From contig JANXVE010000136.1 of assembly GCA_025351825.1 (NCBI GenBank), positions 1 to 58,913 of the forward strand: a stretch of 58,913 nucleotides of DNA. The letters are read 5' to 3'. A program made the translations under genes and the position numbers. Below the pieces are notes generated by a model. It was not told the origin of the DNA. It ran no database searches and saw nothing but the letters and a program-made list of their open reading frames with translations. Shown here in pieces: positions 1-58,913 of this stretch; the stretch's first letter is position 1, and each line of letters begins with the position of its first letter. This DNA is from Chamaesiphon sp. 341R_metabat_111 (GTDB lineage Bacteria; Cyanobacteriota; Cyanobacteriia; Cyanobacteriales; Chamaesiphonaceae).

Positions 1-1
1 T

Positions 2-76
2 AGTTTAGCGATCGAATCTGTCAAGCAGATCTTAGAGCAGTATTTTCAAGCCGATCGTCCTGCTAAAAATACATAA
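2..76 (+). CDS. 3' end of an unidentified CDS (truncated by window edge)
   Basis: An open frame enters from the left edge and stops at TAA (74-76), giving 24 residues that end ADRPAKNT. The tail contains a short helix-like stretch (IESVKQILEQYF). It lies 51 bases before the DUF1822 gene on the same strand, so it may be the preceding gene of the same operon. In other cyanobacteria an ECF-like sigma factor is often found at this place, but nothing in these residues proves that. The fragment is too short to identify. Confidence 0.4.
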   Translation, partial: SLAIESVKQILEQYFQADRPAKNT

Positions 77-127
77 TTTCAGCTAGCTTGACCCAAGTAT
101 TTATCAGTCCCAATTAGGTTAATTTTT

Positions 128-1537
128 ATGAGTATTTCTACAAGCCAATCCCAACTATTGAAAACGATATATTCAGAACACATTTGGATCGATGTCGATT
201 TGTATGATTCCGATGTGCGATCGTATCTTCAGGCTGTCAGCGAGTATTTGACTGAATCACTTAATTTAGTTGTCAAACCAATTTTCCCCAGTGAAGAGTC
301 TCACTTACTCTTTGTGGATAAATTAGTCAATGGATTTGGCTTGTCAGTGTCGGGTGTCAGAATTGCCTTTATTCCCAGCCCCGCTCTAGATCTAATGGGG
401 TTTGAAGTCCCGCGAGAATGGGTCGAACTAACTAATTGGATCGCAGATTATTATGTGCCAGTTCAAGTCGATACCGAGCACAATTGCTTGCACCTGTGGG
501 GATTTATCTCACATCAGTATTTGTGCCAGAAAGCTACTCTAGATCTAAGTTTACACAGTTATGAAGTTGACGCGGTGGATCTAGTTAGCGACCTAGATTC
601 CCTTTGGACTGCTTGCGATCTCGTGGCGCGACAACTAATCCCCAGCGAACGTGGCGAAGTTCCAAGCTTGCCGCCATTATCCGAGCCAGAAGCGCGAAAG
701 CTAATCGATCGACTCAAGCAACAAAGATCGAGCTTTGTGGCTCGACTAGGCACATCCTTTGCCCAATGGGGAGCGATCCTAAATTCACCTGAGTATCTGA
801 CTATCTACGCCGAGCCAGAACTGGTAATCACGCAGATCGCGAGCTGGTTTCAGGCTCAAGTTAACTCGATTCAGCAGACAACCGCAAAATTAGTTAAAAA
901 AATCGAGCAGCTACCCGATCGCGACTGGATCTCGATCTATGGATCTTACGATCTATCTCTAGCTCTATCTGGGTACTTTTCCAAATCGATAGAGCCGCAG
1001 TTTAACATGGGGGGAATTGTCCGCATTAATAAACGAGAAATTCGCCAGATAGTGGAAAACTTGTATGCCAATCAAAACCCAAATAACCGAATAGATCTAC
1101 CTGAAAATATTGAATCGCCGCTGCTAATGTTGGTTTATCTGATTCAACACACCACTGATGAGACCCTTCGGTGGCAGGCGGCGGAACATCTGTGGACGAT
1201 CGATCCCGCCAATCATCACTACCAGCGCAAAATTAAGGATTTGGGACTGGTAATGCAGGGCTATAAATTGGGCTTAATGGTTGCGGCAATTCCGCTATTA
1301 GATGGTACTTACTCAATTTTGAACCGGATTTATGCGATCGGCGATCGACATTGTTTGCCACCCGATGTGCGATTGACTTTAGCAGCGGTGAGTGGTGAGC
1401 AACTATATCAAGTGGAGAGTCGTTCTACAGTAGCCGATCGCTATATTCAACTCTACTTTACTGCAAGTATTAGTGAGCGGTTTAATATTTGGGTGGAAAT
1501 GAATGACGCGCGCATCGTCGAAGCTTTTGCGGTCTGA
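128..1537 (+). CDS. DUF1822 family protein
   Basis: A 469-residue soluble protein with no signal peptide or membrane segment. It carries the DUF1822 signature: a FEVPREWVELTNWIADYYVPVQV stretch (about residues 96-119; 'PxEWVxLxxW..DYYVPVQV') followed by 'LHLWGFISHQYL', typical of this cyanobacterial family of unknown biochemical function. The middle (about 185-300) is rich in helices. ATG start; no strong Shine-Dalgarno is visible. The next gene, 76 bases downstream, encodes a CHAT-domain protein; from general knowledge DUF1822 and CHAT genes are recurrent neighbours in cyanobacteria, so a shared role in a signalling or stress module is inferred. Family assignment is fairly sure; function unknown. 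Confidence 0.75.
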   Translation: MSISTSQSQLLKTIYSEHIWIDVDLYDSDVRSYLQAVSEYLTESLNLVVKPIFPSEESHLLFVDKLVNGFGLSVSGVRIAFIPSPALDLMGFEVPREWVELTNWIADYYVPVQVDTEHNCLHLWGFISHQYLCQKATLDLSLHSYEVDAVDLVSDLDSLWTACDLVARQLIPSERGEVPSLPPLSEPEARKLIDRLKQQRSSFVARLGTSFAQWGAILNSPEYLTIYAEPELVITQIASWFQAQVNSIQQTTAKLVKKIEQLPDRDWISIYGSYDLSLALSGYFSKSIEPQFNMGGIVRINKREIRQIVENLYANQNPNNRIDLPENIESPLLMLVYLIQHTTDETLRWQAAEHLWTIDPANHHYQRKIKDLGLVMQGYKLGLMVAAIPLLDGTYSILNRIYAIGDRHCLPPDVRLTLAAVSGEQLYQVESRSTVADRYIQLYFTASISERFNIWVEMNDARIVEAFAV

Positions 1538-1613
1538 TTTTAATCTGGCGAGTTGGTAATAACTAGATCGATCGATATTCGCGCTAAATTAAGGTATGGG
1601 TGCTAACTGATTT

Positions 1614-4304
1614 GTGATTACTTTAGAAACCAAATTGATTATGAGCCATATCCGGATCGTCGATATCAATTCCAGTCCCGATTTGGAGCAATTATCGGCA
1701 ACTCTAACAATTGCAAGTATTGATGATGTGACTGGATCGATCGTCAGTCCGCCCCATCCAGTTGCCAAAGGCTCATTAAATATTCGATCGTTGGTAACGT
1801 TAAATAAACAAATTATTGAAAAATTCCAGGCAGCAACTACTCAAAACCGCTATTTTGGTGGAATCAAAATTCCAGAGGAAATGGTTATCAACGTAGCAGA
1901 TCCGATCGATGAATTGAGAACAGATATTCAGCAGCTTCAAGCAGCCATTAATCTCACGCTAGCTCAAGATACTTGGTCAACTATTCGGGAAGGACTACTG
2001 CAAAGCTTGATCGGCACGGATCCAGCCCAAACAATTAGACTAGTCATCCGCACTGATGATGTCAGTCTCCAGGCTTTGCCCTTAGAAGGAACGTCATTCA
2101 TTACCAATGTCCTTGCAGGGGAAAATAGAAATGTCAGCGTTGTATTCGCACCCCAAAAGCAGCCAAAGAGATTGAGTTGGCACGGCGCACCCAAAATTCT
2201 GTTAGTCCTGGGCAGTCAGAAAAATATCGAGCAGGTGATTTGTATTGAAGATCTAAAAAAACATTTCCCAGCTACTGCAAATTTTAGATCGATCGAGCCA
2301 CAATCGCCAGCAGAACTACTCAGGATCATTGCCGATGAGATATTTGATGTCATCATCATTGTTGGACATAGTTACGCTAATCCGAATGGAATTGATGGAC
2401 GAATTCAGATTAACGATCGAGATGATAGTATCTCGATTCAGGAATTGACCAATCCGTTCAAAGATAGTGTCAATCATGGTCTGAAATTGGTCATTTTAGC
2501 AGGTTGTTCGAGTATTGGTGTCGCTAGAGCATTGGCATCAAACACGATTGGGGTGCCCAATGTGATTGCTTTTAGAGTTCCCGTTCACTATCGCGTCTTG
2601 CAGCTCTTCTTCGATCGACTATTGACTAAATGGGTAGCTAATCGTCAAAGTCTAGAGGTTGCTTTAACTAATACTAGGGCAGAACTCAGCCTGTACGATC
2701 GAGACTGTCCTGGGGCATCAATTTTACCGATCTTATTGACTTCGCCCTACGATCCGCCCTTGTTATTTCCGATCGTCAGGACTAAACCAAAATTCAAATC
2801 TGGCTCAATCTTTTCAAAAATACTGCATATTCTGGTATTTCAACCTCTATTAACAATTAAGTTCAGAGGAAATCAAGTGAAAATACCACCAATTGTATTT
2901 ATTGGCGTGGCTGCCGCTCTATTGTTTCGGATGTTTACCACTGCGCCTCAATTAGCAGCTACCTGCAACAGCACGATTGGGGATGGAATTAGCTGTGGCG
3001 AAGAAATTCTACTCCGAGAAGGGAGTATTCGTCCCCAAGCAGATAAACAAGCTGGTGCTGATGCAATTGCCAGTAAAGATTATCCTAGAGCGATCCAATT
3101 TTTAAACCAAGCTTGGGCTGCCCAAAAAGATCCAGAAACGCTGATTATGCTGGAAAATGCCAAGCTAGCAGATCGCAAAATACCAATCAAAAGTATTGCC
3201 GTCACGATCCCTGGATCTCAATCTACCCCGCTAGATATTCCGACGAGTATGCTCAAAGCCGTCAGCTTTGCCCAGCAGCAGTGGAATGCAGATCCTAATC
3301 ATACCTGGAAACTAGAGGTTGTCCTGGTAGACGATAGCAATGACAAAAATAAGGTACGTGGACTAGCCGCTAATGACGATCGCAGTGACAAAAATCAGGT
3401 ACGTGGATTAGCCGCTAATCTCCTAGAAAGAGGCATAATTGCTGGAATTGGTAGTTATTCGTCAGAAGTAACTTTAGCAGCCAAAGATATCTATAATTCT
3501 AATCGGACGGTGTTAATTTCTAGTACGAGTACATCTACTGAGTTAACTAGTAAAAATTCGGATAGCTTCTTCTTCCGAGTCTGCTCAGACAATGAAATAT
3601 CTGGTAGACAAATTGCCGACTATCTCAAAAGTCACAAACACACTAAAATTGCCCTGTTTCATACAAGTGGTCGGACTTTTAGCGATTCGATGACCAAAGC
3701 TCTAAAAGCAAATATTCAAGGTGTGAGTATTGTCAAAGAATTTAACTTTAAGGGTAAAGGTGAAGCAATTGACGACATTCAAGCAGCCAAACAAGCTGGC
3801 GCACAGGCGATCGTCCTGATTCCCGATGCATATACCAGTTCAGATCCAGAACGTAATCGACTGCTGTCGATTATCCGTAAAAATAATGGCGACTTACCAA
3901 TTATTGGCAATGAAGTTGTCAAGGATCAAACTCTGTTTAATTTCAGTAGTCAGCAATTAAATAAACTAGTAATCAGCCTCCCCTGGCATTCCTCTAGCTA
4001 CCAAAACAATACGATCGCACTGCCTGATTTCTGGGGGAAAAAATCTCAATTGGATCACCGAATCGCAATGACTTATGATGCTACGCAGGTAGTAATCAAG
4101 GCTCTGGATTTGGTGCCGCTCGATCGAGATATTCGCGATGCACGTAAACAGGTTCAAGAGATCGTCAAAGATCCTAGTTTCAATCTGAATGGAATTACTG
4201 GAGAAATTAGCTTCAAAGGTAGCGACAGATCTCAGCCCATCAATAGTCTAGTCCAACCTAAATGCACTGCAACTAAATGTGAAGGCTTTCAGCCTGCACT
4301 ATAA
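1614..4304 (+). CDS. CHAT (caspase-like) domain - TM - periplasmic-binding-protein fusion
   Basis: An 896-residue fusion. Residues 1-390 form a CHAT peptidase-like domain: a hydrophobic strand then GHSYANP with His252, and VILAGCSSIG with Cys298, the expected caspase-type His/Cys dyad; the tail 'VALTNTRAELSLYD' is also CHAT-like. One hydrophobic segment (about 427-444, IVFIGVAAALLFRMF) would place the rest outside. After a short TPR-like stretch (about 475-520), residues 525-890 resemble a type I periplasmic binding protein of the leucine/amide family (VVLVDDS, GIIAGIGSYSSEVTLAA, VLISSTST, MTYDATQVVIKALDL). This arrangement suggests a sensor that couples an external ligand to an internal protease-like domain; that is inference. 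Start is GTG at 1614; an in-frame ATG at 1641 (residue 10) is equally possible. Residues 573-602 hold a tandem duplication. Photolyase follows after 32 bases. Confidence 0.75.
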   Translation: MITLETKLIMSHIRIVDINSSPDLEQLSATLTIASIDDVTGSIVSPPHPVAKGSLNIRSLVTLNKQIIEKFQAATTQNRYFGGIKIPEEMVINVADPIDELRTDIQQLQAAINLTLAQDTWSTIREGLLQSLIGTDPAQTIRLVIRTDDVSLQALPLEGTSFITNVLAGENRNVSVVFAPQKQPKRLSWHGAPKILLVLGSQKNIEQVICIEDLKKHFPATANFRSIEPQSPAELLRIIADEIFDVIIIVGHSYANPNGIDGRIQINDRDDSISIQELTNPFKDSVNHGLKLVILAGCSSIGVARALASNTIGVPNVIAFRVPVHYRVLQLFFDRLLTKWVANRQSLEVALTNTRAELSLYDRDCPGASILPILLTSPYDPPLLFPIVRTKPKFKSGSIFSKILHILVFQPLLTIKFRGNQVKIPPIVFIGVAAALLFRMFTTAPQLAATCNSTIGDGISCGEEILLREGSIRPQADKQAGADAIASKDYPRAIQFLNQAWAAQKDPETLIMLENAKLADRKIPIKSIAVTIPGSQSTPLDIPTSMLKAVSFAQQQWNADPNHTWKLEVVLVDDSNDKNKVRGLAANDDRSDKNQVRGLAANLLERGIIAGIGSYSSEVTLAAKDIYNSNRTVLISSTSTSTELTSKNSDSFFFRVCSDNEISGRQIADYLKSHKHTKIALFHTSGRTFSDSMTKALKANIQGVSIVKEFNFKGKGEAIDDIQAAKQAGAQAIVLIPDAYTSSDPERNRLLSIIRKNNGDLPIIGNEVVKDQTLFNFSSQQLNKLVISLPWHSSSYQNNTIALPDFWGKKSQLDHRIAMTYDATQVVIKALDLVPLDRDIRDARKQVQEIVKDPSFNLNGITGEISFKGSDRSQPINSLVQPKCTATKCEGFQPAL
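3330..3419 (+). repeat. 45-bp in-frame tandem duplication inside the CHAT-PBP gene
   Basis: Two adjacent 45-bp units (3330-3374 and 3375-3419) encode DDSNDKNKVRGLAAN and DDRSDKNQVRGLAAN. The units are about 90% identical, so the duplication is fairly recent but has drifted. It falls in the first strand-helix of the binding-protein fold, where relatives have only one such unit, adding 15 residues without breaking the frame. Confidence 0.9.
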
Positions 4305-4336
4305 CTATAGATAGAAGTCGATAAATTGCCGCTACT

Positions 4337-5815
4337 ATGTCCATCGCCAGTATCATTTTTCCCCACCAGCTTTTCCGCGAACATCCAGCCGTGATGCCTG
4401 GAAGGATCGTTTACTTGGTAGAAGAGTGGCTGTTTTTTCATCAGTATCGGTTTCATCAGCAAAAATTGCTGTTGCATCGGGCGACGATGCAGATGTATGC
4501 AGATTATCTAACGCAGCAAGGCTATGAGCTGCGCTATATTCCGGCGACGAGTGGAGACTGTGATATCCAGAAACTATTGGTGTCGATCGCTACAGCAGGG
4601 ATCGAGGAGCTGCACTACGCAGATGTGGTGGATGATTGGCTCCAGCAAAGGCTGACGGCGGGAGCCACAGAACAGGGAATTAAGTTAACAATATATTCCT
4701 CACCCAACTTTTTGGAAGATCCGGCTGATGTCGCAGAATTTTTTAATAGTCGCAAGAGCTATAAGCAAACTGATTTTTATGTCGATCGACGCAAGCACCA
4801 TCAGATCTTAATCGATTCTGCGGGTAAACCTGTGGGCGGACAGTGGACTTATGATGTGGACAATCGACTCAAGTATCCCAAGGATCGATCGGCTCCGGTG
4901 GTAAAGTTACCTGGATTGAATGAATATGTGCGGGAAGCTCAGACTTATGTGAGCCAACATTTTGGCCATAATTATGGCTCTGTCCAGCAACCATTTCCAG
5001 CGGGGTTTTATCCGACTACCTATCCAGAAGCCGATGCTTGGCTGGAGGATTTTCTGACGGTGCGATTTGCGGATTTTGGGGCTTATGAAGATGCGCTGGT
5101 ACTAGAGGAGACGATCTTGCATCACTCACTCCTATCGCCGCTGCTAAATATTGGATTATTGTCGCCCCGACAGATTATCGATGCAGCATTGGCCCGAATC
5201 GACAGCGTGCCCTTAAATAGTCTAGAAGGCTTCATTCGGCAGATTATGGGGTGGCGGGAGTTTATTCGGATTACCTACGTCAGACGGGGGCAGAGTCAGC
5301 GCACCAGGAACTATTGGGGCTTTACGAAGAAGATACCGGAGAGCTTCTGGAATGGTACTACTGGAATTTTACCCCTGGATGCAACAATTAAGAAAACGAT
5401 CGAGAGTGGCTACTGTCACCATATCGAGCGGCTGATGGTGGCGGGAAATTTTATGCTGCTGTGTGAATTTGACCCCGATGAGGTGCATCGCTGGTTTATG
5501 GAGATGTATGTGGATGCATATGACTGGGTAATGGTGCCCAATGTATATGCAATGAGTCAATTTGCCGACGGGGGTGGGATGTGTACCAAGCCTTATATCA
5601 GTGGCAGCAATTATCTGATGAAGATGAGCAATTTCAAAAAGGGTGATTGGCAGCCGATTTGGGATGGTTTGTTTTGGCGGTTTATGCACGTTCATCGTGA
5701 GTTCTTTTTGAGCAATCCACGCTTGGGAATGTTGGTCAGAACTTTTGATAAGATGACTCCAGAGAAACAACAGCAGCACCTACTGGCAGCGGATCGATTC
5801 TTGGATTCAATTTAG
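4337..5815 (+). CDS. Cryptochrome/photolyase family protein (COG3046, FeS-BCP type)
   Basis: A 492-residue flavoprotein of the prokaryotic (6-4) photolyase / FeS-BCP group. Seen: N-terminal Rossmann-like antenna domain (IIFPHQLF, about 1-130); the helical FAD domain with EGFIRQIMGWREFIR (about 297-311), YCHHIERLM (359-367), and WVMVPNVYAMSQFADGG (397-413) followed by CTKPYISGSNYLMKMS. In the family four cysteines bind a [4Fe-4S] cluster. Cys360 is kept, but the YCxxC pair after 'KMS' is replaced (K434, D437) and the CPF cysteine is absent (QPIWDGLFW), so a cluster is probably not formed. Expected role: light-driven DNA repair or blue-light sensing. ATG start; the symporter gene follows 9 bases downstream, suggesting cotranscription. 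Confidence 0.85.
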   Translation: MSIASIIFPHQLFREHPAVMPGRIVYLVEEWLFFHQYRFHQQKLLLHRATMQMYADYLTQQGYELRYIPATSGDCDIQKLLVSIATAGIEELHYADVVDDWLQQRLTAGATEQGIKLTIYSSPNFLEDPADVAEFFNSRKSYKQTDFYVDRRKHHQILIDSAGKPVGGQWTYDVDNRLKYPKDRSAPVVKLPGLNEYVREAQTYVSQHFGHNYGSVQQPFPAGFYPTTYPEADAWLEDFLTVRFADFGAYEDALVLEETILHHSLLSPLLNIGLLSPRQIIDAALARIDSVPLNSLEGFIRQIMGWREFIRITYVRRGQSQRTRNYWGFTKKIPESFWNGTTGILPLDATIKKTIESGYCHHIERLMVAGNFMLLCEFDPDEVHRWFMEMYVDAYDWVMVPNVYAMSQFADGGGMCTKPYISGSNYLMKMSNFKKGDWQPIWDGLFWRFMHVHREFFLSNPRLGMLVRTFDKMTPEKQQQHLLAADRFLDSI

Positions 5816-5824
5816 AGGCGCACG

Positions 5825-7051
5825 ATGAAAAAAATTCCGTTGTATGTACAGATTATTATTGCGTTAATTATTGCAGTGATAGTTGGGGTACTTTTGGGCG
5901 CGGGTAGCCCGATTTTGGACAAGGAAACGATCGAGCATTTAGCATTACCCTGTACGCTAATTCTCAAGGCACTACGGACACTGGCAACACCGCTAATCTT
6001 TCTGGCAATTCTGCATACATTTCTCACCGCTGATATTCCCAGTCGATCGGGACGGAAGTTATCAGTATTGTTAATGACTAATACGCTGGTTGCGATCGGA
6101 ATTGGTTTATTAGTTGCCAATGTTTTACGTCCTGGTGCTGGTGGTAGTGCCCTCGCGGTAGCTCAAAGTACCAAGCCTGTAGTCAAACAACTCGATCCGT
6201 GGGGATTGCTTGCAGATATTATTCCCGATTCGGTGGTGAAACCATTGGTAGATAATAATGTGATTTCGCTGATCTTTGTGGCTCTCGCATTTGGGATTGT
6301 GCTCAGAGCAATTAAGACAGAACAAGTGCAATTAGGACAACGAGATTACCTCGCGATCGAACAAGGTGTGGGCACATTATTTGATGCCGTAATTAGAATC
6401 CTCCACTGGGTAATTGCATTGGTACCGATCGCAGTATTTGGAATTGTATCCAAGACAATTGCACTGCAAGGATTTGCACCATTCAAATCCCTCGGCTCGT
6501 TTGTCTTGGCGGTAATTGTGGCATTATTATTGCAAGGTGCTTATTATTTGACTAGAGTAAAAATTAGCTCTTGGCTATCGCCCCAACAATTTGTTCGAGG
6601 TGGCTCCGATGCGTTGATTACCGCTTTTTCGACAGCTTCCTCGACAGCGACGATGCCAATCACCTTTGAATCATTGCAAAAAATGGGCTTGCGGGAGTCA
6701 TCAGCATCCCTGGGCGCACTGGTTGGCAGTAACTTCAATAATGACGGTACCGCCCTGTATGAGGCAATGTCAGCCCTGTTTATCTCCCAGGTAATCGGTC
6801 AAAATTTGGAACTACCACAGCAGCTCATGGTAATGTTGACTTCGATCGTCGCATCTGTAGGCGCAGCAGGCATTCCAGAAGCGGGTTTGGTGACGATGAC
6901 GCTGGTATTTAGCTCTGTGGGGCTACCGACGGAGTACATTGCGATCCTAATTACGGTAGACTGGTTTCTCGATCGATGTCGTACCGCGATCAATGTCATG
7001 GGTGACATGACTGTCAGTGCCATCATTGATGGTAAACACCGCCAAGCATAA
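5825..7051 (+). CDS. Dicarboxylate/amino acid:cation symporter (DAACS, SLC1-like)
   Basis: A 408-residue inner-membrane protein with the elevator-type GltPh/DctA fold: about eight transmembrane helices plus two re-entrant hairpins. Diagnostic motifs are seen: the serine-rich HP1 loop FSTASSTATMP (about 277-287), a TM7 motif NNDGTALYEA in place of the usual NMDGTALYE, the HP2 GIPEAGLV, and TM8 DRCRTAINVMGD. These bind Na+ and an acidic or neutral amino acid or dicarboxylate; the exact substrate cannot be read. The NMDGT to NNDGT change touches a sodium-site residue and is worth noting. ATG start at 5825, 9 bases after the photolyase stop. Confidence 0.88.
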   Translation: MKKIPLYVQIIIALIIAVIVGVLLGAGSPILDKETIEHLALPCTLILKALRTLATPLIFLAILHTFLTADIPSRSGRKLSVLLMTNTLVAIGIGLLVANVLRPGAGGSALAVAQSTKPVVKQLDPWGLLADIIPDSVVKPLVDNNVISLIFVALAFGIVLRAIKTEQVQLGQRDYLAIEQGVGTLFDAVIRILHWVIALVPIAVFGIVSKTIALQGFAPFKSLGSFVLAVIVALLLQGAYYLTRVKISSWLSPQQFVRGGSDALITAFSTASSTATMPITFESLQKMGLRESSASLGALVGSNFNNDGTALYEAMSALFISQVIGQNLELPQQLMVMLTSIVASVGAAGIPEAGLVTMTLVFSSVGLPTEYIAILITVDWFLDRCRTAINVMGDMTVSAIIDGKHRQA

Positions 7052-7109
7052 TCAGGATTTAGAGGATTTTCCGGATTTAGAGGATTATGTTGTTGGTGTG
7101 AATCGTATT

Positions 7110-7165
7110 CCCTCATCCTCCCAGTCCCCCAGTCCCCCAGTCCCCAGTCTCCCAATTCCCCGCCC
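7110..7165 (+). repeat. C-rich minisatellite abutting the bestrophin start
   Basis: About 56 bases made of CCCAGTC/CCCCCAGT-like units run up to the bestrophin ATG, so no Shine-Dalgarno precedes that start. Just upstream (7050-7085) a unit close to GGATTTAGAGGATT is repeated twice. Confidence 0.75.
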
Positions 7166-8095
7166 ATGAGTCTAGAACAAAAAAACTGGTTTAAACTTGC
7201 CTTTCGAGTCCAAGGTTCGGTGATTCCGACGATCGCTAGTCGAGTAATATGCTGTGGGGCTTTTGGGCTGTTAATCTCGGTTTTAGCTTACTATCAGATC
7301 GCAGTTAGTTCTAAGGCATTGGGCGGTGTTGTGCCCAGTATTGTCCTGGGTTTACTATTGGTATTTCGGACAAATACTGCCTATGAGCGATTTTGGGAAG
7401 GGCGCAAAGCTTGGGGCGCGATCGTCAATAATATTCGCAATTTAGCTAGACTAATTTGGGTTGCTATTGTCGAAATCGATCCGATTCATCGGTATGAAAA
7501 AGAGGAAATATTGCGGCTATTGGTGGCATTTGCAGTAGCGACTAAATTGCATTTGCGATCGCAGCCAGTTGACGACAGATTAGCAGAACTAGTCTCGCCA
7601 GTCCAATTTTCCAAGCTCCAAGTGGCTAATAATCCACCGCTAGAAATCGCGTTCTGGATTAGTGACTACCTTCAGGCAAAATATGAACAGAGCCAAATTA
7701 GTTCATATCAAATGAATGAATTGCAGAGTATCTTGAATGGATTAGTTGATATGCTCGGAGCTTGCGAACGAATTCTCCGCACCCCGATTCCCTTGGCTTA
7801 TGTGATTCACCTCAAGCAATTATTGCTAATTTATTGTTTATTACTGCCTTTTCAAGTTGTTGATGAGTTGAAATGGTGGACGGCTCCAGTGGTAGCTCTA
7901 GTTAGCTTTACCCTATTTGGGATCGAAGCGATCGGGGTCGAAATCGAAAATCCATTTGGTACCGATCCCAATGATTTACCCCTCGATCCAATCTGCAATA
8001 CGATCGAAAAAAATATCGACGATCTAATTAGTATTGAGCCACATTATCGCCGCGCAGGGATGTATGGCAGTGGTGAGATGGAACAGCTTAATTAG
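7166..8095 (+). CDS. Bestrophin-family (UPF0187) anion channel
   Basis: A 309-residue membrane protein of the bacterial bestrophin family. Seen: the N-terminal helix (about 28-48), the pore stretch around residues 55-75 ending LGLLLVFRTNTAYERFWEGRKAWG, which is the family signature, a long helical middle with few hydrophobic stretches, and two further hydrophobic segments (about 228-262) followed by GIEAIGVEIENPFGTDPNDLPLD, the acidic C-terminal belt. Bacterial homologues are pentameric channels; cyanobacterial and plant thylakoid bestrophins conduct chloride and can influence proton motive force or bicarbonate entry. Which applies here is unknown. The ATG follows directly on a C-rich repeat, and the stop codon lies in a hairpin shared with the convergent regulator gene. 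Confidence 0.88.
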   Translation: MSLEQKNWFKLAFRVQGSVIPTIASRVICCGAFGLLISVLAYYQIAVSSKALGGVVPSIVLGLLLVFRTNTAYERFWEGRKAWGAIVNNIRNLARLIWVAIVEIDPIHRYEKEEILRLLVAFAVATKLHLRSQPVDDRLAELVSPVQFSKLQVANNPPLEIAFWISDYLQAKYEQSQISSYQMNELQSILNGLVDMLGACERILRTPIPLAYVIHLKQLLLIYCLLLPFQVVDELKWWTAPVVALVSFTLFGIEAIGVEIENPFGTDPNDLPLDPICNTIEKNIDDLISIEPHYRRAGMYGSGEMEQLN

Positions 8096-8190
8096 TGGTT
8101 TAGTTGTTAGTGGTTTAGCAAATATAGAGGGCGCAAGCGTCCCATAGGCTAAACCACCAGAAACTAAACCACTAAACCACTAAACCACTA
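8093..8190. terminator. Hairpin of TAAACCACTA decamers between convergent genes
   Basis: A 27-base arm (8093-8119) pairs with 8148-8174 with few mismatches; the arms are built from TAGTGGTTTAG / CTAAACCACTA units, and the right arm adds two more units to about 8190. The left arm includes the bestrophin TAG stop. It sits between two convergent genes and could act as a bidirectional terminator, though no U-tract follows. Confidence 0.6.
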
Positions 8191-8196
8191 AATCAT

Positions 8197-8625
8197 TTAT
8201 TTCATTGGTCTAGCATTGACTTTCAGACCTGAGAGCATTTTGATTTTGGAGAGGATTTTTGCTTTTACAGCTTCGTACTCACCATAGTCACCGCCGACTG
8301 GTTTGGGGTAGATGTCTGAGGCACCAGCTTGAAGTAGTGCGAAGACATTTTTGGTATCATCTGATTTGACAGAATTGCTCAGAACCAGCACTGGGCGAGG
8401 ATAGTTTGCCATCACTTGCTTGGTGAGTTCCAAGCCATCCATGATGTCCATGTGGAAGTCGGTACAGATCACAGTCGGATTGGTGCGGGGAATCATTGCC
8501 AGAGCTTCTTGTCCATTCCGTGCGATGCCAACAATTTCGATTTCGGGCGCACTTTTGAATAGACGCTGCAATATTTCCATTGCTACGGGTGAATCTTCAA
8601 CGATCAGAACTTTTGTAGGAGCCAT
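8197..8625 (-). CDS. Single-domain response regulator, CheB-type receiver
   Basis: A 142-residue stand-alone receiver. Phosphoacceptor Asp56 lies in VICTDFHMDIMDG; acidic pair E10/D11 in LIVEDS; signalling Ser around 83 (VLVLSNSV) and Lys near 108 (IYPKPVGG). The 'GASDIYPKPVGGDYGEYEAV' ending is characteristic of CheB receivers, but no methylesterase domain follows. It is the last gene of the minus-strand chemosensory operon, behind CheA-REC, and is probably a phosphate target or sink of that kinase. The separation from cheA is 265 bases of repeat-rich DNA, so separate transcription is possible. Confidence 0.88.
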   Translation of the reverse strand: MAPTKVLIVEDSPVAMEILQRLFKSAPEIEIVGIARNGQEALAMIPRTNPTVICTDFHMDIMDGLELTKQVMANYPRPVLVLSNSVKSDDTKNVFALLQAGASDIYPKPVGGDYGEYEAVKAKILSKIKMLSGLKVNARPMK

Positions 8626-8890
8626 AGGATTTGAGGTTTAGTTGGGGTTTATCGTGGGGACGGAGGCTTTAGGCTGTGGTTTCTAGGCTTTAGGGGTCGG
8701 AAGCTGGGCTTTAGTAGAAAGGATGCGAGCATCCTAATCTACTATTCCCCATCTACCGTTTATTATTAACATTCCCTAATAGACTTCTTGCAAAAGTAAA
8801 AACTCAATCATTTCTAATATTCTTTTGTCTTGACACATCGTTGTTCTTGTCCATGTCTTCCCCTAAAGCCTAAAGCCTAAAGCCCAAAGC
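8626..8890. repeat. Intergenic (TAAAGCC)n heptamer hairpin, copy 1
   Basis: On the plus strand GGCTTTAG-type units (8648-8715) are followed about 150 bases later by their inverse complement, CCTAAAG repeated four times (8861-8893). The right arm reaches the stop of cheA, the left arm begins just after the start of the receiver gene. The spacer is A/T-rich with no gene seen. Confidence 0.8.
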
Positions 8891-11731
8891 CTAGATCAGC
8901 CTTGTCAACGTATCCAACAACAACTGCTGGTCAAAATCTCCTTTAGTCAGATAGGCATTGGCACCTGCTTGAAGACCGCGATCGCGATCGGCTGTTTGGG
9001 AAAGGGTGGTGACGAGGACGACGGGGAGATCTTGGTAGTCGGAGTGTTTGCGGATTTCGGAGGTGAGTTCTAGTCCACCCCAGCGCGGCATCTCCACGTC
9101 GGAAACGACGACATCAAATTTTCCGGCTTGGAGCGTTTCCCAGCCTTCTAGACCATCCTTGGCGACGGTGACGTGGTAGCCAGCTCCTTTGAGAATGCGG
9201 GTGAGCTGAGTCCGAATGACTAGGGAGTCTTCGACTAATAAAATAGTCGGAGTGGTATCGGTGGCGATCGCAATCGCGCCACTAACATCGCCAGCTTTGG
9301 GTGCGCGGGGCTTCTCGCCGCCAGCAGTGACGAATAGATCGAGTGGATTCAGGACTAGGCAAACTTCCCCTGTGCCCAAAATGGTCGAGCCAGAGAGGTG
9401 GGGAACTTGTTTGAGGATCGGGTGAGGTGCTTCGATCGAGATGAGCTGTCGATCGTTGATGCGATCGACGAGCAAAGCCAACTGCTGTCGTCCTGACTGG
9501 AGCAGGAGGCAAGCAACTGAGTTGGATCTGCGAGTAACTTCGCCTGGAGAATCGGGGGCAACTGCGGGAAGGGCGAGCAGATCGGCAAGCCAAGCAACGG
9601 TGGTGGTTTTGCCATTAATTTGAACGGTGGGAGTACCACTGAGAGCGAAGATATCGGCTTTATTGACTAGCAACATCCGATCGACAAATTCGACTGGAAT
9701 TGCGTAGGTTTGGTCGCGGACATCGACGATCATTACCTGAGAACTACCGATCGCATGACTGAGGACGATGCGGAAGGTACAGCCTCGATCTGTTGCTGAT
9801 TCCACATTGACGGAGCCTTTGATCCGCTCGACGTTGGTACGGACGATATCTAGTCCGACTCCGCGCCCAGACAGCTCTGTCACCCTGGTACGGGTGGAGA
9901 AACCCGCTGCAAAGATTAGAGATTGGATTTTCTCAGTAGTCATCAGATCCAGTTCTGCTTTGGTATACAAGCCGCGCTTGATTGCGGTAGCTTTGATTCG
10001 CTGGATGTCCAAACCTCGCCCATCGTCGAGGATCTCGATGACGGTTTGGCTGCCAGTTTGCCGCACTTGGATCATCAGGGTAGCGGCGGCCAATTTACCG
10101 CTTTGTTGCCGCTCTGCGGGGGTTTCGATGCCGTGATCGATCGCGTTCCGCAATAGGTGCATCAGCGGATCTTTGATCTCTTCCAGCAGGCGTTTATCTA
10201 GAAGTAAGTCACCGCCTTCGATCGCAAAGTTAATTTCTTTGGACTGGGTTTTGGACAAGTCTCGCACCATCCGAGGAAAGAGATTGAAGATCGTCGAGAG
10301 GGGCATCAGTCGGAGCTGCTTTACGCCTGATTCCAGCGCGGTAGTGACTAGATCGAGCCTAGAACTATCCGAACCGATCGCTTTTTTGAACTTACCGATC
10401 GATGCGCCCATTTGTTGCAACTGCTGATGGCTACGGCTCAACTGCTGATAGAGAGCAGATTGGGGCGAGAGTTGCTGGAGCAGGACTTGGATCTGGCGAT
10501 CGTCTCTGTTACTACTTTCCCATAGCTCCAACATCGGATCGAGATCGAGCAGCCTGGACGCGATTTGCTGGTTGATGACGTTGATCTCGCCAGACTGTCC
10601 CATCAAAGCATCCAATTGTCTAGCTTCAACGCGCACTGTCTCAATCTGGCTATCGCTCACCGTCGGTGCGGGCACAACTAGTGGTTGAGCTGGTGCTGGC
10701 GGTTTGACAGCAATCGGCATCACAACGGCTGGCTCTGGCTCTACAGGCAGCTCTAGCGGTGGTGTTTCATTACTAATCGTCTCAAAATTGTCAAAGATAA
10801 AATCATCAAAGATCTCACCATCAATTGTCCCTTCTGTGCCAACACCGACAGCAGTCACGACATCAAAACTGCTCGGAATCAGCGTAAAGTTATCACCATC
10901 CAAGAAAGATAAATCCAGATCCGGTTCGATCTCAACCGTTGGCGTAGTTCCAGGTACCAATTCAAAATCATTGAAGGCTGCCTCAGGCTCCAACTTCGGT
11001 AACGTCGAGTCAGCCGGAAATAACTCAGCGGCTAATTCCAAGAAGCTGGCTTGAAGTTGGGAGACGGCTGGCTGGGACAGATCGGCTGGATCGATACTCA
11101 TGTGGAGCGAATCCGCCAATGTCAACGAGTCTAAACTAGCCAGATCGCCCACAGATAGATCGTCATGACTTTCTTCCCGAATCCAAATATCAGACGGCGT
11201 ATCAAACACATTCTCATCATTGGAAAGCGTCATCCAGCCATTGGATGGATCTGGATCTAGATTCGATACTGCTGAATCGAGATCGAATAGTCCACCCGAC
11301 AGAATCTCCGGCGAGATCTCCCTGGGTGCGGCAATTGCTGGCATTGACAGCGCGTTACCATCGCCCATCAGTGTTGCCAATACATAAAACATATTGACAT
11401 CATTGGGTTCCCCCGTCACCGCCGTATGGGTGAGGAGCTTGATCGTATCCAGTGCGCTGTACAATCTGTCGGATAGTTCCGCAGTCATCTTGCCACCTTT
11501 TTCGATCGGGATCAGACATTCTTCAATCTGGTGGACGATCGTCTCCACATCTTCCACCCCCAACATCCGCGAATCACCCTTAAGTGTATGCGCCGATCTC
11601 AATAGATCTTTGAGCACCATCGGATTTTGGTGCTGCTTTTCCAACTGCATCAAGGCTGATTCGATCGCTTGGATATGTTCTGGGGCAGAGGTGCGGTACA
11701 GATCTCTGAGTTCTTCGTCTTCAATGTACAT
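8891..11731 (-). CDS. CheA-type hybrid histidine kinase (Hpt-HATPase-CheW-REC)
   Basis: A 946-residue chemosensory kinase. Domains in order: Hpt with phospho-His48 (SAHTLKGDSRML); a long acidic linker (about 130-360); dimerisation/P3 helices (about 365-480); HATPase with N box HLLRNAIDHGIE, G1 DDGRGLD and G2 GRGVGLDIVRTNV; a CheW/P5 domain starting near SHAIGSSQVMIV; and a C-terminal receiver (about 828-946) with phosphoacceptor Asp in VVVSDVEMP. It would phosphorylate its own receiver and the neighbouring receivers. It follows two MCP genes and precedes the CheB-type receiver. The built-in receiver is typical of Pil/Pix-type rather than flagellar systems. ATG start. Confidence 0.92.
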   Translation of the reverse strand: MYIEDEELRDLYRTSAPEHIQAIESALMQLEKQHQNPMVLKDLLRSAHTLKGDSRMLGVEDVETIVHQIEECLIPIEKGGKMTAELSDRLYSALDTIKLLTHTAVTGEPNDVNMFYVLATLMGDGNALSMPAIAAPREISPEILSGGLFDLDSAVSNLDPDPSNGWMTLSNDENVFDTPSDIWIREESHDDLSVGDLASLDSLTLADSLHMSIDPADLSQPAVSQLQASFLELAAELFPADSTLPKLEPEAAFNDFELVPGTTPTVEIEPDLDLSFLDGDNFTLIPSSFDVVTAVGVGTEGTIDGEIFDDFIFDNFETISNETPPLELPVEPEPAVVMPIAVKPPAPAQPLVVPAPTVSDSQIETVRVEARQLDALMGQSGEINVINQQIASRLLDLDPMLELWESSNRDDRQIQVLLQQLSPQSALYQQLSRSHQQLQQMGASIGKFKKAIGSDSSRLDLVTTALESGVKQLRLMPLSTIFNLFPRMVRDLSKTQSKEINFAIEGGDLLLDKRLLEEIKDPLMHLLRNAIDHGIETPAERQQSGKLAAATLMIQVRQTGSQTVIEILDDGRGLDIQRIKATAIKRGLYTKAELDLMTTEKIQSLIFAAGFSTRTRVTELSGRGVGLDIVRTNVERIKGSVNVESATDRGCTFRIVLSHAIGSSQVMIVDVRDQTYAIPVEFVDRMLLVNKADIFALSGTPTVQINGKTTTVAWLADLLALPAVAPDSPGEVTRRSNSVACLLLQSGRQQLALLVDRINDRQLISIEAPHPILKQVPHLSGSTILGTGEVCLVLNPLDLFVTAGGEKPRAPKAGDVSGAIAIATDTTPTILLVEDSLVIRTQLTRILKGAGYHVTVAKDGLEGWETLQAGKFDVVVSDVEMPRWGGLELTSEIRKHSDYQDLPVVLVTTLSQTADRDRGLQAGANAYLTKGDFDQQLLLDTLTRLI

Positions 11732-11778
11732 AGGTGTTGGGGGTTTTAATATTTAGATATTTAGAAGATATAAGATCC

Positions 11779-12036
11779 GTAGGGGCGGGTTCATGCTATG
11801 AGTTGCAAATTTGCACCAATAACTACCGTACAAAACCCGCCCAACCCCACCAGCAACAATCGACGATCGGTGGAGAATCAGCAAAATATTTTGAATTTGG
11901 AACGACGGCATCAACAAATCGCACATTTGTCATCGACACAGGTGAAAATCCAGTCTAGATGTTGCTGGTGGGTGAGGGCGGGTTTTGTACGGTAGTTATT
12001 ATTACAACGGTACTGATGGCATGAACCCGCCCCTAC
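11779..12036. mobile_element. MITE-like inverted-repeat element, 258 bp, in the cheA-mcp gap
   Basis: Terminal repeats GTAGGGGCGGGTTCATGC (11779-11796) and its exact complement (12019-12036) enclose a second pair of inverted arms, 11818-11858 and 11960-12000, matching at about 38 of 41 positions. No coding capacity for a transposase. The element nearly fills the 330-base gap between the kinase start and the upstream MCP stop. Target-site duplication is not obvious. Confidence 0.8.
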
Positions 12037-12061
12037 GAGGTTAAATATTCCTCTACACTTT

Positions 12062-13870
12062 CTAGACGACTGCTGCCTTCAACTCATCCGCAACCTGCGT
12101 CAACTCACGAGTTGTCATCTTCACTTGGTGCATCCCGACGGCACTCTCTTGGGAACCTTGGGAGATGGTGGTCATCGAGCTGAGTACCTGTTGAATGGAT
12201 ACGGCTTGCTGTTTGGCACTGGTGGAGATCTGCTGGGAGTTGAGATATACGTTGTTGACGGCATCTGTCACCCCGACGAAGGTGTCGGCGGTGGAGCGGG
12301 CGAGGTCGATCCCTTCGTTTACCGTTTTGGTACCTTCATCAGTTACCATGACTGTCCGGTTAATCGCGGCTTGAATGTCGTTGGCGAGGACGTTAATCTT
12401 ATCGGCAGATTTTTTACTTTGATCTGCTAGTTTCCGAATTTCATCGGCAACTACACTAAAGCCCTTACCCTGCTCACCTGCACGGGCTGCTTCTACCGCT
12501 GCGTTGAGGGCGAGCATGTTGGTTTGACTTGCCAAATCTGCTACGAGGTCAGATACAACTGTAATTTGTCCGGTTTGTTCACTGAGACTGACAATCTGGT
12601 TGGCGATCGCATCCACTTTGTCCCGTAGTCCAGACATCCCTTGGAGGGTCTGTTGTACAGATCGAGTCCCGTCCTCAGACAGGGATAGTGCTTGTTTGGC
12701 ACCATTGGCGGCTGATTCGGCTTGTTCGGCGGATCGGACAGAGATGGCACCTAGTTCGTTGACTGTGGTACTGGTTTCGATCGCGGAGTTTGCCTGCATG
12801 TTTACGGTGACTTCTTGCATTTCTACCGTATCAACGATCGCAACTGAAGATGTCACGATCGAGTCGGCTAGGTTTTTGATAAACGCTGTTACTCTGTTAC
12901 CAAGTAAGAGGGACAAACCTACTGCTGTACCACCCGCTAGTAACACCCCGACTAGAAGTACGACTAGGACAGTGTTTTCCTTTGCTTCAATGATTTTCAT
13001 GTCTTTAGCCAAGACTACCGACATGTTGAGATTCACTAAATCTTTATCGCCAGTGATGTTATGAAAAGATGCTAATTCGCGTGTATCTTCGCCTGGTTTG
13101 GTATCAACAGCCGTATGTACTTTATCGCTATTTTTAAACTTTTCATAACTCGGAAAGTGTTTGCTGAGAAGATCATTTGCATCAACATCCTTTACAGCAA
13201 TTGCAATTCTATTAGTCGTTTTATCGACGATATGCCATTCATTGTCATTACTACCATAATCTTCGGCGACGATTTTGAGAGCGGTCACTGGCATTCTCCC
13301 CCGCACGACCGAGATCATCTGTCCTGTCACGCTATCCCTCACTGGAACCAAGAAGTAAATTGAGGATTTTTTAGTAGTTTTGGAAACTTGAACCGGACTA
13401 ATATATGGTTTACCACTGCTGAGTACCGCTTTAAAATAATCACGGTTTGCATGGTTTTCCGTACTACTACCTTTAGAACTAGCGATCGGATTGCCATTCA
13501 AATCCAAGATCATCAAACTGTCGTAGATCTTATATCGATCGATATAATCATTCAAGAAGTCTTCCTTCTCGGCAACAGTCAAATTTTTAGAAATTTTGGC
13601 ATTTTTCACAAGCGGTAAATCCGCCACAGTTTGAATGTCTTTGCCCCGCAAACTAATAAAGTTAGCTAGTGAGTCAGATAGCTCGGTTGCCACCGCTTGT
13701 TGGTTGTCTCGCTCAGTTGTTTCGAGGTTATCTTTGGAAACGATAAATGCCAAGGTACCAACTCCGAGTACAGGCAGCAGCGATAAGACTACCGCCGCCG
13801 AAATTGCCTTGGATTTGAACGATAAGTTAGCGAATTTATCTTGGAAATTGGTTTTGAAAGTAGATAGCAT
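12062..13870 (-). CDS. Methyl-accepting chemotaxis protein with Cache sensor (paralogue A)
   Basis: A 602-residue transmembrane receptor. TM1 about 21-44; an extracytoplasmic Cache-type domain (about 48-290) with the typical '[17 protein letters not shown]' and '[24 protein letters not shown]' stretches; TM2 about 295-318; then the MCP signalling hairpin with tip [20 protein letters not shown]. No clear HAMP domain is visible after TM2. Cache domains bind small molecules; the ligand cannot be read. The signalling half is very similar to the next MCP gene, showing a tandem duplication with divergent sensors. The conserved start [21 protein letters not shown] is the only good one. Confidence 0.9.
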
Positions 13871-14001
13871 AGGAGGCTTTAGGCTTTAGGTATTAGGCTT
13901 TGGGTATTAGAAATTAGAAGTTAGACTTTAGAAGTTAGGCTTTAGGGACTAGACCATAGGATTGAAACCCTAACGCCTAAAGCCCAAAGCCTAAAGCCTT
14001 C
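13871..14001. repeat. Intergenic (TAAAGCC)n heptamer hairpin, copy 2
   Basis: GGCTTTAGG and related TTAGG-containing units (13873-13945) face CCTAAAGCC units (13974-14000), so the 131-base gap between the two MCP genes can fold into a long imperfect hairpin. The same heptamer fills two other gaps in chemosensory operons of this window. Confidence 0.8.
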
Positions 14002-15789
14002 CTAACTAACCGCTGCTTGCAGCTCATCCGCAATCTGATTCAGCTCAAAGGTAGATGTCTTGACTTTGTGCATCCCGATCGCGCTTTCTTGAGAACCTTG
14101 GGAGATGTTGTTCATCGCATCGAGTACTGATTGGATCGCGGTGGCTTGCCGTTTGGTACTGGAGGAGATTTGCTGGGAGTTGAGATATACGCTGTTGACG
14201 GCATCGGTTACGCCGACAAATGTGGTAGCAGTATTTTCGGCGAGTTGAATCCCCGTGGTAGCGGTTTTGGTGCCTCGATCCGTTACCATGACTGTCCGGT
14301 TAATCGCAACTTGAATATCGGTAGCCAAGTTGTTGATTTTTTGGGCAGATTTTTTACTTTCGTCTGCTAGTTTCCGAATTTCACCCGCAACCACTCCAAA
14401 TCCTTTACCGGATTCTCCGGCTCGTGCTGCTTCTACGGCAGCTTTGAGAGCGAGCATGTTGGTTTGTTTGGCTAGATCTGATACGAGGTCGGATACGGTG
14501 GTAATCTGTCCGGTTTGTTCGCCGAGGTTGACGATTTGTTGGGCGATTTCATCGACTCGATCGCGCAGATCGGACATTTCACTAATGGTTTTTTGCACCG
14601 CTTGAGTCCCTTCTTCGGCAAGGGCTAGAGCTTCCTGTGCGCCGTTAGCTGAGTCGTTGGCTTGTCGGGCAGTTTGGTCAGAAATACTCTCCAATTCACT
14701 GATACTATCTGTGGTCGAAATTGCCGTGTTTGCCTGTTTGTTGACGGCGATTTCTTGGGACTGGACGGTATCGATAATTTCATTGGCAGAAGTGGTAATC
14801 GTGGCGATCGTCCGCTGCATGTATTTGGTGACTCGATCGGCAAAGAAGACCGATAAACCGACTGTCAATCCACCCGCAACGATCGCTTCCAGTAGAATTG
14901 CCAACAATAGACTTTGAAGTTCTGCGTAGGCGGCAGCTTCATCGATGGTGGCTACTGCTGTCCAAGGCAATTCGGGCATCCCCGTTAATTTTGCAAATGG
15001 AGCAGTACTGAGTAGCTCTGAGCGACTATTGGCACCAGTAGATTGATAGGTAATCATCTCCCCCTTTGCGCTGGCTTTCACCATCTCCGGCGATTCTGGT
15101 TTATTGGCAAACTCGCCATTGGAACTGATAAATACTTGCTTGGTTTGGCGATCGAGAATGTGGTAATTTTCAGCTTTGGTCGCAAAATCTTTGAGAACTA
15201 AATCCAAGTTACTGACGGGTGTTCGAGTTCTAACTACGCCAATAATTTTGCCAGCAGCATCTTTAATTGGGGCGGCAAAGAAGACTGAAAGCTTGCCAGT
15301 ATCTTTGCTAGGTTCTGGCGAAGAAATCACTGTCTTGCCAGTGGCGATCGCATCCTTGAAGTACTGACGATTGGCGTGATTGACTTTGGTCAATGATTCA
15401 CCCTTGCTCTGAGCGATTAAATTTCCCTGGAGATCGAAAGCAGCAATACTGTCATAAACCTGATAGATATTCACAAATTTATCTAGCAGGTTTGTTTTGT
15501 CCTGCAACGATGTGACAGCAGCTACCTTGGGGTTGGTAAAAATTGGCAGCGATGACAACACAACTACGTCCCCGTTCCGCTCAAATACAAATCGATTGAG
15601 TTTATCCGCGACTGATGCTGCTCGTCCCTTTTGCGTCTCGATCGTCCGCTGTTCGGTCGTATTTTGGATTTGAGCGTAATTGAGTATCCCAATTACCGTA
15701 ATCGGGGTTACACCCAGCGCGATCGCGGTCAGAATAACTTTGGTTTTGAAGGACAGAGTAGTTACTTTAGTCCACAGCTTAGTTGCCAT
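14002..15789 (-). CDS. Methyl-accepting chemotaxis protein with Cache sensor (paralogue B)
   Basis: A 595-residue receptor of the same architecture as the downstream MCP: TM1 about 16-37, Cache-type sensor (about 40-285; YDSIAAFDLQGNLIAQS and NHANRQYFKDAIATGKTVIS), TM2 about 290-315, and a signalling hairpin with tip [20 protein letters not shown]. Note [13 protein letters not shown] where nearly all MCPs, including its neighbour, have [13 protein letters not shown], a change at the CheA/CheW-contacting tip. Like its paralogue it has no evident HAMP domain. It lies between tandem CheW and the second MCP and should feed the same CheA. Confidence 0.9.
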   Translation of the reverse strand: MATKLWTKVTTLSFKTKVILTAIALGVTPITVIGILNYAQIQNTTEQRTIETQKGRAASVADKLNRFVFERNGDVVVLSSLPIFTNPKVAAVTSLQDKTNLLDKFVNIYQVYDSIAAFDLQGNLIAQSKGESLTKVNHANRQYFKDAIATGKTVISSPEPSKDTGKLSVFFAAPIKDAAGKIIGVVRTRTPVSNLDLVLKDFATKAENYHILDRQTKQVFISSNGEFANKPESPEMVKASAKGEMITYQSTGANSRSELLSTAPFAKLTGMPELPWTAVATIDEAAAYAELQSLLLAILLEAIVAGGLTVGLSVFFADRVTKYMQRTIATITTSANEIIDTVQSQEIAVNKQANTAISTTDSISELESISDQTARQANDSANGAQEALALAEEGTQAVQKTISEMSDLRDRVDEIAQQIVNLGEQTGQITTVSDLVSDLAKQTNMLALKAAVEAARAGESGKGFGVVAGEIRKLADESKKSAQKINNLATDIQVAINRTVMVTDRGTKTATTGIQLAENTATTFVGVTDAVNSVYLNSQQISSSTKRQATAIQSVLDAMNNISQGSQESAIGMHKVKTSTFELNQIADELQAAVS

Positions 15790-15871
15790 AAGATTTGTTG
15801 GTAGATGATACGATCGGGGATAAATTAGAAATATAAAATTTGGATTTTATGGGGGTGGGTAGCTGAGATCT

Positions 15872-16002
15872 ACCCACCCCGCCCTACGGGCACCCCTCCG
15901 AGGAGGGGATTTGTCCCTAGTGTTTTTGCAGAGGTAATGGATCTTTGCAACCCTTCTAGTAAAGTCCCCTCCCAGGAGGGGTGCCCGTAGGGCGGGGTGG
16001 GT
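15872..16002. repeat. MITE-like inverted repeat, 28-bp perfect arms
   Basis: 15872-15899 and 15975-16002 are exact inverted copies (core CGCCCTACGGGCACCCCT). Inside, AGGAGGGGA/TCCCCTCC stretches pair again, so the whole 131 bases fold on themselves. It fills the gap between the CheW gene and paralogue B. A degenerate relative appears near 51600-51745. Confidence 0.75.
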
Positions 16003-16036
16003 CGGATCTACGACCTCTAGAGCAAAGCGTATTTCT

Positions 16037-17068
16037 CTAAACACTCACAGGCAAGAATTCCCGCTGGACTAGCTCTTGCAGCTTGACTAGATACATCAAG
16101 CCAGCCTCATACTTGGTTACTCCAAGCAGATAGCCGCGCTGTTGACCACCTGTGGACATTGGTAGCTGCTCGATTCGATCGACCTCCAGATAAAATACGT
16201 CAAAGATTCGATCGACTCCGATCCCCATTTTCACGCCATCAACTTGGACGATCACCATTTCCTGACGGGGGAGTGCCGGAATCTGCAAGATGCCGCCCAG
16301 TTCCAGCAATGGCAGAATTTCACCCCGCCAGTTGAGCTGTCCGAGCAGGTAGCGCGGGGCGACTGGTACGGGGGAGAGCGGAAACCGATCCAGAGCATCC
16401 ACATCAACGATGAGTTCTAGGGGTAAGCCAATATATTCGGCACCGATTTGGACGACGAGGACACCTTCATTGGAGCCGATCGCCGCAGCTTGGCTGATTG
16501 ATGTCTTGAGCTGGGTGGCGCGAGTGGCAAAAGTGGCTCGATCGGCAACACTAGCCAGGGGGCAACACCGACTATAAAAATCCGAATCTGCTCCCGCCAA
16601 AATTGCTGGCTCGGTGCCATCTAGGGCAGCGACAGCTTCCGGCTCCCGAATCAATCGATCGAGATCGAGACAAGTTATCGGCTGGTCATTGCTTTGGGCG
16701 ATGCCGATGATAAAATTGCGATCGAGCTGGGATTGCCGACCTTGGATCAGATCGAGATCTAGGGGCTGGGGCGCAATTAACCGCACATCAAATACTTCAT
16801 GAGCGACGATCGCCACATAAGTACCTGCCAGCTCCAGCACGATGACGCGATCGGTGAGATTGCAGCCAGAAAACCCGCGCCCAAAGCGCAGATCCAGATG
16901 CATCACTGGCACCATCCGCGATCGCCAATTGAAGATCCCTAGAATATCTGCTGGCGCAGTCGCGAGGGAGTACAGCTCCGGCAACCAGCAAATTTCGCGG
17001 ACATAGTCAGCACCAATGCCGTACAGCGTGCCATGCAGACCAAAGATCAGATTTTGTTTATCTAACAT
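16037..17068 (-). CDS. Tandem CheW-domain adaptor protein
   Basis: A 343-residue cytoplasmic scaffold with two CheW domains: one at about 5-140 (LIFGLHGTLYGIGADYVREI, LGIFNWRSRMVPVMHL) and one at about 200-335 (VLVVQIGAEYIGLPLELIVDV, LGQLNWRGEILPLLELGGIL). The 'NWRG' motif in each is the family hallmark. It should couple the two Cache receptors to the CheA kinase; two domains in one chain could bridge or vary array geometry. Upstream by 33 bases is the PATAN-receiver gene, so these are likely cotranscribed. The gene begins with ATG at 17068. Confidence 0.9.
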   Translation of the reverse strand: MLDKQNLIFGLHGTLYGIGADYVREICWLPELYSLATAPADILGIFNWRSRMVPVMHLDLRFGRGFSGCNLTDRVIVLELAGTYVAIVAHEVFDVRLIAPQPLDLDLIQGRQSQLDRNFIIGIAQSNDQPITCLDLDRLIREPEAVAALDGTEPAILAGADSDFYSRCCPLASVADRATFATRATQLKTSISQAAAIGSNEGVLVVQIGAEYIGLPLELIVDVDALDRFPLSPVPVAPRYLLGQLNWRGEILPLLELGGILQIPALPRQEMVIVQVDGVKMGIGVDRIFDVFYLEVDRIEQLPMSTGGQQRGYLLGVTKYEAGLMYLVKLQELVQREFLPVSV

Positions 17069-17101
17069 GGTGTATATAAATTAGAATAGCTATCGGACTT
17101 A

Positions 17102-18307
17102 TCATTGAATATGCCCACCTTTGGTATATTTATCGACAACGGCGATTAATTTGGCATCATCGAGAGGTTTGGTGAGGTATTCATTGGCCCCGACCATTTC
17201 TGCCAACGCTCGATCGTAGCTCTTGTCCTTGGCTGTCAGCATCACGATCGGCAGTTGAGCAAATTTACTCATCCGGCGCAAAGTCTGACAGAGTTCGATC
17301 CCATCAATTCCAGGCATCGTTACATCTAGCAACAATAGATCCACTGGCTGACGCGCTAGTAAATGCAGGGCACTCATGGCATCATTTGCTAGCAAGATCT
17401 CACAGTGTTCGCTCAGGGCACGCTTGATCCGCGTTTGGACGATCGGGCTATCATCCACCGACAAAACGATCGGCAACTCGACAGGTGCGAGCGGCTCCTC
17501 TGGCTTGTCGATCGGGCGTTGACATTGCATCCAGCCCATTTGCGCCCATTGCGCGTAGGAACGCCCAACCTGGAGCGGATCTCGATCGAGTGCCGTGGCA
17601 ATCTCGACGATCGTCCGCTGCCCATCAAACCATTTTTTGGAATGCTGAACGATCGCCGTCTCCGAGATTTTGCTCAACATCGCTGGAGTCGGAGCCATTG
17701 GTACCGCCGCAATCCCTGGAATCAAGTTATTAATCTTGCTCCAGTACTGCTGCCGCGTATTCACCGTCATCATCAACTGATTCCAGTCCAAGCCCCGCCC
17801 TTCCAGCCCGTGGTAAAAATCTACCTCCGGCTGAGGAGTAAAGCGGTACTTACCTGCAAACGTAATTATCTGTTCGAGGGTAAACACCGCAAATCCTTGC
17901 GCCCAAGTCTCCACCTGTTCCCAAGTCAATACTTGTCGCTGCACCAAAAAGGTCAGCAGCTCCCGTGTCGAATGGGGATAGACTAGCTGTTGGATCAGCC
18001 AACCCTCGATCGACTGGGTATATTCCGGCTTGAACTTTTGCACCAGCGTTCTGATCAGTTCGCCTCGATCGATTAATTTATTACCACCATAGGTAATTTC
18101 ACCCTTGTACCAAATCAAAACTCGCGGCCAACATTTACCAGGCTGGATCTCTACTTCTAACTGGAGAGTGCCACTGACTTGCTGTTGCCGAAATGATTCG
18201 ATCAGCCGCATGAGATCCTGCGACTGATAAGGTATTAAGGGTAATGTTTCCCCTGGTATCGTGACATCGCCCATAGAGATTCCACTCATTTGCGGATTCC
18301 ATTGCAT
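17102..18307 (-). CDS. PatA/PixG-like response regulator (PATAN-REC)
   Basis: A 401-residue regulator with an N-terminal PATAN (DUF4388-like) domain (about 20-270; FRQQQVSGTLQLEV, MLSKISETAIVQHSKKWFDGQRTIVEIA) and a C-terminal receiver (about 280-401; LSVDDSPIVQTRIKRAL, LLLLDVTMPGIDGIEL with the phosphoacceptor Asp). Members such as PixG, TaxP1 and HmpA head cyanobacterial chemosensory operons and act on type IV pilus motors or on gene expression. Here it is the first gene of the operon. The ATG at 18307 gives MQWNPQMSG; a second ATG seven residues in (MSGISMGD) is also possible. Confidence 0.88.
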   Translation of the reverse strand: MQWNPQMSGISMGDVTIPGETLPLIPYQSQDLMRLIESFRQQQVSGTLQLEVEIQPGKCWPRVLIWYKGEITYGGNKLIDRGELIRTLVQKFKPEYTQSIEGWLIQQLVYPHSTRELLTFLVQRQVLTWEQVETWAQGFAVFTLEQIITFAGKYRFTPQPEVDFYHGLEGRGLDWNQLMMTVNTRQQYWSKINNLIPGIAAVPMAPTPAMLSKISETAIVQHSKKWFDGQRTIVEIATALDRDPLQVGRSYAQWAQMGWMQCQRPIDKPEEPLAPVELPIVLSVDDSPIVQTRIKRALSEHCEILLANDAMSALHLLARQPVDLLLLDVTMPGIDGIELCQTLRRMSKFAQLPIVMLTAKDKSYDRALAEMVGANEYLTKPLDDAKLIAVVDKYTKGGHIQ

Positions 18308-18340
18308 CTGAAGATTATCTTTACTATGGTTCCCAGGTTT

Positions 18341-18572
18341 GGGGGGGGAATTGCTATCGGGGGCGTGGGGGCGTGGGTGCTTGGGTGCATGGGTGCATGG
18401 GAGAATGGGTGCGTGATAAGATGTAGATATTAGAAAAATTAACTACATTAGTAGTTAATTCCATCGCAGCGGCGAAAACTTCTTCTTCTGATTAATTTCT
18501 CACTCCATCTCCCGCGCTCCCGCACTCTCACGCTCCCCCACTCCCACGCTCCCGCACTCCCAAGCCCCCACC
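18341..18572. repeat. G-rich / C-rich minisatellite pair in the PATAN-hisB gap
   Basis: A G-rich run of GCGTGGGT/GCATGGGT units (18341-18414) and a C-rich run of CACGCTCCCGCACTCC units (18511-18572) are roughly inverse complements and flank a short A/T-rich centre that contains ACTACATTAGTAGTTAA. The C-rich arm ends at the hisB ATG, leaving no Shine-Dalgarno. The divergent promoters must lie in this 265-base gap, but no consensus box stands out. Confidence 0.7.
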
Positions 18573-19166
18573 ATGTCCAACCGAACCGCCACCGTCCATC
18601 GTCAAACTGGTGAAACTGATGTCACAGTTACGATCGATCTAGATGGTACTGGCATCTGTCACGCCCAGACAGGGATTCCCTTTCTCGATCACATGCTGCA
18701 TCAGATTGCCGCTCATGGTTTATTCGATCTGCACATCGTCGCTACGGGTGATATCGAAATCGACGATCACCATACTAATGAAGATGTCGGCATTACCCTC
18801 GGTATGGCTCTAGGGAAAGCTCTAGGCGATCGCAAGGGCATAGTCCGGTTCGGTCATTTTGTCGCGCCTCTGGACGAAGCCTTGGTGCAAGTCGCCCTCG
18901 ATTTTTCTGGTCGTCCTCACCTCAGCTATGGCTTGACCATTCCCACCCAGCGCGTGGGCACCTATGATACTCAGCTAGTGCGCGAATTTTTCGTGGCGAT
19001 CGTCAATCACAGCCTGATGACCCTGCACATTCGTCAGCTCGACGGCATCAACTCCCACCACATCATCGAAGCCACCTTCAAAGCCTTTGCCAAAGCGATG
19101 CGGATGGCAACCGAAGCAGATCTACGCCGGATGGGAACAATCCCCAGCTCAAAGGGCGTTTTGTAA
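18573..19166 (+). CDS. hisB: Imidazoleglycerol-phosphate dehydratase
   Basis: A 197-residue enzyme of histidine biosynthesis that dehydrates imidazole glycerol phosphate to imidazole acetol phosphate in the cytosol. Metal-binding His/Glu motifs are all present: [16 protein letters not shown] (about 35-50), [14 protein letters not shown] (about 64-77), and [18 protein letters not shown] (about 160-177). Length and monofunctional form match the cyanobacterial enzyme. The start [17 protein letters not shown] is standard. No other his genes are nearby, as is usual in cyanobacteria where the pathway is scattered. Confidence 0.95.
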
Positions 19167-19364
19167 TAAGGTCGCAATTTATGTTGCTGCCGGAAATAAT
19201 CGATCCCAGCTCCACTAACACCCCGAATAGTCTGACTGTTGCGGGTGGGTGAGGGCGGCAGATTGACAATAAGTTTTCAATATGCAAACATAGTAAAATA
19301 CTATAAGAAGTCAGTATTATCAGCGTTGCATCAATAATCGAATGTCAACAACTGGAAAACTGCC

Positions 19365-19664
19365 ATGCACCTAATCTCTGCTGGCAAGCTCAAAGAAGCA
19401 TCAGCCACATATCCTGATGTAGAGGAAGTAATTAAGAACTTCTACAAAAAGGTTGAAAAGTCAGCATGGCAAAATTTAATCGATGTCCAAAAAGATTATC
19501 AATCTGCTGAAGCCGTTGGCAGCTTTACGGTTTTCAATATCAAAGGCAATAGGTATCGCTTAATTCTAGATATCGATTACGAAGAACAAGTAGCCTATTT
19601 TAAGTATTTTATTACCCATGCTGAATACAATAAGGATCGGTGGAAAAATGACCTCTACTATTAG
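19365..19664 (+). CDS. higB: HigB-type toxin of a type II toxin-antitoxin pair
   Basis: A 99-residue RelE-superfamily mRNA interferase homologue. Hallmarks: an N-terminal helical part (LKEASATYPDVEEVIKNFYK), W35 in KSAWQNLIDV, the central strand VFNIKGNRYRLILDIDYEEQVAYFKYFITHAEYNKDRW, where GNRYRLI and YFITHAEYDK-like endings are diagnostic of the HigB subfamily with N-terminal extension. It would cleave ribosome-bound mRNA. Toxin first, antitoxin second is the usual higBA order. Its last 17 bases overlap the antitoxin start, pointing to translational coupling. Confidence 0.9.
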   Translation: MHLISAGKLKEASATYPDVEEVIKNFYKKVEKSAWQNLIDVQKDYQSAEAVGSFTVFNIKGNRYRLILDIDYEEQVAYFKYFITHAEYNKDRWKNDLYY

Positions 19665-20067
19665 CCGCGAGAACTATATCAACTTATTAAACCAAGATCG
19701 GATTGTTCCTAAAATTATTGAAACCAAAGTAGAATACGAACACTTTCTAGCTGTAGCTGAAAAACTGATCTCCAAAAAACAGACCCGTACCGCTGAGGAA
19801 ACTGCACTATTTCGGCTGTTGGTGAAGCTGATTAAAGATTATGAAAACGAGGTATTCGATCTCGAACAGTGGTCTCAGACACCGCCCCATCAGCTACTAC
19901 AGCACTTAATGGCAGCTAGGGGGCTGCGCCAAGTGGATCTGATTGGAATACTTAGCCCCTCGAAGGGACTGGTTTCTGCGATCGTCAATGGCAAGCGAGA
20001 AATTAGCAAAGCTCAGGCTAAGAAATTGGGTGAGATCTTCAATATTTCATCAAGTGCATTTATCTAG
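19648..20067 (+). CDS. higA: HigA-type antitoxin with XRE helix-turn-helix
   Basis: A 139-residue antitoxin. The N-terminal two thirds are helical (NYINLLNQDRIVPKIIETKVEYEHFLAVAEKLI); the C-terminal part is a Cro/C1-type HTH (LLQHLMAARGLRQVDLIGILSPSKGLVSAIVNGKREISKAQAKKLGEIFNIS). This large variant is the usual partner of the HigB type seen upstream. ATG at 19648 is preferred over an upstream frame start at 19618, because it gives the conserved short N terminus MTSTISRENY and overlaps the toxin stop by 17 bases. It should neutralise HigB and repress the operon. Confidence 0.88.
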   Translation: MTSTISRENYINLLNQDRIVPKIIETKVEYEHFLAVAEKLISKKQTRTAEETALFRLLVKLIKDYENEVFDLEQWSQTPPHQLLQHLMAARGLRQVDLIGILSPSKGLVSAIVNGKREISKAQAKKLGEIFNISSSAFI

Positions 20068-20077
20068 GTGGAATGCC

Positions 20078-20117
20078 GCAGGGCACCCCTACACAATTAA
20101 CCTCTGGGGTGTCCTGC
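20078..20117 (+). terminator. Hairpin after higA
   Basis: Arms GCAGGGCACCCC (20078-20089) and GGGGTGTCCTGC (20106-20117), one mismatch, 16-base loop, starting 10 bases after the higA stop. No T-tract follows, so termination is uncertain; it is also similar to the GGGGCACCCCTACA repeats at 56771-56807. Confidence 0.45.
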
Positions 20118-20161
20118 GTAGATACCCTAGATCTACTCCAGGTAATAGTCTGATTCAAATA

Positions 20162-20326
20162 AGGAATGAGGATTTAATAATATACATTTCTGCCGTCGTG
20201 ACGACCTTTGGTAGGGGCAATTCATGAAGCGGCGGTTTTATTCGGAGGTTCCCTCCGAATAAAAAAACCGACAAGACATTGCCCCTACCAAAGGAGGCAG
20301 TGCAAGTTATTTAATCCTCATTCCTA
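20162..20326. mobile_element. MITE-like nested inverted repeat between higA and nirB
   Basis: Three nested pairs of arms: outer AGGAATGAGGATT near 20162-20174 with its complement near 20314-20326; middle CCTTTGGTAGGGGCAAT (20205-20221) with its exact complement (20278-20294); inner CGGTTTTATTCGGAGG-type arms about 20232-20270. The whole can fold into one 165-base stem. It is non-coding and lies upstream of the nirB promoter. Confidence 0.75.
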
Positions 20327-20393
20327 AGACAGATGTGAATTAGAACATTTATGTATCTACAGCGACAGACCCGACCAATAAATCTGCATAGCC

Positions 20394-20417
20394 TATAATA
20401 AACGTGGGTTTATTGTA
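20394..20417 (+). promoter_or_regulatory. Putative nirB -10 box and overlapping operator dyad
   Basis: TATAAT at 20394-20399 is a consensus -10 box, 42 bases before the nirB ATG. It overlaps a dyad: TATAATAAAC (20394-20403) and GTTTATTGTA (20408-20417), 9 of 10 paired across a GTGG centre, the arrangement expected for a repressor site. No good -35 box is seen, so activation by a bound regulator is plausible. The regulator is unknown. Confidence 0.5.
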
Positions 20418-20435
20418 GAGAGAAGGATCATTGGC

Positions 20436-22967
20436 ATGACAAAACGGTTAGTGACGATCGGCAATGGGATGGTTGGTCATCGGTTCTTGGAGCAGATGGC
20501 GGCGAAAGGTGCAGATTGGGAACTGATCTGCTTTTGTGAGGAGCCACGGGTAGCATATGACAGGGTGAATCTCAGCGGCTATTTTGCGGGGAAGACGGCG
20601 GCGGATCTGTCGCTGGTTGCACCAGATTTTTATAAGGACAACAATATTCAGGTACATGTCGGCGATAAGGCTGTTAGGATCGATCGAGCCAACAAAACGG
20701 TGACATCTGCCAAGGGCGTGACGATTAGCTACGATAAACTGGTGCTGGCGACTGGCTCTTATCCATTCGTACCGCCGATCAAGGGGAATGATTTGCCAGG
20801 TACGTTTGTCTATCGGACGATTTGCGATCTCGAAGCGACGGAAGCTTATGCCAAGGATTGCAAAGTGGGTGTGGTAGTTGGTGGTGGCTTGCTCGGATTG
20901 GAATGTGCCAACGCCCTCCAGAATTTGGGACTGAAAACCCATGTGGTGGAGTTTATGCCCCGATTGATGCCCGTGCAGGTAGATGATGCGGGTGGGGCAA
21001 CCTTGCGCCAGAAGATTGAAGATTTGGGAATCGGGATCCATACGGGTAAATCGACGACGGAGATTGTCGCCGATGAGCATGGGCGGGTTCATAAGATGCA
21101 GTTTGCCGATGGAACGGAATTGCTGACTGATACGATCGTCTTTTCCGCTGGAATTCGTCCCCAGGATGAATTAGCCCGTCAGTGTGGACTAAAAATCGGC
21201 GATCGAGGTGGCATCGCGATCGACGATAATTGTCAAACATCCGATCCTGATGTCTATGCAATTGGCGAATGTGCTCTCTACAATAACCAAATTTTCGGGC
21301 TGGTGGCTCCAGGCTATCGGATGGCAGAAGTCGCCGCAGATCGTCTCTGTGGCAATGAAACTAACAATTTTACTGGCGCAGACATGTCCACCAAATTGAA
21401 GCTCTTGGGCATCGATGTAGCTAGCTTTGGAGACGCATTTGGGAAGACGGCTGGCTCAAAAGTAATTGCGATCGATGATGCAATTGCGGGGACTTACAAA
21501 AAGCTGGTAGTTAATGAAGATGGCACCCGATTACTCGGCGGCATCCTAGTTGGCGATGCGACGGTTTACGGCACATTGCTGCAACTGATGCAAAATCAGA
21601 TGGCATTACCGCCCCACCCAGAGGATCTGATTTTACCGCATCGCAGTGGCGTGTCGATGGCAATGGGAGTCGAGCAATTGCCCGACACTGCCCAAATTTG
21701 CTCCTGCAATAACGTCACCAAAGGACAAATTTGCACCGCAATTCAAGAGCAAGAACTGCGCGATATTGGCAGCGTCAAATCTTGCACTAATGCTGGTATG
21801 GGTTGCGGTGGTTGTGTACCCCTCGTCACCGACTTACTCAAAGCCGAACTCAAAAAAGCGGGTATTGCAGTTAATAACAATATCTGCGAACACTTCGCCT
21901 TCTCCCGTCAGGAATTGTATAGTCTGGTTCGATCTCAAGATATCCACAGTTTTCAACAGCTACTCGATCGACATGGTACTGGACGCGGCTGCGAAATATG
22001 CAAGCCACTCGTCGGTTCGATCCTCGCCTCCGCCTGGAATGACCAAATTCTCGACGCGCCCCACGTCAGCCTCCAAGATACCAACGATGCTTTCCTCGCC
22101 AATATTCAGCGGGATGGCACCTATTCAGTCATCCCCCGCATCCCAGGCGGCGAAATCACTCCCGATAAACTAATTGTCCTCGGACAAGTTGCCAAGGACT
22201 TTGGACTCTACACCAAGATTACGGGCGCACAGCGAATCGATTTGCTCGGTGCAAGGGTGGATCAGCTACCCCTAATCTGGCAGCAACTCGTCGCTGCTGG
22301 CTTTGAATCTGGGCACGCTTACGGTAAGGCTCTGCGGACTGTCAAATCTTGCGTGGGTAGCACCTGGTGTCGCTTTGGGGTGCAGGATTCGGTGAGTCTG
22401 GCGATCGAAGTCGAACTCCGCTATCGGGGACTCCGCGCCCCTCACAAGTTCAAGTCCGCCGTCTCTGGCTGCACCCGCGAATGTGCGGAAGCGCAAAGCA
22501 AGGATTTTGGCATTATTGCCACCGAAAAAGGTTGGAACCTCTATGTCTGCGGCAATGGCGGAATGAAACCCCAGCACGCGCAGCTCCTCGCCGCCGATTT
22601 GGATAAAGAAACCCTAATTCGCTATGTGGACAGGTTCCTAATGTTCTACATCCGCACTGCCAATCGGTTGGAACGAACCGCCACCTGGTTTAATAAACTC
22701 GAAGGCGGGATCGAATATCTCCAAGCTGTGATTATCAACGATTCCCTGGGTATCGCCGAAGAACTAGAAGCAGAAATGGCGCACCAAGTAGCGACATACG
22801 CTTGTGAGTGGAATGCCACCCTTCAAGATCCAGCCAAATTACAGCGATTCCAACACTTTGTGAATACCGACGCGCCCGATCCGAATATTGTTGTGATTGA
22901 AGAGCGGGGGCAAAACCGTCCGGTGTTCGAGCATGAACGGCAACTATCTGAACTGCAACTAAAATAA
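20436..22967 (+). CDS. nirB: Nitrite reductase [NAD(P)H] large subunit
   Basis: An 843-residue cytosolic sirohaem enzyme reducing nitrite to ammonium with electrons from NAD(P)H. Domains: FAD/NAD pyridine-nucleotide-disulphide reductase part (about 1-400; GNGMVGHRFLE, VVVGGGLLGLECA, DVYAIGECA); a BFD-type [2Fe-2S] domain with Cys422, 424, 457 and 460; a second BFD-like segment (about 484-530); and a C-terminal nitrite/sulphite reductase part with the [4Fe-4S]-sirohaem ligands Cys639, 645, 679 and 683 (SCVGSTWC, SGCTREC). Full length, all ligands present. Cyanobacteria normally use ferredoxin-dependent NirA, so this bacterial-type enzyme is unusual here. Start supported by GAGAAGGA upstream. 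Confidence 0.93.
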   Translation: MTKRLVTIGNGMVGHRFLEQMAAKGADWELICFCEEPRVAYDRVNLSGYFAGKTAADLSLVAPDFYKDNNIQVHVGDKAVRIDRANKTVTSAKGVTISYDKLVLATGSYPFVPPIKGNDLPGTFVYRTICDLEATEAYAKDCKVGVVVGGGLLGLECANALQNLGLKTHVVEFMPRLMPVQVDDAGGATLRQKIEDLGIGIHTGKSTTEIVADEHGRVHKMQFADGTELLTDTIVFSAGIRPQDELARQCGLKIGDRGGIAIDDNCQTSDPDVYAIGECALYNNQIFGLVAPGYRMAEVAADRLCGNETNNFTGADMSTKLKLLGIDVASFGDAFGKTAGSKVIAIDDAIAGTYKKLVVNEDGTRLLGGILVGDATVYGTLLQLMQNQMALPPHPEDLILPHRSGVSMAMGVEQLPDTAQICSCNNVTKGQICTAIQEQELRDIGSVKSCTNAGMGCGGCVPLVTDLLKAELKKAGIAVNNNICEHFAFSRQELYSLVRSQDIHSFQQLLDRHGTGRGCEICKPLVGSILASAWNDQILDAPHVSLQDTNDAFLANIQRDGTYSVIPRIPGGEITPDKLIVLGQVAKDFGLYTKITGAQRIDLLGARVDQLPLIWQQLVAAGFESGHAYGKALRTVKSCVGSTWCRFGVQDSVSLAIEVELRYRGLRAPHKFKSAVSGCTRECAEAQSKDFGIIATEKGWNLYVCGNGGMKPQHAQLLAADLDKETLIRYVDRFLMFYIRTANRLERTATWFNKLEGGIEYLQAVIINDSLGIAEELEAEMAHQVATYACEWNATLQDPAKLQRFQHFVNTDAPDPNIVVIEERGQNRPVFEHERQLSELQLK

Positions 22968-22974
22968 TTGAATG

Positions 22975-23013
22975 ATAGACTATGATGATTGCGGAAGTAA
23001 AATCATAGTCTAT
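22975..23013 (+). promoter_or_regulatory. Hairpin between nirB and nirD
   Basis: Perfect 12-base arms ATAGACTATGAT (22975-22986) and ATCATAGTCTAT (23002-23013) with a 15-base loop, starting 7 bases after the nirB stop and ending 48 bases before nirD. No T-tract, so it more likely affects mRNA stability or the nirB:nirD ratio than full termination. Confidence 0.6.
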
Positions 23014-23061
23014 CTACTAATCATAGTTCAGACACATTTTTATTAATCAATTACAAATTTC

Positions 23062-23418
23062 ATGTCACAAACAGAATCAATTCAGCCCATAACTAAACAG
23101 TGGACAACGATCTGTCCACTCGATCGAATCTTACCAAATACCGGAGTTTGTGCCCTCGTCAACGATCGACAAATTGCTGTATTTAGAGTCGGTGAAGAGG
23201 AAGATGTCTATGCGATCGAGAATCTAGATCCGTTTAGTAAAGCATACGTTTTGTCGAGAGGAATTGTCGGCGATCACAATGGTATTCCCAAAGTCGCATC
23301 ACCGATTTACAAGCAGAATTTTAGTCTGTTGACAGGCGAATGTTTGGATGATTTAACGATAAAATTACAGACTTTCGCAGCTCAAGTTGTCGATGGACAA
23401 GTTCAAGTTCATGGTTGA
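23062..23418 (+). CDS. nirD: Nitrite reductase [NAD(P)H] small subunit
   Basis: A 118-residue Rieske-fold protein, the small subunit that pairs with NirB. Motifs CPLDRILPNTGVCALVNDRQIAVFRV, VYAIENLDPFSKAYVLSRGIVGD, IPKVASPIYKQNFSLLTGECLDD match NirD. As in other NirD proteins, the Rieske CxH/CxxH ligands are absent (the three cysteines are not in that pattern), so no cluster is expected and the role is structural. It lies 94 bases after nirB behind a hairpin. The start MSQTESIQP is preceded by a weak ribosome site. Its stop is 6 bases from the convergent CDF gene. Confidence 0.9.
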   Translation: MSQTESIQPITKQWTTICPLDRILPNTGVCALVNDRQIAVFRVGEEEDVYAIENLDPFSKAYVLSRGIVGDHNGIPKVASPIYKQNFSLLTGECLDDLTIKLQTFAAQVVDGQVQVHG

Positions 23419-23424
23419 TTTTTG

Positions 23425-24384
23425 CTAGCCGTGACACTGGTGTTCGACAGCGCAAGCACGATCTGCGTCGCCGACTTCAATTTGAATAGTTGCATGTCGG
23501 ATCTGAAAATGTTCCAGTAACTCTTGGCGCACATCAGCAAGAAACCCATCATCTGGATGTCCAGACGGAATCACCAAATGAGCTGTTAGAGCAGTTTCGA
23601 CAGTACTCATACTCCAAATGTGTAAATCATGTACCTGAGTCACTCCAGGGCACTCACAAAGATAATTGCGAACGGATCGCTCGTCGATATGACTGGGTAC
23701 ACCATCAATTGCTAGATGAAATGAATCTTTGAGTAATCCCCAAGTTCCAAAAATAATTAAGCAGCTAATTGCCAAACTAATTGCAGGATCTAACCATAAC
23801 CATTTAGTTGCCAAAATGCCAATACCTGCGAAGACAACGCCCACTGAAACTAGAGCATCTGCTGCCATATGTTGAAAGGCAGCTTTAATATTTAGATCGC
23901 CTTTGCTACCTGACATAAACATTAACGCTGTGGCAGTATTGATCGCGACACCAATCGCAGCAACGCCAATCACGATCGATCCTTGTACTTCTCCAGGATT
24001 CATCAATCGCTGAATTGCTTCCCAGATAATTGCACCAGTTGCTACCAATAGAAAAATTGAGTTGAGAAAAGCCGCCAGAATTGAGAATTTGCGCCAACCA
24101 TAAGTGTATCGAGCCGATGGTTTGCGCTGTAATAATAGACTTGCCACCCATGCAAGCAGCAATCCTAACACATCGCTAAGATTGTGCCCTGCATCAGCAA
24201 TCAGCGCGACGGAATGAGCTTGCAATCCAAAGATAAATTCGGTCAGAACAAAGCCACTATTGAGGATTAACCCTACTATAAATGCGAGATTGTAATTGGC
24301 AGGTGCATGATGATGCCCTGCATGAGCATGGTCGTGATGGGAATGGTCGTGATGATGGTCGTGGGATGAATGTTGTGGGGGCAT
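23425..24384 (-). CDS. Cation diffusion facilitator (CzcD/ZitB-like Zn/Co exporter)
   Basis: A 319-residue inner-membrane H+/metal antiporter. N terminus is His/Asp-rich (about 5-28). Six transmembrane helices follow; the metal site is visible as ADAGHNLSDVLG in TM2 and HMAADALVSVG in TM5 (both HxxxD). A cytosolic C-terminal domain (about 215-310; VPSHIDERSVRNYLCECPGVTQVHDLHIWSM) matches the CDF dimerisation domain, and it ends with an additional Cys/His cluster (ADRACAVEHQCHG). Probably exports zinc, perhaps cobalt or cadmium. Convergent with nirD. The cobO gene is 150 bases upstream on the same strand. Confidence 0.92.
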   Translation of the reverse strand: MPPQHSSHDHHHDHSHHDHAHAGHHHAPANYNLAFIVGLILNSGFVLTEFIFGLQAHSVALIADAGHNLSDVLGLLLAWVASLLLQRKPSARYTYGWRKFSILAAFLNSIFLLVATGAIIWEAIQRLMNPGEVQGSIVIGVAAIGVAINTATALMFMSGSKGDLNIKAAFQHMAADALVSVGVVFAGIGILATKWLWLDPAISLAISCLIIFGTWGLLKDSFHLAIDGVPSHIDERSVRNYLCECPGVTQVHDLHIWSMSTVETALTAHLVIPSGHPDDGFLADVRQELLEHFQIRHATIQIEVGDADRACAVEHQCHG

Positions 24385-24532
24385 TGTGGCAAGCTCTAAA
24401 ATTTAGCAGATTGGCAACTCGATGACCATTGTTACGCTGTGCCAACGGTGGACTTACGCTAACGTGAATGATGGGAGTGATTGTAGGCGGTAGTTTGGTC
24501 TAAAACAGCAAAAATGATTAAAAATTATCGAT

Positions 24533-25141
24533 CTAAAATTCGATTCCAGGCTGGGCTTTGACACCCTGTTCGCGAAAAGGATGCTTGATCATCGTCATTT
24601 CGGTGACTAGATCGGCAACATCAATCAAGCTTTGAGGTGCGCCTCTACCAGTCAGGATCACATGGGAAAATTCTGGCTTTTGAGCTAGTCCAGCGATGAC
24701 AACTTCAGAGCTGAGGTAGCCCAATTTGAGAGCGATATTGACCTCATCTAATAATACCAGTTGATACTCAGGATCGATGATGTAGCTCAGTGCTTGCTCC
24801 CAAGCACGTTCGGCAGTGGCAATATCTCGATCGCGATCCTGAGTATCCCAGGTAAAACCTTCCCCCATCGCCAGAAACACTAATTGGTCGCCAAACCGCT
24901 CTAAAACAGCTTTCTCGGCTGGTTCCCACGCACCTTTGATGAATTGGACGATCGCGACTTTATAGCCATGTCCGAGCGACCTGAGCACCATGCCCAGTGC
25001 CGCTGTAGTTTTGCCTTTGCCCGTACCCGTATTGACGATGATCAGACCTTTTTTATCGATCGACTGCTCGATTTTCTCCGCCTGTACCTGCTGCCGCCGC
25101 TGCATTTTTTGCTTGTACTGTTCGTCGCTGAGATTAGTCAT
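24533..25141 (-). CDS. cobO: Corrinoid adenosyltransferase (CobO/BtuR type)
   Basis: A 202-residue P-loop enzyme that adenosylates cob(I)yrinic acid a,c-diamide/cobinamide in coenzyme B12 synthesis. Seen: GTGKGKTTAALGMVLRSLGHG (Walker A, about 38-58), VQFIKGAWEPAEKAVLERF, EGFTWDTQDRDRD, YQLVLLDEVNIALKLGYL (Walker B), VILTGRGAPQSLIDVADLVTEM and the C-terminal KHPFREQGVKAQPGIEF, all family landmarks. Full length. The first 30 residues are charged and helical. It is divergent from the DUF2227 gene across a short repeat-filled gap. Confidence 0.95.
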   Translation of the reverse strand: MTNLSDEQYKQKMQRRQQVQAEKIEQSIDKKGLIIVNTGTGKGKTTAALGMVLRSLGHGYKVAIVQFIKGAWEPAEKAVLERFGDQLVFLAMGEGFTWDTQDRDRDIATAERAWEQALSYIIDPEYQLVLLDEVNIALKLGYLSSEVVIAGLAQKPEFSHVILTGRGAPQSLIDVADLVTEMTMIKHPFREQGVKAQPGIEF

Positions 25142-25144
25142 TTC

Positions 25145-25256
25145 GTGGATAGTGATTAGTGGATAGTGAATCGCGATCGGAAGTGTATAATTGCCCTTGT
25201 GTTAGGACTTGATATCTATAACTATCCACTATTCACCAGCCACTATCCACTAATTA
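25145..25256. repeat. GTGGATAGTG-type tandem/inverted repeats between cobO and DUF2227
   Basis: GTGGATAGTGATTAGTGGAT-like units (25145-25171) face their inverse complement ACTATCCACTATTC/CACTATCCACTAAT (25221-25256). The best arms are ATTAGTGGATAGTG (25155-25168) and its complement (25241-25254). The repeats run up to both divergent starts. Confidence 0.75.
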
Positions 25257-25258
25257 CC

Positions 25259-25837
25259 TTGCCTTCTGGACGTACACACGATCGAGTCACCCTGTGGAGT
25301 TTACCCTTCATTGCTGGGGGCACGCTATTTATCACTTCCCGCGCCGATTTAGCATTTTGGGTATCGGGTGGCTTTTTGGTGAGTGGACTAATTTTTGGGC
25401 CAGACTTAGATTTATATTCCTTTCATTACAAACGCTGGGGGAAGCTGCGGTGGCTGTGGAAGCCCTATCAGAAGGCCATCAAGCATCGATCGATCTGGTC
25501 ACATGGGCCGATTGTGGGGACAGTTGGGCGGATATTATACTTGAGTTTGTGGGTAGGATTGGTCGGTTTATTTTACTTGGGTATCGCTCAGTTTGCTGGA
25601 GTTAAGACATATACAGGGCAGCAGTTAATTGGGATTGTGAAGCATTCGATCGAGTCTAATCTATCCGTTTATTTAGCTACGTTTTGTGGATTAGAATTGG
25701 GCGCAATGAGCCACTATTCTAGTGATTGGTTGGTATCTACCTACAAGCGATCTCCATTCCGCAATCTCTTTAGCCCTAGTTCAAAGCTCAAGACATCCAG
25801 CCAAAAAAAAATGCCCGCTAGGCGGGCAAAAAAGTAG
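25259..25837 (+). CDS. DUF2227 family putative metal-binding membrane protein
   Basis: A 192-residue membrane protein. The conserved family start is PSGRTHDRVTLWSLP; here it is preceded by TTG at 25259, so TTG is taken as the start. An ATG further upstream (25166) would translate the intergenic repeat and is unlikely. Seen: two N-terminal hydrophobic helices (about 11-50), GPDLDLYSFHYKRWGKLRWLWKPYQKAIKHRSIWSHGP, whose Asp/His residues give the family its 'metal-binding' label, then further hydrophobic segments and a SHYSSDW motif. Function unknown. The last codons (KKMPARRAKK) lie inside a terminator hairpin of the convergent operon. Confidence 0.8.
   Translation: MPSGRTHDRVTLWSLPFIAGGTLFITSRADLAFWVSGGFLVSGLIFGPDLDLYSFHYKRWGKLRWLWKPYQKAIKHRSIWSHGPIVGTVGRILYLSLWVGLVGLFYLGIAQFAGVKTYTGQQLIGIVKHSIESNLSVYLATFCGLELGAMSHYSSDWLVSTYKRSPFRNLFSPSSKLKTSSQKKMPARRAKK
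25803..25835 (-). terminator. Intrinsic terminator of the hmp operon, inside the DUF2227 3' end
   Basis: Arms TGCCCGC (25812-25818) and GCGGGCA (25822-25828) around a TAG loop. Read on the minus strand the stem is followed by nine T residues, an ideal intrinsic terminator 13 bases past the CheA stop. It is embedded in the last codons of the opposite gene. Confidence 0.8.
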
Positions 25838-25841
25838 AGTG

Positions 25842-28800
25842 TTAAACAGTAGATGAGACAATCTGAAGAACTTCACCCTTGATCATCCGCTTCGCGGCAT
25901 CGAGGAGGGCTTCTTCCAGGTATGGTTTGATGAAGTAGCCACTGGCACCGAGCTGGGAAGCAATTTGACGATGCCTGTCGCTACCACGGGAGGTGAGCAT
26001 GGCAACTGGTACCTTGCTGAGGGCGGCATCTTTTTGGACGCGGGAGAGGAATTCCAATCCGTCCATGCGGGGCATCTCGATGTCGCAGAAGACGATATCG
26101 CAGGGTAGACCAGCGCGGAGCTTGTCCCAGGCTTCCTGGCCATCGCGGGCTTGTTCGACACGGTAGCCAGCTCGTTTGAAGGTGAGTGAGAGCAATTCTC
26201 GGACTGTGATCGAGTCATCAACGATCAGTACCATCGATTCGGGGAGCTGAACAGTCGAAGCGGCCATTTGAGTCGTCCAGTCAGCCGAGACTTGACGAGT
26301 CAGGATGCCTTTGGCGAGGTCGATTAGTTCCATTACATCTGCGATCGGAATGATCCGCCCATCCCCCATTACAGTAGCTCCAGCGATGCCTAGCGGCTTG
26401 GAGGCTGGCCCTTGGAGTGGTTTGATCGCGATTTCCTGGTCGCCGATAATTTTGTCTACTTGGACGGCGGTGAAGTTGCCATCACTGCGGAGAATCAAGA
26501 TGGAGACGAGATCGCTGTCATCTTCATTGGTGGTGTAGAAATTATTGCGCGGTAAGGGACGATTGAAATCCAGCAGCTCAGATAGCGGCTTGAACGGCAT
26601 CATTTCATCCCGCCAGAAGATGCACTGTTGACCGTCAGCATTCGTTTGAATTTGTTCGGGGCTGACATCTTGAGTATCTTCAATTCCATCCATTGGGAAG
26701 GCAATATTGCACTTGTTATTGACTGCAATTAGAGCTTTAGCGATACTCAGTGCTAATGGTAAACGAATGGTAAAAGTAGTGCCGACACCCAGTGTTGATT
26801 CGGTGGTAATCGTGCCTCGAATTTCGGTGATACTGGTACGGACAACATCCATGCCCACACCGCGCCCAGCCAATTCATCAGCTTCATCTTTGGTCGAGAA
26901 GCTAGGCAAGAACAGCAGATCGTAGATCTCTGGCTTGGACATTGTGGCGGCTTTTTGAGGAGTGATAATTCCCTTTTCAAGTGCCTTTTGCTTGACTCGC
27001 TCAGTATCAATTCCCGCACCATCATCGGAGATTGAAATGATTGTTTGGTTCCCTTGATGGAGGGCACGAATCATGATTTTGCCATCGGCTGGTTTACCCG
27101 CTGCTTGTCTGTCCGCGATCGATTCGATCCCGTGAGCGATCCCATTATTCACCATGTGAATTAGCGGATCGGTGAGACTTTCGAGAATCACTTTGTCGAT
27201 CAGGGTGTCGCGTCCTTCGACGGTGAGTTCTACTTGCTTGCCGTATTTCAGACCATTATCCCGTACACCCCGTTGCAGCCTGTCGGCGGTTTGGGCAAAG
27301 GGGATCATCCGTGATTTGGTCAAATCCTCTTGGAGCTGTCCGGTAATCTGACGCAGGGTGCGGGTGACTTCGGTACTACCATCGACGACGAACTCGATAT
27401 CCGCAGTTGACTCGCGGACTCGCACAGTCAACTCGATCATCTTTTGGGAGAGCAAGTGAATCGGCGTAAACTTGTCCATTTCGAGTGGATCGTATTCAAT
27501 CCCATTGCTATTTTCCTCACCACCAGATTGAGGGATGGAATTATTATTACTATTATTACTGTTGGCTTTTGACTGCTGACGACTGGCGATCAGGGAGTTT
27601 TCCATCAACGATCGCTCATACAGATCTTGCATCCGTTTACCCACATCATTGAGCTTTTGGACTTCGGAAAGCAGCTTTTCGACAAACTGGCGCATCCGAT
27701 TTTGGTCTTGCTCTAGGGTATTACGGTTGACGACGAGTTCCCCGACTAAGTTGTTGAGATTGTCCAGATGTCGGACGGACACCCGCATAGTTTGCTCGAA
27801 TGTCCGCGCTTGTTTCGCCGATTTACGATCGGTTGATTTTGGATTAGCAGTGCTATCTGCTGGACTGACGACTGTAGCAATAGTCGCAACTGCGGCAATG
27901 GCTGCACCAGCACCCATTAATGCATCCAGAGCGTCGAAATTAGGCTCAACAGCCGCTGCTGGAGCAGAATCGACCATCAGCGCGTCTAGGTCGTCAAACG
28001 TCGATCCAGGGGCAACTGAGCCGATATCGCCACTAAATAGTGCATCCAAATCGTCCATTTGGGCAAGATTTGATGCTGGTAGTTCCCCAAAGATATCTCC
28101 CAAATCGGTCAATTCAGTACTGGCGATGTCGGTGCTAATATCCCCTAGATCGAAGTCTAAATCAGACAAGTCCCCCAATCCCGCAGATGGCCAGTCAAGG
28201 TCTAAATCTAAGCCTAAACCTGCAAAATCATTACCAAGATTTAGATCTGTCAATGAATCCAGATTATTCGGACTAGCTAAATCCAGATCTGCGAACATAT
28301 CCACATCAGCAACTGGATCTAGAGCTAACATATCTGGCAAATTGAGATCTAAGTCAGCCAGAGGATCGTCGCCCAAAGCATCATTTCCAGCAGCGGCTAA
28401 ATCATCACTGAAAAGATCGAAATCGAAATCTGATAAATCAGCAACAGTAGCAGTTTCTATTGCTGGTTTATCACTGATATCATCAAAGTCAAAGTCTTCA
28501 AGACGATCGGCAATAGATGGAGTTACTTCAGCCTCGCTGAGGTTGCCAGTTAAAATTGAATTATCCGCGCCGAAGGCATCGAAGTCAAAGCCAGCTAAAT
28601 CATCATTATTAGGTGTTACTTCGGCTCCAGCCTCAACCGAATGGTCGATCGGGCTATCGGTTACGGTAGAGTCGTCTGGGCCGAAAGCATCAAAGTCAAA
28701 GCTAGCTAAATCATTATCGATCGAAGCGGTAATTCCTACTTCCATACTATCGAGTATGTCTAGCTCCAAATCTTGGAGATCGCCGATCCGATCTTGTTGG

Positions 28801-30665
28801 CTTGGACTCTCTCCTGGAGCATCGAGCCAGTTGCCTAATTCATCTGAAAGTTCACCAGAATCACTAGCAGATTCGATCGGTGCTGCTGACGGTTGAGGAC
28901 GATCTAGTTCTTCAAGGAAGAGAATATCTGAAGTTAATAAATTGCCATCTCCAGTTGAGGGTAAAGGATCGATAGGGTCCATCGAATCTAATAATTCCAT
29001 ACTAAACTCGTCTGATAAATCATCTAGACGATCGGATCCAGTAGTTACTTCAGATATTGTTGGTGGCAGTAAATCATCTAGCCCAATTTCTGGCTCAATT
29101 GTCGATGCTTGGAGGTCGAGCTGAAAGTTATTGGGTTCCATTTGATGCTCGATCGCTGGGATGTCAGTGAGGAGTGGATCGGCTACTGCTGGCCAGTTTT
29201 CAGGTGCGGCAACAGTGGGGAACAGCTCACTCATCGGCGGATCCAAGCTAAAGTCTGGAGCCGACAAATTGAGATCTAGATTCGATCCTAAATCTGGTTG
29301 AAATTGTCGGTCGGCAGGATCGAGATCTAGCCCCAGATCGATCGGTTGATGTTGAGCTGCGGCGAGTTTTGTATCCGACCAGAAATTAGGCATTTCGCCT
29401 TCATTAATTCCTTCAAAATCTGGAGAATAGAAGGTATCTTCATCATAATCAATCGAAATTGATTTTGGCTCATCTTCTACTAGATTAGCGATCGCAATCT
29501 CAGGTTGCAAGAACATCGAATCATTTAGATCTTTGAGCGGAAGTTCCTGCCCAAAGAAATCATCATCATCCATCCAGGTGCCCTCTGTGGGCATATCATC
29601 ACTGAGCATGTTCATGAAGTCATTCAGTTCCAATTCATCCGAACCAACTGCTAGTTCGGAGAAGGTGGCTCGATCGCTAAATAAATCGCTATTATCAAAA
29701 TCAAAAGATCCACCCGAGCTACTAATTGACGACACAACAGCAGGCTGTCGCTGTAAAATGATCGGATGATTATCTTTACCAATTAATTTTTGGGTAGTAT
29801 TGCCCTCCAAATTAGCATCATCCAATCCCCAGGTACCGATACTTTCTGGAACTAGTCGATCGGTAGTATTCTGCGGTGCGATCGAGTCAGCTAGATCGGG
29901 AGTAATACTAATAGCTTGATGTCGATCGGCTAAAATCAAAATCTGAGCTTGTTTAACGGCAGTCTCGATCGTCTCACCCAGTTTAGGCAGATGATTTGCT
30001 GGATTTGCTGTCGCCAATCGGCAAGCGGTAAATAGATTTGTCCATTCCAAGAACTCAAAGTTTTCGCCCAAGTTACCCAACTTTTGGCAAATCTGTTGAA
30101 TTTGGGTGCGAGTTTCAGGTCGATCTGATTGTGAGCACAGACTGACAATTTCAGCTAGTTTGCGCGTAACGTATTCACCAAAGACTTGCTCTAGCGCGGG
30201 ATCGCGGGCTAATGTCTGGTCGATTTCAGGGGCTAGAGTTGGCTCAGTCACAGACAGCAACTGTTGTAAATAGGATTTTAGCTCCTCAAAGACTGGATCG
30301 CCGATCGGATCGGGTGTATTGGGATCCTGGCGATAAGGATCCTTCGATACTTTCACTTCCTCAATTCCCGCGCGCAGAAATCTAAAGCTTTCGAGAAATA
30401 GCGATTGGAGCTGTTTATCAACCGCAATTTGCGGCTGTTCTTTGAGCAGCTTGAAATTGGCTTCAAATTGGTTGCCCACTTTCTGGACATCAGCTAGCCC
30501 TAGCATGGCGGCACTACCCTTGATCGAATGTGCCGCCCGAAACAGCTCCCGAATCAGCGCGGGCTGTTTGACTGTTTCGGGGAGATTGAGCAAGCCTTGC
30601 TCGATCGTATTTAAGTGTTCGACGGCTTCTTCTAAGAAGTAGCCCAGGATGCGATCGTGTTCCAT
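25842..30665 (-). CDS. hmpE: Giant CheA/PilL-type hybrid kinase of the Hmp pilus-taxis system
   Basis: A 1607-residue kinase. Hpt with phospho-His46 (AAHSIKGSAAML); a helical stretch to about 260; a very long acidic linker (about 270-970) full of near-repeats such as FDFDAFG and DLDLDL; P3 dimerisation helices (about 990-1060; VRHLDNLNNLVGELVVNRN); HATPase (DPLIHMVNNGIAHGIES, DDGAGID, GRGVGMDVVRTSI); CheW-like P5; and a C-terminal receiver (about 1478-1607) with the acceptor Asp in FCDIEMPRMDG. It matches PilL/HmpE, the kinase of the chemosensory system that steers type IV pili. The family usually has a shorter linker. Last gene of the operon, followed by an intrinsic terminator. Confidence 0.9.
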   Translation of the reverse strand: MEHDRILGYFLEEAVEHLNTIEQGLLNLPETVKQPALIRELFRAAHSIKGSAAMLGLADVQKVGNQFEANFKLLKEQPQIAVDKQLQSLFLESFRFLRAGIEEVKVSKDPYRQDPNTPDPIGDPVFEELKSYLQQLLSVTEPTLAPEIDQTLARDPALEQVFGEYVTRKLAEIVSLCSQSDRPETRTQIQQICQKLGNLGENFEFLEWTNLFTACRLATANPANHLPKLGETIETAVKQAQILILADRHQAISITPDLADSIAPQNTTDRLVPESIGTWGLDDANLEGNTTQKLIGKDNHPIILQRQPAVVSSISSSGGSFDFDNSDLFSDRATFSELAVGSDELELNDFMNMLSDDMPTEGTWMDDDDFFGQELPLKDLNDSMFLQPEIAIANLVEDEPKSISIDYDEDTFYSPDFEGINEGEMPNFWSDTKLAAAQHQPIDLGLDLDPADRQFQPDLGSNLDLNLSAPDFSLDPPMSELFPTVAAPENWPAVADPLLTDIPAIEHQMEPNNFQLDLQASTIEPEIGLDDLLPPTISEVTTGSDRLDDLSDEFSMELLDSMDPIDPLPSTGDGNLLTSDILFLEELDRPQPSAAPIESASDSGELSDELGNWLDAPGESPSQQDRIGDLQDLELDILDSMEVGITASIDNDLASFDFDAFGPDDSTVTDSPIDHSVEAGAEVTPNNDDLAGFDFDAFGADNSILTGNLSEAEVTPSIADRLEDFDFDDISDKPAIETATVADLSDFDFDLFSDDLAAAGNDALGDDPLADLDLNLPDMLALDPVADVDMFADLDLASPNNLDSLTDLNLGNDFAGLGLDLDLDWPSAGLGDLSDLDFDLGDISTDIASTELTDLGDIFGELPASNLAQMDDLDALFSGDIGSVAPGSTFDDLDALMVDSAPAAAVEPNFDALDALMGAGAAIAAVATIATVVSPADSTANPKSTDRKSAKQARTFEQTMRVSVRHLDNLNNLVGELVVNRNTLEQDQNRMRQFVEKLLSEVQKLNDVGKRMQDLYERSLMENSLIASRQQSKANSNNSNNNSIPQSGGEENSNGIEYDPLEMDKFTPIHLLSQKMIELTVRVRESTADIEFVVDGSTEVTRTLRQITGQLQEDLTKSRMIPFAQTADRLQRGVRDNGLKYGKQVELTVEGRDTLIDKVILESLTDPLIHMVNNGIAHGIESIADRQAAGKPADGKIMIRALHQGNQTIISISDDGAGIDTERVKQKALEKGIITPQKAATMSKPEIYDLLFLPSFSTKDEADELAGRGVGMDVVRTSITEIRGTITTESTLGVGTTFTIRLPLALSIAKALIAVNNKCNIAFPMDGIEDTQDVSPEQIQTNADGQQCIFWRDEMMPFKPLSELLDFNRPLPRNNFYTTNEDDSDLVSILILRSDGNFTAVQVDKIIGDQEIAIKPLQGPASKPLGIAGATVMGDGRIIPIADVMELIDLAKGILTRQVSADWTTQMAASTVQLPESMVLIVDDSITVRELLSLTFKRAGYRVEQARDGQEAWDKLRAGLPCDIVFCDIEMPRMDGLEFLSRVQKDAALSKVPVAMLTSRGSDRHRQIASQLGASGYFIKPYLEEALLDAAKRMIKGEVLQIVSSTV

Positions 30666-30828
30666 AACTAGGGATTGGTGAATAGGATTAGGGGGGAGAG
30701 GCTTTAGGGACTAGGCTTTAGGTATTAGGTGTTAGGCTTTAGGGTCAAATTGGAGGTTGAGGGATTAGGCATTACTAAAGACGCTTGCCTCATCAAAACC
30801 TAAAGCCTAAAGTCTAAAGCCCAAAGCC
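30666..30828. repeat. Intergenic (TAAAGCC)n heptamer hairpin, copy 3
   Basis: GGCTTTAGG/TTAGGCTTTAGGG units (30699-30745) face CCTAAAGCCTAAAGTC units (30799-30828). Geometry is as in copies 1 and 2: one arm near a start codon, the other at the stop of the upstream gene. Nothing else is seen in these 163 bases. Confidence 0.8.
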
Positions 30829-33654
30829 TTACTCCACTTTGAATCGTTCGACATAAGTAAGTAGATTCCGTGCAACAACCACGAGGTTTTCGAGGGAAGA
30901 AGATACCTTCTGGGCTTCTTGGGAAGTTGACTGGGCTTGAATCTCGACGGATTGCATAACTTCAGTAACTGCTTTGGAGGTTTCCCGTTGCTCGATCGTA
31001 TCGGTGGTAATCGATCGCACCAGGGCATCGATCCGGCTAGATACTTGAATAATGTCATCGAGCGATCGTTTGGCTTCTTCTGCTAGTTTGGTACCAGCGA
31101 TAACTTGCTGGGTTCCTTGCTCCATCGCCGCCATTACCGAACCAGTTTCACTTTGAATCTGGAGTACGATCTGCTCGATTTCTTTGAGAGCTTTCGCACT
31201 TCTGTCGGCTAGCTGCCGGACTTCATCAGCTACAATTGCAAATCCCTTACCAGATTCACCTGCCCGAGCCGCCTCGATACTGGCATTGAGGGCGAGTAAG
31301 TTGGTACGTGAGGCAATCTGGGAGATCACCGAGACGATTTGGGAAATCTGCTGGGAAGATTCCGCCAATCGCTTGACTTTTCGCGTACTTTCTGCTACTG
31401 TTTCCCGAATCTCCTGAATACCTGCTACCGTCCGTTCTACCGCTTCACCACCGCGTAGGGCGGTTGCTGATGCTGTGCGGGCTACTTCTTCCGATTCCCG
31501 CGCACTTTCGGCTACCCGTTTGATCGAGGCAGTCATCATTTGGACGGAGTTTACCGTTACAGCGAGTTCTTCGGCTTGGCTGAGGGCATCGGAGGACAGT
31601 CGTCTTGCAAACGCTTCACTCTCCGTCGAACCTTGGTTTACCTGGACTGCCGCAACCTGTACCTGCTGTACAATCTGGCGAAGACTATCGATCGTCAGGT
31701 TAAACGAGTCAGCTACCGCACCGAGTACGTCAGCAGTAACTTCCGCCTTCACGGTCAGATCTCCCCGTGCCGCGCCCTCTACATCATCGAGCAGGCGGAT
31801 TACTTGGCGTTGGAGTTCATCCTTGGCTAGTTCCATGTCGCGGGCTTTGCGTTGGGCTTCCGAGTTGCTAGTTACTACTGATTGTAGCATATAGTTGAAG
31901 GATGAAGACAGTGTGCCCAATTCATCCTGGGAAGATACCGTCGCGCGAGCGGACATATTGCCCTGTGAGACTTGCTCAAAATTGGATTGGAGATCTCTGA
32001 CACTGCGCGTTACTTGCTTGGTGTAGCGTCCAGTCAGGATGCGGGTAATGCCAAAGCTAGTCAGACCACCGACGACCATCATGATCAGTCCGGCTCGTTG
32101 AATTGGGTCACGTGCGGCCTTATCTTTACCTTCGAGTGTCAAGCTACAGCCGAAAGTGACTCCAGCGATCGCGATCGCCGCACCGATGCCTGCCGCACCA
32201 GAAATCAACCACTGCTTCTTCTGGAATGAAGCATTTTCAAATGGTGCCAAGACTCCACCGATAGATTTTTCGCTGTTCATTTGAGTATTTTCATCCCGAT
32301 AGATGTCACTATCCATTGATGACTGAGGCATTTTGATGCCAGAAACCGACACCCCATTAATAAATGTCGAGCTATCATCAAACATCGCTGAAGACTTGGG
32401 GCCATCAACTGAAGATCGATCGGGTGGTGCTAGGAAATTGTCTGGTAGATCGAAGAATCCAGATTGGGTGCCGCCACTATCAGCAGCCGGAGACAGCTTG
32501 ACAGGCGATGGTAGTGGATTAGATTGAGCGGCAAAACCATCATTAAAGGTGCTCGGTCCACCAAAGTTCATGAAGTCGTTGGTTGCTTCATTATGATTAT
32601 CATCGAATGTACTAGCATTCCTAGCATTGATGACAACATCATTATTCATCCAATTCATCTGCTCGGCAGACTGATTGGTTGGTGGCCAAGCTTGGGGTAG
32701 GGCACCACTAATCTCATTGAGTGCGTCCGAGATATCGGCAACTGAAAAGCCCGAATTGGGGCGATTTGTGTCGCTAAAAATATCATCATCTGAGGTACTA
32801 GCGAAAATCATCGTTGGTCGATCGGCTGGATCGACATCGGCAACTTTGGGTTGCGGTGCTGGTGACTCGGCAGCAGCGACAGGAGATTCATCTCGATCTG
32901 GCTCGAAGCTCGCAAACGCCCGCTGCGCGGCTGGGGAGATATTGAAAAAGCCAGTATCATCGCCTACTGCGGTTTTCTCTTCAGCCGATAAAGTTTGCAG
33001 CAGTCCCGTATCAGGACTGCCAGTTGGATCGCCCTCTGTTTGAGTGTACCCAAAAGCAAAAGCGTCAGTCAGGGTTTCTTGCTCGTTATTGTGGAACCCA
33101 GTGGCGACATTGGCGCGAGACTGTTGTGAGTGCCCCCCAGAATTTGACCCCTCCGAAAAGAAGTCTGTGGCTTGGCTCGGAAATAGCTGCCCCGACATAT
33201 CGACATTGAAACTGAGTGCCGCTAGATCGAAATCTTCATCAGCAGTCAGATCTTCTGGCTGTCTCCAGGTCATTAGTTCAGCCGGATCGGCCGTAGTTTC
33301 GCGATAATGTCCGCCGGAATCGCCGCTGCCAAACTGTTGTTTGTCGATTCGCTCTCCAGCTTGACTCAGGCAAGAATTGGCATATTCCAAACCACTATTG
33401 GCGAACTGAAGAAATTCAGCATCGGTGGAAATAGTGAGGACATATTCATACTCTTTTTTACCGACTTCATACTGGTACAAACCATAGCAGTAGATGTGTC
33501 CCCGCAGTAGCCTGACACTCGGATCGTCGTGAAATTTGTTCACTAAGCTATCGATAATTGTTGCTGCTTTTTCATAGTTGCCTTGTAAATAAGCAGCTTC
33601 AGCTAATTGATATTCTTGGGTATAGTCTTGGGTGTAATCAGAATTGGAAATCAT
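30829..33654 (-). CDS. hmpD: MCP of the Hmp/PilJ type with N-terminal TPR region
   Basis: A 941-residue receptor. The N-terminal about 110 residues look TPR-like ([27 protein letters not shown]...[27 protein letters not shown]) and are cytosolic. Residues 115-470 are low-complexity and acidic. Two close hydrophobic segments (about 478-503 and 518-545) form a hairpin with almost no periplasmic part, followed by HAMP-like segments and an MCP signalling domain with tip [19 protein letters not shown]. With no external sensor, it probably reports internal or membrane state. PilJ-like proteins of this layout are known from cyanobacterial Hmp/Ptx loci. ATG start at 33654. Confidence 0.88.
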
Positions 33655-33722
33655 GTTAGTTCTGTGTCAATAACGAGCTATGTTTATGAATCGGGTATTT
33701 TTTATAAGCTTTAATTTAATTG

Positions 33723-34247
33723 TTAGATAGTCCAGTGAGTAGAGCGCAGAACTGCTACTCGATCGAGCAATCGTAGCTCTAGAGTGTCCGATCCAGATAC
33801 GGCATAAACGCCTTTGATAAAGGGTTTCATTTCCGTTGGAATCTCCCGCTCGGCGGCGAGATTTTGGTTGACATTCAACCATTCGGTATTCGCTACTGTG
33901 TGGATGGCAAAGCCCATCACTAGTTCTTGGTCCTCTACAATCAGAATCGAGATTTCACTGATATCGGTATTTACCAGTACTTTGTCGCCGAGAAACTGGC
34001 CCAAATCTGCAACCCAAATTACTTGACCGCGCCAATTATATGTGCCCAAGAAAAAGGGTGAGGCATTGGGAATCGGCGTAATTCGATCGAGATAAACTGA
34101 CATCACCTCGCGGACTCCAGCAGCAGCGATCGCAAACTCATTACCGGAAGGAACGTCAAACCGCAAACACAATTCGCCCTCGCGACTACCAACTACTTCA
34201 ACCGGATTCGGTGTATCGTCAGTCAAAAAATCTAAATTAAGTACCAT
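33723..34247 (-). CDS. hmpC: CheW-domain adaptor of the Hmp system
   Basis: A 174-residue single CheW domain (LCLRFDVPSGNEFAIAAAGVREVM, FFLGTYNWRGQVIWVADLGQFLG with the NWRG hallmark, and FIKGVYAVSGSDTLELRLLD). It should link the TPR-MCP to the giant CheA. The N-terminal 25 residues precede the fold. It starts 5 bases after the CheY stop, so the two are translationally coupled, and is followed after 68 bases by the MCP gene. Named by position in the operon; the equivalent in other nomenclature is PilI. Confidence 0.88.
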   Translation of the reverse strand: MVLNLDFLTDDTPNPVEVVGSREGELCLRFDVPSGNEFAIAAAGVREVMSVYLDRITPIPNASPFFLGTYNWRGQVIWVADLGQFLGDKVLVNTDISEISILIVEDQELVMGFAIHTVANTEWLNVNQNLAAEREIPTEMKPFIKGVYAVSGSDTLELRLLDRVAVLRSTHWTI

Positions 34248-34252
34248 TAGAC

Positions 34253-34618
34253 CTAGCCCCGCAATAGCTGTTTGATGGTGGTGAGTAGTTCGACTGGCTC
34301 GAATGGCTTACAGACGTAAGCATCGGCACCCTGTCGCATCCCCCAGTGTTTATCAAAATCCTCACTTTTAGAACTGCACAGGATTACGGGCACATCTTGA
34401 GTTTTGGGGTCGGATTTGAGTTTGCGACAAACTTCATAGCCATTCATCTTGGGCATAACCACATCGAGGACTACGATGTCTGGAATGATTTCCAGAGCAA
34501 CTGCGATCGCTTGTTCGCCATCCATAGCGACATTTACGGTCATCCCACTAGCTTGGAGTAGCTCTTTGATCATTTCCCGCTGCGCGGTACTATCATCGAC
34601 AACCAGAACTGTTTTCAT
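34253..34618 (-). CDS. hmpB: CheY-type response regulator of the Hmp system
   Basis: A 121-residue single receiver domain with all active-site residues: Asp8/Asp9 (VVDDS), phosphoacceptor Asp52 (IVVLDVVMPKMNG), Ser at about 81 (LCSSKS) and Lys at about 104 (VCKPFEP). This is the PilH/HmpB member, which accepts phosphate from the CheA. It is the first gene of the operon, coupled to cheW. A PATAN-REC (HmpA) gene normally precedes it, but here the upstream 615 bases are non-coding. ATG start. Confidence 0.9.
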   Translation of the reverse strand: MKTVLVVDDSTAQREMIKELLQASGMTVNVAMDGEQAIAVALEIIPDIVVLDVVMPKMNGYEVCRKLKSDPKTQDVPVILCSSKSEDFDKHWGMRQGADAYVCKPFEPVELLTTIKQLLRG

Positions 34619-35233
34619 ATATCTGCTAATTAATGGGGTAAATGGACACGAGGACAGAAGACATTGAGAATATAAACCGACGATCTCTAAAGGTCATAAA
34701 TAGGTTTCATAGCTAATAATTATAAGAAGATTATCCTAAACTAGATATGTAATGACCAGACATAGCGGCTTTGAGCGACTTTGCTATTCTTACTCCTTAA
34801 GTAAAATTACTGGCGGAAGTGAGTTAGATCGGCGGCTGATTGGCGATTTGCTGGGCACTAGATGTTGACGATCCGTTTGTGTCCGCTACATTCAGTTTTC
34901 CCACACAACCACTAATTTGTTTCATAATTTTCAAGATCGATCGAAAATTTCTGCGAATTTCATACTGATAACAGTCGATCGTGGATGTATATATGGTTGT
35001 GAGTGACAGTCACAGTTACTCTAGGCAATCTTGGCGACTCACCATCTTGGCAACAACAGACTGAGAATTGATGAGGTTTTATGCTGATGGCAGTTGAAAG
35101 TTGATGTATATATGGTTGTGGAGACAACTACTCCAACTCACTGTTTGCTCAGATTTATAATATGGACTAACTAATCCCTTGTCTGTATGCTCGGCAAGAC
35201 CTAAATTTATTTGTATCAAAAGGAAATATTAAT
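34619..35233. promoter_or_regulatory. Divergent control region between the hmp operon and hmpF
   Basis: A 615-base A/T-rich gap. It contains an 18-base direct repeat GATGTATATATGGTTGTG at 34984-35001 and 35103-35120, each preceded by a similar CTGATrrCAGTyGA stretch, 119 bases apart. TATAAT at 35156-35161 is a possible -10 box for hmpF. The start of hmpF (GTG 35234) is supported by AAAGGAAAT about nine bases upstream. No gene is seen. Confidence 0.55.
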
Positions 35234-36949
35234 GTGTTGTATCTAGCAGAAGTCCAAAAACCAAAATCTGGGTTTAATATCAGCGGTAGAACCAAAGCTG
35301 AACTCAAGCTCCTAGCTTGTCAGCGCAGCGAACTAACTTGGAGTGCGATTCCTGGCGAAGAGCTAGTTGCTGCGCCTGAGGAGGCAAATAACTACAGTCC
35401 AGGTGTGTTGGTACTGGTAGACATGAATGCCAATCGCCAAATCCAATCCCAACTGCGGGAAGCTGGTAAACATCTGGTGGGGATCTTGCAAAACCTTTCC
35501 CGCCAAATTGAGAAATATAAGAAAGAAGCTGACGAAATTGAAAGCTGGCGGCAATCTCTGAGCCTTCAAAGCCAACAGTTGCAACTGCGTCAGGAAGAAA
35601 TCTATGGACGGGAAGAAGACCTCGAAAGCACTCGCTCCGAACTCGACAGATTGACTCAAGAAGCCCAAGCTCTAGAATCAACCCTAGAGCAACACGAGCT
35701 GTCTCGCCAAGAGCTAGCCGCGCGGTGGGAAAACTTGCAACAAAAAGAGCAGTTACTCGCACAGCAGCAGTCACTAGGTGGCGGCGTAAGTGAGCAGCAG
35801 ATCGCCGAAATCCGTGCAGCCCTGCATCAATTAGGTAGCTCGGCTAGCTCTTTGAATCCTCAGCAATTAGAAACTACAGTTACAGCGATCGAAGTTCAGC
35901 AGGATATTTTGGATCGTCATCAAGCCCAACTTCAGCAGCAGCAACAACTAGTGCTCGAAACTAAAGCCGAACTCGATCGACAACAGCAAGACATCGAGCA
36001 GCGCAAACACCAGCTCCAAGAGCTACAAACTTCCCTCGAAGAAACCCAAACTGCCTGGGAAGTTCAGCAACATACCCTGAGTATGCAGCAAGAATATATC
36101 CAACGCCTGAACGTCAGACTCCAATCCGAACAAGACAACTATCAGAAGATTTATCTGATGTCTAAAGGTGGTGGCATTGACTTGGGTGATGACCAAAAAC
36201 TCGACATGAGCCTATTGGAGTCCATGCCAATTGCCGAACTGCAAGCAACTGTAACTAGTCTCCAAACCGAAGCAGATCGATCGGTACACTTCGTCCACTT
36301 AGAAGAAGAAGAACTCCAAGAAAAACAAGTAGTGATCGATGAACTTCAAGCAGCTATTCTAGTCGCAAATGAGTTCAATAAACTCAAGCTCGAAGCTGAA
36401 TTAGCTGACGAACAGGATGGCTACAATATGCTCGACCATACCCTCGACGGTCAACGTCAAACCATGCGCGAACGTCAAACATTCTTGCAGATCCACAATC
36501 GAGTCCTGCGTCAACGCCAAGGTCATCCACCTGAAGCTGCTGACAAGTCCCAAATCGAGTGGGATGCTGTCTTACGTCTCTTAGATAGCCAACGCCAACA
36601 GCAACAGGCAGAGATCGCCCAAATGGAAACTGACATCCAAAATTTACGCGGCACGATCGAACAAACCAAGTCCAAAATCGAACAACAAGTTGAAGCTTAT
36701 CTACGTGAGTCCAAACAAGTTCAAGAGCTAGAATCTCAACATCAAGCTACCAAGCAAACATCCACAGAACTAGTTGCCAAAATCGATCTGTATCAAGAAA
36801 TGATTCAACCATTACAAGATCATATCAACACATTCAAGCAGCAATTGGGTGGGCTGGCTGATTCCGCTCAACATCAACCAGAAAACCAACAAGCAATGGC
36901 ACAGATTGAGTCTTTACTCAACAATCTCGTTCACGGTACACCAATTTAG
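35234..36949 (+). CDS. hmpF: HmpF, pilus-motility coiled-coil protein
   Basis: A 571-residue protein. The N terminus MLYLAEVQKPKSG...TKAELKLLACQRSELTWSAI...LVLVDMNANRQIQ..LREAGKHLVGILQNLSRQIEKYK is the diagnostic HmpF head domain (about 1-100). The rest is almost continuous coiled coil rich in Q, E and L, with a break near 310-340 (MSKGGGIDLGDDQKLDMS). HmpF is known only from cyanobacteria; it localises dynamically to cell poles with the Hmp array and is needed for pilus assembly and motility. GTG start with AAAGGA upstream. It is divergent from the hmpB-E operon here. Length fits the family. Confidence 0.92.
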   Translation: MLYLAEVQKPKSGFNISGRTKAELKLLACQRSELTWSAIPGEELVAAPEEANNYSPGVLVLVDMNANRQIQSQLREAGKHLVGILQNLSRQIEKYKKEADEIESWRQSLSLQSQQLQLRQEEIYGREEDLESTRSELDRLTQEAQALESTLEQHELSRQELAARWENLQQKEQLLAQQQSLGGGVSEQQIAEIRAALHQLGSSASSLNPQQLETTVTAIEVQQDILDRHQAQLQQQQQLVLETKAELDRQQQDIEQRKHQLQELQTSLEETQTAWEVQQHTLSMQQEYIQRLNVRLQSEQDNYQKIYLMSKGGGIDLGDDQKLDMSLLESMPIAELQATVTSLQTEADRSVHFVHLEEEELQEKQVVIDELQAAILVANEFNKLKLEAELADEQDGYNMLDHTLDGQRQTMRERQTFLQIHNRVLRQRQGHPPEAADKSQIEWDAVLRLLDSQRQQQQAEIAQMETDIQNLRGTIEQTKSKIEQQVEAYLRESKQVQELESQHQATKQTSTELVAKIDLYQEMIQPLQDHINTFKQQLGGLADSAQHQPENQQAMAQIESLLNNLVHGTPI

Positions 36950-37068
36950 TTGGTGTTTAAAAAGTGAATATTTTTAATAAGGCAAGGGGCAGATTTACAG
37001 CTCTTTGTCTTGATTTTTGTCTGCTTTTATCCATAGTCTAATTTAACATGAGTATGGATAAATCTGTA

Positions 37069-37146
37069 TGTTGGGTTGCACGTAGCATAACCCAACATAC
37101 ACTCCCATAGCCTAGCAATGTTGGGTTTCATTCTTCAACCCAACCT
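37069..37146. repeat. TGTTGGGTT / AACCCAACA dispersed hairpins
   Basis: Arms TGTTGGGTT (37069-37077) and AACCCAACA (37089-37097), then a second pair GTTGGGTT (about 37120-37127) and AACCCAAC (37137-37144). This hairpin is a common dispersed cyanobacterial repeat. It lies in the 251-base gap between hmpF and the signal-peptidase-like gene, along with a one-armed CCTAAAG stretch at 37168-37197 that abuts the stop. Confidence 0.7.
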
Positions 37147-37200
37147 ACAAATCTACAGATCTTTCACCTAAAGCCCAAAGCCTAAAGTCCGAAGCCTGAT

Positions 37201-37974
37201 TCAAAAATGCCAAACTACTTTACCAACAATCGCACTCTTGACAACAATGCTGGGATCGGGAGTATTTCGATTATCACCAATAACTAAATAACTATTTTTA
37301 GGAATAGGAAAAGATTGAGATCGACCTGTGGCTGGCTGCGTCAGATAATCTTCACGATAGAATTTATTATTAATATAAACCTTACCATTCTCGATTCGTA
37401 CTGTTTCCCCAGGTAAACCTATCGTCCTACGGGTTAATGGCTGTTGATTTGGTTCAGACTGCCCTAAATTTGGCGGATTGAAGACAACAATATCGCCCCG
37501 TTGTGGTGCTTGGGTTTGATAGCTGGTTTTATCTACAACTAGTTTCTGATTTGGCTTCAGTGTCGGCAGCATGTTTGCCGATGGCATCGAATAATACTTG
37601 AGGACTTCATCACACCGCTCGATGGATCTGACTTTTTCTTCTGGCAATTCAATTTCTTTGACCTTACTCAACCCGCCTTCGACCAGAGTTTTGACCACCA
37701 ATAGACATTCAGCCGCAGTTGGCAGCGGAATTTGGGAATTTATCGTCGGTGGAAATTTGGCACGGCATTGAGTCAGAATGTGTCGATCTCGATCGGAAAT
37801 TTGCCAGCTACCAGATCTTGCCTTCTCCGCCACTTCTTCAAATATCTTCAGGCAAAAAGGTTCTGAATAAACTGGATCGGCATTTGACGATGAATCGCTT
37901 AACCCAGGCTGGGCAAATGTCACAACCAGCAAGACTAATGAAATTGTAGATATTTGCCAGTACTTTCCAATCAT
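37201..37974 (-). CDS. Signal peptidase I-like protein lacking the Ser/Lys dyad
   Basis: A 257-residue exported protein: signal peptide about 1-26 (ISLVLLVVTFAQPGLS), an unassigned helical segment with paired cysteines (Cys41, 70, 90, 121), then an S26 signal peptidase fold (about 125-257): PSANMLPTLKPNQ, QRGDIVVFNPP, TRRTIGLPGETVRIENGKVYINN, YLVIGDNRNTPDPS. Compared with LepB (PSGSMxPTL, KRxxGLPG), the nucleophile Ser is Asn134 and the general base Lys is Arg182, so it is probably not a peptidase. True LepB also has N-terminal membrane anchors rather than a cleavable signal. It may bind signal peptides or do something else; no neighbour hints at its role. Confidence 0.75.
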   Translation of the reverse strand: MIGKYWQISTISLVLLVVTFAQPGLSDSSSNADPVYSEPFCLKIFEEVAEKARSGSWQISDRDRHILTQCRAKFPPTINSQIPLPTAAECLLVVKTLVEGGLSKVKEIELPEEKVRSIERCDEVLKYYSMPSANMLPTLKPNQKLVVDKTSYQTQAPQRGDIVVFNPPNLGQSEPNQQPLTRRTIGLPGETVRIENGKVYINNKFYREDYLTQPATGRSQSFPIPKNSYLVIGDNRNTPDPSIVVKSAIVGKVVWHF

Positions 37975-38332
37975 TTCAGTCGCCAGGGGTTAGAAAACTT
38001 TAACCAGATATAAAAATTGTAACCCAGTCCCCCTGTCTCCCACGCTCCCGTGCCCCCGTACCTCCACGCCCCCATACCCCCACGCCCCCATACCCCCAAA
38101 ATCCCCGATCGCGATAAGATAGCACTGTCAGGTATCGGTATTATTGCCTACAGCAAATCCGACCGGATGGATGTCAAGTTACCTGTACTAGGTTAAGGGT
38201 GATGGGTCAACTGGGGCATACTAGATAAGGACTTAACATCAACCACTAAGTGCAACAGTGGCATTTAAAGCCCCAGTCAACAGTCACTTCAGCTAGTTTG
38301 TCCATCCTTAATCATTAGATTTCAACATATAC
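37975..38332. repeat. Gap with C-rich minisatellite upstream of ndhF
   Basis: 38021-38097 is a run of CACGCCCCCATACCCC-like units. The remaining part up to ndhF is ordinary A/T-rich DNA; the ndhF start at 38333 has no clear Shine-Dalgarno. The divergent promoters of the signal-peptidase-like gene and ndhF must lie here but no box is convincing. Confidence 0.65.
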
Positions 38333-40360
38333 ATGGAAGCACTATACGATTATGCCTGGTTGATTCCAGTGTTTCCCCTTGCTGGGGCGATGCTAGTTGG
38401 ATTGGGATTAATTTCGCTCAATAAATTTACCAATGGACTGCGTGAACTCAATGCAGTCCTGATCATTTCGTTAATGGGTGCGGCGATGGCTGCATCTTTT
38501 GCCATCCTCGCTAGTCAATTTCAGGGGCATCCTACTTATAATTATTCCTTTGAGTGGGCATCTGCGGGTAATTTCCATCTCAGTATGGGTTATACGATCG
38601 ATCACCTCACATCATTGATGCTAGTAATCGTGACCACTGTAGCTATGCTGGTGATGATCTACACCCACGGGTACATGTCCCACGATCCTGGCTACGTGAG
38701 GTTTTATGCCTATTTGAGTCTGTTTAGCTCGTCGATGTTGGCGTTAGTAATTAGCCCCAATCTCGTTCAGGTATACATTTTCTGGGAACTCGTCGGGATG
38801 TGTTCGTACCTGCTGATTGGCTTCTGGTACGATCGCAAAGGTGCCGCCGATGCTTGTCAAAAGGCATTTGTGACCAACCGCGTCGGGGACTTTGGCTTGC
38901 TCTTGGGGATGCTCGGACTTTACTGGGCAACTGGTAGTTTTGACTTCCAGATCATGGGCGATAGACTCCAAGAATTGGTTGCTTCAGGTACCATTAGCGG
39001 TGGTTTAGCTGGACTATTGGCGATTCTGGTATTTTTGGGACCAGTTGCCAAATCAGCTCAATTCCCGCTCCACGTCTGGCTCCCAGACGCAATGGAAGGC
39101 CCAACCCCAATTTCGGCATTAATTCACGCTGCCACGATGGTAGCCGCAGGCGTATTCCTGATTGCGCGGATGTATCCCGTGTTCGATCAGATCCCCGCAG
39201 CGATGAATACGATCGCCTGGACGGGCGCAACCACAGCATTTCTGGGCGCATCGATCGCAATCACCCAAAATGATATCAAAAAAGGACTCGCCTATTCCAC
39301 CATGTCCCAACTGGGCTACATGGTAATGGCGATGGGCGTTGGAGCTTATTCGGCTGGATTATTCCACCTGATGACTCACGCTTACTTCAAAGCGATGATG
39401 TTCCTCGGTTCTGGTTCCGTGATCCACGGCATGGAAGAAGTCGTCGGACACAATCCCGCCCTGGCTCAAGACATGCGCCTCATGGGTGGTTTACGCAAAC
39501 ACATGCCAGTGACGGCGGGTACCTTCTTCGTTGGTACTCTAGCAATCTCCGGTATTCCCCCCTTCGCTGGATTCTGGTCAAAAGACGAAATTCTTGGAGC
39601 CACATATGCCTCAAATCCGCTGCTCTGGGTAGTTGGATTTGCTACGGCAGGGATAACTGCGTTTTACATGTTCCGCATGTATTTCTCGACTTTTGAGGGC
39701 AGTTTCCGAGGCAATGACACGAAGATTCAACAGCAATTACTCGCAGCAGCTCGCCCGAGTGGTGCAGATGCTCATGATGACCACGCACATGATGACGCAC
39801 ACGCACACGATCGTGCTGCCAGTCCCCATGAATCCCCTTGGAGCATGACTTTGCCATTAGTGATCCTCGCGGTACCTTCCGCTCTGATTGGTCTGATCGG
39901 CACGCCGTTTAATAACTACTTCGAGGCATTTATTTCCGCACCTGGACATGTTCCCGAGCACGCTCATGAATTCGATCTTAATGAGTTCTTGGTCATGGCT
40001 GGTAGCTCCGTCGGCATCGGTTTGATCGGGATCACCCTGGCATCGCTGATGTACCTGAGCCGCAAAATCGACCCTAGCGCGATCGCCTCCAAGATTCCCG
40101 CACTCTACAATCTCTCGCTCAACAAGTGGTACATCGATGATATTTACAATAATGTATTTGTAATCGGTCTCCGCCGCGTTGCTCGTCAGGTGATGGAAGT
40201 AGATTATCGGGTTGTTGATGGTGCGGTGAACCTAACAGGTTTAGCAACATTGCTGGGCGGTGAGGGTCTGAAATATCTCGAAACCGGACGCGCTCAATTC
40301 TATGCCTTAATTATCTTTGGGGCCGTACTAGGCTTAGTCGTTGTGTTTGGAATTACCTAA
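38333..40360 (+). CDS. ndhF: NAD(P)H-quinone oxidoreductase subunit 5 (NDH-1)
   Basis: A 675-residue antiporter-like membrane subunit of photosynthetic NDH-1, carrying out proton pumping in cyclic electron flow and respiration. Seen: about 16 transmembrane helices, PLHVWLPDAMEGPTPISALIHAATMVAAGVFLIARM (the Proton_antipo_M signature), key charged residues in FWELVGMCSYLLIG and KSAQFPLHVW, and NKWYIDDIYN at the lateral-helix region. Length is near that of NdhF1 of the NDH-1L complex. Between about residues 477 and 500 is an unusual His/Asp-rich loop (ADAHDDHAHDDAHAHD). Followed by a perfect terminator; no ndhD neighbour is seen in this window. Confidence 0.93.
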   Translation: MEALYDYAWLIPVFPLAGAMLVGLGLISLNKFTNGLRELNAVLIISLMGAAMAASFAILASQFQGHPTYNYSFEWASAGNFHLSMGYTIDHLTSLMLVIVTTVAMLVMIYTHGYMSHDPGYVRFYAYLSLFSSSMLALVISPNLVQVYIFWELVGMCSYLLIGFWYDRKGAADACQKAFVTNRVGDFGLLLGMLGLYWATGSFDFQIMGDRLQELVASGTISGGLAGLLAILVFLGPVAKSAQFPLHVWLPDAMEGPTPISALIHAATMVAAGVFLIARMYPVFDQIPAAMNTIAWTGATTAFLGASIAITQNDIKKGLAYSTMSQLGYMVMAMGVGAYSAGLFHLMTHAYFKAMMFLGSGSVIHGMEEVVGHNPALAQDMRLMGGLRKHMPVTAGTFFVGTLAISGIPPFAGFWSKDEILGATYASNPLLWVVGFATAGITAFYMFRMYFSTFEGSFRGNDTKIQQQLLAAARPSGADAHDDHAHDDAHAHDRAASPHESPWSMTLPLVILAVPSALIGLIGTPFNNYFEAFISAPGHVPEHAHEFDLNEFLVMAGSSVGIGLIGITLASLMYLSRKIDPSAIASKIPALYNLSLNKWYIDDIYNNVFVIGLRRVARQVMEVDYRVVDGAVNLTGLATLLGGEGLKYLETGRAQFYALIIFGAVLGLVVVFGIT

Positions 40361-40382
40361 AACTATCGACAAATTTCACAAC

Positions 40383-40422
40383 AAAAAAGCCGGAACAATC
40401 GATCGATTGTTCCGGCTTTTTT
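40383..40422 (+). terminator. Perfect palindromic terminator after ndhF
   Basis: AAAAAAGCCGGAACAATCGA (40383-40402) is the exact inverse complement of 40403-40422, ending in TTTTTT. It contains CGATCGATCG in the centre and lies 22 bases past the ndhF stop. Works in either direction, though the next gene is co-directional. Confidence 0.9.
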
Positions 40423-40424
40423 TC

Positions 40425-41044
40425 TTACCAGCTCCAAATACTTGCGCTAAACATGAATTTTCGCGTTGAGCCACACCCAGTCTAGTTTAGAATCGATCGA
40501 CATAGATCTGCCAATTTTTTCTCTGTTCCCATAAAAATCAGCGATTTACCGATGTTTTCTCTATTTATATAAAAATCAGAATGTATGCTGTGGCTAATGG
40601 CTACAGATTTACTGAAGGTTTTTTCTGGTGCGAGCGATCGTGCCCTATTTGCAATTCCTAGAAAATGATGTAATGATATAAATTACAAGCCCGATTTCAC
40701 TAGTCCAAGCGATCGACAAATGCTCGGAACACAGTAGTAAGAATTTCTATGATCGTTGAGTGATGCTGTTCTCGCTCGGTTAAAACTATTGAGAATATAC
40801 TAGCAATTCTCAACAAAAGCTAAATTAGTCAAAGCATTGCGAAGGAAAGGATTAGACATTTAATTATTTGCTAATTCTCTGGAGGAGAGAGTCTGCCAAC
40901 GATATAGTCGCAGGTAATTTTTACGTGTGTTTGCATAATTCTACTTGTGCAATGCAGAATTAAATTTACCTTAATTTTGTCGAGCGTATTAGTATGTTTT
41001 AATCCATTCACATCATGGCAATCTACCTCTAAAGTTGTGAGAAT
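40425..41044. other. Non-coding leader region before the glycan cluster
   Basis: No gene is seen in these 620 bases. Two imperfect direct copies of a stretch ending ATAAAAATCAG lie near 40517-40542 and 40554-40579. TTGAGAAT (40789-40796) pairs with ATTCTCAA (40806-40813). The promoter of the glycan cluster must lie here, but none is clear, and no JUMPstart-like element is recognised. Confidence 0.5.
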
Positions 41045-42919
41045 ATGGTGACTCAAAAAGTTGAATCTTCTGTTGTCAAAAATGGGTATACATCAGAACG
41101 GCCAGTTAGTATTCAAAGTATAATTTTCCCAAATCTCCAGATTTGTGATATTGAGAAGATGTTTTTTCGGGCGAATCTCAAGGTTTCGTTCGATTACGAT
41201 CGGCAAACTTTGGAAATGTCAAAAGGTGGGGTTGTCAAGTTTGACACTTACTTTAATGGATTTTATCTAGATAACTGGAAGGCATATACCAGGGTTACAC
41301 ATTTGAGTGCTTGCCTAAATTTGAAAGGTTCTTTCAAAATAAATATTCATAATATAGATATATTTGGTGAAGCAAAATCTTTAATATCACAGCAGTTAGT
41401 TGTCACCGAATATCTTGAAATAGTCAGCATTTTGGATAATCTAGATTTGTCCGATCGCACTGGTATGGTTTATATTGAAGCTGAAGCTTTAGATGACAGA
41501 TGTAAAATTGCAGGCGGTTATTTTTATGCTTGTGCAGAGCAAAAGACCGATATTAAGTTGGCGATTGTTATCTGTACGTACAAAAGAGAAAATTATGTCA
41601 ATAAGAACATCCAGCTTCTTCAAGACATTCTATTAGATCGGGAAAATTGGAGAGATAAACTTGAGGTTTTCATAGTTGATAATGGTCAAACTTTAGGCGA
41701 ATTTGAACACCCATTAATTCATACAATCTCTAATAAAAATGCTGGAGGAAGTGGTGGATTTGCTAGAGGTACGATCGAGGTACTAAAACAACAAAGAGGA
41801 TTTACGCACATCATCTTGATGGATGATGATATTGTTTTCGATCCTTTAACGATCGAGCGGCTATGGAATTTCTTAAGTTTAGCCAATCGAGATAATCTCT
41901 GTTTTGGCGGTAGTATGTTGAGACTAGATCGAAAATATATCCAGCATGAAAAAGGCGGCAGATGGGATCGAACTAAAGGTTTTATTGGTGTAAAGAAAAA
42001 TCTCGATCTCCGAATCGCAAGTAATGCATTATTTAATGAAGTTAATGAGTGCATTGATTATAGTGGATGGTGGTTTTATTGTCTTCCTGTAGATTCAATT
42101 AAAAAGTATGGTTTCCCATATCCGTTTTTCATCAAAATGGATGATGTCGAATTTAACCTGAGGATACAACCAGAATACAAAAATATAATCTTGAATGGTA
42201 TCTGTGTTTGGCATGAGCCTTTTGAAAATAAGCATAGTGCTATTGCTGAATATTACCAGATTAGAAATTCTTTAATTTTCAATAGTATTTATCAGGGTGA
42301 GAACTTTACGGCAACTGATGCTATAAAATCTTTTTTAAAACCTGTCTTAAGAGAATTATTTCTGTACAGGTATGATACTGCTTCCTTGATTCTAAAAGCT
42401 GTTAGCGACTATCTCGCTGGCCCAGATTTTTTAGAGCATCTAAATCCAGACTCTAATCATCGAAATGTTTCACAGTTTGCCGAAAAAGCAGTTAAAAATG
42501 ATCGTCTCAGTTTTGTCTACAGCAAGTATGTAGAGAGTGTAGAACAAACTGAAAATACATCCAAGCGAATAGTGAGATATTTGACATTCAATGGACATCT
42601 CTTACCTTCTTTCCTGCTTCATGGAGCTGATACTTTAGAAAGTAAAGGATATAAAGTAGTTCCTTTTAGTGAAGCCAGACCTGTAAATGTTTTTAGAGCG
42701 AAAAAAGTATTGTATTACAGGCTCGCGACTCAAGCGGGATTTGTCGTTCACTTTTCCAGACTTCACTTCTTTAAAATATTGGCAAATGCTGTGTGGTTAG
42801 CTATACTGACTTTTGCCGCACTACCCAAGTTAAAAGTTCGATATTTAAATTCATTGCCCAGGTTAACCAGTAAAAAATTCTGGAAAAAATATCTAGAACT
42901 AGAAAACAAAACCGATTAA
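41045..42919 (+). CDS. GlfT2-like galactofuranosyltransferase (GT2)
   Basis: A 624-residue glycosyltransferase resembling mycobacterial GlfT2 (about 637 residues), which polymerises galactofuran. An N-terminal beta-rich domain (about 20-165) precedes a GT-A domain starting LAIVICTYKREN (about 172). Metal-binding triad Asp260-262 (ILMDDDIVF), the acceptor-site stretch YSGWWFYCLP (about 339-348), MDDVEF (365-370) and VWHEPFENKHSAIAEYYQIRN (His390 and following) match GlfT2 motifs in the same order. A C-terminal helical tail follows. It probably extends a beta-galactofuranose chain from UDP-Galf. Codon use is A/T-rich compared with flanking housekeeping genes. The Glf gene follows after 23 bases. 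Confidence 0.85.
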   Translation: MVTQKVESSVVKNGYTSERPVSIQSIIFPNLQICDIEKMFFRANLKVSFDYDRQTLEMSKGGVVKFDTYFNGFYLDNWKAYTRVTHLSACLNLKGSFKINIHNIDIFGEAKSLISQQLVVTEYLEIVSILDNLDLSDRTGMVYIEAEALDDRCKIAGGYFYACAEQKTDIKLAIVICTYKRENYVNKNIQLLQDILLDRENWRDKLEVFIVDNGQTLGEFEHPLIHTISNKNAGGSGGFARGTIEVLKQQRGFTHIILMDDDIVFDPLTIERLWNFLSLANRDNLCFGGSMLRLDRKYIQHEKGGRWDRTKGFIGVKKNLDLRIASNALFNEVNECIDYSGWWFYCLPVDSIKKYGFPYPFFIKMDDVEFNLRIQPEYKNIILNGICVWHEPFENKHSAIAEYYQIRNSLIFNSIYQGENFTATDAIKSFLKPVLRELFLYRYDTASLILKAVSDYLAGPDFLEHLNPDSNHRNVSQFAEKAVKNDRLSFVYSKYVESVEQTENTSKRIVRYLTFNGHLLPSFLLHGADTLESKGYKVVPFSEARPVNVFRAKKVLYYRLATQAGFVVHFSRLHFFKILANAVWLAILTFAALPKLKVRYLNSLPRLTSKKFWKKYLELENKTD

Positions 42920-42942
42920 ATAGATCCTTCCATCTAAAAAAA

Positions 42943-44037
42943 ATGTTTGATTTTCTAATTGTTGGAGCTGGTTTTGCTGCCTGCACCTTGGCAGATCTAA
43001 TTGCTACAGAACTAGATCGAAAAGTTCTGATCGTTGATACTAGGAATCATATTGGCGGCAATGCTTATGACTATTATGACAATGCTGGGTTACTAGTTCA
43101 TCGCTACGGGGCACATATCTTCCACACTAACAGTAAAAAAATCCTTGACTACCTCTCTAAATTTACTGAATGGCGCATTTATCAACATGAAGTCCTCGCA
43201 AAGCTTGATGGAGATCTTTATCCTATTCCAATTAACTTAAATACGATCGACAAGCTCTATGGGTTAAACCTCAGCAGTCAAGAGCTGGAAGAATTTTACG
43301 ATCGGGTTAGAGAAAAATATGACAGGATTGAGAACTCTGAGCAAGCTGTGATGGGCAAGGTAGGCAAAGATTTATATGAGAAGTTTTTTAAAAACTATAC
43401 TTATAAACAATGGAATTTATGGCCACATGAGTTAGATGCGTCAGTTTGTGCCCGAATTCCAGTGAGAACGAATAAAGACAATCGTTATTTTGGTGATAAG
43501 TATCAACTCATGCCGTTGCATGGCTACACCAAGATGTTTGAGAAGATGTTGTCTCATCCTAATATTAAAGTCATGCTCAATACTAGTTTTCAAGAAGTTG
43601 AAAGCTGGCTAAAATTTGACCACTTAGTATATACAGGAGCCATAGATGGTTTTTTTGACTACAAGTTTGGCAAATTACCTTACCGCTCATTGCAGTTCAA
43701 ATTTGAAACTCACGATACCGAATATTTTCAACCAGTCGCTGTTGTTAACTATCCTAATGATTATGATTTTACTCGCATAGTTGAATCCAAGCATATTACT
43801 GGACAAAAGCATTCTAAAACGACTGTTTACTATGAGTATCCCCAAGCAGAGGGAGATCCTTACTATCCAGTTCCACGTCCAGAAAATCGTCAGCTATTCC
43901 AGCAGTATAAAAGCGAAGCCGATAAGCTCCAAACAGTTACTTTTGTAGGCAGACTAGCTCAATATAAGTATTACAACATGGATCAAGTTGTTGCTGCTGC
44001 CCTAACTGTATTTGACGATCGAATCAGTAAGATTTAG
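42943..44037 (+). CDS. glf: UDP-galactopyranose mutase
   Basis: A 364-residue FAD enzyme that interconverts UDP-galactopyranose and UDP-galactofuranose, the donor for the neighbouring GlfT-like enzymes. Seen: the FAD Rossmann motif FLIVGAGFAACTLADLIA (residues 4-21; usually GAGLSG), DTRNHIGGNAYD, HRYGAHIFHTN, YKQWNLWP, ARIPVRTNKDNRYFGDKYQLMPLHGYTKMFEKML, KLPYRSLQFKFE and the C-terminal FVGRLAQYKYYNMDQVV. All family blocks are present. It lies 23 bases after GlfT2-like and 6 bases before the next transferase, so the three are clearly an operon. Confidence 0.95.
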   Translation: MFDFLIVGAGFAACTLADLIATELDRKVLIVDTRNHIGGNAYDYYDNAGLLVHRYGAHIFHTNSKKILDYLSKFTEWRIYQHEVLAKLDGDLYPIPINLNTIDKLYGLNLSSQELEEFYDRVREKYDRIENSEQAVMGKVGKDLYEKFFKNYTYKQWNLWPHELDASVCARIPVRTNKDNRYFGDKYQLMPLHGYTKMFEKMLSHPNIKVMLNTSFQEVESWLKFDHLVYTGAIDGFFDYKFGKLPYRSLQFKFETHDTEYFQPVAVVNYPNDYDFTRIVESKHITGQKHSKTTVYYEYPQAEGDPYYPVPRPENRQLFQQYKSEADKLQTVTFVGRLAQYKYYNMDQVVAAALTVFDDRISKI

Positions 44038-44043
44038 TAAGTT

Positions 44044-45363
44044 ATGCTGAACCAAAATTTTATTGTAGATATTCCGAAAATTGTGATCGTCATAGTTACC
44101 TGGAATAAAGTCAATGATGTTTGTCAATTAATTGGCGATGTGAATCAATTAAGTTCAAGTAATATGGATTTAGATATTTTCGTCGTTGATAATGCTTCGT
44201 CAGATGGGACTCAAGATTTAATTCAGGAAAAGTATCCCCACATCAAGGTTCTGCAAACAGGATTTAACATTGGAGGTTCCGGTGGATTTTCGTATGGGCT
44301 TAATTTTGTTAAAGACTCTAACTATGATTATATTTGGCTGTTAGATAATGATGTCAGAGTAGACAAGGATGCCTTGGTTAACTTGGTTAAAATTTTAGCA
44401 GAAAATCCTAAAATTGGTCTAGTAGGTTCTCAGATTAGGAAATTGGAGCATCCATCTGTAATTCATGAAATGGGACTTAGTATATGTCCCAAAAAAGCTC
44501 ATCTAAAAAATGAGTGTGGAAATAGCTCTCCTACCTCAGTAGCAAAAATATTGGGTGATGAATCTTATATTGATGTCGATATCTGCTCGGCGGCATCATT
44601 ATTAGTCAGATCTCAGATTGTCAACCAGATCGGCGTATTTGAAGATTACTTCTTGCATTTCGATGATGTCGAGTGGTGTTTGAGAGCAAAACAAGCATCG
44701 TGGCTAGTTGCAGCAAGTCCGAAATCTATCGTCTGGCATCCTTCTCCAGCGACAAAGCAACGTCCCTGGATTATTTATTATGATGAACGTAATTTGTGCT
44801 ATTGCTGGCTCAAACACAAACCAGAACTGTTGTTGAAGCGAATTAGAGTCCTAATACCAAAACTACTGTTTTATACATTAACCGGACGTTATTTTATAGT
44901 TGAAATATATTTTCAAGCCTTTAATGACTTTTTACTTGGAGTCAAAGGAGAAATGAAAGCTTCCCTACCCTTTACAGAATATCAACTTGAAGACATCGTT
45001 AGAAAATCTTGTGCGATTTTAGCCGATCCGATAATTTGTACAGAAAAAAGTCAAGAGATTAAGCTTCAACAAATAGGGCTAAAGTATGCAGTAACATTTT
45101 GGCAACAGCCTAAAAACTCGATTGAATTAATAAATATTTATTTAAGAGAGAGGTTTTGCAAAGTAGACACTTTAGGCTTATTTACCATTAATCGTCCTAA
45201 ATTGGCTCACTTATATCTAGCAAAGAAAGTATATTTTTTCACAGGTACGGGCTATGCGATCTCAAACTTAAACTTTCGTCAGCTATGGATCGATTTTTTA
45301 AAAACCTGTTATCAAATATTTCAAATTTATCGCCAAGTCAGAAATAAATTCAAACTTCTCTAA
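44044..45363 (+). CDS. Family 2 glycosyltransferase (GlfT1-like)
   Basis: A 439-residue GT-A enzyme. Seen: IVIVTWNKVNDV (start of fold, about 12), DIFVVDNASSDGT, GFNIGGSGGFSYGL, metal-binding WLLDNDVRVD (about 97-106), HFDDVEWCLRAKQASW and VWHPSPATKQRPWIIYYDERN. The GGSGGF block and the WH...YY..RN block occur also in the GlfT2-like protein upstream and in GlfT1, the enzyme that adds the first galactofuranoses. The C-terminal 180 residues are helical and basic and may touch the membrane. Rhamnosyltransferase is the main alternative. It starts 6 bases after glf. Confidence 0.75.
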   Translation: MLNQNFIVDIPKIVIVIVTWNKVNDVCQLIGDVNQLSSSNMDLDIFVVDNASSDGTQDLIQEKYPHIKVLQTGFNIGGSGGFSYGLNFVKDSNYDYIWLLDNDVRVDKDALVNLVKILAENPKIGLVGSQIRKLEHPSVIHEMGLSICPKKAHLKNECGNSSPTSVAKILGDESYIDVDICSAASLLVRSQIVNQIGVFEDYFLHFDDVEWCLRAKQASWLVAASPKSIVWHPSPATKQRPWIIYYDERNLCYCWLKHKPELLLKRIRVLIPKLLFYTLTGRYFIVEIYFQAFNDFLLGVKGEMKASLPFTEYQLEDIVRKSCAILADPIICTEKSQEIKLQQIGLKYAVTFWQQPKNSIELINIYLRERFCKVDTLGLFTINRPKLAHLYLAKKVYFFTGTGYAISNLNFRQLWIDFLKTCYQIFQIYRQVRNKFKLL

Positions 45364-45394
45364 AAACATAAATGTAATTAAAACTGGTAATGTT

Positions 45395-46354
45395 ATGACA
45401 CCAACTGAAGAGCATTCGATCTCGATCGTTATCTGCACTCATGAGCGTCACGTATTTATTAAAAAAACTATCGCATCGCTATGTCAAATAAACTATTCAG
45501 ATTTTGAAGTTATTGTTGTAGATTCTTCGGAAACCGAGCGGACGGTAGACTCGCTCGAACTAATGAAAAATAGCTGTAGCTTTCCTTTACAGATAATTAG
45601 ATCTAAACAACGAAATATCAGCATCTCTCGCAATATTGGGATCGATCGAGCCTCTGGAGAATTCATTTTTTTTATCGATGATGATGCAATTCCCCCTGCT
45701 GACTGGCTCGATAAGTTGTTGGCGATCTACAAAGAGCGCGGCAACAAATGTGCGGGGGTGGGTGGGATTGTCAGAGATATGACAACTGATGGTTATCCAC
45801 TACAATATTGCCGAGGAATTAGCAATATTATTAGTAATACGATCCCGATTCGATCGGATGACGTTATCGATCGCAATTGATCGCAAGGCTGGTGGTACAA
45901 CGGATTAATGGGTACAAATTCATCTTATCGCAAAGATTGTTTAGAGAAGATTAACGGTTATGACGAATTTTTTGAATACTTTTTAGATGAAACCGATCTG
46001 TGCTTACGTCTGATCCAAGCAGGGTATGAAATTCATTATAGCGATGTAATTGTAGATCATTATCCACAGCCTAGCCACAATCGGCACGACCAAAGACATC
46101 TTACTTGTTGGTTCTCGATCGCTAAAAACACGACTTACTTTGCAATCAAGCACGCTTTCAATCAGATTCCACTTCCCATCTTTTGCATACGTCTGACCCT
46201 TTTATTGACCTATCGCTGCTTTTTAAGAATTATTCGCCTCAAATTTACTCATCATCTCTCAGATCCCCCAATCTGGCAATATATTCAAGACTCTATTCGT
46301 GGTGCTCATTTGGGCTGGCAGGCTGGAATGAATTTATACGCAAATAAAACTTAA
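45395..46354 (+). pseudogene. Family 2 glycosyltransferase split by an in-frame TGA
   Basis: Two open stretches, 45395-45880 (161 residues) and 45908-46354, are in the same frame and together make one ordinary GT2 enzyme of about 319 residues. Part 1 has the fold start SIVICTHERH and metal site FFIDDDAIPP; part 2 has the acceptor part WWYNGLMGTNSSYRKDCL...DETDLCLRLIQAG and a C-terminal helix. The interrupting TGA (45878-45880) sits in AATTGATCGC, and a single C to T change in a CGA codon would explain it. No frameshift is needed and both halves show no other damage, so the lesion looks recent. Alternatives: readthrough, or a sequencing error. Confidence 0.8.
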
Positions 46355-46358
46355 TGCC

Positions 46359-47441
46359 ATGACTAACGAATTACTAGTTAACCTTTCATTCTTACTAAAA
46401 AAACCCACAGGGACGACCAACTATGCACTCAATCTTCTCCCTAACTTACAAAAAATTGAGCCAACATTATTAACTTCAAAATTTTTACCTGACTATAACT
46501 GTTATCAAACTCGATCCGACCAAACTTCAGAACAAGGCTCCCGAGGTCATCTGCGCCGCTTGATGTGGACACAATTCCAATTAGTCAAGATTTACGATCG
46601 TTTGCGCTCTCAGTTACTATTTTCTCCGATTCCCGAAGCACCTATATTCACTAATTGTCGTTATATTGTCACCGTTCATGACTTTATTCCCCTGAGATTT
46701 CCGCAGTTATCTTCGCCGCTATATCATTACTACAAATCGTATCTACCCCAAATATTGAGTCAAGCAACTCATATTATCTGCAACTCCACAACCACAGCAA
46801 CAGAGACAATCGAGCGATTTCAGATCCCTGCGGCTAAAGTTACACCAATTCCGCTAGCCTGCGATTCAAACCACTTCTATGCTCATGATGAAGCGAAAAT
46901 AGCCGATCCTCCGTACTTTTTGTATCTAGGAAGACACGCTCCTTACAAAAATGTTGGTCGAATTATTGCGGCTTTTGCTCAATTATTGAGTAAAGATCGA
47001 TATGAGTTATGGTTGGGTGGATCTGAAGATAGTAGATACACACCCCAATTACGCGCCCAAGTTATCGAACTCGGCTTAGAATCAAGCGTAAAATTCCTCG
47101 GATACATTCCTCAGACAAATTTACCACAAGTGATCCGACAAGCTACCGCATTAGTTTTTCCGAGTTTGTGGGAAGGTTTTGGATTGCCTGTCTTAGAGGC
47201 AATGGCTTGCGGTACGCCAGTAATTACGTCCAATCTACCCGCTCTAGTCGAAGTTGCTGAAGATGCGGCGATCTTGGTAGATCCTTACCAAGTCAAACAG
47301 ATTGCCTCAGCCATGCACGATCTGAGTGAAGATCGCGATCTGTGCCGCCAATTACGACAAGCTGGAATCCAACGTGTTAGTCAATTTAACTGGGCACAAA
47401 CGGCTCGATCGACAATTGGTATAATTGAACGATATTTATAA
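46359..47441 (+). CDS. Family 4 glycosyltransferase
   Basis: A 360-residue GT-B retaining transferase. N-terminal acceptor half has VTVHDFIPLRFPQLSSPLYHYYKSYLP; the donor half shows YFLYLGRHAPYKNVGRIIAAFAQL and the diagnostic FPSLWEGFGLPVLEAMACGTPVI (E-x7-E motif, about 281-303). Similar enzymes transfer mannose, rhamnose or glucose; the sugar cannot be read. It starts 4 bases after the broken GT2 gene, so it is in the same operon and may add the primer or a branch of the glycan. ATG start MTNELLVNLS. Confidence 0.88.
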   Translation: MTNELLVNLSFLLKKPTGTTNYALNLLPNLQKIEPTLLTSKFLPDYNCYQTRSDQTSEQGSRGHLRRLMWTQFQLVKIYDRLRSQLLFSPIPEAPIFTNCRYIVTVHDFIPLRFPQLSSPLYHYYKSYLPQILSQATHIICNSTTTATETIERFQIPAAKVTPIPLACDSNHFYAHDEAKIADPPYFLYLGRHAPYKNVGRIIAAFAQLLSKDRYELWLGGSEDSRYTPQLRAQVIELGLESSVKFLGYIPQTNLPQVIRQATALVFPSLWEGFGLPVLEAMACGTPVITSNLPALVEVAEDAAILVDPYQVKQIASAMHDLSEDRDLCRQLRQAGIQRVSQFNWAQTARSTIGIIERYL

Positions 47442-47504
47442 GATGATGGCTGCCATGATGCTTCAGAGCTAAACCTAATTTAATCCATAGAGGTTGATAT
47501 TTCT

Positions 47505-48344
47505 ATGACTAGATCGATTCTCTTCCAGAGACGCTACGCGAACGAAACTAAATCCAAGTTATCTGCTATCTACCGTTACTGGGAAATAGTCTCTGTCTTA
47601 GCTAGACGCGAACTCAAAGTCCGCTATCGCGGATCTTTTTTAGGTGTCTATTGGTCGCTATTCAATCCCCTAATTATGACTGCGGTATATGCGACTATCT
47701 TTGGTACTGCCTTCAACAAATATTACCATAATTCACTTTGGGAATATATTTTATCTGCATTCACTGGATTAGCCGTAATTCATTTCTTCAATGGTGCTAC
47801 AGGACAGGCATTGGGCAGCATCGTTGGCAATGGATCGTTATTAAATAAAATCAAATTACCAATTAGTATTTTTCCAGTTTCAATTATTGTTGCCAACACA
47901 TTTCAACTGGTAATTGGATTGTTACCGTTATTGATAATAGTTACGATTATTCGCTCGCCACATTTGTCAAGCTCGATCAACATTATCAGTATTCCACTAC
48001 CATTACTGGCATCGATCTTAATCTCTACTGGGATCGGATTTTTGACTAGTTCTCTGTTTGTATTTTTTCGAGATTTACCTTTCTTCTATGAATTAATCCA
48101 GTTTATATTAATGCTGACTAGTCCGATCTTCTATCCAGCCGAGATCGTCGATCCCAGCATTCGGATATTCTTGGAGCTAAACCCACTCTATCCAATGATT
48201 GAGAGCTTGAGGCAAATTGTCTTGTCAGGTAATCCACCAGACTCATTTTTAATATTTAGATCGTTGTTGAGTGGGAGCATCGTTCTAGTTATCGGTTGGA
48301 TTTGTTTCCACTGGCTCAGCCCAAAATTTATGGATCTTTTGTAG
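47505..48344 (+). CDS. wzm: ABC-2 type polysaccharide export permease (Wzm/TagG-like)
   Basis: A 279-residue membrane permease. After a basic N-terminal segment it has an amphipathic stretch REIKVRYRGS-like (RRELKVRYRGSFLGVYWSLFNPLIMTAVY, about 31-59), which is the hallmark of O-antigen and teichoic-acid exporters, then six transmembrane helices and a YPAEIVDPSIRIFLELNPLYPMIESLR loop. It pairs with the following ATPase to flip a lipid-linked glycan. A dispersed repeat (AGACGCTACGCGAAC, 47529-47543) sits in the first codons and encodes RRYAN. The start ATG at 47505 follows a 63-base gap; AGAGGTTG upstream is a moderate ribosome site. Confidence 0.88.
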   Translation: MTRSILFQRRYANETKSKLSAIYRYWEIVSVLARRELKVRYRGSFLGVYWSLFNPLIMTAVYATIFGTAFNKYYHNSLWEYILSAFTGLAVIHFFNGATGQALGSIVGNGSLLNKIKLPISIFPVSIIVANTFQLVIGLLPLLIIVTIIRSPHLSSSINIISIPLPLLASILISTGIGFLTSSLFVFFRDLPFFYELIQFILMLTSPIFYPAEIVDPSIRIFLELNPLYPMIESLRQIVLSGNPPDSFLIFRSLLSGSIVLVIGWICFHWLSPKFMDLL

Positions 48345-48384
48345 ACTGTGCTCGACTATCGTCCAATTATTCATTATAAGTCAG

Positions 48385-49122
48385 ATGGAAGTTATTAGTT
48401 TCGATCGCGTGTCGCTCTGGCGACGGACTCAGGAAGAGTTTTCCTATGATATCAAACAAACTATCTTGTCGATCGTCTCAGGCAAATATCGATCGCCTGC
48501 TAAAAAACTAGTCATCAATGATGTCAATTTAGCGGTCTATTCTGGTGAGAAAATTGGAATTATTGGCGGAAATGGAGCTGGCAAATCAACATTACTAAAA
48601 TTAGTTTCGGGGATTCTCGAACCAACGACTGGCAGAGTCAGAGTCCAAGGAAATATCGCACCACTGATCGAACTGGGAGCAGGATTCGATCCAAATATCT
48701 CGACGAGCGATAATATTATTATGTATGGAGTTTTACTAGGATTTTCTCGTCGAGAAATGAAAGCACGGACACCAATGATTTTGGATTTCGCTGAATTGAA
48801 TGATTATGCATTGGTACCAGTCAAAGGCTTATCTTCAGGAATGGTTGCCAGATTGGGGTTTGCGATCGCTACAGATGTCCAGCCAGATATTTTGATTCTC
48901 GATGAAGTTTTATCTGTCGGCGACCAAAGTTTTAAAAACAAATGTCAGCATCGAATCGACAAGTTTCTTAATGGTGAAACCACTGTTTTAGTTGTTTCCC
49001 ACGATCTCGATTTTATTCGGACTGCTTGCGATCGAGTAATTTGGCTCGATCGCGGACGCATAAAATTTATCGGTAGTGGTAAAGAAACAGTCGATCGTTA
49101 CCTCGATACAGTCGCAGCCTAA
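48385..49122 (+). CDS. wzt: ABC transporter ATPase for polysaccharide export (Wzt/TagH-like)
   Basis: A 245-residue ATPase. Walker A GGNGAGKST (61-69), Q/loop region IELGAGFDP, signature LSSGMVARLGFAIA (a variant of LSGGQ typical of this class), Walker B ILILDEVLSVGD, and H-loop VVSHDLDF. The 'PLIELGAGFDPNISTSDNI' stretch is characteristic of Wzt/TagH. It lacks the C-terminal carbohydrate-binding domain found in long Wzt proteins, which fits exporters of galactans and mycobacterial Wzt that do not recognise a capped chain. It partners the Wzm permease 40 bases upstream and closes the operon. Confidence 0.9.
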   Translation: MEVISFDRVSLWRRTQEEFSYDIKQTILSIVSGKYRSPAKKLVINDVNLAVYSGEKIGIIGGNGAGKSTLLKLVSGILEPTTGRVRVQGNIAPLIELGAGFDPNISTSDNIIMYGVLLGFSRREMKARTPMILDFAELNDYALVPVKGLSSGMVARLGFAIATDVQPDILILDEVLSVGDQSFKNKCQHRIDKFLNGETTVLVVSHDLDFIRTACDRVIWLDRGRIKFIGSGKETVDRYLDTVAA

Positions 49123-49132
49123 GCTGCTGTCT

Positions 49133-49173
49133 AACCAGATCTCTCTCCCACCAAAAATCTTTTAAACTTGCCT
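49133..49173 (+). repeat. 41-bp direct repeat, left copy
   Basis: Forty-one bases (core CCACCAAAAATCTTTTAAAC) match 55371-55411 in direct orientation at 37 positions with no gaps. It begins 11 bases after wzt. The two copies bracket the whole five-gene minus-strand block. Confidence 0.85.
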
Positions 49174-49184
49174 ACTTTTAATGT

Positions 49185-50321
49185 CTATTTTCCAAATCCC
49201 TTGCCAGCCATTGCCTTATCAGTAGTCAAACAATTCTCTAACTGCTTGCGAATTTTATCATTGTCCAACTCCTGACCAATAATCACAAACTTGGTTTGAG
49301 GTGTACCTTTCCACTGCTCATCATCGATCGAGAACCGTTTGCCACAGAGATGGAATACATGACATTTATCACTTTCCTCAAACCATAAAAATCCCTTGGC
49401 ACGAAAGATATTTACAGTCAATTGATTGTCTAGAAAATGTTGGAACTTACGAAGCAGAAATGGTCGATCGCTCACAAATGACATTGAGGTAAAACCATCA
49501 TTGTCTAGGTGATTTGAATGGCTGTGCCCGTGGTCGTGATGGTCGTGTTCACACTGATTATGGTCGTGGTCGCAGTTGCTATGATCTTCATGTTCTGCTG
49601 TATGGGCATGGTCGTGATGGTCATGTGAGTGCCCGTGATTATCATGTTTAGCCGGAGCAGCCAGATATTTGTCAGACTCAAATAGTCCAACACTGAGGAT
49701 CATTGGTAAGGATACCTGTGATTTGGTGGTGCGAATAATCCGCGCCCCTTCTTTCATATCCCGCAGCCGAACTTCTAATAAATCTGCATCGGCTTCATCA
49801 ACTAAATCAGTCTTATTGAGGAGAATAATATCCCCATAAGTAATCTGACTTTGAGCAGCTTCACTATTAAATAAATCGATGCTAAAATTTGCGGCATCAA
49901 CTAACGTAATAATCGAATCTAGCCGCGTCACATCGCGCAATTCCGTTCCCAAAAAAGTCAGTGCCACTGGCAATGGATCGGCCACACCAGTTGTTTCAAC
50001 TACCAGATAATCAATCTGTTCCGATCGAGCCAATACTTTATGCACCGCGTTAACCAAGTCTTCATTGATCGTGCAGCAGATACAGCCATTATTTAGCTCC
50101 ACCATATCCTCACCCGTCGCGACAATCAGGTCGTTGTCGATCCCGATTTCGCCAAATTCATTGACCAGCACCGCCGTCTTAATTCCTTGTTGGTTTTGGA
50201 GAATATGATTGAGCAGCGTAGTCTTGCCACTACCGAGAAACCCCGTGATAATCGTCACAGGTACTAGCTTCTGGTCTACATCAATGATTTCTAAAGTTGG
50301 CGCGATCGTAGTTGAAGTCAT
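49185..50321 (-). CDS. COG0523 (CobW/ZnuG-like) metal-chaperone GTPase
   Basis: A 378-residue P-loop GTPase. Seen: Walker A TGFLGSGKTTLLNHIL (about 25-40), the metal-binding NNGCICCTI (CxCC), VVETTGVADPLPV, base-recognition LLNKTDLVDE, a His/Asp-rich stretch (about 225-275), and a C-terminal CobW domain (VNIFRAKGFLWFEE, HLCGKRFSIDD). Such proteins deliver or guard zinc, cobalt or other metals. ATG at 50321 is preferred to an upstream TTG at 50360 because the family begins near 'PVTIITGFLGSGKTT'. It is the distal gene of the DUF4331 block and may metallate a product of it; no Zur box is seen in the 136 bases upstream. Confidence 0.88.
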   Translation of the reverse strand: MTSTTIAPTLEIIDVDQKLVPVTIITGFLGSGKTTLLNHILQNQQGIKTAVLVNEFGEIGIDNDLIVATGEDMVELNNGCICCTINEDLVNAVHKVLARSEQIDYLVVETTGVADPLPVALTFLGTELRDVTRLDSIITLVDAANFSIDLFNSEAAQSQITYGDIILLNKTDLVDEADADLLEVRLRDMKEGARIIRTTKSQVSLPMILSVGLFESDKYLAAPAKHDNHGHSHDHHDHAHTAEHEDHSNCDHDHNQCEHDHHDHGHSHSNHLDNDGFTSMSFVSDRPFLLRKFQHFLDNQLTVNIFRAKGFLWFEESDKCHVFHLCGKRFSIDDEQWKGTPQTKFVIIGQELDNDKIRKQLENCLTTDKAMAGKGFGK

Positions 50322-50456
50322 AAAAGTATGAGTTGGGAGTATACAGAAATTCGCAGTCAATCGGTGGCAAGCTTAGAATAGAGCAATCATCCTGCTCCAA
50401 CTGGTCACTAGCTATTTTAACCTGTATTTGAGAGTCTAAAGACCTCCGCTACCAAC

Positions 50457-51557
50457 CTAACCCATAAAAGCCCGCTCCCAAAGCCAGATCGCACTCATCA
50501 CAATCACCCCACCTGAAATCATCCGCCGCACGGTTAAATCCCAGGAGAATTTACGCAGATATGACAAGGCAAGATAAACAGCAAGCACGATCGCAAATTG
50601 ACCCAATTCAATCCCGACACTAAAACTAGCCAGGGAAGTGACCAAATTAGTTCGGGGCAAATCTAACTCCTGCAACGCTGAAGAAAATCCTAACCCATGA
50701 ATTAATCCGAAGGCAAAAGCTAGTTGCCATCTAGCTTTAGGCTCCTTTCTCCAAAGATTTTCAGACGCAATGTAGCCGATCGATAGGGCAATGGCAATCT
50801 CCACCCAGCGACTAGGTACGGAGATAATATTTAGAGCTGCTAAAAATAAAGTGACCGAATGCGATAGGCTAAATGCAGTTACTACTTTGAGTAAATAGCC
50901 TAGTTCTCCACCTAGCATTAACAAACTAATTAAGAATAAAATATGATCGTAACCAGTCCAAATATGTTCGATCCCTAATTTGATAAAACTACTAATCTGT
51001 TGACCGATTGGTGCATCAATTAAAGCAGCATTTTGGGAGTCGGGTGTAAAAACTAAATTATCTACTCGATCGGCTCGAAATACCTGTGCTAAACAGCGTG
51101 CTGTATTGACTCCAGGTACGAATAGCTCGTAATGCATTTGCAACTGTTCGATCGGTTCTGGCCAGTGATATTTCAATAATAAGCTGCTATGAGTATCGGG
51201 TGTAGCAACCAGATTAGATGGGGTTTTTGTAGCAGTGGTAGCTTTAATAATTAAGGTTTCACTTTTCTGTCCTGCTGCTGTAAGTCGGATTTTTTCGTTC
51301 AAAAATTCTTGAAGGTCTTTTTGATGGATCGTTACTTCAGAGTCTGATAGTTGTTTGTTTTTATCATCATCAAACTGGGCGATTAAGCCTGTTGGGACTG
51401 TGAGATTCAGATCGATGTCTCGTTCCCTAATCTGAATGTCTGCTACTGCCAAATCTGCCCAGTGTGCTTGACTGGGTGTGGCAAGGGATAGCACCATTAA
51501 TAGTCCTAATCCCCAACAAATAAAGGTTTTCCAAGTTCTCGATCTTTGATGAGGCAT
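50457..51557 (-). CDS. HupE/UreJ-family membrane protein
   Basis: A 366-residue protein with a signal peptide (about 12-31, ending PSQAHWAD), a periplasmic N-terminal domain (about 30-185) and a HupE/UreJ-type membrane part (about 190-362): GIEHIWTGYDHILFLISLLMLG, VTAFSLSHSVTLFLAALN, EIAIALSIGYIASENL, FAFGLIHGLGFSSALQEL and VGIELGQFAIVLAVYLAL. HupE/UreJ proteins are thought to be nickel or cobalt permeases, and the conserved His residues in these blocks are expected. The N-terminal domain holds an EF-hand-like loop (DDDKNKQLSDSE, about 63-74). Probably a metal or other small-ion transporter. COG0523 GTPase follows on the same strand. Confidence 0.85.
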   Translation of the reverse strand: MPHQRSRTWKTFICWGLGLLMVLSLATPSQAHWADLAVADIQIRERDIDLNLTVPTGLIAQFDDDKNKQLSDSEVTIHQKDLQEFLNEKIRLTAAGQKSETLIIKATTATKTPSNLVATPDTHSSLLLKYHWPEPIEQLQMHYELFVPGVNTARCLAQVFRADRVDNLVFTPDSQNAALIDAPIGQQISSFIKLGIEHIWTGYDHILFLISLLMLGGELGYLLKVVTAFSLSHSVTLFLAALNIISVPSRWVEIAIALSIGYIASENLWRKEPKARWQLAFAFGLIHGLGFSSALQELDLPRTNLVTSLASFSVGIELGQFAIVLAVYLALSYLRKFSWDLTVRRMISGGVIVMSAIWLWERAFMG

Positions 51558-51599
51558 AGTTTATTTCCTGAAAGTAAGTAGATTGGTATGGATGATTAG

Positions 51600-51745
51600 T
51601 TAGGCTGAAAAATCCCCTCAAAGGAGGAGTGGGTGTAGGGCAGCACATTGGTAGTGTGGGTAGATCCACGCAACCAATCAAATTTAGAGTTGTCGCGTAG
51701 ATCTGTACCCCACCCTAGCCCTCCCCTTGGAAAGGTGAGGGGACA
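51600..51745. repeat. Degenerate MITE-like inverted repeat
   Basis: TCCCCTCAAAGGAGGAGTGGG-type and GTGGGTAGATCCACGC at the left face GCGTAGATCTGTACCCCAC and CCTTGGAAAGGTGAGGGGAC at the right, with many mismatches. It fills the gap between the TPR gene and the HupE-like gene and resembles the perfect element at 15872-16002. Confidence 0.55.
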
Positions 51746-51749
51746 AGAA

Positions 51750-53159
51750 CTAGTTCAAGCCTGATAAACCCACTCCCAAACCGAGAGCCTGTCTAGCTCC
51801 GGCATCAAAGGCGGGATCGATCGATTTTACCTGTGCTCGATACTGTTTAGCCTGCTCTAATTGCCCTCTAGCTTGGGCGATGACGGCTGCTCGATTGGTT
51901 ATGGCTGGATCGCGGAGTCCCGATTTTAGGGCTGATTCGATCGCTTGCTGGGCGGCTGGTAGCTGTCCCAGCTCAAAATATGCAGCGGCTAAGGTGTCCC
52001 AGGTTTCGGGATCTTGGCGCGTCTTGATTTCGGCTTGCATGAGGGTTAGAGCTTCGCTTAAGTCTTTGCCCTGTCCGCGTTCCATTAGTAACTGCGCCAA
52101 TTCGCGGCGATGTCCGAAGCCAGTTAGATCCGATCGCAATTTAGCGATTGCCTTTTCCCAAGTTTGTCTGGCTGCAACAGTATCACCCTGTAATTTTTGG
52201 ACTCGCGCCAATCCTCGCAGCGCAACGTGATCGTAGATAGTTGGAGCTTGTTGATTGATAATGAAAAATCGATCGTATAATTCGATCGCTCGTTCTCGAT
52301 CTTTGCTCTGAGTGGGATCGGCTTGCCACTGGCGGACAGATAATTCGGCTAAATTCAATAATGCTGGTGAGTATCTGGGCAAAATTCCTAGCGCGGATTG
52401 ATATAGCTCCTCCGCTTGCTGGAGTTGTCCTCGCTTGTAATAAAATCGCCCCAGTAATGTCCGTACCCAAGCCGAACTTTCGACTTCTTCGGGTTCCTCG
52501 GCTGCTATGGCTGCTTTGAAATCGCGAATTGCTTCCCGATCTTGTCCCTGAGCTACTTCTACCAAAGATTTGAGGGTTAAGTTACCTAGTGTGGGCACTT
52601 TTAATGTTAGGCTATCTGCGGTTTTACGGGCAGCGATGGTATTACCTAAAGCTAACTGATTGGTTGTTAAGAGAGTTAATGATTCAGATTCAGGTGGTAG
52701 TTGTTTGAGCAATGCGAGAGCTTGTCTGAAATTGTGTTTTGCTGTCGCTACTTTTGCCAGGACGACAGTAGCACCATAATTATGAACTGATAATTGAACG
52801 AGTGATTCCTGTGCCGTCTGTTCGGCGAGTAAATACCAGCTACTTTCACCTGTTGCTCTAGCCATTTTCAAGTAGTTTTGGGCGAGTGCCGTTCGTTCGA
52901 GTCCGGCGGTTGGTTGCTGTTGAATTTTTTGTTGATGAAAAGCGATTTCGCGACGGATATTTTTGGTAACGCTACCAACTTCTGGACGGGCAAATCGATA
53001 TTTCCAGATCGAATTAGGGCGAGAGGTTGAGGTTGGTATGCTGTAGATTGCGATTCCGCAGAGCGGAGGCACTGCCAACGAGATGCCTATTCCCAGCAAT
53101 GCAGTTGCGGTAATTAGTTTGTGTTTGAATGATAATTGATTGAGGATGGAAGGTTGCAT
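51750..53159 (-). CDS. TPR-repeat protein, membrane-anchored
   Basis: A 469-residue protein with one N-terminal membrane segment (about 17-38, LITATALLGIGISLAVPPLCGIAIY) and about nine tetratricopeptide-like units through the rest (e.g. GRFYYKRGQLQQAEELYQSALGILPRYSPALLNLAEL, and DTLAAAYFELGQLPAAQQAIESALKSGL). Cys35 is not in a good lipobox. It most likely faces the periplasm as a scaffold or partner for the secreted DUF4331 and HupE-like proteins in the same block. Tetratricopeptide proteins are recurrent in DUF4331/HupE contexts by general knowledge. No enzymatic motif is seen. Confidence 0.82.
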   Translation of the reverse strand: MQPSILNQLSFKHKLITATALLGIGISLAVPPLCGIAIYSIPTSTSRPNSIWKYRFARPEVGSVTKNIRREIAFHQQKIQQQPTAGLERTALAQNYLKMARATGESSWYLLAEQTAQESLVQLSVHNYGATVVLAKVATAKHNFRQALALLKQLPPESESLTLLTTNQLALGNTIAARKTADSLTLKVPTLGNLTLKSLVEVAQGQDREAIRDFKAAIAAEEPEEVESSAWVRTLLGRFYYKRGQLQQAEELYQSALGILPRYSPALLNLAELSVRQWQADPTQSKDRERAIELYDRFFIINQQAPTIYDHVALRGLARVQKLQGDTVAARQTWEKAIAKLRSDLTGFGHRRELAQLLMERGQGKDLSEALTLMQAEIKTRQDPETWDTLAAAYFELGQLPAAQQAIESALKSGLRDPAITNRAAVIAQARGQLEQAKQYRAQVKSIDPAFDAGARQALGLGVGLSGLN

Positions 53160-53289
53160 GTTGATTAAATATTAAAGTGTTGTATGCTGATGCCAAATGA
53201 AAGTCCGATGGACAGCCTACCAGCTAAGATTTAAGTATTATTAATATATAGATATTGGAATAGTTAATGTTGTTATATTTATCGATCGA

Positions 53290-53853
53290 TTAGCGAAGTT
53301 CGATCGTTGGTTGGTTATCAGTCATAGAGCCTTCTTTGAGAGTAGTTGGTGGGATGAAAGTAGTTGGTGGGATCGAAATTGTTGCTTCTTTAGGCGTTAT
53401 CGTTGGAGCTGCGCCAACATTTACAGATCCTTGCTTCATTTCGGCGATTAGGACGATCGGATTGGTATAGCCTAGTCGGGGAGCTAATAAAATTGCTAAA
53501 CCACGTGCTAACTCAGTCTTATTTTGAGCGATCGCTTCTGCTAAACTAGTCATGAGTGTGCGATTGTCTTCTAGTTTCTGTTTGGTTCTTTCTGCTTCTA
53601 CTTGAGCAATTTCGGGTGGATTTGGTCGCCAAGTTACGCCTAGCTGCCAGCGGAGATTATTATTACTAGTAGCAGAACTGCCACCAAAACCACTCCCAAA
53701 AGAATTGTCATTATTTGCCGAACCAAAATCTAATTTCACACAAACACCAGCACAATTGTCTGAGCTTGATGAAAATGAAGAAAATTGAGCATGTGCTGGA
53801 GCGGCAAGTATTGCCAGACCCAAAGTTAAAGTAGAAACAAGAGTGTAGTTCAT
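53290..53853 (-). CDS. Small secreted protein of unknown function
   Basis: A 187-residue protein with a clean signal peptide (about 1-22, ILAAPAHA then QF). The mature part starts with a Ser/Asn/Gly-rich stretch with a Cys pair (DNCAGVCVKLDFGS), then LRWQLGVTWRPNPPEIAQVEAERTK, a charged helix (LEDNRTLMTSLAEAIAQNKTELARGLAILLAPRLGY) and a Pro/Thr-rich tail in which IPPTTF and IPPTTL are adjacent near-repeats. I do not recognise the family. It lies between DUF4331 and the TPR gene and is probably cotranscribed with them; periplasmic or outer-membrane location is inferred. Confidence 0.7.
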   Translation of the reverse strand: MNYTLVSTLTLGLAILAAPAHAQFSSFSSSSDNCAGVCVKLDFGSANNDNSFGSGFGGSSATSNNNLRWQLGVTWRPNPPEIAQVEAERTKQKLEDNRTLMTSLAEAIAQNKTELARGLAILLAPRLGYTNPIVLIAEMKQGSVNVGAAPTITPKEATISIPPTTFIPPTTLKEGSMTDNQPTIELR

Positions 53854-53986
53854 TGTGAATAATTCAAGTTAAAAAGATACTAGGAGTATCGTTGGCGTTA
53901 GCCTCTCCAACAGAGAATCGAACTCCCAGTTCATTTACATTGATAGTGCTGCACCAATATTGATTGAGTTGATAGAGACCTGAAAC

Positions 53987-54032
53987 CGCTACAGTTAAAA
54001 AGTCTGCGTAGGCTGACTTTTTAACTGTAGCG
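53987..54032. terminator. 18-bp perfect hairpin between DUF4331 and the secreted protein
   Basis: CGCTACAGTTAAAAAGTC (53987-54004) and its exact complement (54015-54032) around a 10-base loop, 29 bases past the DUF4331 stop. A T-rich run is inside the arm rather than after it, so it may attenuate rather than end transcription. Upstream of it, 53890-53904 is a copy of the dispersed CGTTGGCGTTAGCCT repeat. Confidence 0.65.
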
Positions 54033-54061
54033 ACGATTTTAATCGTAACTACCCTAGCAAC

Positions 54062-55273
54062 CTAATTTGGTAATGCTAGATAAGGGAAACTACCTTCTAG
54101 AGCCTTGTGTCCTTGAGCGGGATTACTTCCCTCATAAGAGACGTTATCGGTTTTCACTTTGCCATCAGTCAAGACGCTCAAAGTGATGTCGATGACATCA
54201 TCCTTAATCATCCGTCCACGAATCGGACTACCTTTTTGGTTAAGTGCATTGCCATAGCCACTCGCTTCCGTAGTGTCAATTCGCATGACATCGGGTAGAA
54301 ACGCGCCGAATAAAGCTTTAGTCCGATTGTCATTATTGCCCAAGGCTTTGAGTGTACGGCTCGCCTCTGCCGCAATCGGTGCCGCTGCGGGGCTGAGATC
54401 GGCGGTAGGTGGGACGCTGTTGAAGGCATTGAGTAAGCTATTGCTAGTTAGTAAGCCTTCATTGATTGCTGGACGAGCCAAGCGTTCTACCTGCTGGTAT
54501 TTACCATTGCCATCTCGAAGCGAGATTGTCTCCCAGATGTCGTAGGTTTTCGCACCATTTTTGCCTGAGAGAAATTCTTGGGGAATCCGCAAGGCGATCG
54601 CATTGACGTTATAGCCTTTAAATGAGTCCACGGCTCGATCGGGACCACGGAAACCAACGGCTGGAGCGGTACCTAATGCACCAGCACGGACGCGGAAAAA
54701 CTGTTCGACATCAAAGAAGTGAGAATCTTCTCGCAACCCTGCAAAGACGGCAATTTTGGCACCATTTGCACCAAGTTGATTGATGTGGACTTGTTCATTT
54801 AGAGCCGTAGTCCGCATGTTGGAAGTCGAAATTTCTTTACCGTCTTTGACTACGGTAAATTTAATCGGCTGCTGGTTGCGATCGTTTGGTGCGCCAAATT
54901 CAAATCGGAGGGTGATGTCTTCTTGTCCAGTTGGGGTAGCTTCTTTATCGCCAACGCGAGTTAGTTTAAACTCATAGCGAGCATTGGTGCTAAAAAAGTA
55001 CTGTTGGCGAGCAATCGATCGAGGATTGCTATTCATCGTCAAGATCAGATCGCCATCTCTGGCATTGGGATTTTGGTCTTTTTCCCGATATGCATACAGG
55101 TCGGTAAGATTTAAGTTACGACCTTTGGTATCGACTTCGCCATCATCATGATCGGAAGCCACCAGAGCCTTGGGTAAACCAGTTGCCACGAGCAGAGCAG
55201 CGATCGATACGCCGCTGACGAGGAGCAATTTTTTCCAACTAAATTGTGTGATTTGAGAAAAAAAGAGTGACAT
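54062..55273 (-). CDS. DUF4331 family secreted protein
   Basis: A 403-residue exported protein: signal peptide about 1-40 (LLLVSGVSIAALLVATGLPKALVASDHDD), then the DUF4331 fold: SDHDDGEVDTKGRNLNLTDLYAYRE (N-terminal signature), DGDLILTMNSNPR, YFFSTNARYEFKL, VFAGLREDSHFFDVEQFFRVRA, FKGYNVNAIALRIPQEFL, DIWETISLRDGNGKYQQVERLARPAINEGLL, and FPYLALPN at the end. Full length. The biochemical function of the family is unknown; it is often found with HupE-like and TPR proteins and with ECF sigma factors. First gene of the minus-strand block, divergent from the sigma factor 223 bases away. ATG at 55273. Confidence 0.9.
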   Translation of the reverse strand: MSLFFSQITQFSWKKLLLVSGVSIAALLVATGLPKALVASDHDDGEVDTKGRNLNLTDLYAYREKDQNPNARDGDLILTMNSNPRSIARQQYFFSTNARYEFKLTRVGDKEATPTGQEDITLRFEFGAPNDRNQQPIKFTVVKDGKEISTSNMRTTALNEQVHINQLGANGAKIAVFAGLREDSHFFDVEQFFRVRAGALGTAPAVGFRGPDRAVDSFKGYNVNAIALRIPQEFLSGKNGAKTYDIWETISLRDGNGKYQQVERLARPAINEGLLTSNSLLNAFNSVPPTADLSPAAAPIAAEASRTLKALGNNDNRTKALFGAFLPDVMRIDTTEASGYGNALNQKGSPIRGRMIKDDVIDITLSVLTDGKVKTDNVSYEGSNPAQGHKALEGSFPYLALPN

Positions 55274-55370
55274 AATTAACTATTTCAATTGATGAGTCGA
55301 GATATTGACTATCGATCTCTGCGATTGTGCTCAATCTACCGATCTGCATAGTTATACGCTCTCTCTGTTC

Positions 55371-55411
55371 AACCGGATCTCTCCCCCACCAAAAATCTTT
55401 TAAACTTTCCC
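55371..55411 (+). repeat. 41-bp direct repeat, right copy
   Basis: Matches 49133-49173 (core CCACCAAAAATCTTTTAAAC) in the same orientation. It lies between the divergent DUF4331 and sigma genes and is followed by a C-rich stretch (55408-55446). Confidence 0.85.
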
Positions 55412-55496
55412 CTCTCCCCATCCCCCCACACCCCCCATTCCCACCCATCGTCAGATAAACTGGAGCTAACACCGCATCTCCAGTCGCTTGTCGTTA

Positions 55497-56051
55497 ATGG
55501 TCGAACCCACAAATTTGCTCACCAAAATTGCCGAGGGAGATCGGACGGCACTATCTCAGCTATACGATCGATATTCACGAATAATTTACGCGATCGCTTG
55601 GAAAAGTTTAAACTCAGTGGAGGACTGTGAGGAAGTAGTGTTAGAAGTATTCGCCCAAATTTGGCGGATCGCAGACAGGTTCGATCCTGACAAAGGCTCC
55701 TCCGAGCAGTGGATTTTTACTCTCGCCCGCAGTCGTATCCTCGATCGGCTTCGCAAAATCCAACGGCTCAATAAAGTTAATACGGCAATCGCCTCAGAAA
55801 AAGAGATCGCATTTCCAACTATCAGCGTAGATCCACTCGAAGCTGTCGAAATTGGCGAACGACAGCAGCAAGTGCTTACTGCATTAGCTAAGATTCCACC
55901 AGAACAGCGTCAAGCGATCGAGATGGCGTATTACCAAGGTCTGACGCACGCTGAAATTGCCGCAGCGACTGGACTTTCACTCGGAACAGTGAAAACGCGA
56001 CTCCGACTGGGTTTGAGTAAACTAAGAATACAATTTGACAGCGAATCTTAA
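55497..56051 (+). CDS. ECF-family RNA polymerase sigma factor
   Basis: A 184-residue sigma-70 family protein. Region 2: IAEGDRTALSQLYDRYSRIIYAIAWKSLNSVEDCEEVVLEVFAQIWRIADRFDPDKGSSEQWIFTLARSRILDRLR; region 4 with HTH: LAKIPPEQRQAIEMAYYQGLTHAEIAAATGLSLGTVKTRLRLGLSKLR. No other sigma regions, so ECF (SigK-like by length and the ChrR-like partner). ATG at 55497 is preferred to a TTG three codons upstream (55488). Followed after 51 bases by a cupin anti-sigma factor. It is placed to control the divergent DUF4331 block, and itself, when released. Confidence 0.92.
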   Translation: MVEPTNLLTKIAEGDRTALSQLYDRYSRIIYAIAWKSLNSVEDCEEVVLEVFAQIWRIADRFDPDKGSSEQWIFTLARSRILDRLRKIQRLNKVNTAIASEKEIAFPTISVDPLEAVEIGERQQQVLTALAKIPPEQRQAIEMAYYQGLTHAEIAAATGLSLGTVKTRLRLGLSKLRIQFDSES

Positions 56052-56102
56052 TTAGTAAGCAGGCAAAACGAAATCAATAATTAATCCTCGCATTCCTCCG
56101 TT

Positions 56103-56708
56103 ATGATGAACGATGAACACCGATGTTTTGCCGAACTCGCGCCACTGTACGCGCTCGATCTGCTCGATCTTGACGAACGACTCTGGGTAGAGAGCCAAGT
56201 TTTGGAGTGTCCAGATTTGGCTGAAGAATTGGCGAGCTACCAAGCTGCGGTTGGAGTTATTCCTTATAGTGCTCCAACTATGCCGATGGCAGCAGATCTC
56301 AAGGATCGATTATTTGACAGGTTGGGCTTAGAACCAGTCGAAGCTGTACTCGAAGCACCGCCCAACCTGAAAATGTTTGCGATTCGAGCGGCAGATCTTG
56401 ATTGGCAGCCGCGTCGAATTGAAGGCGTACAAGCTGTGGTGTTATTTCGCGATGAAGTCAGTAGAACCCAACATTTACTCGTCAAAGCTGCTGCTGGAGT
56501 AGTTTATCCATTCCATCAGCATGAAGGGATTGAGGAAATCTATATGCTTGAAGGAGAACTAATCATCGATGATGAGGTTTATCTGGCAGGGGACTATATT
56601 CGATCGTACCCCAATTCGATTCATGCCCCATCTACCACCACGGGTTGCATGTTCTCGATCAGGGCTTGTATTGATGACAACTATGATTTAGCTCTCAGTC
56701 AATCTTGA
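56103..56708 (+). CDS. ChrR-like cupin anti-sigma factor
   Basis: A 201-residue protein. The N-terminal anti-sigma part (about 1-75; HRCFAELAPLYALDLLDLDERLWVESQVLECPDLAEELASYQAAVGVIPYS) matches the cyanobacterial/ChrR type; the zinc ligands of ChrR (His, His, Cys, Cys) are only partly evident (His6, Cys8, Cys36). The C-terminal cupin (about 95-195) has the metal-binding YPFHQHEGIEEIYMLEGEL, FxHxH...E pattern. ChrR holds an ECF sigma inactive until singlet oxygen or a peroxide signal; a similar trigger is inferred here. Operon with the sigma gene, 51 bases apart. Starts MMNDEHRC; either of the two ATGs could serve. Confidence 0.85.
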   Translation: MMNDEHRCFAELAPLYALDLLDLDERLWVESQVLECPDLAEELASYQAAVGVIPYSAPTMPMAADLKDRLFDRLGLEPVEAVLEAPPNLKMFAIRAADLDWQPRRIEGVQAVVLFRDEVSRTQHLLVKAAAGVVYPFHQHEGIEEIYMLEGELIIDDEVYLAGDYIRSYPNSIHAPSTTTGCMFSIRACIDDNYDLALSQS

Positions 56709-56770
56709 CTCATTCACACGTTGTGCCAGTCTGAAAATATTGGCAAGAGCGTCGATCTTGGGGTACCGAT

Positions 56771-56807
56771 TAGGGGCACCCCTACAACTTATCTGTAGGG
56801 GTGCCCT
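56771..56807. repeat. Short GGGGCACCCCTACA hairpin
   Basis: AGGGGCACCCCTACA (56772-56786) and TGTAGGGGTGCCCT (56794-56807) pair at 13 of 14 positions, and each arm is itself nearly palindromic. 62 bases after the anti-sigma stop, so it may terminate that operon. Same family as the hairpin after higA. Confidence 0.7.
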
Positions 56808-56822
56808 GTCTTGTTGCGCGAT

Positions 56823-57026
56823 TACTCCCTTCCTACTCAAGAAATAGACATTTGTAATTTACACTTCTGCGTTGGCGTTAGCCTACCGTAGGTAAAGGCA
56901 GAGGCTATTGCTAAGGCAAACGCTCCGCTACCGCCAACGGCTGTCGCTCTGCTAAGGCAGACGCTACGCGAACAGTGCAAGCTATCCACCATACTAGATG
57001 TCTAATTTTTCACTGGGAAGGGAGTA
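56823..57026. mobile_element. MITE-like element with TACTCCCTTCC ends
   Basis: TACTCCCTTCC (56823-56833) and GGAAGGGAGTA (57016-57026) are exact inverted ends, and pairing continues imperfectly inwards for about 20 more bases. The interior carries dispersed cyanobacterial repeats (CGTTGGCGTTAGCCT at 56870-56884, AGACGCTACGCGAAC at 56959-56973). No coding capacity. The right end touches the IS4-type element. Confidence 0.6.
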
Positions 57027-57496
57027 TACTCACATCTTGCACCAGAATATAGGTACTAGATTTTAATTGAAACTAATTCCAAGGTAAGGCCCTGCGAGAG
57101 CAGAAACTCTCGCTTGCGCTCGATTTCTACTAAAAGTGAACTCACAGCGATCTGTGGCATTAACGGTTGAAGTGCCAGCTCAGATTCTTGTCTCCACTCA
57201 GGTGGGAGACTTACGTTTGAAGATAAATACACCCTGCTAGGCGGGTTCCCCGCCCAGCAGTGGGTGAGCACAAAACTGATAAAGCTCAGAATCAGCCAAA
57301 GATATACACCTAGAAGCGTTTGCTGACCAAAGCTAGCCAGCCCAAATCGATATTTAGCAGTCTTGAAAAATCCTTCTGCTTGGTGAAACGCACGCTGAGG
57401 AAACCTCAGCGCGATTTCATCCGCAATCGCCCATCGACGACTACCCCACCAAGCGATGAAAATCAGTTGTTATGTACTGGTGCAAGATGTGAGTAT
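57026..57496 (-). mobile_element. IS4-type deletion derivative with perfect 20-bp terminal repeats
   Basis: ATACTCACATCTTGCACCAG (57026-57045) and its exact complement (57477-57496) bound 471 bases. Inside, on the minus strand, only the C-terminal part of a transposase remains. The intact ends mean it could still be moved by a full-length relative. No clear target duplication is seen. Confidence 0.75.
57056..57452 (-). pseudogene. IS4-family transposase, C-terminal remnant
   Basis: An open frame reads WGSRRWAIADEIALRFPQ then FHQAEGFFKTAKYRFGLASFGQQTLLGVYLWLILSFISFVLTH, then to EIERKREFLLSQGLTLELVSIKI and a TAG stop 11 bases inside the left terminal repeat. The EGFFKTAKxRFGL and QTLLGVYxWL blocks are typical of the C terminus of cyanobacterial IS4-type transposases. 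The N-terminal part and its DDE residues D1 and D2 are missing, deleted on the right side, and GNPPSRV seems to be a small insertion relative to the usual sequence. Family name is from memory of the motif, not from a search. Confidence 0.7.
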
Positions 57497-57539
57497 GTGT
57501 CTTTTCTGACTCAGATTAGAGAGGAAAACGGAAGAATCA

Positions 57540-57702
57540 CTGAGCGGACTTTTACAGGTTTCTGTCACTCTCTACCTCGATAGTAATCAAATCAGCGATC
57601 TAGAACCCCTAGCAGGGTTGATTAATTTGGACGATCTCATCCTGAGCGAGAATCAAATCAGCAATCTAGAGCCGCTGGCAGGTCTAATAGACCTGTTGCG
57701 AA
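57540..57702 (+). pseudogene. Leucine-rich-repeat protein remnant
   Basis: An open frame contains two 22-residue internalin-type repeats: LYLDSNQISDLEPLAGLINL and LILSENQISNLEPLAGLIDL. It has no start codon of its own with a ribosome site, and after the second repeat the frame runs into unrelated sequence (LRNSDRVLASDDF) at a TAGACCTGTTGCGAAAT stretch that looks like an insertion-sequence end. Only about 50 residues remain of what is normally a long protein, so it is a fragment. Confidence 0.7.
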
Positions 57703-58472
57703 ATAGCGATCGAGTTCTAGCAAGTGATGACTTCCCTAATTGGAATCATCTTAAGCAGCCTTCAAATAGAAGTTCCAAAGGGATGCAGTCGTGTCGTTCC
57801 AGTAGGGTGGGCACTGCCCACCAGCTAGATTTCAGGCATAATCTATACTTTACATCCTCGATCGATGTCCGATAAATTTGAATACAAGATCCCAGTTTTT
57901 TCACATTTTCAACTATTTACAAGCTTTCATGTGTGTAAAAATCAGCCATGTGCATTGGATTGACGAACTACTCTCTGGTTAGCTAAATTCAATCATCAAG
58001 GGATTCTTGTGCCTGAATTTAGTCGATCGGTCAACATTTCTGCAATGAATCATTATCATCTATTTTTTTGGTAATCGCTAGTTCGATCGCGTGTTTACCC
58101 ATCGAGTCAGCCACACTTTCGCAAAACTGCAACCCAATTGGAATCGATCGGAGCCAACTTAGGAAAGCAGAGTTTGGGCGAGAGTTTACCCTTAAACCAG
58201 GGGAAATGGGAGACTAAAGCCACAAGCAAGAGGATCGGGTCAATGGGGATGGATTGTGTTATCGATCGATTTACATTACTTTACAACCTACAAAAATATT
58301 TAGTCACTTTTAGTTACTTTTTCCTACTGATGACTCCATCCCGATCGAGTCACAATGAAATCTAAATCGATCGATCATTGTGCTATAAAGATTATCTGCG
58401 TCCAGTGAGTGGAAACGTTAGACCGACCGTTAGGCAAAGATATTAACAATTAGTAGCAAGGAGTAAAAAGTT
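57703..58472. other. Non-coding stretch after the LRR remnant
   Basis: No gene is supported in these 770 bases. GGTGGGC (57805-57811) and GCCCACC form a small common hairpin around ACT near 57805-57821. The rest has many stops in all frames and no recognisable structure; degraded insertion sequences are likely. Confidence 0.5.
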
Positions 58473-58736
58473 ATTAAAACCAAATTTCTTGTGTGTATTG
58501 GAGCTTTAAGCGTTATTAGTTTGTTGCTAATTTTTTATTTGATTCCAACACCTGCAAAAAGTTGCTCTGGTTGGAGGGGGAGTAAAATGTGTAGATGGCA
58601 AGAGTATCGCACGCATTGTAAAACACCAACAGGGAAAGGTTGTTCTGCTCAATATCGCGAATGCCATGAATCCTACAGTTCGGGTACAAAAATATCAAAT
58701 GGGCAGCAATGCGGTGATTGGCAGAACAGATTATAG
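58473..58736 (+). CDS. Small Cys-rich secreted protein, probable ATT start
   Basis: The plausible N terminus is (M)IKTKFLVCIGALSVISLLLIFYLIPTPAKS, a standard signal peptide with two lysines, beginning at ATT (58473) nine bases after the strong ribosome site AAGGAG (58458-58463). The nearest conventional start, GTG at 58491, would remove both lysines and lies 27 bases from that site. The mature part (about 57 residues, CSGWRGSKMC..HCKTPTGKGC..ECHES..QQCGDW) has six cysteines and many charged residues, suggesting three disulphides. 87 codons in all. I do not recognise the family. A secreted effector, bacteriocin-like peptide or surface protein are all possible. Confidence 0.55.
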   Translation: MKTKFLVCIGALSVISLLLIFYLIPTPAKSCSGWRGSKMCRWQEYRTHCKTPTGKGCSAQYRECHESYSSGTKISNGQQCGDWQNRL

Positions 58737-58780
58737 GGTGAAGTCGTCCCAGTTAGATCGGCAAGTTTAAAAGTAATTGC

Positions 58781-58913
58781 TCAACTCAGAAGAAATAAGG
58801 ATTCAAAGGGGTTTAAGGCAATAAGAATCGATTCAAAAGCGGATAAACCTTGCCGCTTGCCAGTATTGACAATGGAACGAACAGCAGCAAACAGATCCCG
58901 CCCCCAGTCGGAG
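58781..58913 (-). pseudogene. Transposase C-terminal fragment (tentatively IS66-type), runs off the edge
   Basis: On the minus strand an open frame enters from the right edge and reads SDWGRDLFAAVRSIVNTGKRQ then GLSAFESILIALNPFESLFLLS and a TGA stop at 58781-58783. 'DWGRDLFAA.RS.V.TGK.QGLSAF' is the kind of C-terminal tail I associate with IS66-family transposases. Whether the full gene lies beyond the edge or is itself broken cannot be seen. Confidence 0.45.

What the first reader, a model, noticed from the sequence alone, without database searches (positions are those of the whole stretch)
1614..4304. CHAT caspase-like domain fused through one TM to a ligand-binding protein
One chain appears to join a cytosolic CHAT domain with an intact His252/Cys298 dyad to an extracytoplasmic type I periplasmic-binding domain. 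That would be a one-component receptor protease: external small molecule in, proteolysis inside. Paired with DUF1822 upstream, it may be a defence, stress or cell-death module.
Basis: partly seen in the sequence, partly recalled or inferred. Interest (0 to 1): 0.75.

Follow-up and report, generated by a model that had tools for sequence, protein, structure and literature searches.

The report
Ligand-sensing receptor protease with sigma-factor partners
A cyanobacterial membrane protein joins an outside amino-acid-type sensor to an inside caspase-like protease, and its two recurring gene partners suggest that it controls gene expression by cutting an inhibitor of a sigma factor rather than by killing the cell.

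Summary
ORF 1614-4304 (+; likely start ATG 1641) encodes an alpha+beta domain, a CHAT caspase-like domain with His252/Cys298, one membrane helix (about 426-442) and a type I periplasmic-binding domain resembling leucine-binding proteins and mGluR heads. The interpretation needs changing. The gene is third in a cassette: sigma-70-like factor, DUF1822, CHAT-sensor. The sigma gene is cut by the window's left edge; its last 24 codons and stop lie at 2-76, the rest on a contig sharing an exact 141-base end. Of 50 sampled cyanobacterial DUF1822 loci, 40 have a sigma gene just upstream and 33 a CHAT gene downstream; 15 are sigma-DUF1822 pairs without downstream CHAT. Sensors are interchangeable (CHASE2, PBP, STAND, TPR), and up to four receptor proteases follow one sigma-DUF1822 pair. 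Best model: ligand binding outside activates CHAT inside, which cleaves DUF1822 and frees the sigma factor, as Csx29 does to Csx30 in CRISPR type III-E. That cleavage is inferred, not shown. Kaur et al. 2021 described the general class; the PBP version, receptor arrays and DUF1822-as-substrate reading are extensions. I found no support for defence or cell death.

The parts
1..76 (+). 3' end of the upstream sigma-70-like gene (codons 2-73, stop TAA 74-76); the rest of the 457-aa open frame lies on contig C8 of the same genome
   Evidence: Exact 141-base overlap of the C8 end and the window start, found at no other place in the genome; sequence; C8 ORF matches the local SIGa profile at 49.7 bits, E 4.3e-17 in a three-protein search, and TIGR02937 weakly, E 0.0027, below its cut-off
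128..1537 (+). DUF1822 protein, 469 aa; proposed sigma inhibitor and protease substrate
   Evidence: Pfam PF08852 E 4.4e-52; model pLDDT 85, alpha/beta N-part, helical middle, low-confidence linker 269-297, Ig-like beta-sandwich 366-469
1614..4304 (+). EACC2-like / CHAT / TM / type I periplasmic-binding receptor protease (likely start ATG 1641)
1641..2009 (+). N-terminal alpha+beta domain (about residues 10-132), EACC2-like
   Evidence: model secondary structure: strands 3-35, helices 48-123 in model numbering, which is protein numbering minus 9; not compared with the published EACC2 alignment
2283..2690 (+). CHAT domain core (Pfam match, residues 224-359)
   Evidence: Pfam PF12770 27.1 bits, cut-off 24; family profile A4 hits solved CHAT protein 8tl0, E 0.0059, both catalytic residues aligned
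2367..2369 (+). catalytic His252 codon
   Evidence: invariant
2505..2507 (+). catalytic Cys298 codon
   Evidence: invariant
2889..2939 (+). single transmembrane helix, residues 426-442
3039..3167 (+). three-helix TPR-like extracytoplasmic linker, residues 476-518
   Evidence: model helices 467-509; two proteins of L048 match TPR_19 weakly at this place
3186..4295 (+). type I periplasmic-binding domain (residues 525-894); S617, T640 and E767 align with leucine-binding protein S79, T102, E226
   Evidence: residue numbers

Best explanation
It is a transmembrane receptor protease that controls a sigma factor. Shown by sequence or model: an outside binding domain of the leucine-binding/mGluR fold, one membrane helix, an inside CHAT domain with an intact His-Cys dyad, and co-directional sigma-like and DUF1822 genes. 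Inferred: (1) an amino acid or similar small molecule closes the outer domain; (2) the movement, probably within a dimer, passes through the TPR-like linker and helix and activates CHAT; (3) CHAT cleaves the DUF1822 protein, which otherwise holds the sigma factor inactive; (4) the freed sigma factor transcribes a stress or adaptation regulon. Different sensor heads feed the same sigma-DUF1822 output.
For: Cassette order: a sigma gene within 1 kb upstream of DUF1822 in 40 of 50 sampled loci, against 2 of 186 control ORFs; a CHAT gene within 2.5 kb downstream in 33 of 50. Among 79 named loci DUF1822 lies within 1.5 kb upstream of 34 of 45 CHAT-PBP genes but of 0 of 34 genes with the same PBP module and no CHAT; DUF1822 is anywhere in the locus in 39 of 45 against 1 of 34. 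15 of 50 are sigma-DUF1822 pairs with no CHAT downstream, so DUF1822 goes first with sigma. RefSeq annotation of a Planktothrix plasmid gives the same order. Own genome: 3 of 3 DUF1822 genes are followed by a CHAT-sensor gene. Arrays: 2-4 CHAT-PBP genes behind one sigma-DUF1822 pair; CHAT halves 56-80% identical, PBP halves 25-31% in 7 of 12 pairs and 44-72% in 5. Sensor class needs 15 changes on a quick tree of 108 CHAT domains (shuffled mean 35.6; well-supported branches force 3-5 per class). Dyad invariant. Precedents: Csx29 CHAT cleaves Csx30, which binds and inhibits an ECF sigma (PMC10028731, passages); membrane CHAT protein HetF can cleave the negative regulator PatU3 (PMC12288457, passages).
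Against: No cleavage, binding or ligand data. DUF1822 shows no detectable relation to Csx30: the A3 profile found no credible solved chain and Csx30 is not among the rows shown. Nothing shows that DUF1822 binds sigma. A conserved linker Arg/Lys in DUF1822 is also present where CHAT is absent (14 of 15), so it is not a clean cleavage signature, and the window's own DUF1822 lacks the motif. The window CHAT is very divergent (end branch 2.64; Ala at 296 where the other 60 of 61 have Asn) and may have altered specificity or activity. The sigma match of the window's own partner is weak, and that of the short SIGb type is weak in many members. 10 of 50 sampled DUF1822 genes have no sigma hit just upstream. 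11 of 45 CHAT-PBP genes have no DUF1822 within 1.5 kb upstream (for 2 of them, L135 and L166, the contig ends there).
Confidence: 0.48

Rival explanations
1. Autoproteolysis: ligand binding makes CHAT cut its own chain, freeing a cytosolic EACC2-CHAT piece or changing the receptor; DUF1822 and sigma act later as adaptors (close to the proposal of Kaur et al. 2021).
For: Proposed for EACC2-caspase proteins with DUF1822 and ECF sigma neighbours (PMC8195603 section 9); low-confidence stretches between CHAT and the helix (model 384-389, 391-393, 398-416) could be self-cleavage sites.
Against: Does not explain why DUF1822 is tied to sigma even without downstream CHAT (15 of 50) or why arrays of receptors share one DUF1822.
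Confidence: 0.2
2. CHAT works without cutting: the receptor binds or releases the DUF1822-sigma complex at the membrane, and ligand changes that binding.
For: A single-pass receptor can sequester partners; the window copy has a divergent active-site surround.
Against: His and Cys are invariant in 108 of 108 domains, unlikely for a mere scaffold.
Confidence: 0.14
3. The sigma factor itself is the substrate, cut from an inactive long form; DUF1822 is an adaptor that presents it.
For: SIGa proteins in CHAT cassettes are often long (380-632 aa) with extra segments; proteolytic pro-sigma activation is known (recalled).
Against: Short SIGb proteins of 208-296 aa occupy the same place, and sigma-DUF1822 pairs without downstream CHAT have SIGa proteins of 390 aa or more too.
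Confidence: 0.11
4. A defence or cell-death module: CHAT is an executioner protease unleashed by an outside signal.
For: CHAT and STAND heads occur in immune-type proteins; one CHAT gene next to DUF1822 (L092) carries nSTAND1 and WD40 instead of PBP.
Against: PADLOC finds nothing convincing at the locus; the recurring partner is a sigma factor; three cassettes in this genome and arrays of 2-4 receptors elsewhere suit graded sensing better.
Confidence: 0.07

Closest known systems
EACC2-caspase systems with DUF1822 and ECF sigma (Kaur, Iyer, Burroughs, Aravind 2021, PMC8195603; section 9 read whole)
   Same: Constant N-terminal alpha+beta domain plus caspase domain, highly variable C-terminus including extracellular small-molecule receptors with TM helices, and DUF1822 and ECF sigma genes beside it
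   Different: Section 9 names CHASE2, PDZ, kinase, STAND, macro, trypsin-like and unnamed 'small-molecule-binding domains'; the main text contains neither 'periplasmic' nor 'PBP' (figures and data files not seen). Receptor arrays and a DUF1822-as-substrate mechanism are not in that section, which proposes autopeptidase activation
CRISPR type III-E CASP/Craspase: Csx29 (TPR-CHAT), Csx30, CASP-sigma (PMC10028731, PMC9729208; passages)
   Same: CHAT protease with His-Cys dyad, a neighbouring protein that is both substrate and sigma inhibitor, and a sigma-70-family gene in one locus
   Different: Input there is target RNA through Cas7-11; here it would be an outside ligand through one membrane helix. 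No detectable similarity between DUF1822 and Csx30 here
HetF of Anabaena, a membrane CHAT protein that can cleave PatU3 (PMC8406250, PMC12288457; passages)
   Same: Cyanobacterial CHAT with one predicted TM segment that limits a negative regulator and so favours a developmental programme
   Different: TPR rather than a binding-protein domain; no sigma-DUF1822 cassette mentioned in the passages seen
Ser/Thr kinase-TM-PBP receptors of cyanobacteria (L016, L017, L021, L024, L027, L035)
   Same: Same outside module joined to a cytosolic enzyme by one chain
   Different: Kinase instead of protease. In a separate set of 34 loci with this PBP module and no CHAT, 0 have DUF1822 just upstream; the neighbours of the six named here were not mapped
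Leucine-binding protein LivJ/LivK and class C GPCR heads
   Same: Fold, and three amino-acid contacts conserved in this copy
   Different: Tethered C-terminally to a helix and CHAT; no ABC permease found among the immediate neighbours that were searched

Membership tests
EACC2-caspase system (Kaur et al. 2021) | N-terminal alpha+beta domain before the caspase domain | tested here: inconclusive
   Model shows about 120 residues of alpha+beta before CHAT; no comparison with the published EACC2 alignment was possible
EACC2-caspase system (Kaur et al. 2021) | caspase-superfamily domain with His-Cys dyad | tested here: met
   Pfam CHAT over cut-off; dyad invariant
EACC2-caspase system (Kaur et al. 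2021) | variable C-terminal sensor or effector region | tested here: met
   PBP, CHASE2, nSTAND1, WD40, TPR, PsbP-like behind the same N-part
EACC2-caspase system (Kaur et al. 2021) | DUF1822 and ECF sigma genes in the neighbourhood | tested here: met
   DUF1822 at 128-1537; sigma-like gene across the contig junction, weak by curated models
CRISPR type III-E CASP | Cas7-11/gRAMP partner | not tested
   No search for Cas7-11 was made
CRISPR type III-E CASP | Csx30-family substrate | tested here: inconclusive
   DUF1822 profile finds no credible solved chain; Csx30 is not among the structure rows shown, which does not exclude it
Orthocaspase/metacaspase (Peptidase_C14) | match to the p20-type peptidase domain model | tested here: not met
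   Three Pfam families were returned at E up to 1: Peripla_BP_6, ANF_receptor and CHAT
Type I periplasmic-binding (HAAT) domain | fold and Pfam match | tested here: met
Type I periplasmic-binding (HAAT) domain | amino-acid contacts S79, T102, E226 (leucine-binding protein numbering; contact roles recalled) | tested here: met
   S617, T640, E767 here; in the family S 60 of 61, T 30 of 61, E 4 of 61, and all three only in this protein and the paralogue L043
ABC-transporter substrate-binding protein | linked permease/ATPase genes | tested here: inconclusive
   Neighbours to 8095 are DUF1822, a photolyase-related protein, a 408-aa protein not searched in Pfam, and a bestrophin; an ABC ATPase lies 44 kb away at 48385
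Anti-sigma factor (DUF1822) | binds and inhibits the cognate sigma | not testable with these tools
   Genetic linkage only

The most novel reading that the evidence does not exclude
A general bacterial signalling logic in which outside-ligand receptor proteases cut a DUF1822 anti-sigma factor: the membrane-receptor counterpart of CRISPR Craspase. One sigma-DUF1822 output node is fed by arrays of up to four receptors with different ligand heads, and the RNA-triggered III-E system is one of several input variants of the CHAT / anti-sigma / sigma design.
Probability: 0.33. Interest if true: 0.83.

Novelty: new variant of a known kind. Interest (0 to 1): 0.61.

Why it matters
DUF1822 matches occur in 240 of 386 sampled genomes of the phylum, 227 of them over the family's cut-off (the 8-14 kb neighbourhoods examined come only from the stronger matches), and I found no function for it in the searches. 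If it is the cleaved inhibitor of a sigma factor, a large set of unexplained cyanobacterial caspase-like proteins become receptors with a testable output, and Craspase becomes one case of a wider design. Interchangeable sensor heads on one proteolytic switch would also give a natural modular biosensor.

Tried and rejected
Defence or cell-death module: PADLOC on the pair gave only BovA E 0.0077; on 10 further window proteins, JetC E 3e-5, and mad3 E 3e-21 with two weaker hits on what Pfam calls an ABC ATPase, 44 kb away. Rejected as main reading.

Homology of DUF1822 with Csx30: A3 profile against solved chains gave only MHC class I chance hits at E 0.27 or worse. Foldseek gave nothing at E 0.001. 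VIA-align matched mainly the C-terminal Ig-like sandwich (Z up to 8.5, rmsd 2.6, 84 residues); Csx30 was not among the 50 rows shown. Kept as analogy only.

Special closeness of the sigma genes to the type III-E sigma model NF041236: best hit for L053 (E 6e-4), and for L044 E 8e-7 against 1.7e-27 for general TIGR02937; 2 of 16 SIGb members against 7 of 16 for TIGR02937. Not claimed. SIGa and SIGb could not be linked by profile comparison (hhalign probability 5%), and the SIGb profile finds no credible sigma chain among solved structures. That SIGb is a sigma factor rests on 7 of 16 TIGR02937 matches at E 0.1 or better and on RefSeq's name for the Planktothrix gene.

A cleavage-site motif in DUF1822: a linker Arg/Lys is conserved in 68 of 81 CHAT-linked proteins but also in 14 of 15 SIGa-linked ones without CHAT; a preceding Phe is in 46 of 81 and 0 of 15; the regex occurs in 43 of 81 against 14.7 expected from shuffles, and in 3 of 15 against 3.8. 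The CHAT-less set may be one clade, and the window copy lacks the motif, so this is only a lead.

An amino-acid ligand for the whole family: the E226 equivalent is in only 4 of 61, so the inference is limited to this copy and its paralogue. Disulfides: C884 aligns with Cys in 14 of 61 but C451 and C889 in 2 of 61 each; no family-wide claim.

A sigma gene found from the closest relative: the L045 upstream protein found no match in the window's genome; the partner was found through TIGR02937 and the contig overlap.

Rows dropped or not independent: the 50-locus sample is every third of the first 148 rows, i.e. strong matches only. L049, which helped seed the SIGa profile, and its near relatives L056 and L057 are in that sample; without them sigma is upstream in 37 of 47 and CHAT downstream in 30 of 47. 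L085 and L106 overlap, being two DUF1822 genes of one genome. L067 and L075 hold CHAT genes on the other strand but count as 'sigma only'. L111 is a partial DUF1822. Some named Microcystis loci (L145, L147, L149, L152) are the same contigs as L049, L057, L056, L058, judged by equal contig lengths. The 79 named loci are the best of a capped list. The tree left out L056, L058, L106, identical domains, and hits with E of 1e-40 or above or of 380 aa or less; the DUF1822 set left out L106, E above 1e-15, under 290 aa and identical rows. One search scored at most two candidates per genome, so it gives no fusion count per genome. The tree is a quick one with long branches (window 2.64, L043 2.76).
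Full report
OBSERVATION. The ORF at 1614-4304 is real and open for 896 codons from GTG. Most of the 15 CHAT-TM-PBP relatives aligned with it in A1 begin where the window protein has Met10, so ATG 1641 is the likelier start. Pfam finds CHAT (224-359, 27.1 bits, cut-off 24), Peripla_BP_6 (585-736, 53.8 bits, cut-off 31.7) and ANF_receptor (547-737). The strongest hydrophobic stretch is 424-442; the AlphaFold2 model, built on 38 aligned sequences, has a helix at model 417-433, which is 426-442 in the protein, though local confidence is low to modest. In 61 CHAT-PBP proteins a 19-residue window of 1.6 or more lies between the two halves in 56, and the N-side is more basic in 47, equal in 12 and less basic in 2. 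Together these give CHAT inside and PBP outside.

FOLDS. The model has mean pLDDT 83.4 and pTM 0.58. Foldseek places the C-terminal half with 4mlc, leucine-binding proteins and mGluR ligand domains (885 matches at E 0.001 or better, 50 shown). Its support is the Pfam match, a profile hit of the aligned family to the solved CHAT protein 8tl0 (E 0.0059) in which His and Cys align, and the secondary-structure order, with His just after one core strand and Cys at the end of a later one. The dyad is invariant in 61 of 61 fusions and in 108 of 108 EACC2-CHAT domains whatever sensor they carry. One CHAT-like protein of the same genome that lies away from DUF1822, with WD40-like repeats (L009), seems to lack the His (read by eye).

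NEIGHBOURS. DUF1822 lies directly upstream (128-1537). The genome has three DUF1822 genes, each followed by a CHAT-sensor gene: PBP here, PBP on C58, CHASE2 on C123. The window begins at a contig end. The first 141 bases of the window equal the reverse complement of the first 141 bases of contig C8, and this stretch was found nowhere else in the genome. Across this overlap runs a 457-aa frame whose stop is at window 74-76. It matches a local profile of the upstream genes of relatives (49.7 bits, E 4.3e-17 among three proteins) and only weakly TIGR02937 (E 0.0027). The corresponding C123 gene is a clear sigma-70-family protein (TIGR02937 E 1.7e-27); the C58 gene is weak (E 7.3e-4). In a broader set 18 of 18 long upstream proteins match TIGR02937 at E 0.01 or better, but only 7 of 16 short ones at E 0.1 or better. 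RefSeq calls a short one on a Planktothrix plasmid 'sigma-70 family RNA polymerase sigma factor', followed by DUF1822 and then the fusion.

HOW GENERAL. PF08852 (DUF1822) is matched in 240 of 386 genomes drawn from the phylum, 227 over its cut-off, and in 0 of 14 control genomes. Of 50 loci taken as every third of the first 148 rows, 25 have sigma + DUF1822 + CHAT, 15 sigma + DUF1822 only, 8 DUF1822 + CHAT only and 2 neither (sigma within 1 kb upstream, CHAT within 2.5 kb downstream, same strand). Control: 2 of 186 other ORFs of 250 aa or more in these loci have a sigma hit just upstream. Sensors of the 33 CHAT proteins: CHASE2 21, PBP 4, other 8; 7 of those 8 were examined and gave nSTAND1, nSTAND1 with WD40, TPR (three), PsbP-like, or nothing. 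One capped scan of named genomes gave 79 loci, 45 of them CHAT-PBP fusions; 34 of 45 have DUF1822 within 1.5 kb upstream and 32 of 45 also sigma. The other 34 loci carry the same PBP module without CHAT; 0 of 34 have DUF1822 there, and 1 of 34 has it anywhere in the locus (39 of 45 for the fusions). Six of six non-CHAT PBP proteins of 786-903 aa from the earlier search are Ser/Thr kinase fusions. So the association follows the CHAT half, not the sensor half.

INTERCHANGEABLE INPUT. On a tree of 108 CHAT domains the three sensor classes need 15 changes (35.6 when shuffled), PBP against the rest 8, of which 3 are forced by well-supported branches (a quick tree). Several genomes have arrays of CHAT-PBP genes behind one sigma-DUF1822 pair: four in Microseira wollei (L112), three in L114, two in L113, L115, L119 and L132. 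CHAT halves are 56-80% identical while PBP halves are 25-31% identical in 7 of the 12 pairs compared, and 44-72% in the other 5 (L132 was mapped but not compared). Many inputs and one output is the simplest reading.

LIGAND. S617, T640 and E767 align with leucine-binding protein S79, T102 and E226 (alignment; residue numbers; contact roles recalled). All three occur together only here and in the C58 paralogue, 2 of 61. An alpha-amino acid is therefore a reasonable guess for this copy, not for the family.

MECHANISM. I propose: ligand closes the outer domain, the helix transmits the change, CHAT becomes active, DUF1822 is cut, sigma is freed. The first three steps rest on fold, topology and an intact dyad. 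The last two rest on gene order, on sigma-DUF1822 pairs that exist without downstream CHAT, and on two precedents: Csx29 cleaving the sigma inhibitor Csx30 (PMC10028731, passages; PMC9729208, passages) and HetF, a CHAT protein with one predicted TM segment (PMC8406250, passages) that can cleave the negative regulator PatU3 (PMC12288457, passages). DUF1822 is predicted well (pLDDT 85.2) with a low-confidence stretch at 269-297 and a C-terminal Ig-like sandwich; the stretch is a plausible but untested place for a cut. Results against: no detectable DUF1822-Csx30 similarity, a linker Arg/Lys that is conserved even without CHAT while the window copy lacks the motif, 10 of 50 DUF1822 genes without a sigma hit upstream, and the strong divergence of the window copy's active-site surroundings.

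PRIOR WORK. Kaur et al. 2021 (PMC8195603; section 9 read whole) defined EACC2-caspase proteins with variable C-termini and DUF1822 plus ECF sigma neighbours, and proposed autopeptidase activation with the sigma factor as a possible final step. This locus belongs to that class. In the held open library only two papers contain 'DUF1822', and of three holding 'EACC2' one is relevant. None holds 'sigma factor', 'CHAT', 'anti-sigma', 'cyanobacteria' and 'caspase' together, and none holds 'CHAT domain', 'transmembrane' and 'periplasmic binding' together. In the listing none of the 20 papers shown contains DUF1822 (238 held two of the four terms asked). A survey of 473 cyanobacterial orthocaspases lists one 'PBP-like_2' and one CHAT among accessory domains (PMC8283722, passages). 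A 2012 survey of prokaryotic caspase homologues (PMC3501461) was seen only in the listing. Subscription papers and preprints were not searched, so priority of the PBP variant is not certain.

VERDICT. Observation confirmed; receptor-protease reading supported as architecture; defence or death reading not supported; best seen as a sensor variant of a known but unexplained class, with a concrete and cheap test of mechanism.

Noticed in passing
L112:7749-17956, L114:3381-12366, L113:5500-10660, L115:7536-12779, L119:7797-12965, L132:7809-12671: Arrays of 2-4 CHAT-TM-PBP genes behind a single sigma-DUF1822 pair, with CHAT halves conserved and PBP halves often diverged.
   Followed up: partly
window 3330-3419: 45-bp tandem duplication (2 copies, 91% match) inside the PBP coding region, adding 15 residues in a low-confidence loop; relatives in A1 mostly have a gap there.
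   Followed up: partly
L065-L076, L080, L081, L083: 15 sampled loci have sigma-DUF1822 pairs with no CHAT gene downstream on the same strand; what else controls them is unknown.
   Followed up: no
L048:8402-10479, L050:10065-12136, L191:773-2934: A PspA/IM30-like gene beside a stand-alone PBP gene next to the sigma-DUF1822-CHAT-PBP cassette in three loci, one a Planktothrix plasmid (in L050 the PspA match is just under its cut-off), hinting at an envelope-stress link.
   Followed up: no
L043:5860-7257: Stand-alone PBP gene of the same genome, about 1.5 kb downstream of the C58 CHAT-PBP gene, 41% identical to the window's PBP half; possible companion or competitor for ligand.
   Followed up: no
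L126:7800-11537: A 1246-aa CHAT fusion with two PBP domains in tandem; L134, L135 and L138 have similar length.
   Followed up: no
DUF1822 inter-domain linker, alignment of 102 proteins: Phe before a conserved linker Arg/Lys in 46 of 81 CHAT-linked and 0 of 15 CHAT-less SIGa-linked DUF1822 proteins; possible recognition site, confounded by ancestry.
   Followed up: partly
L009 (own genome C133:9906-13064): CHAT-like domain with WD40-like repeats that appears to have lost the catalytic His (read by eye).
   Followed up: no
L001 (own genome C70:3984-4772): A CHAT gene with an internal TAA, possibly a pseudogene.
   Followed up: no
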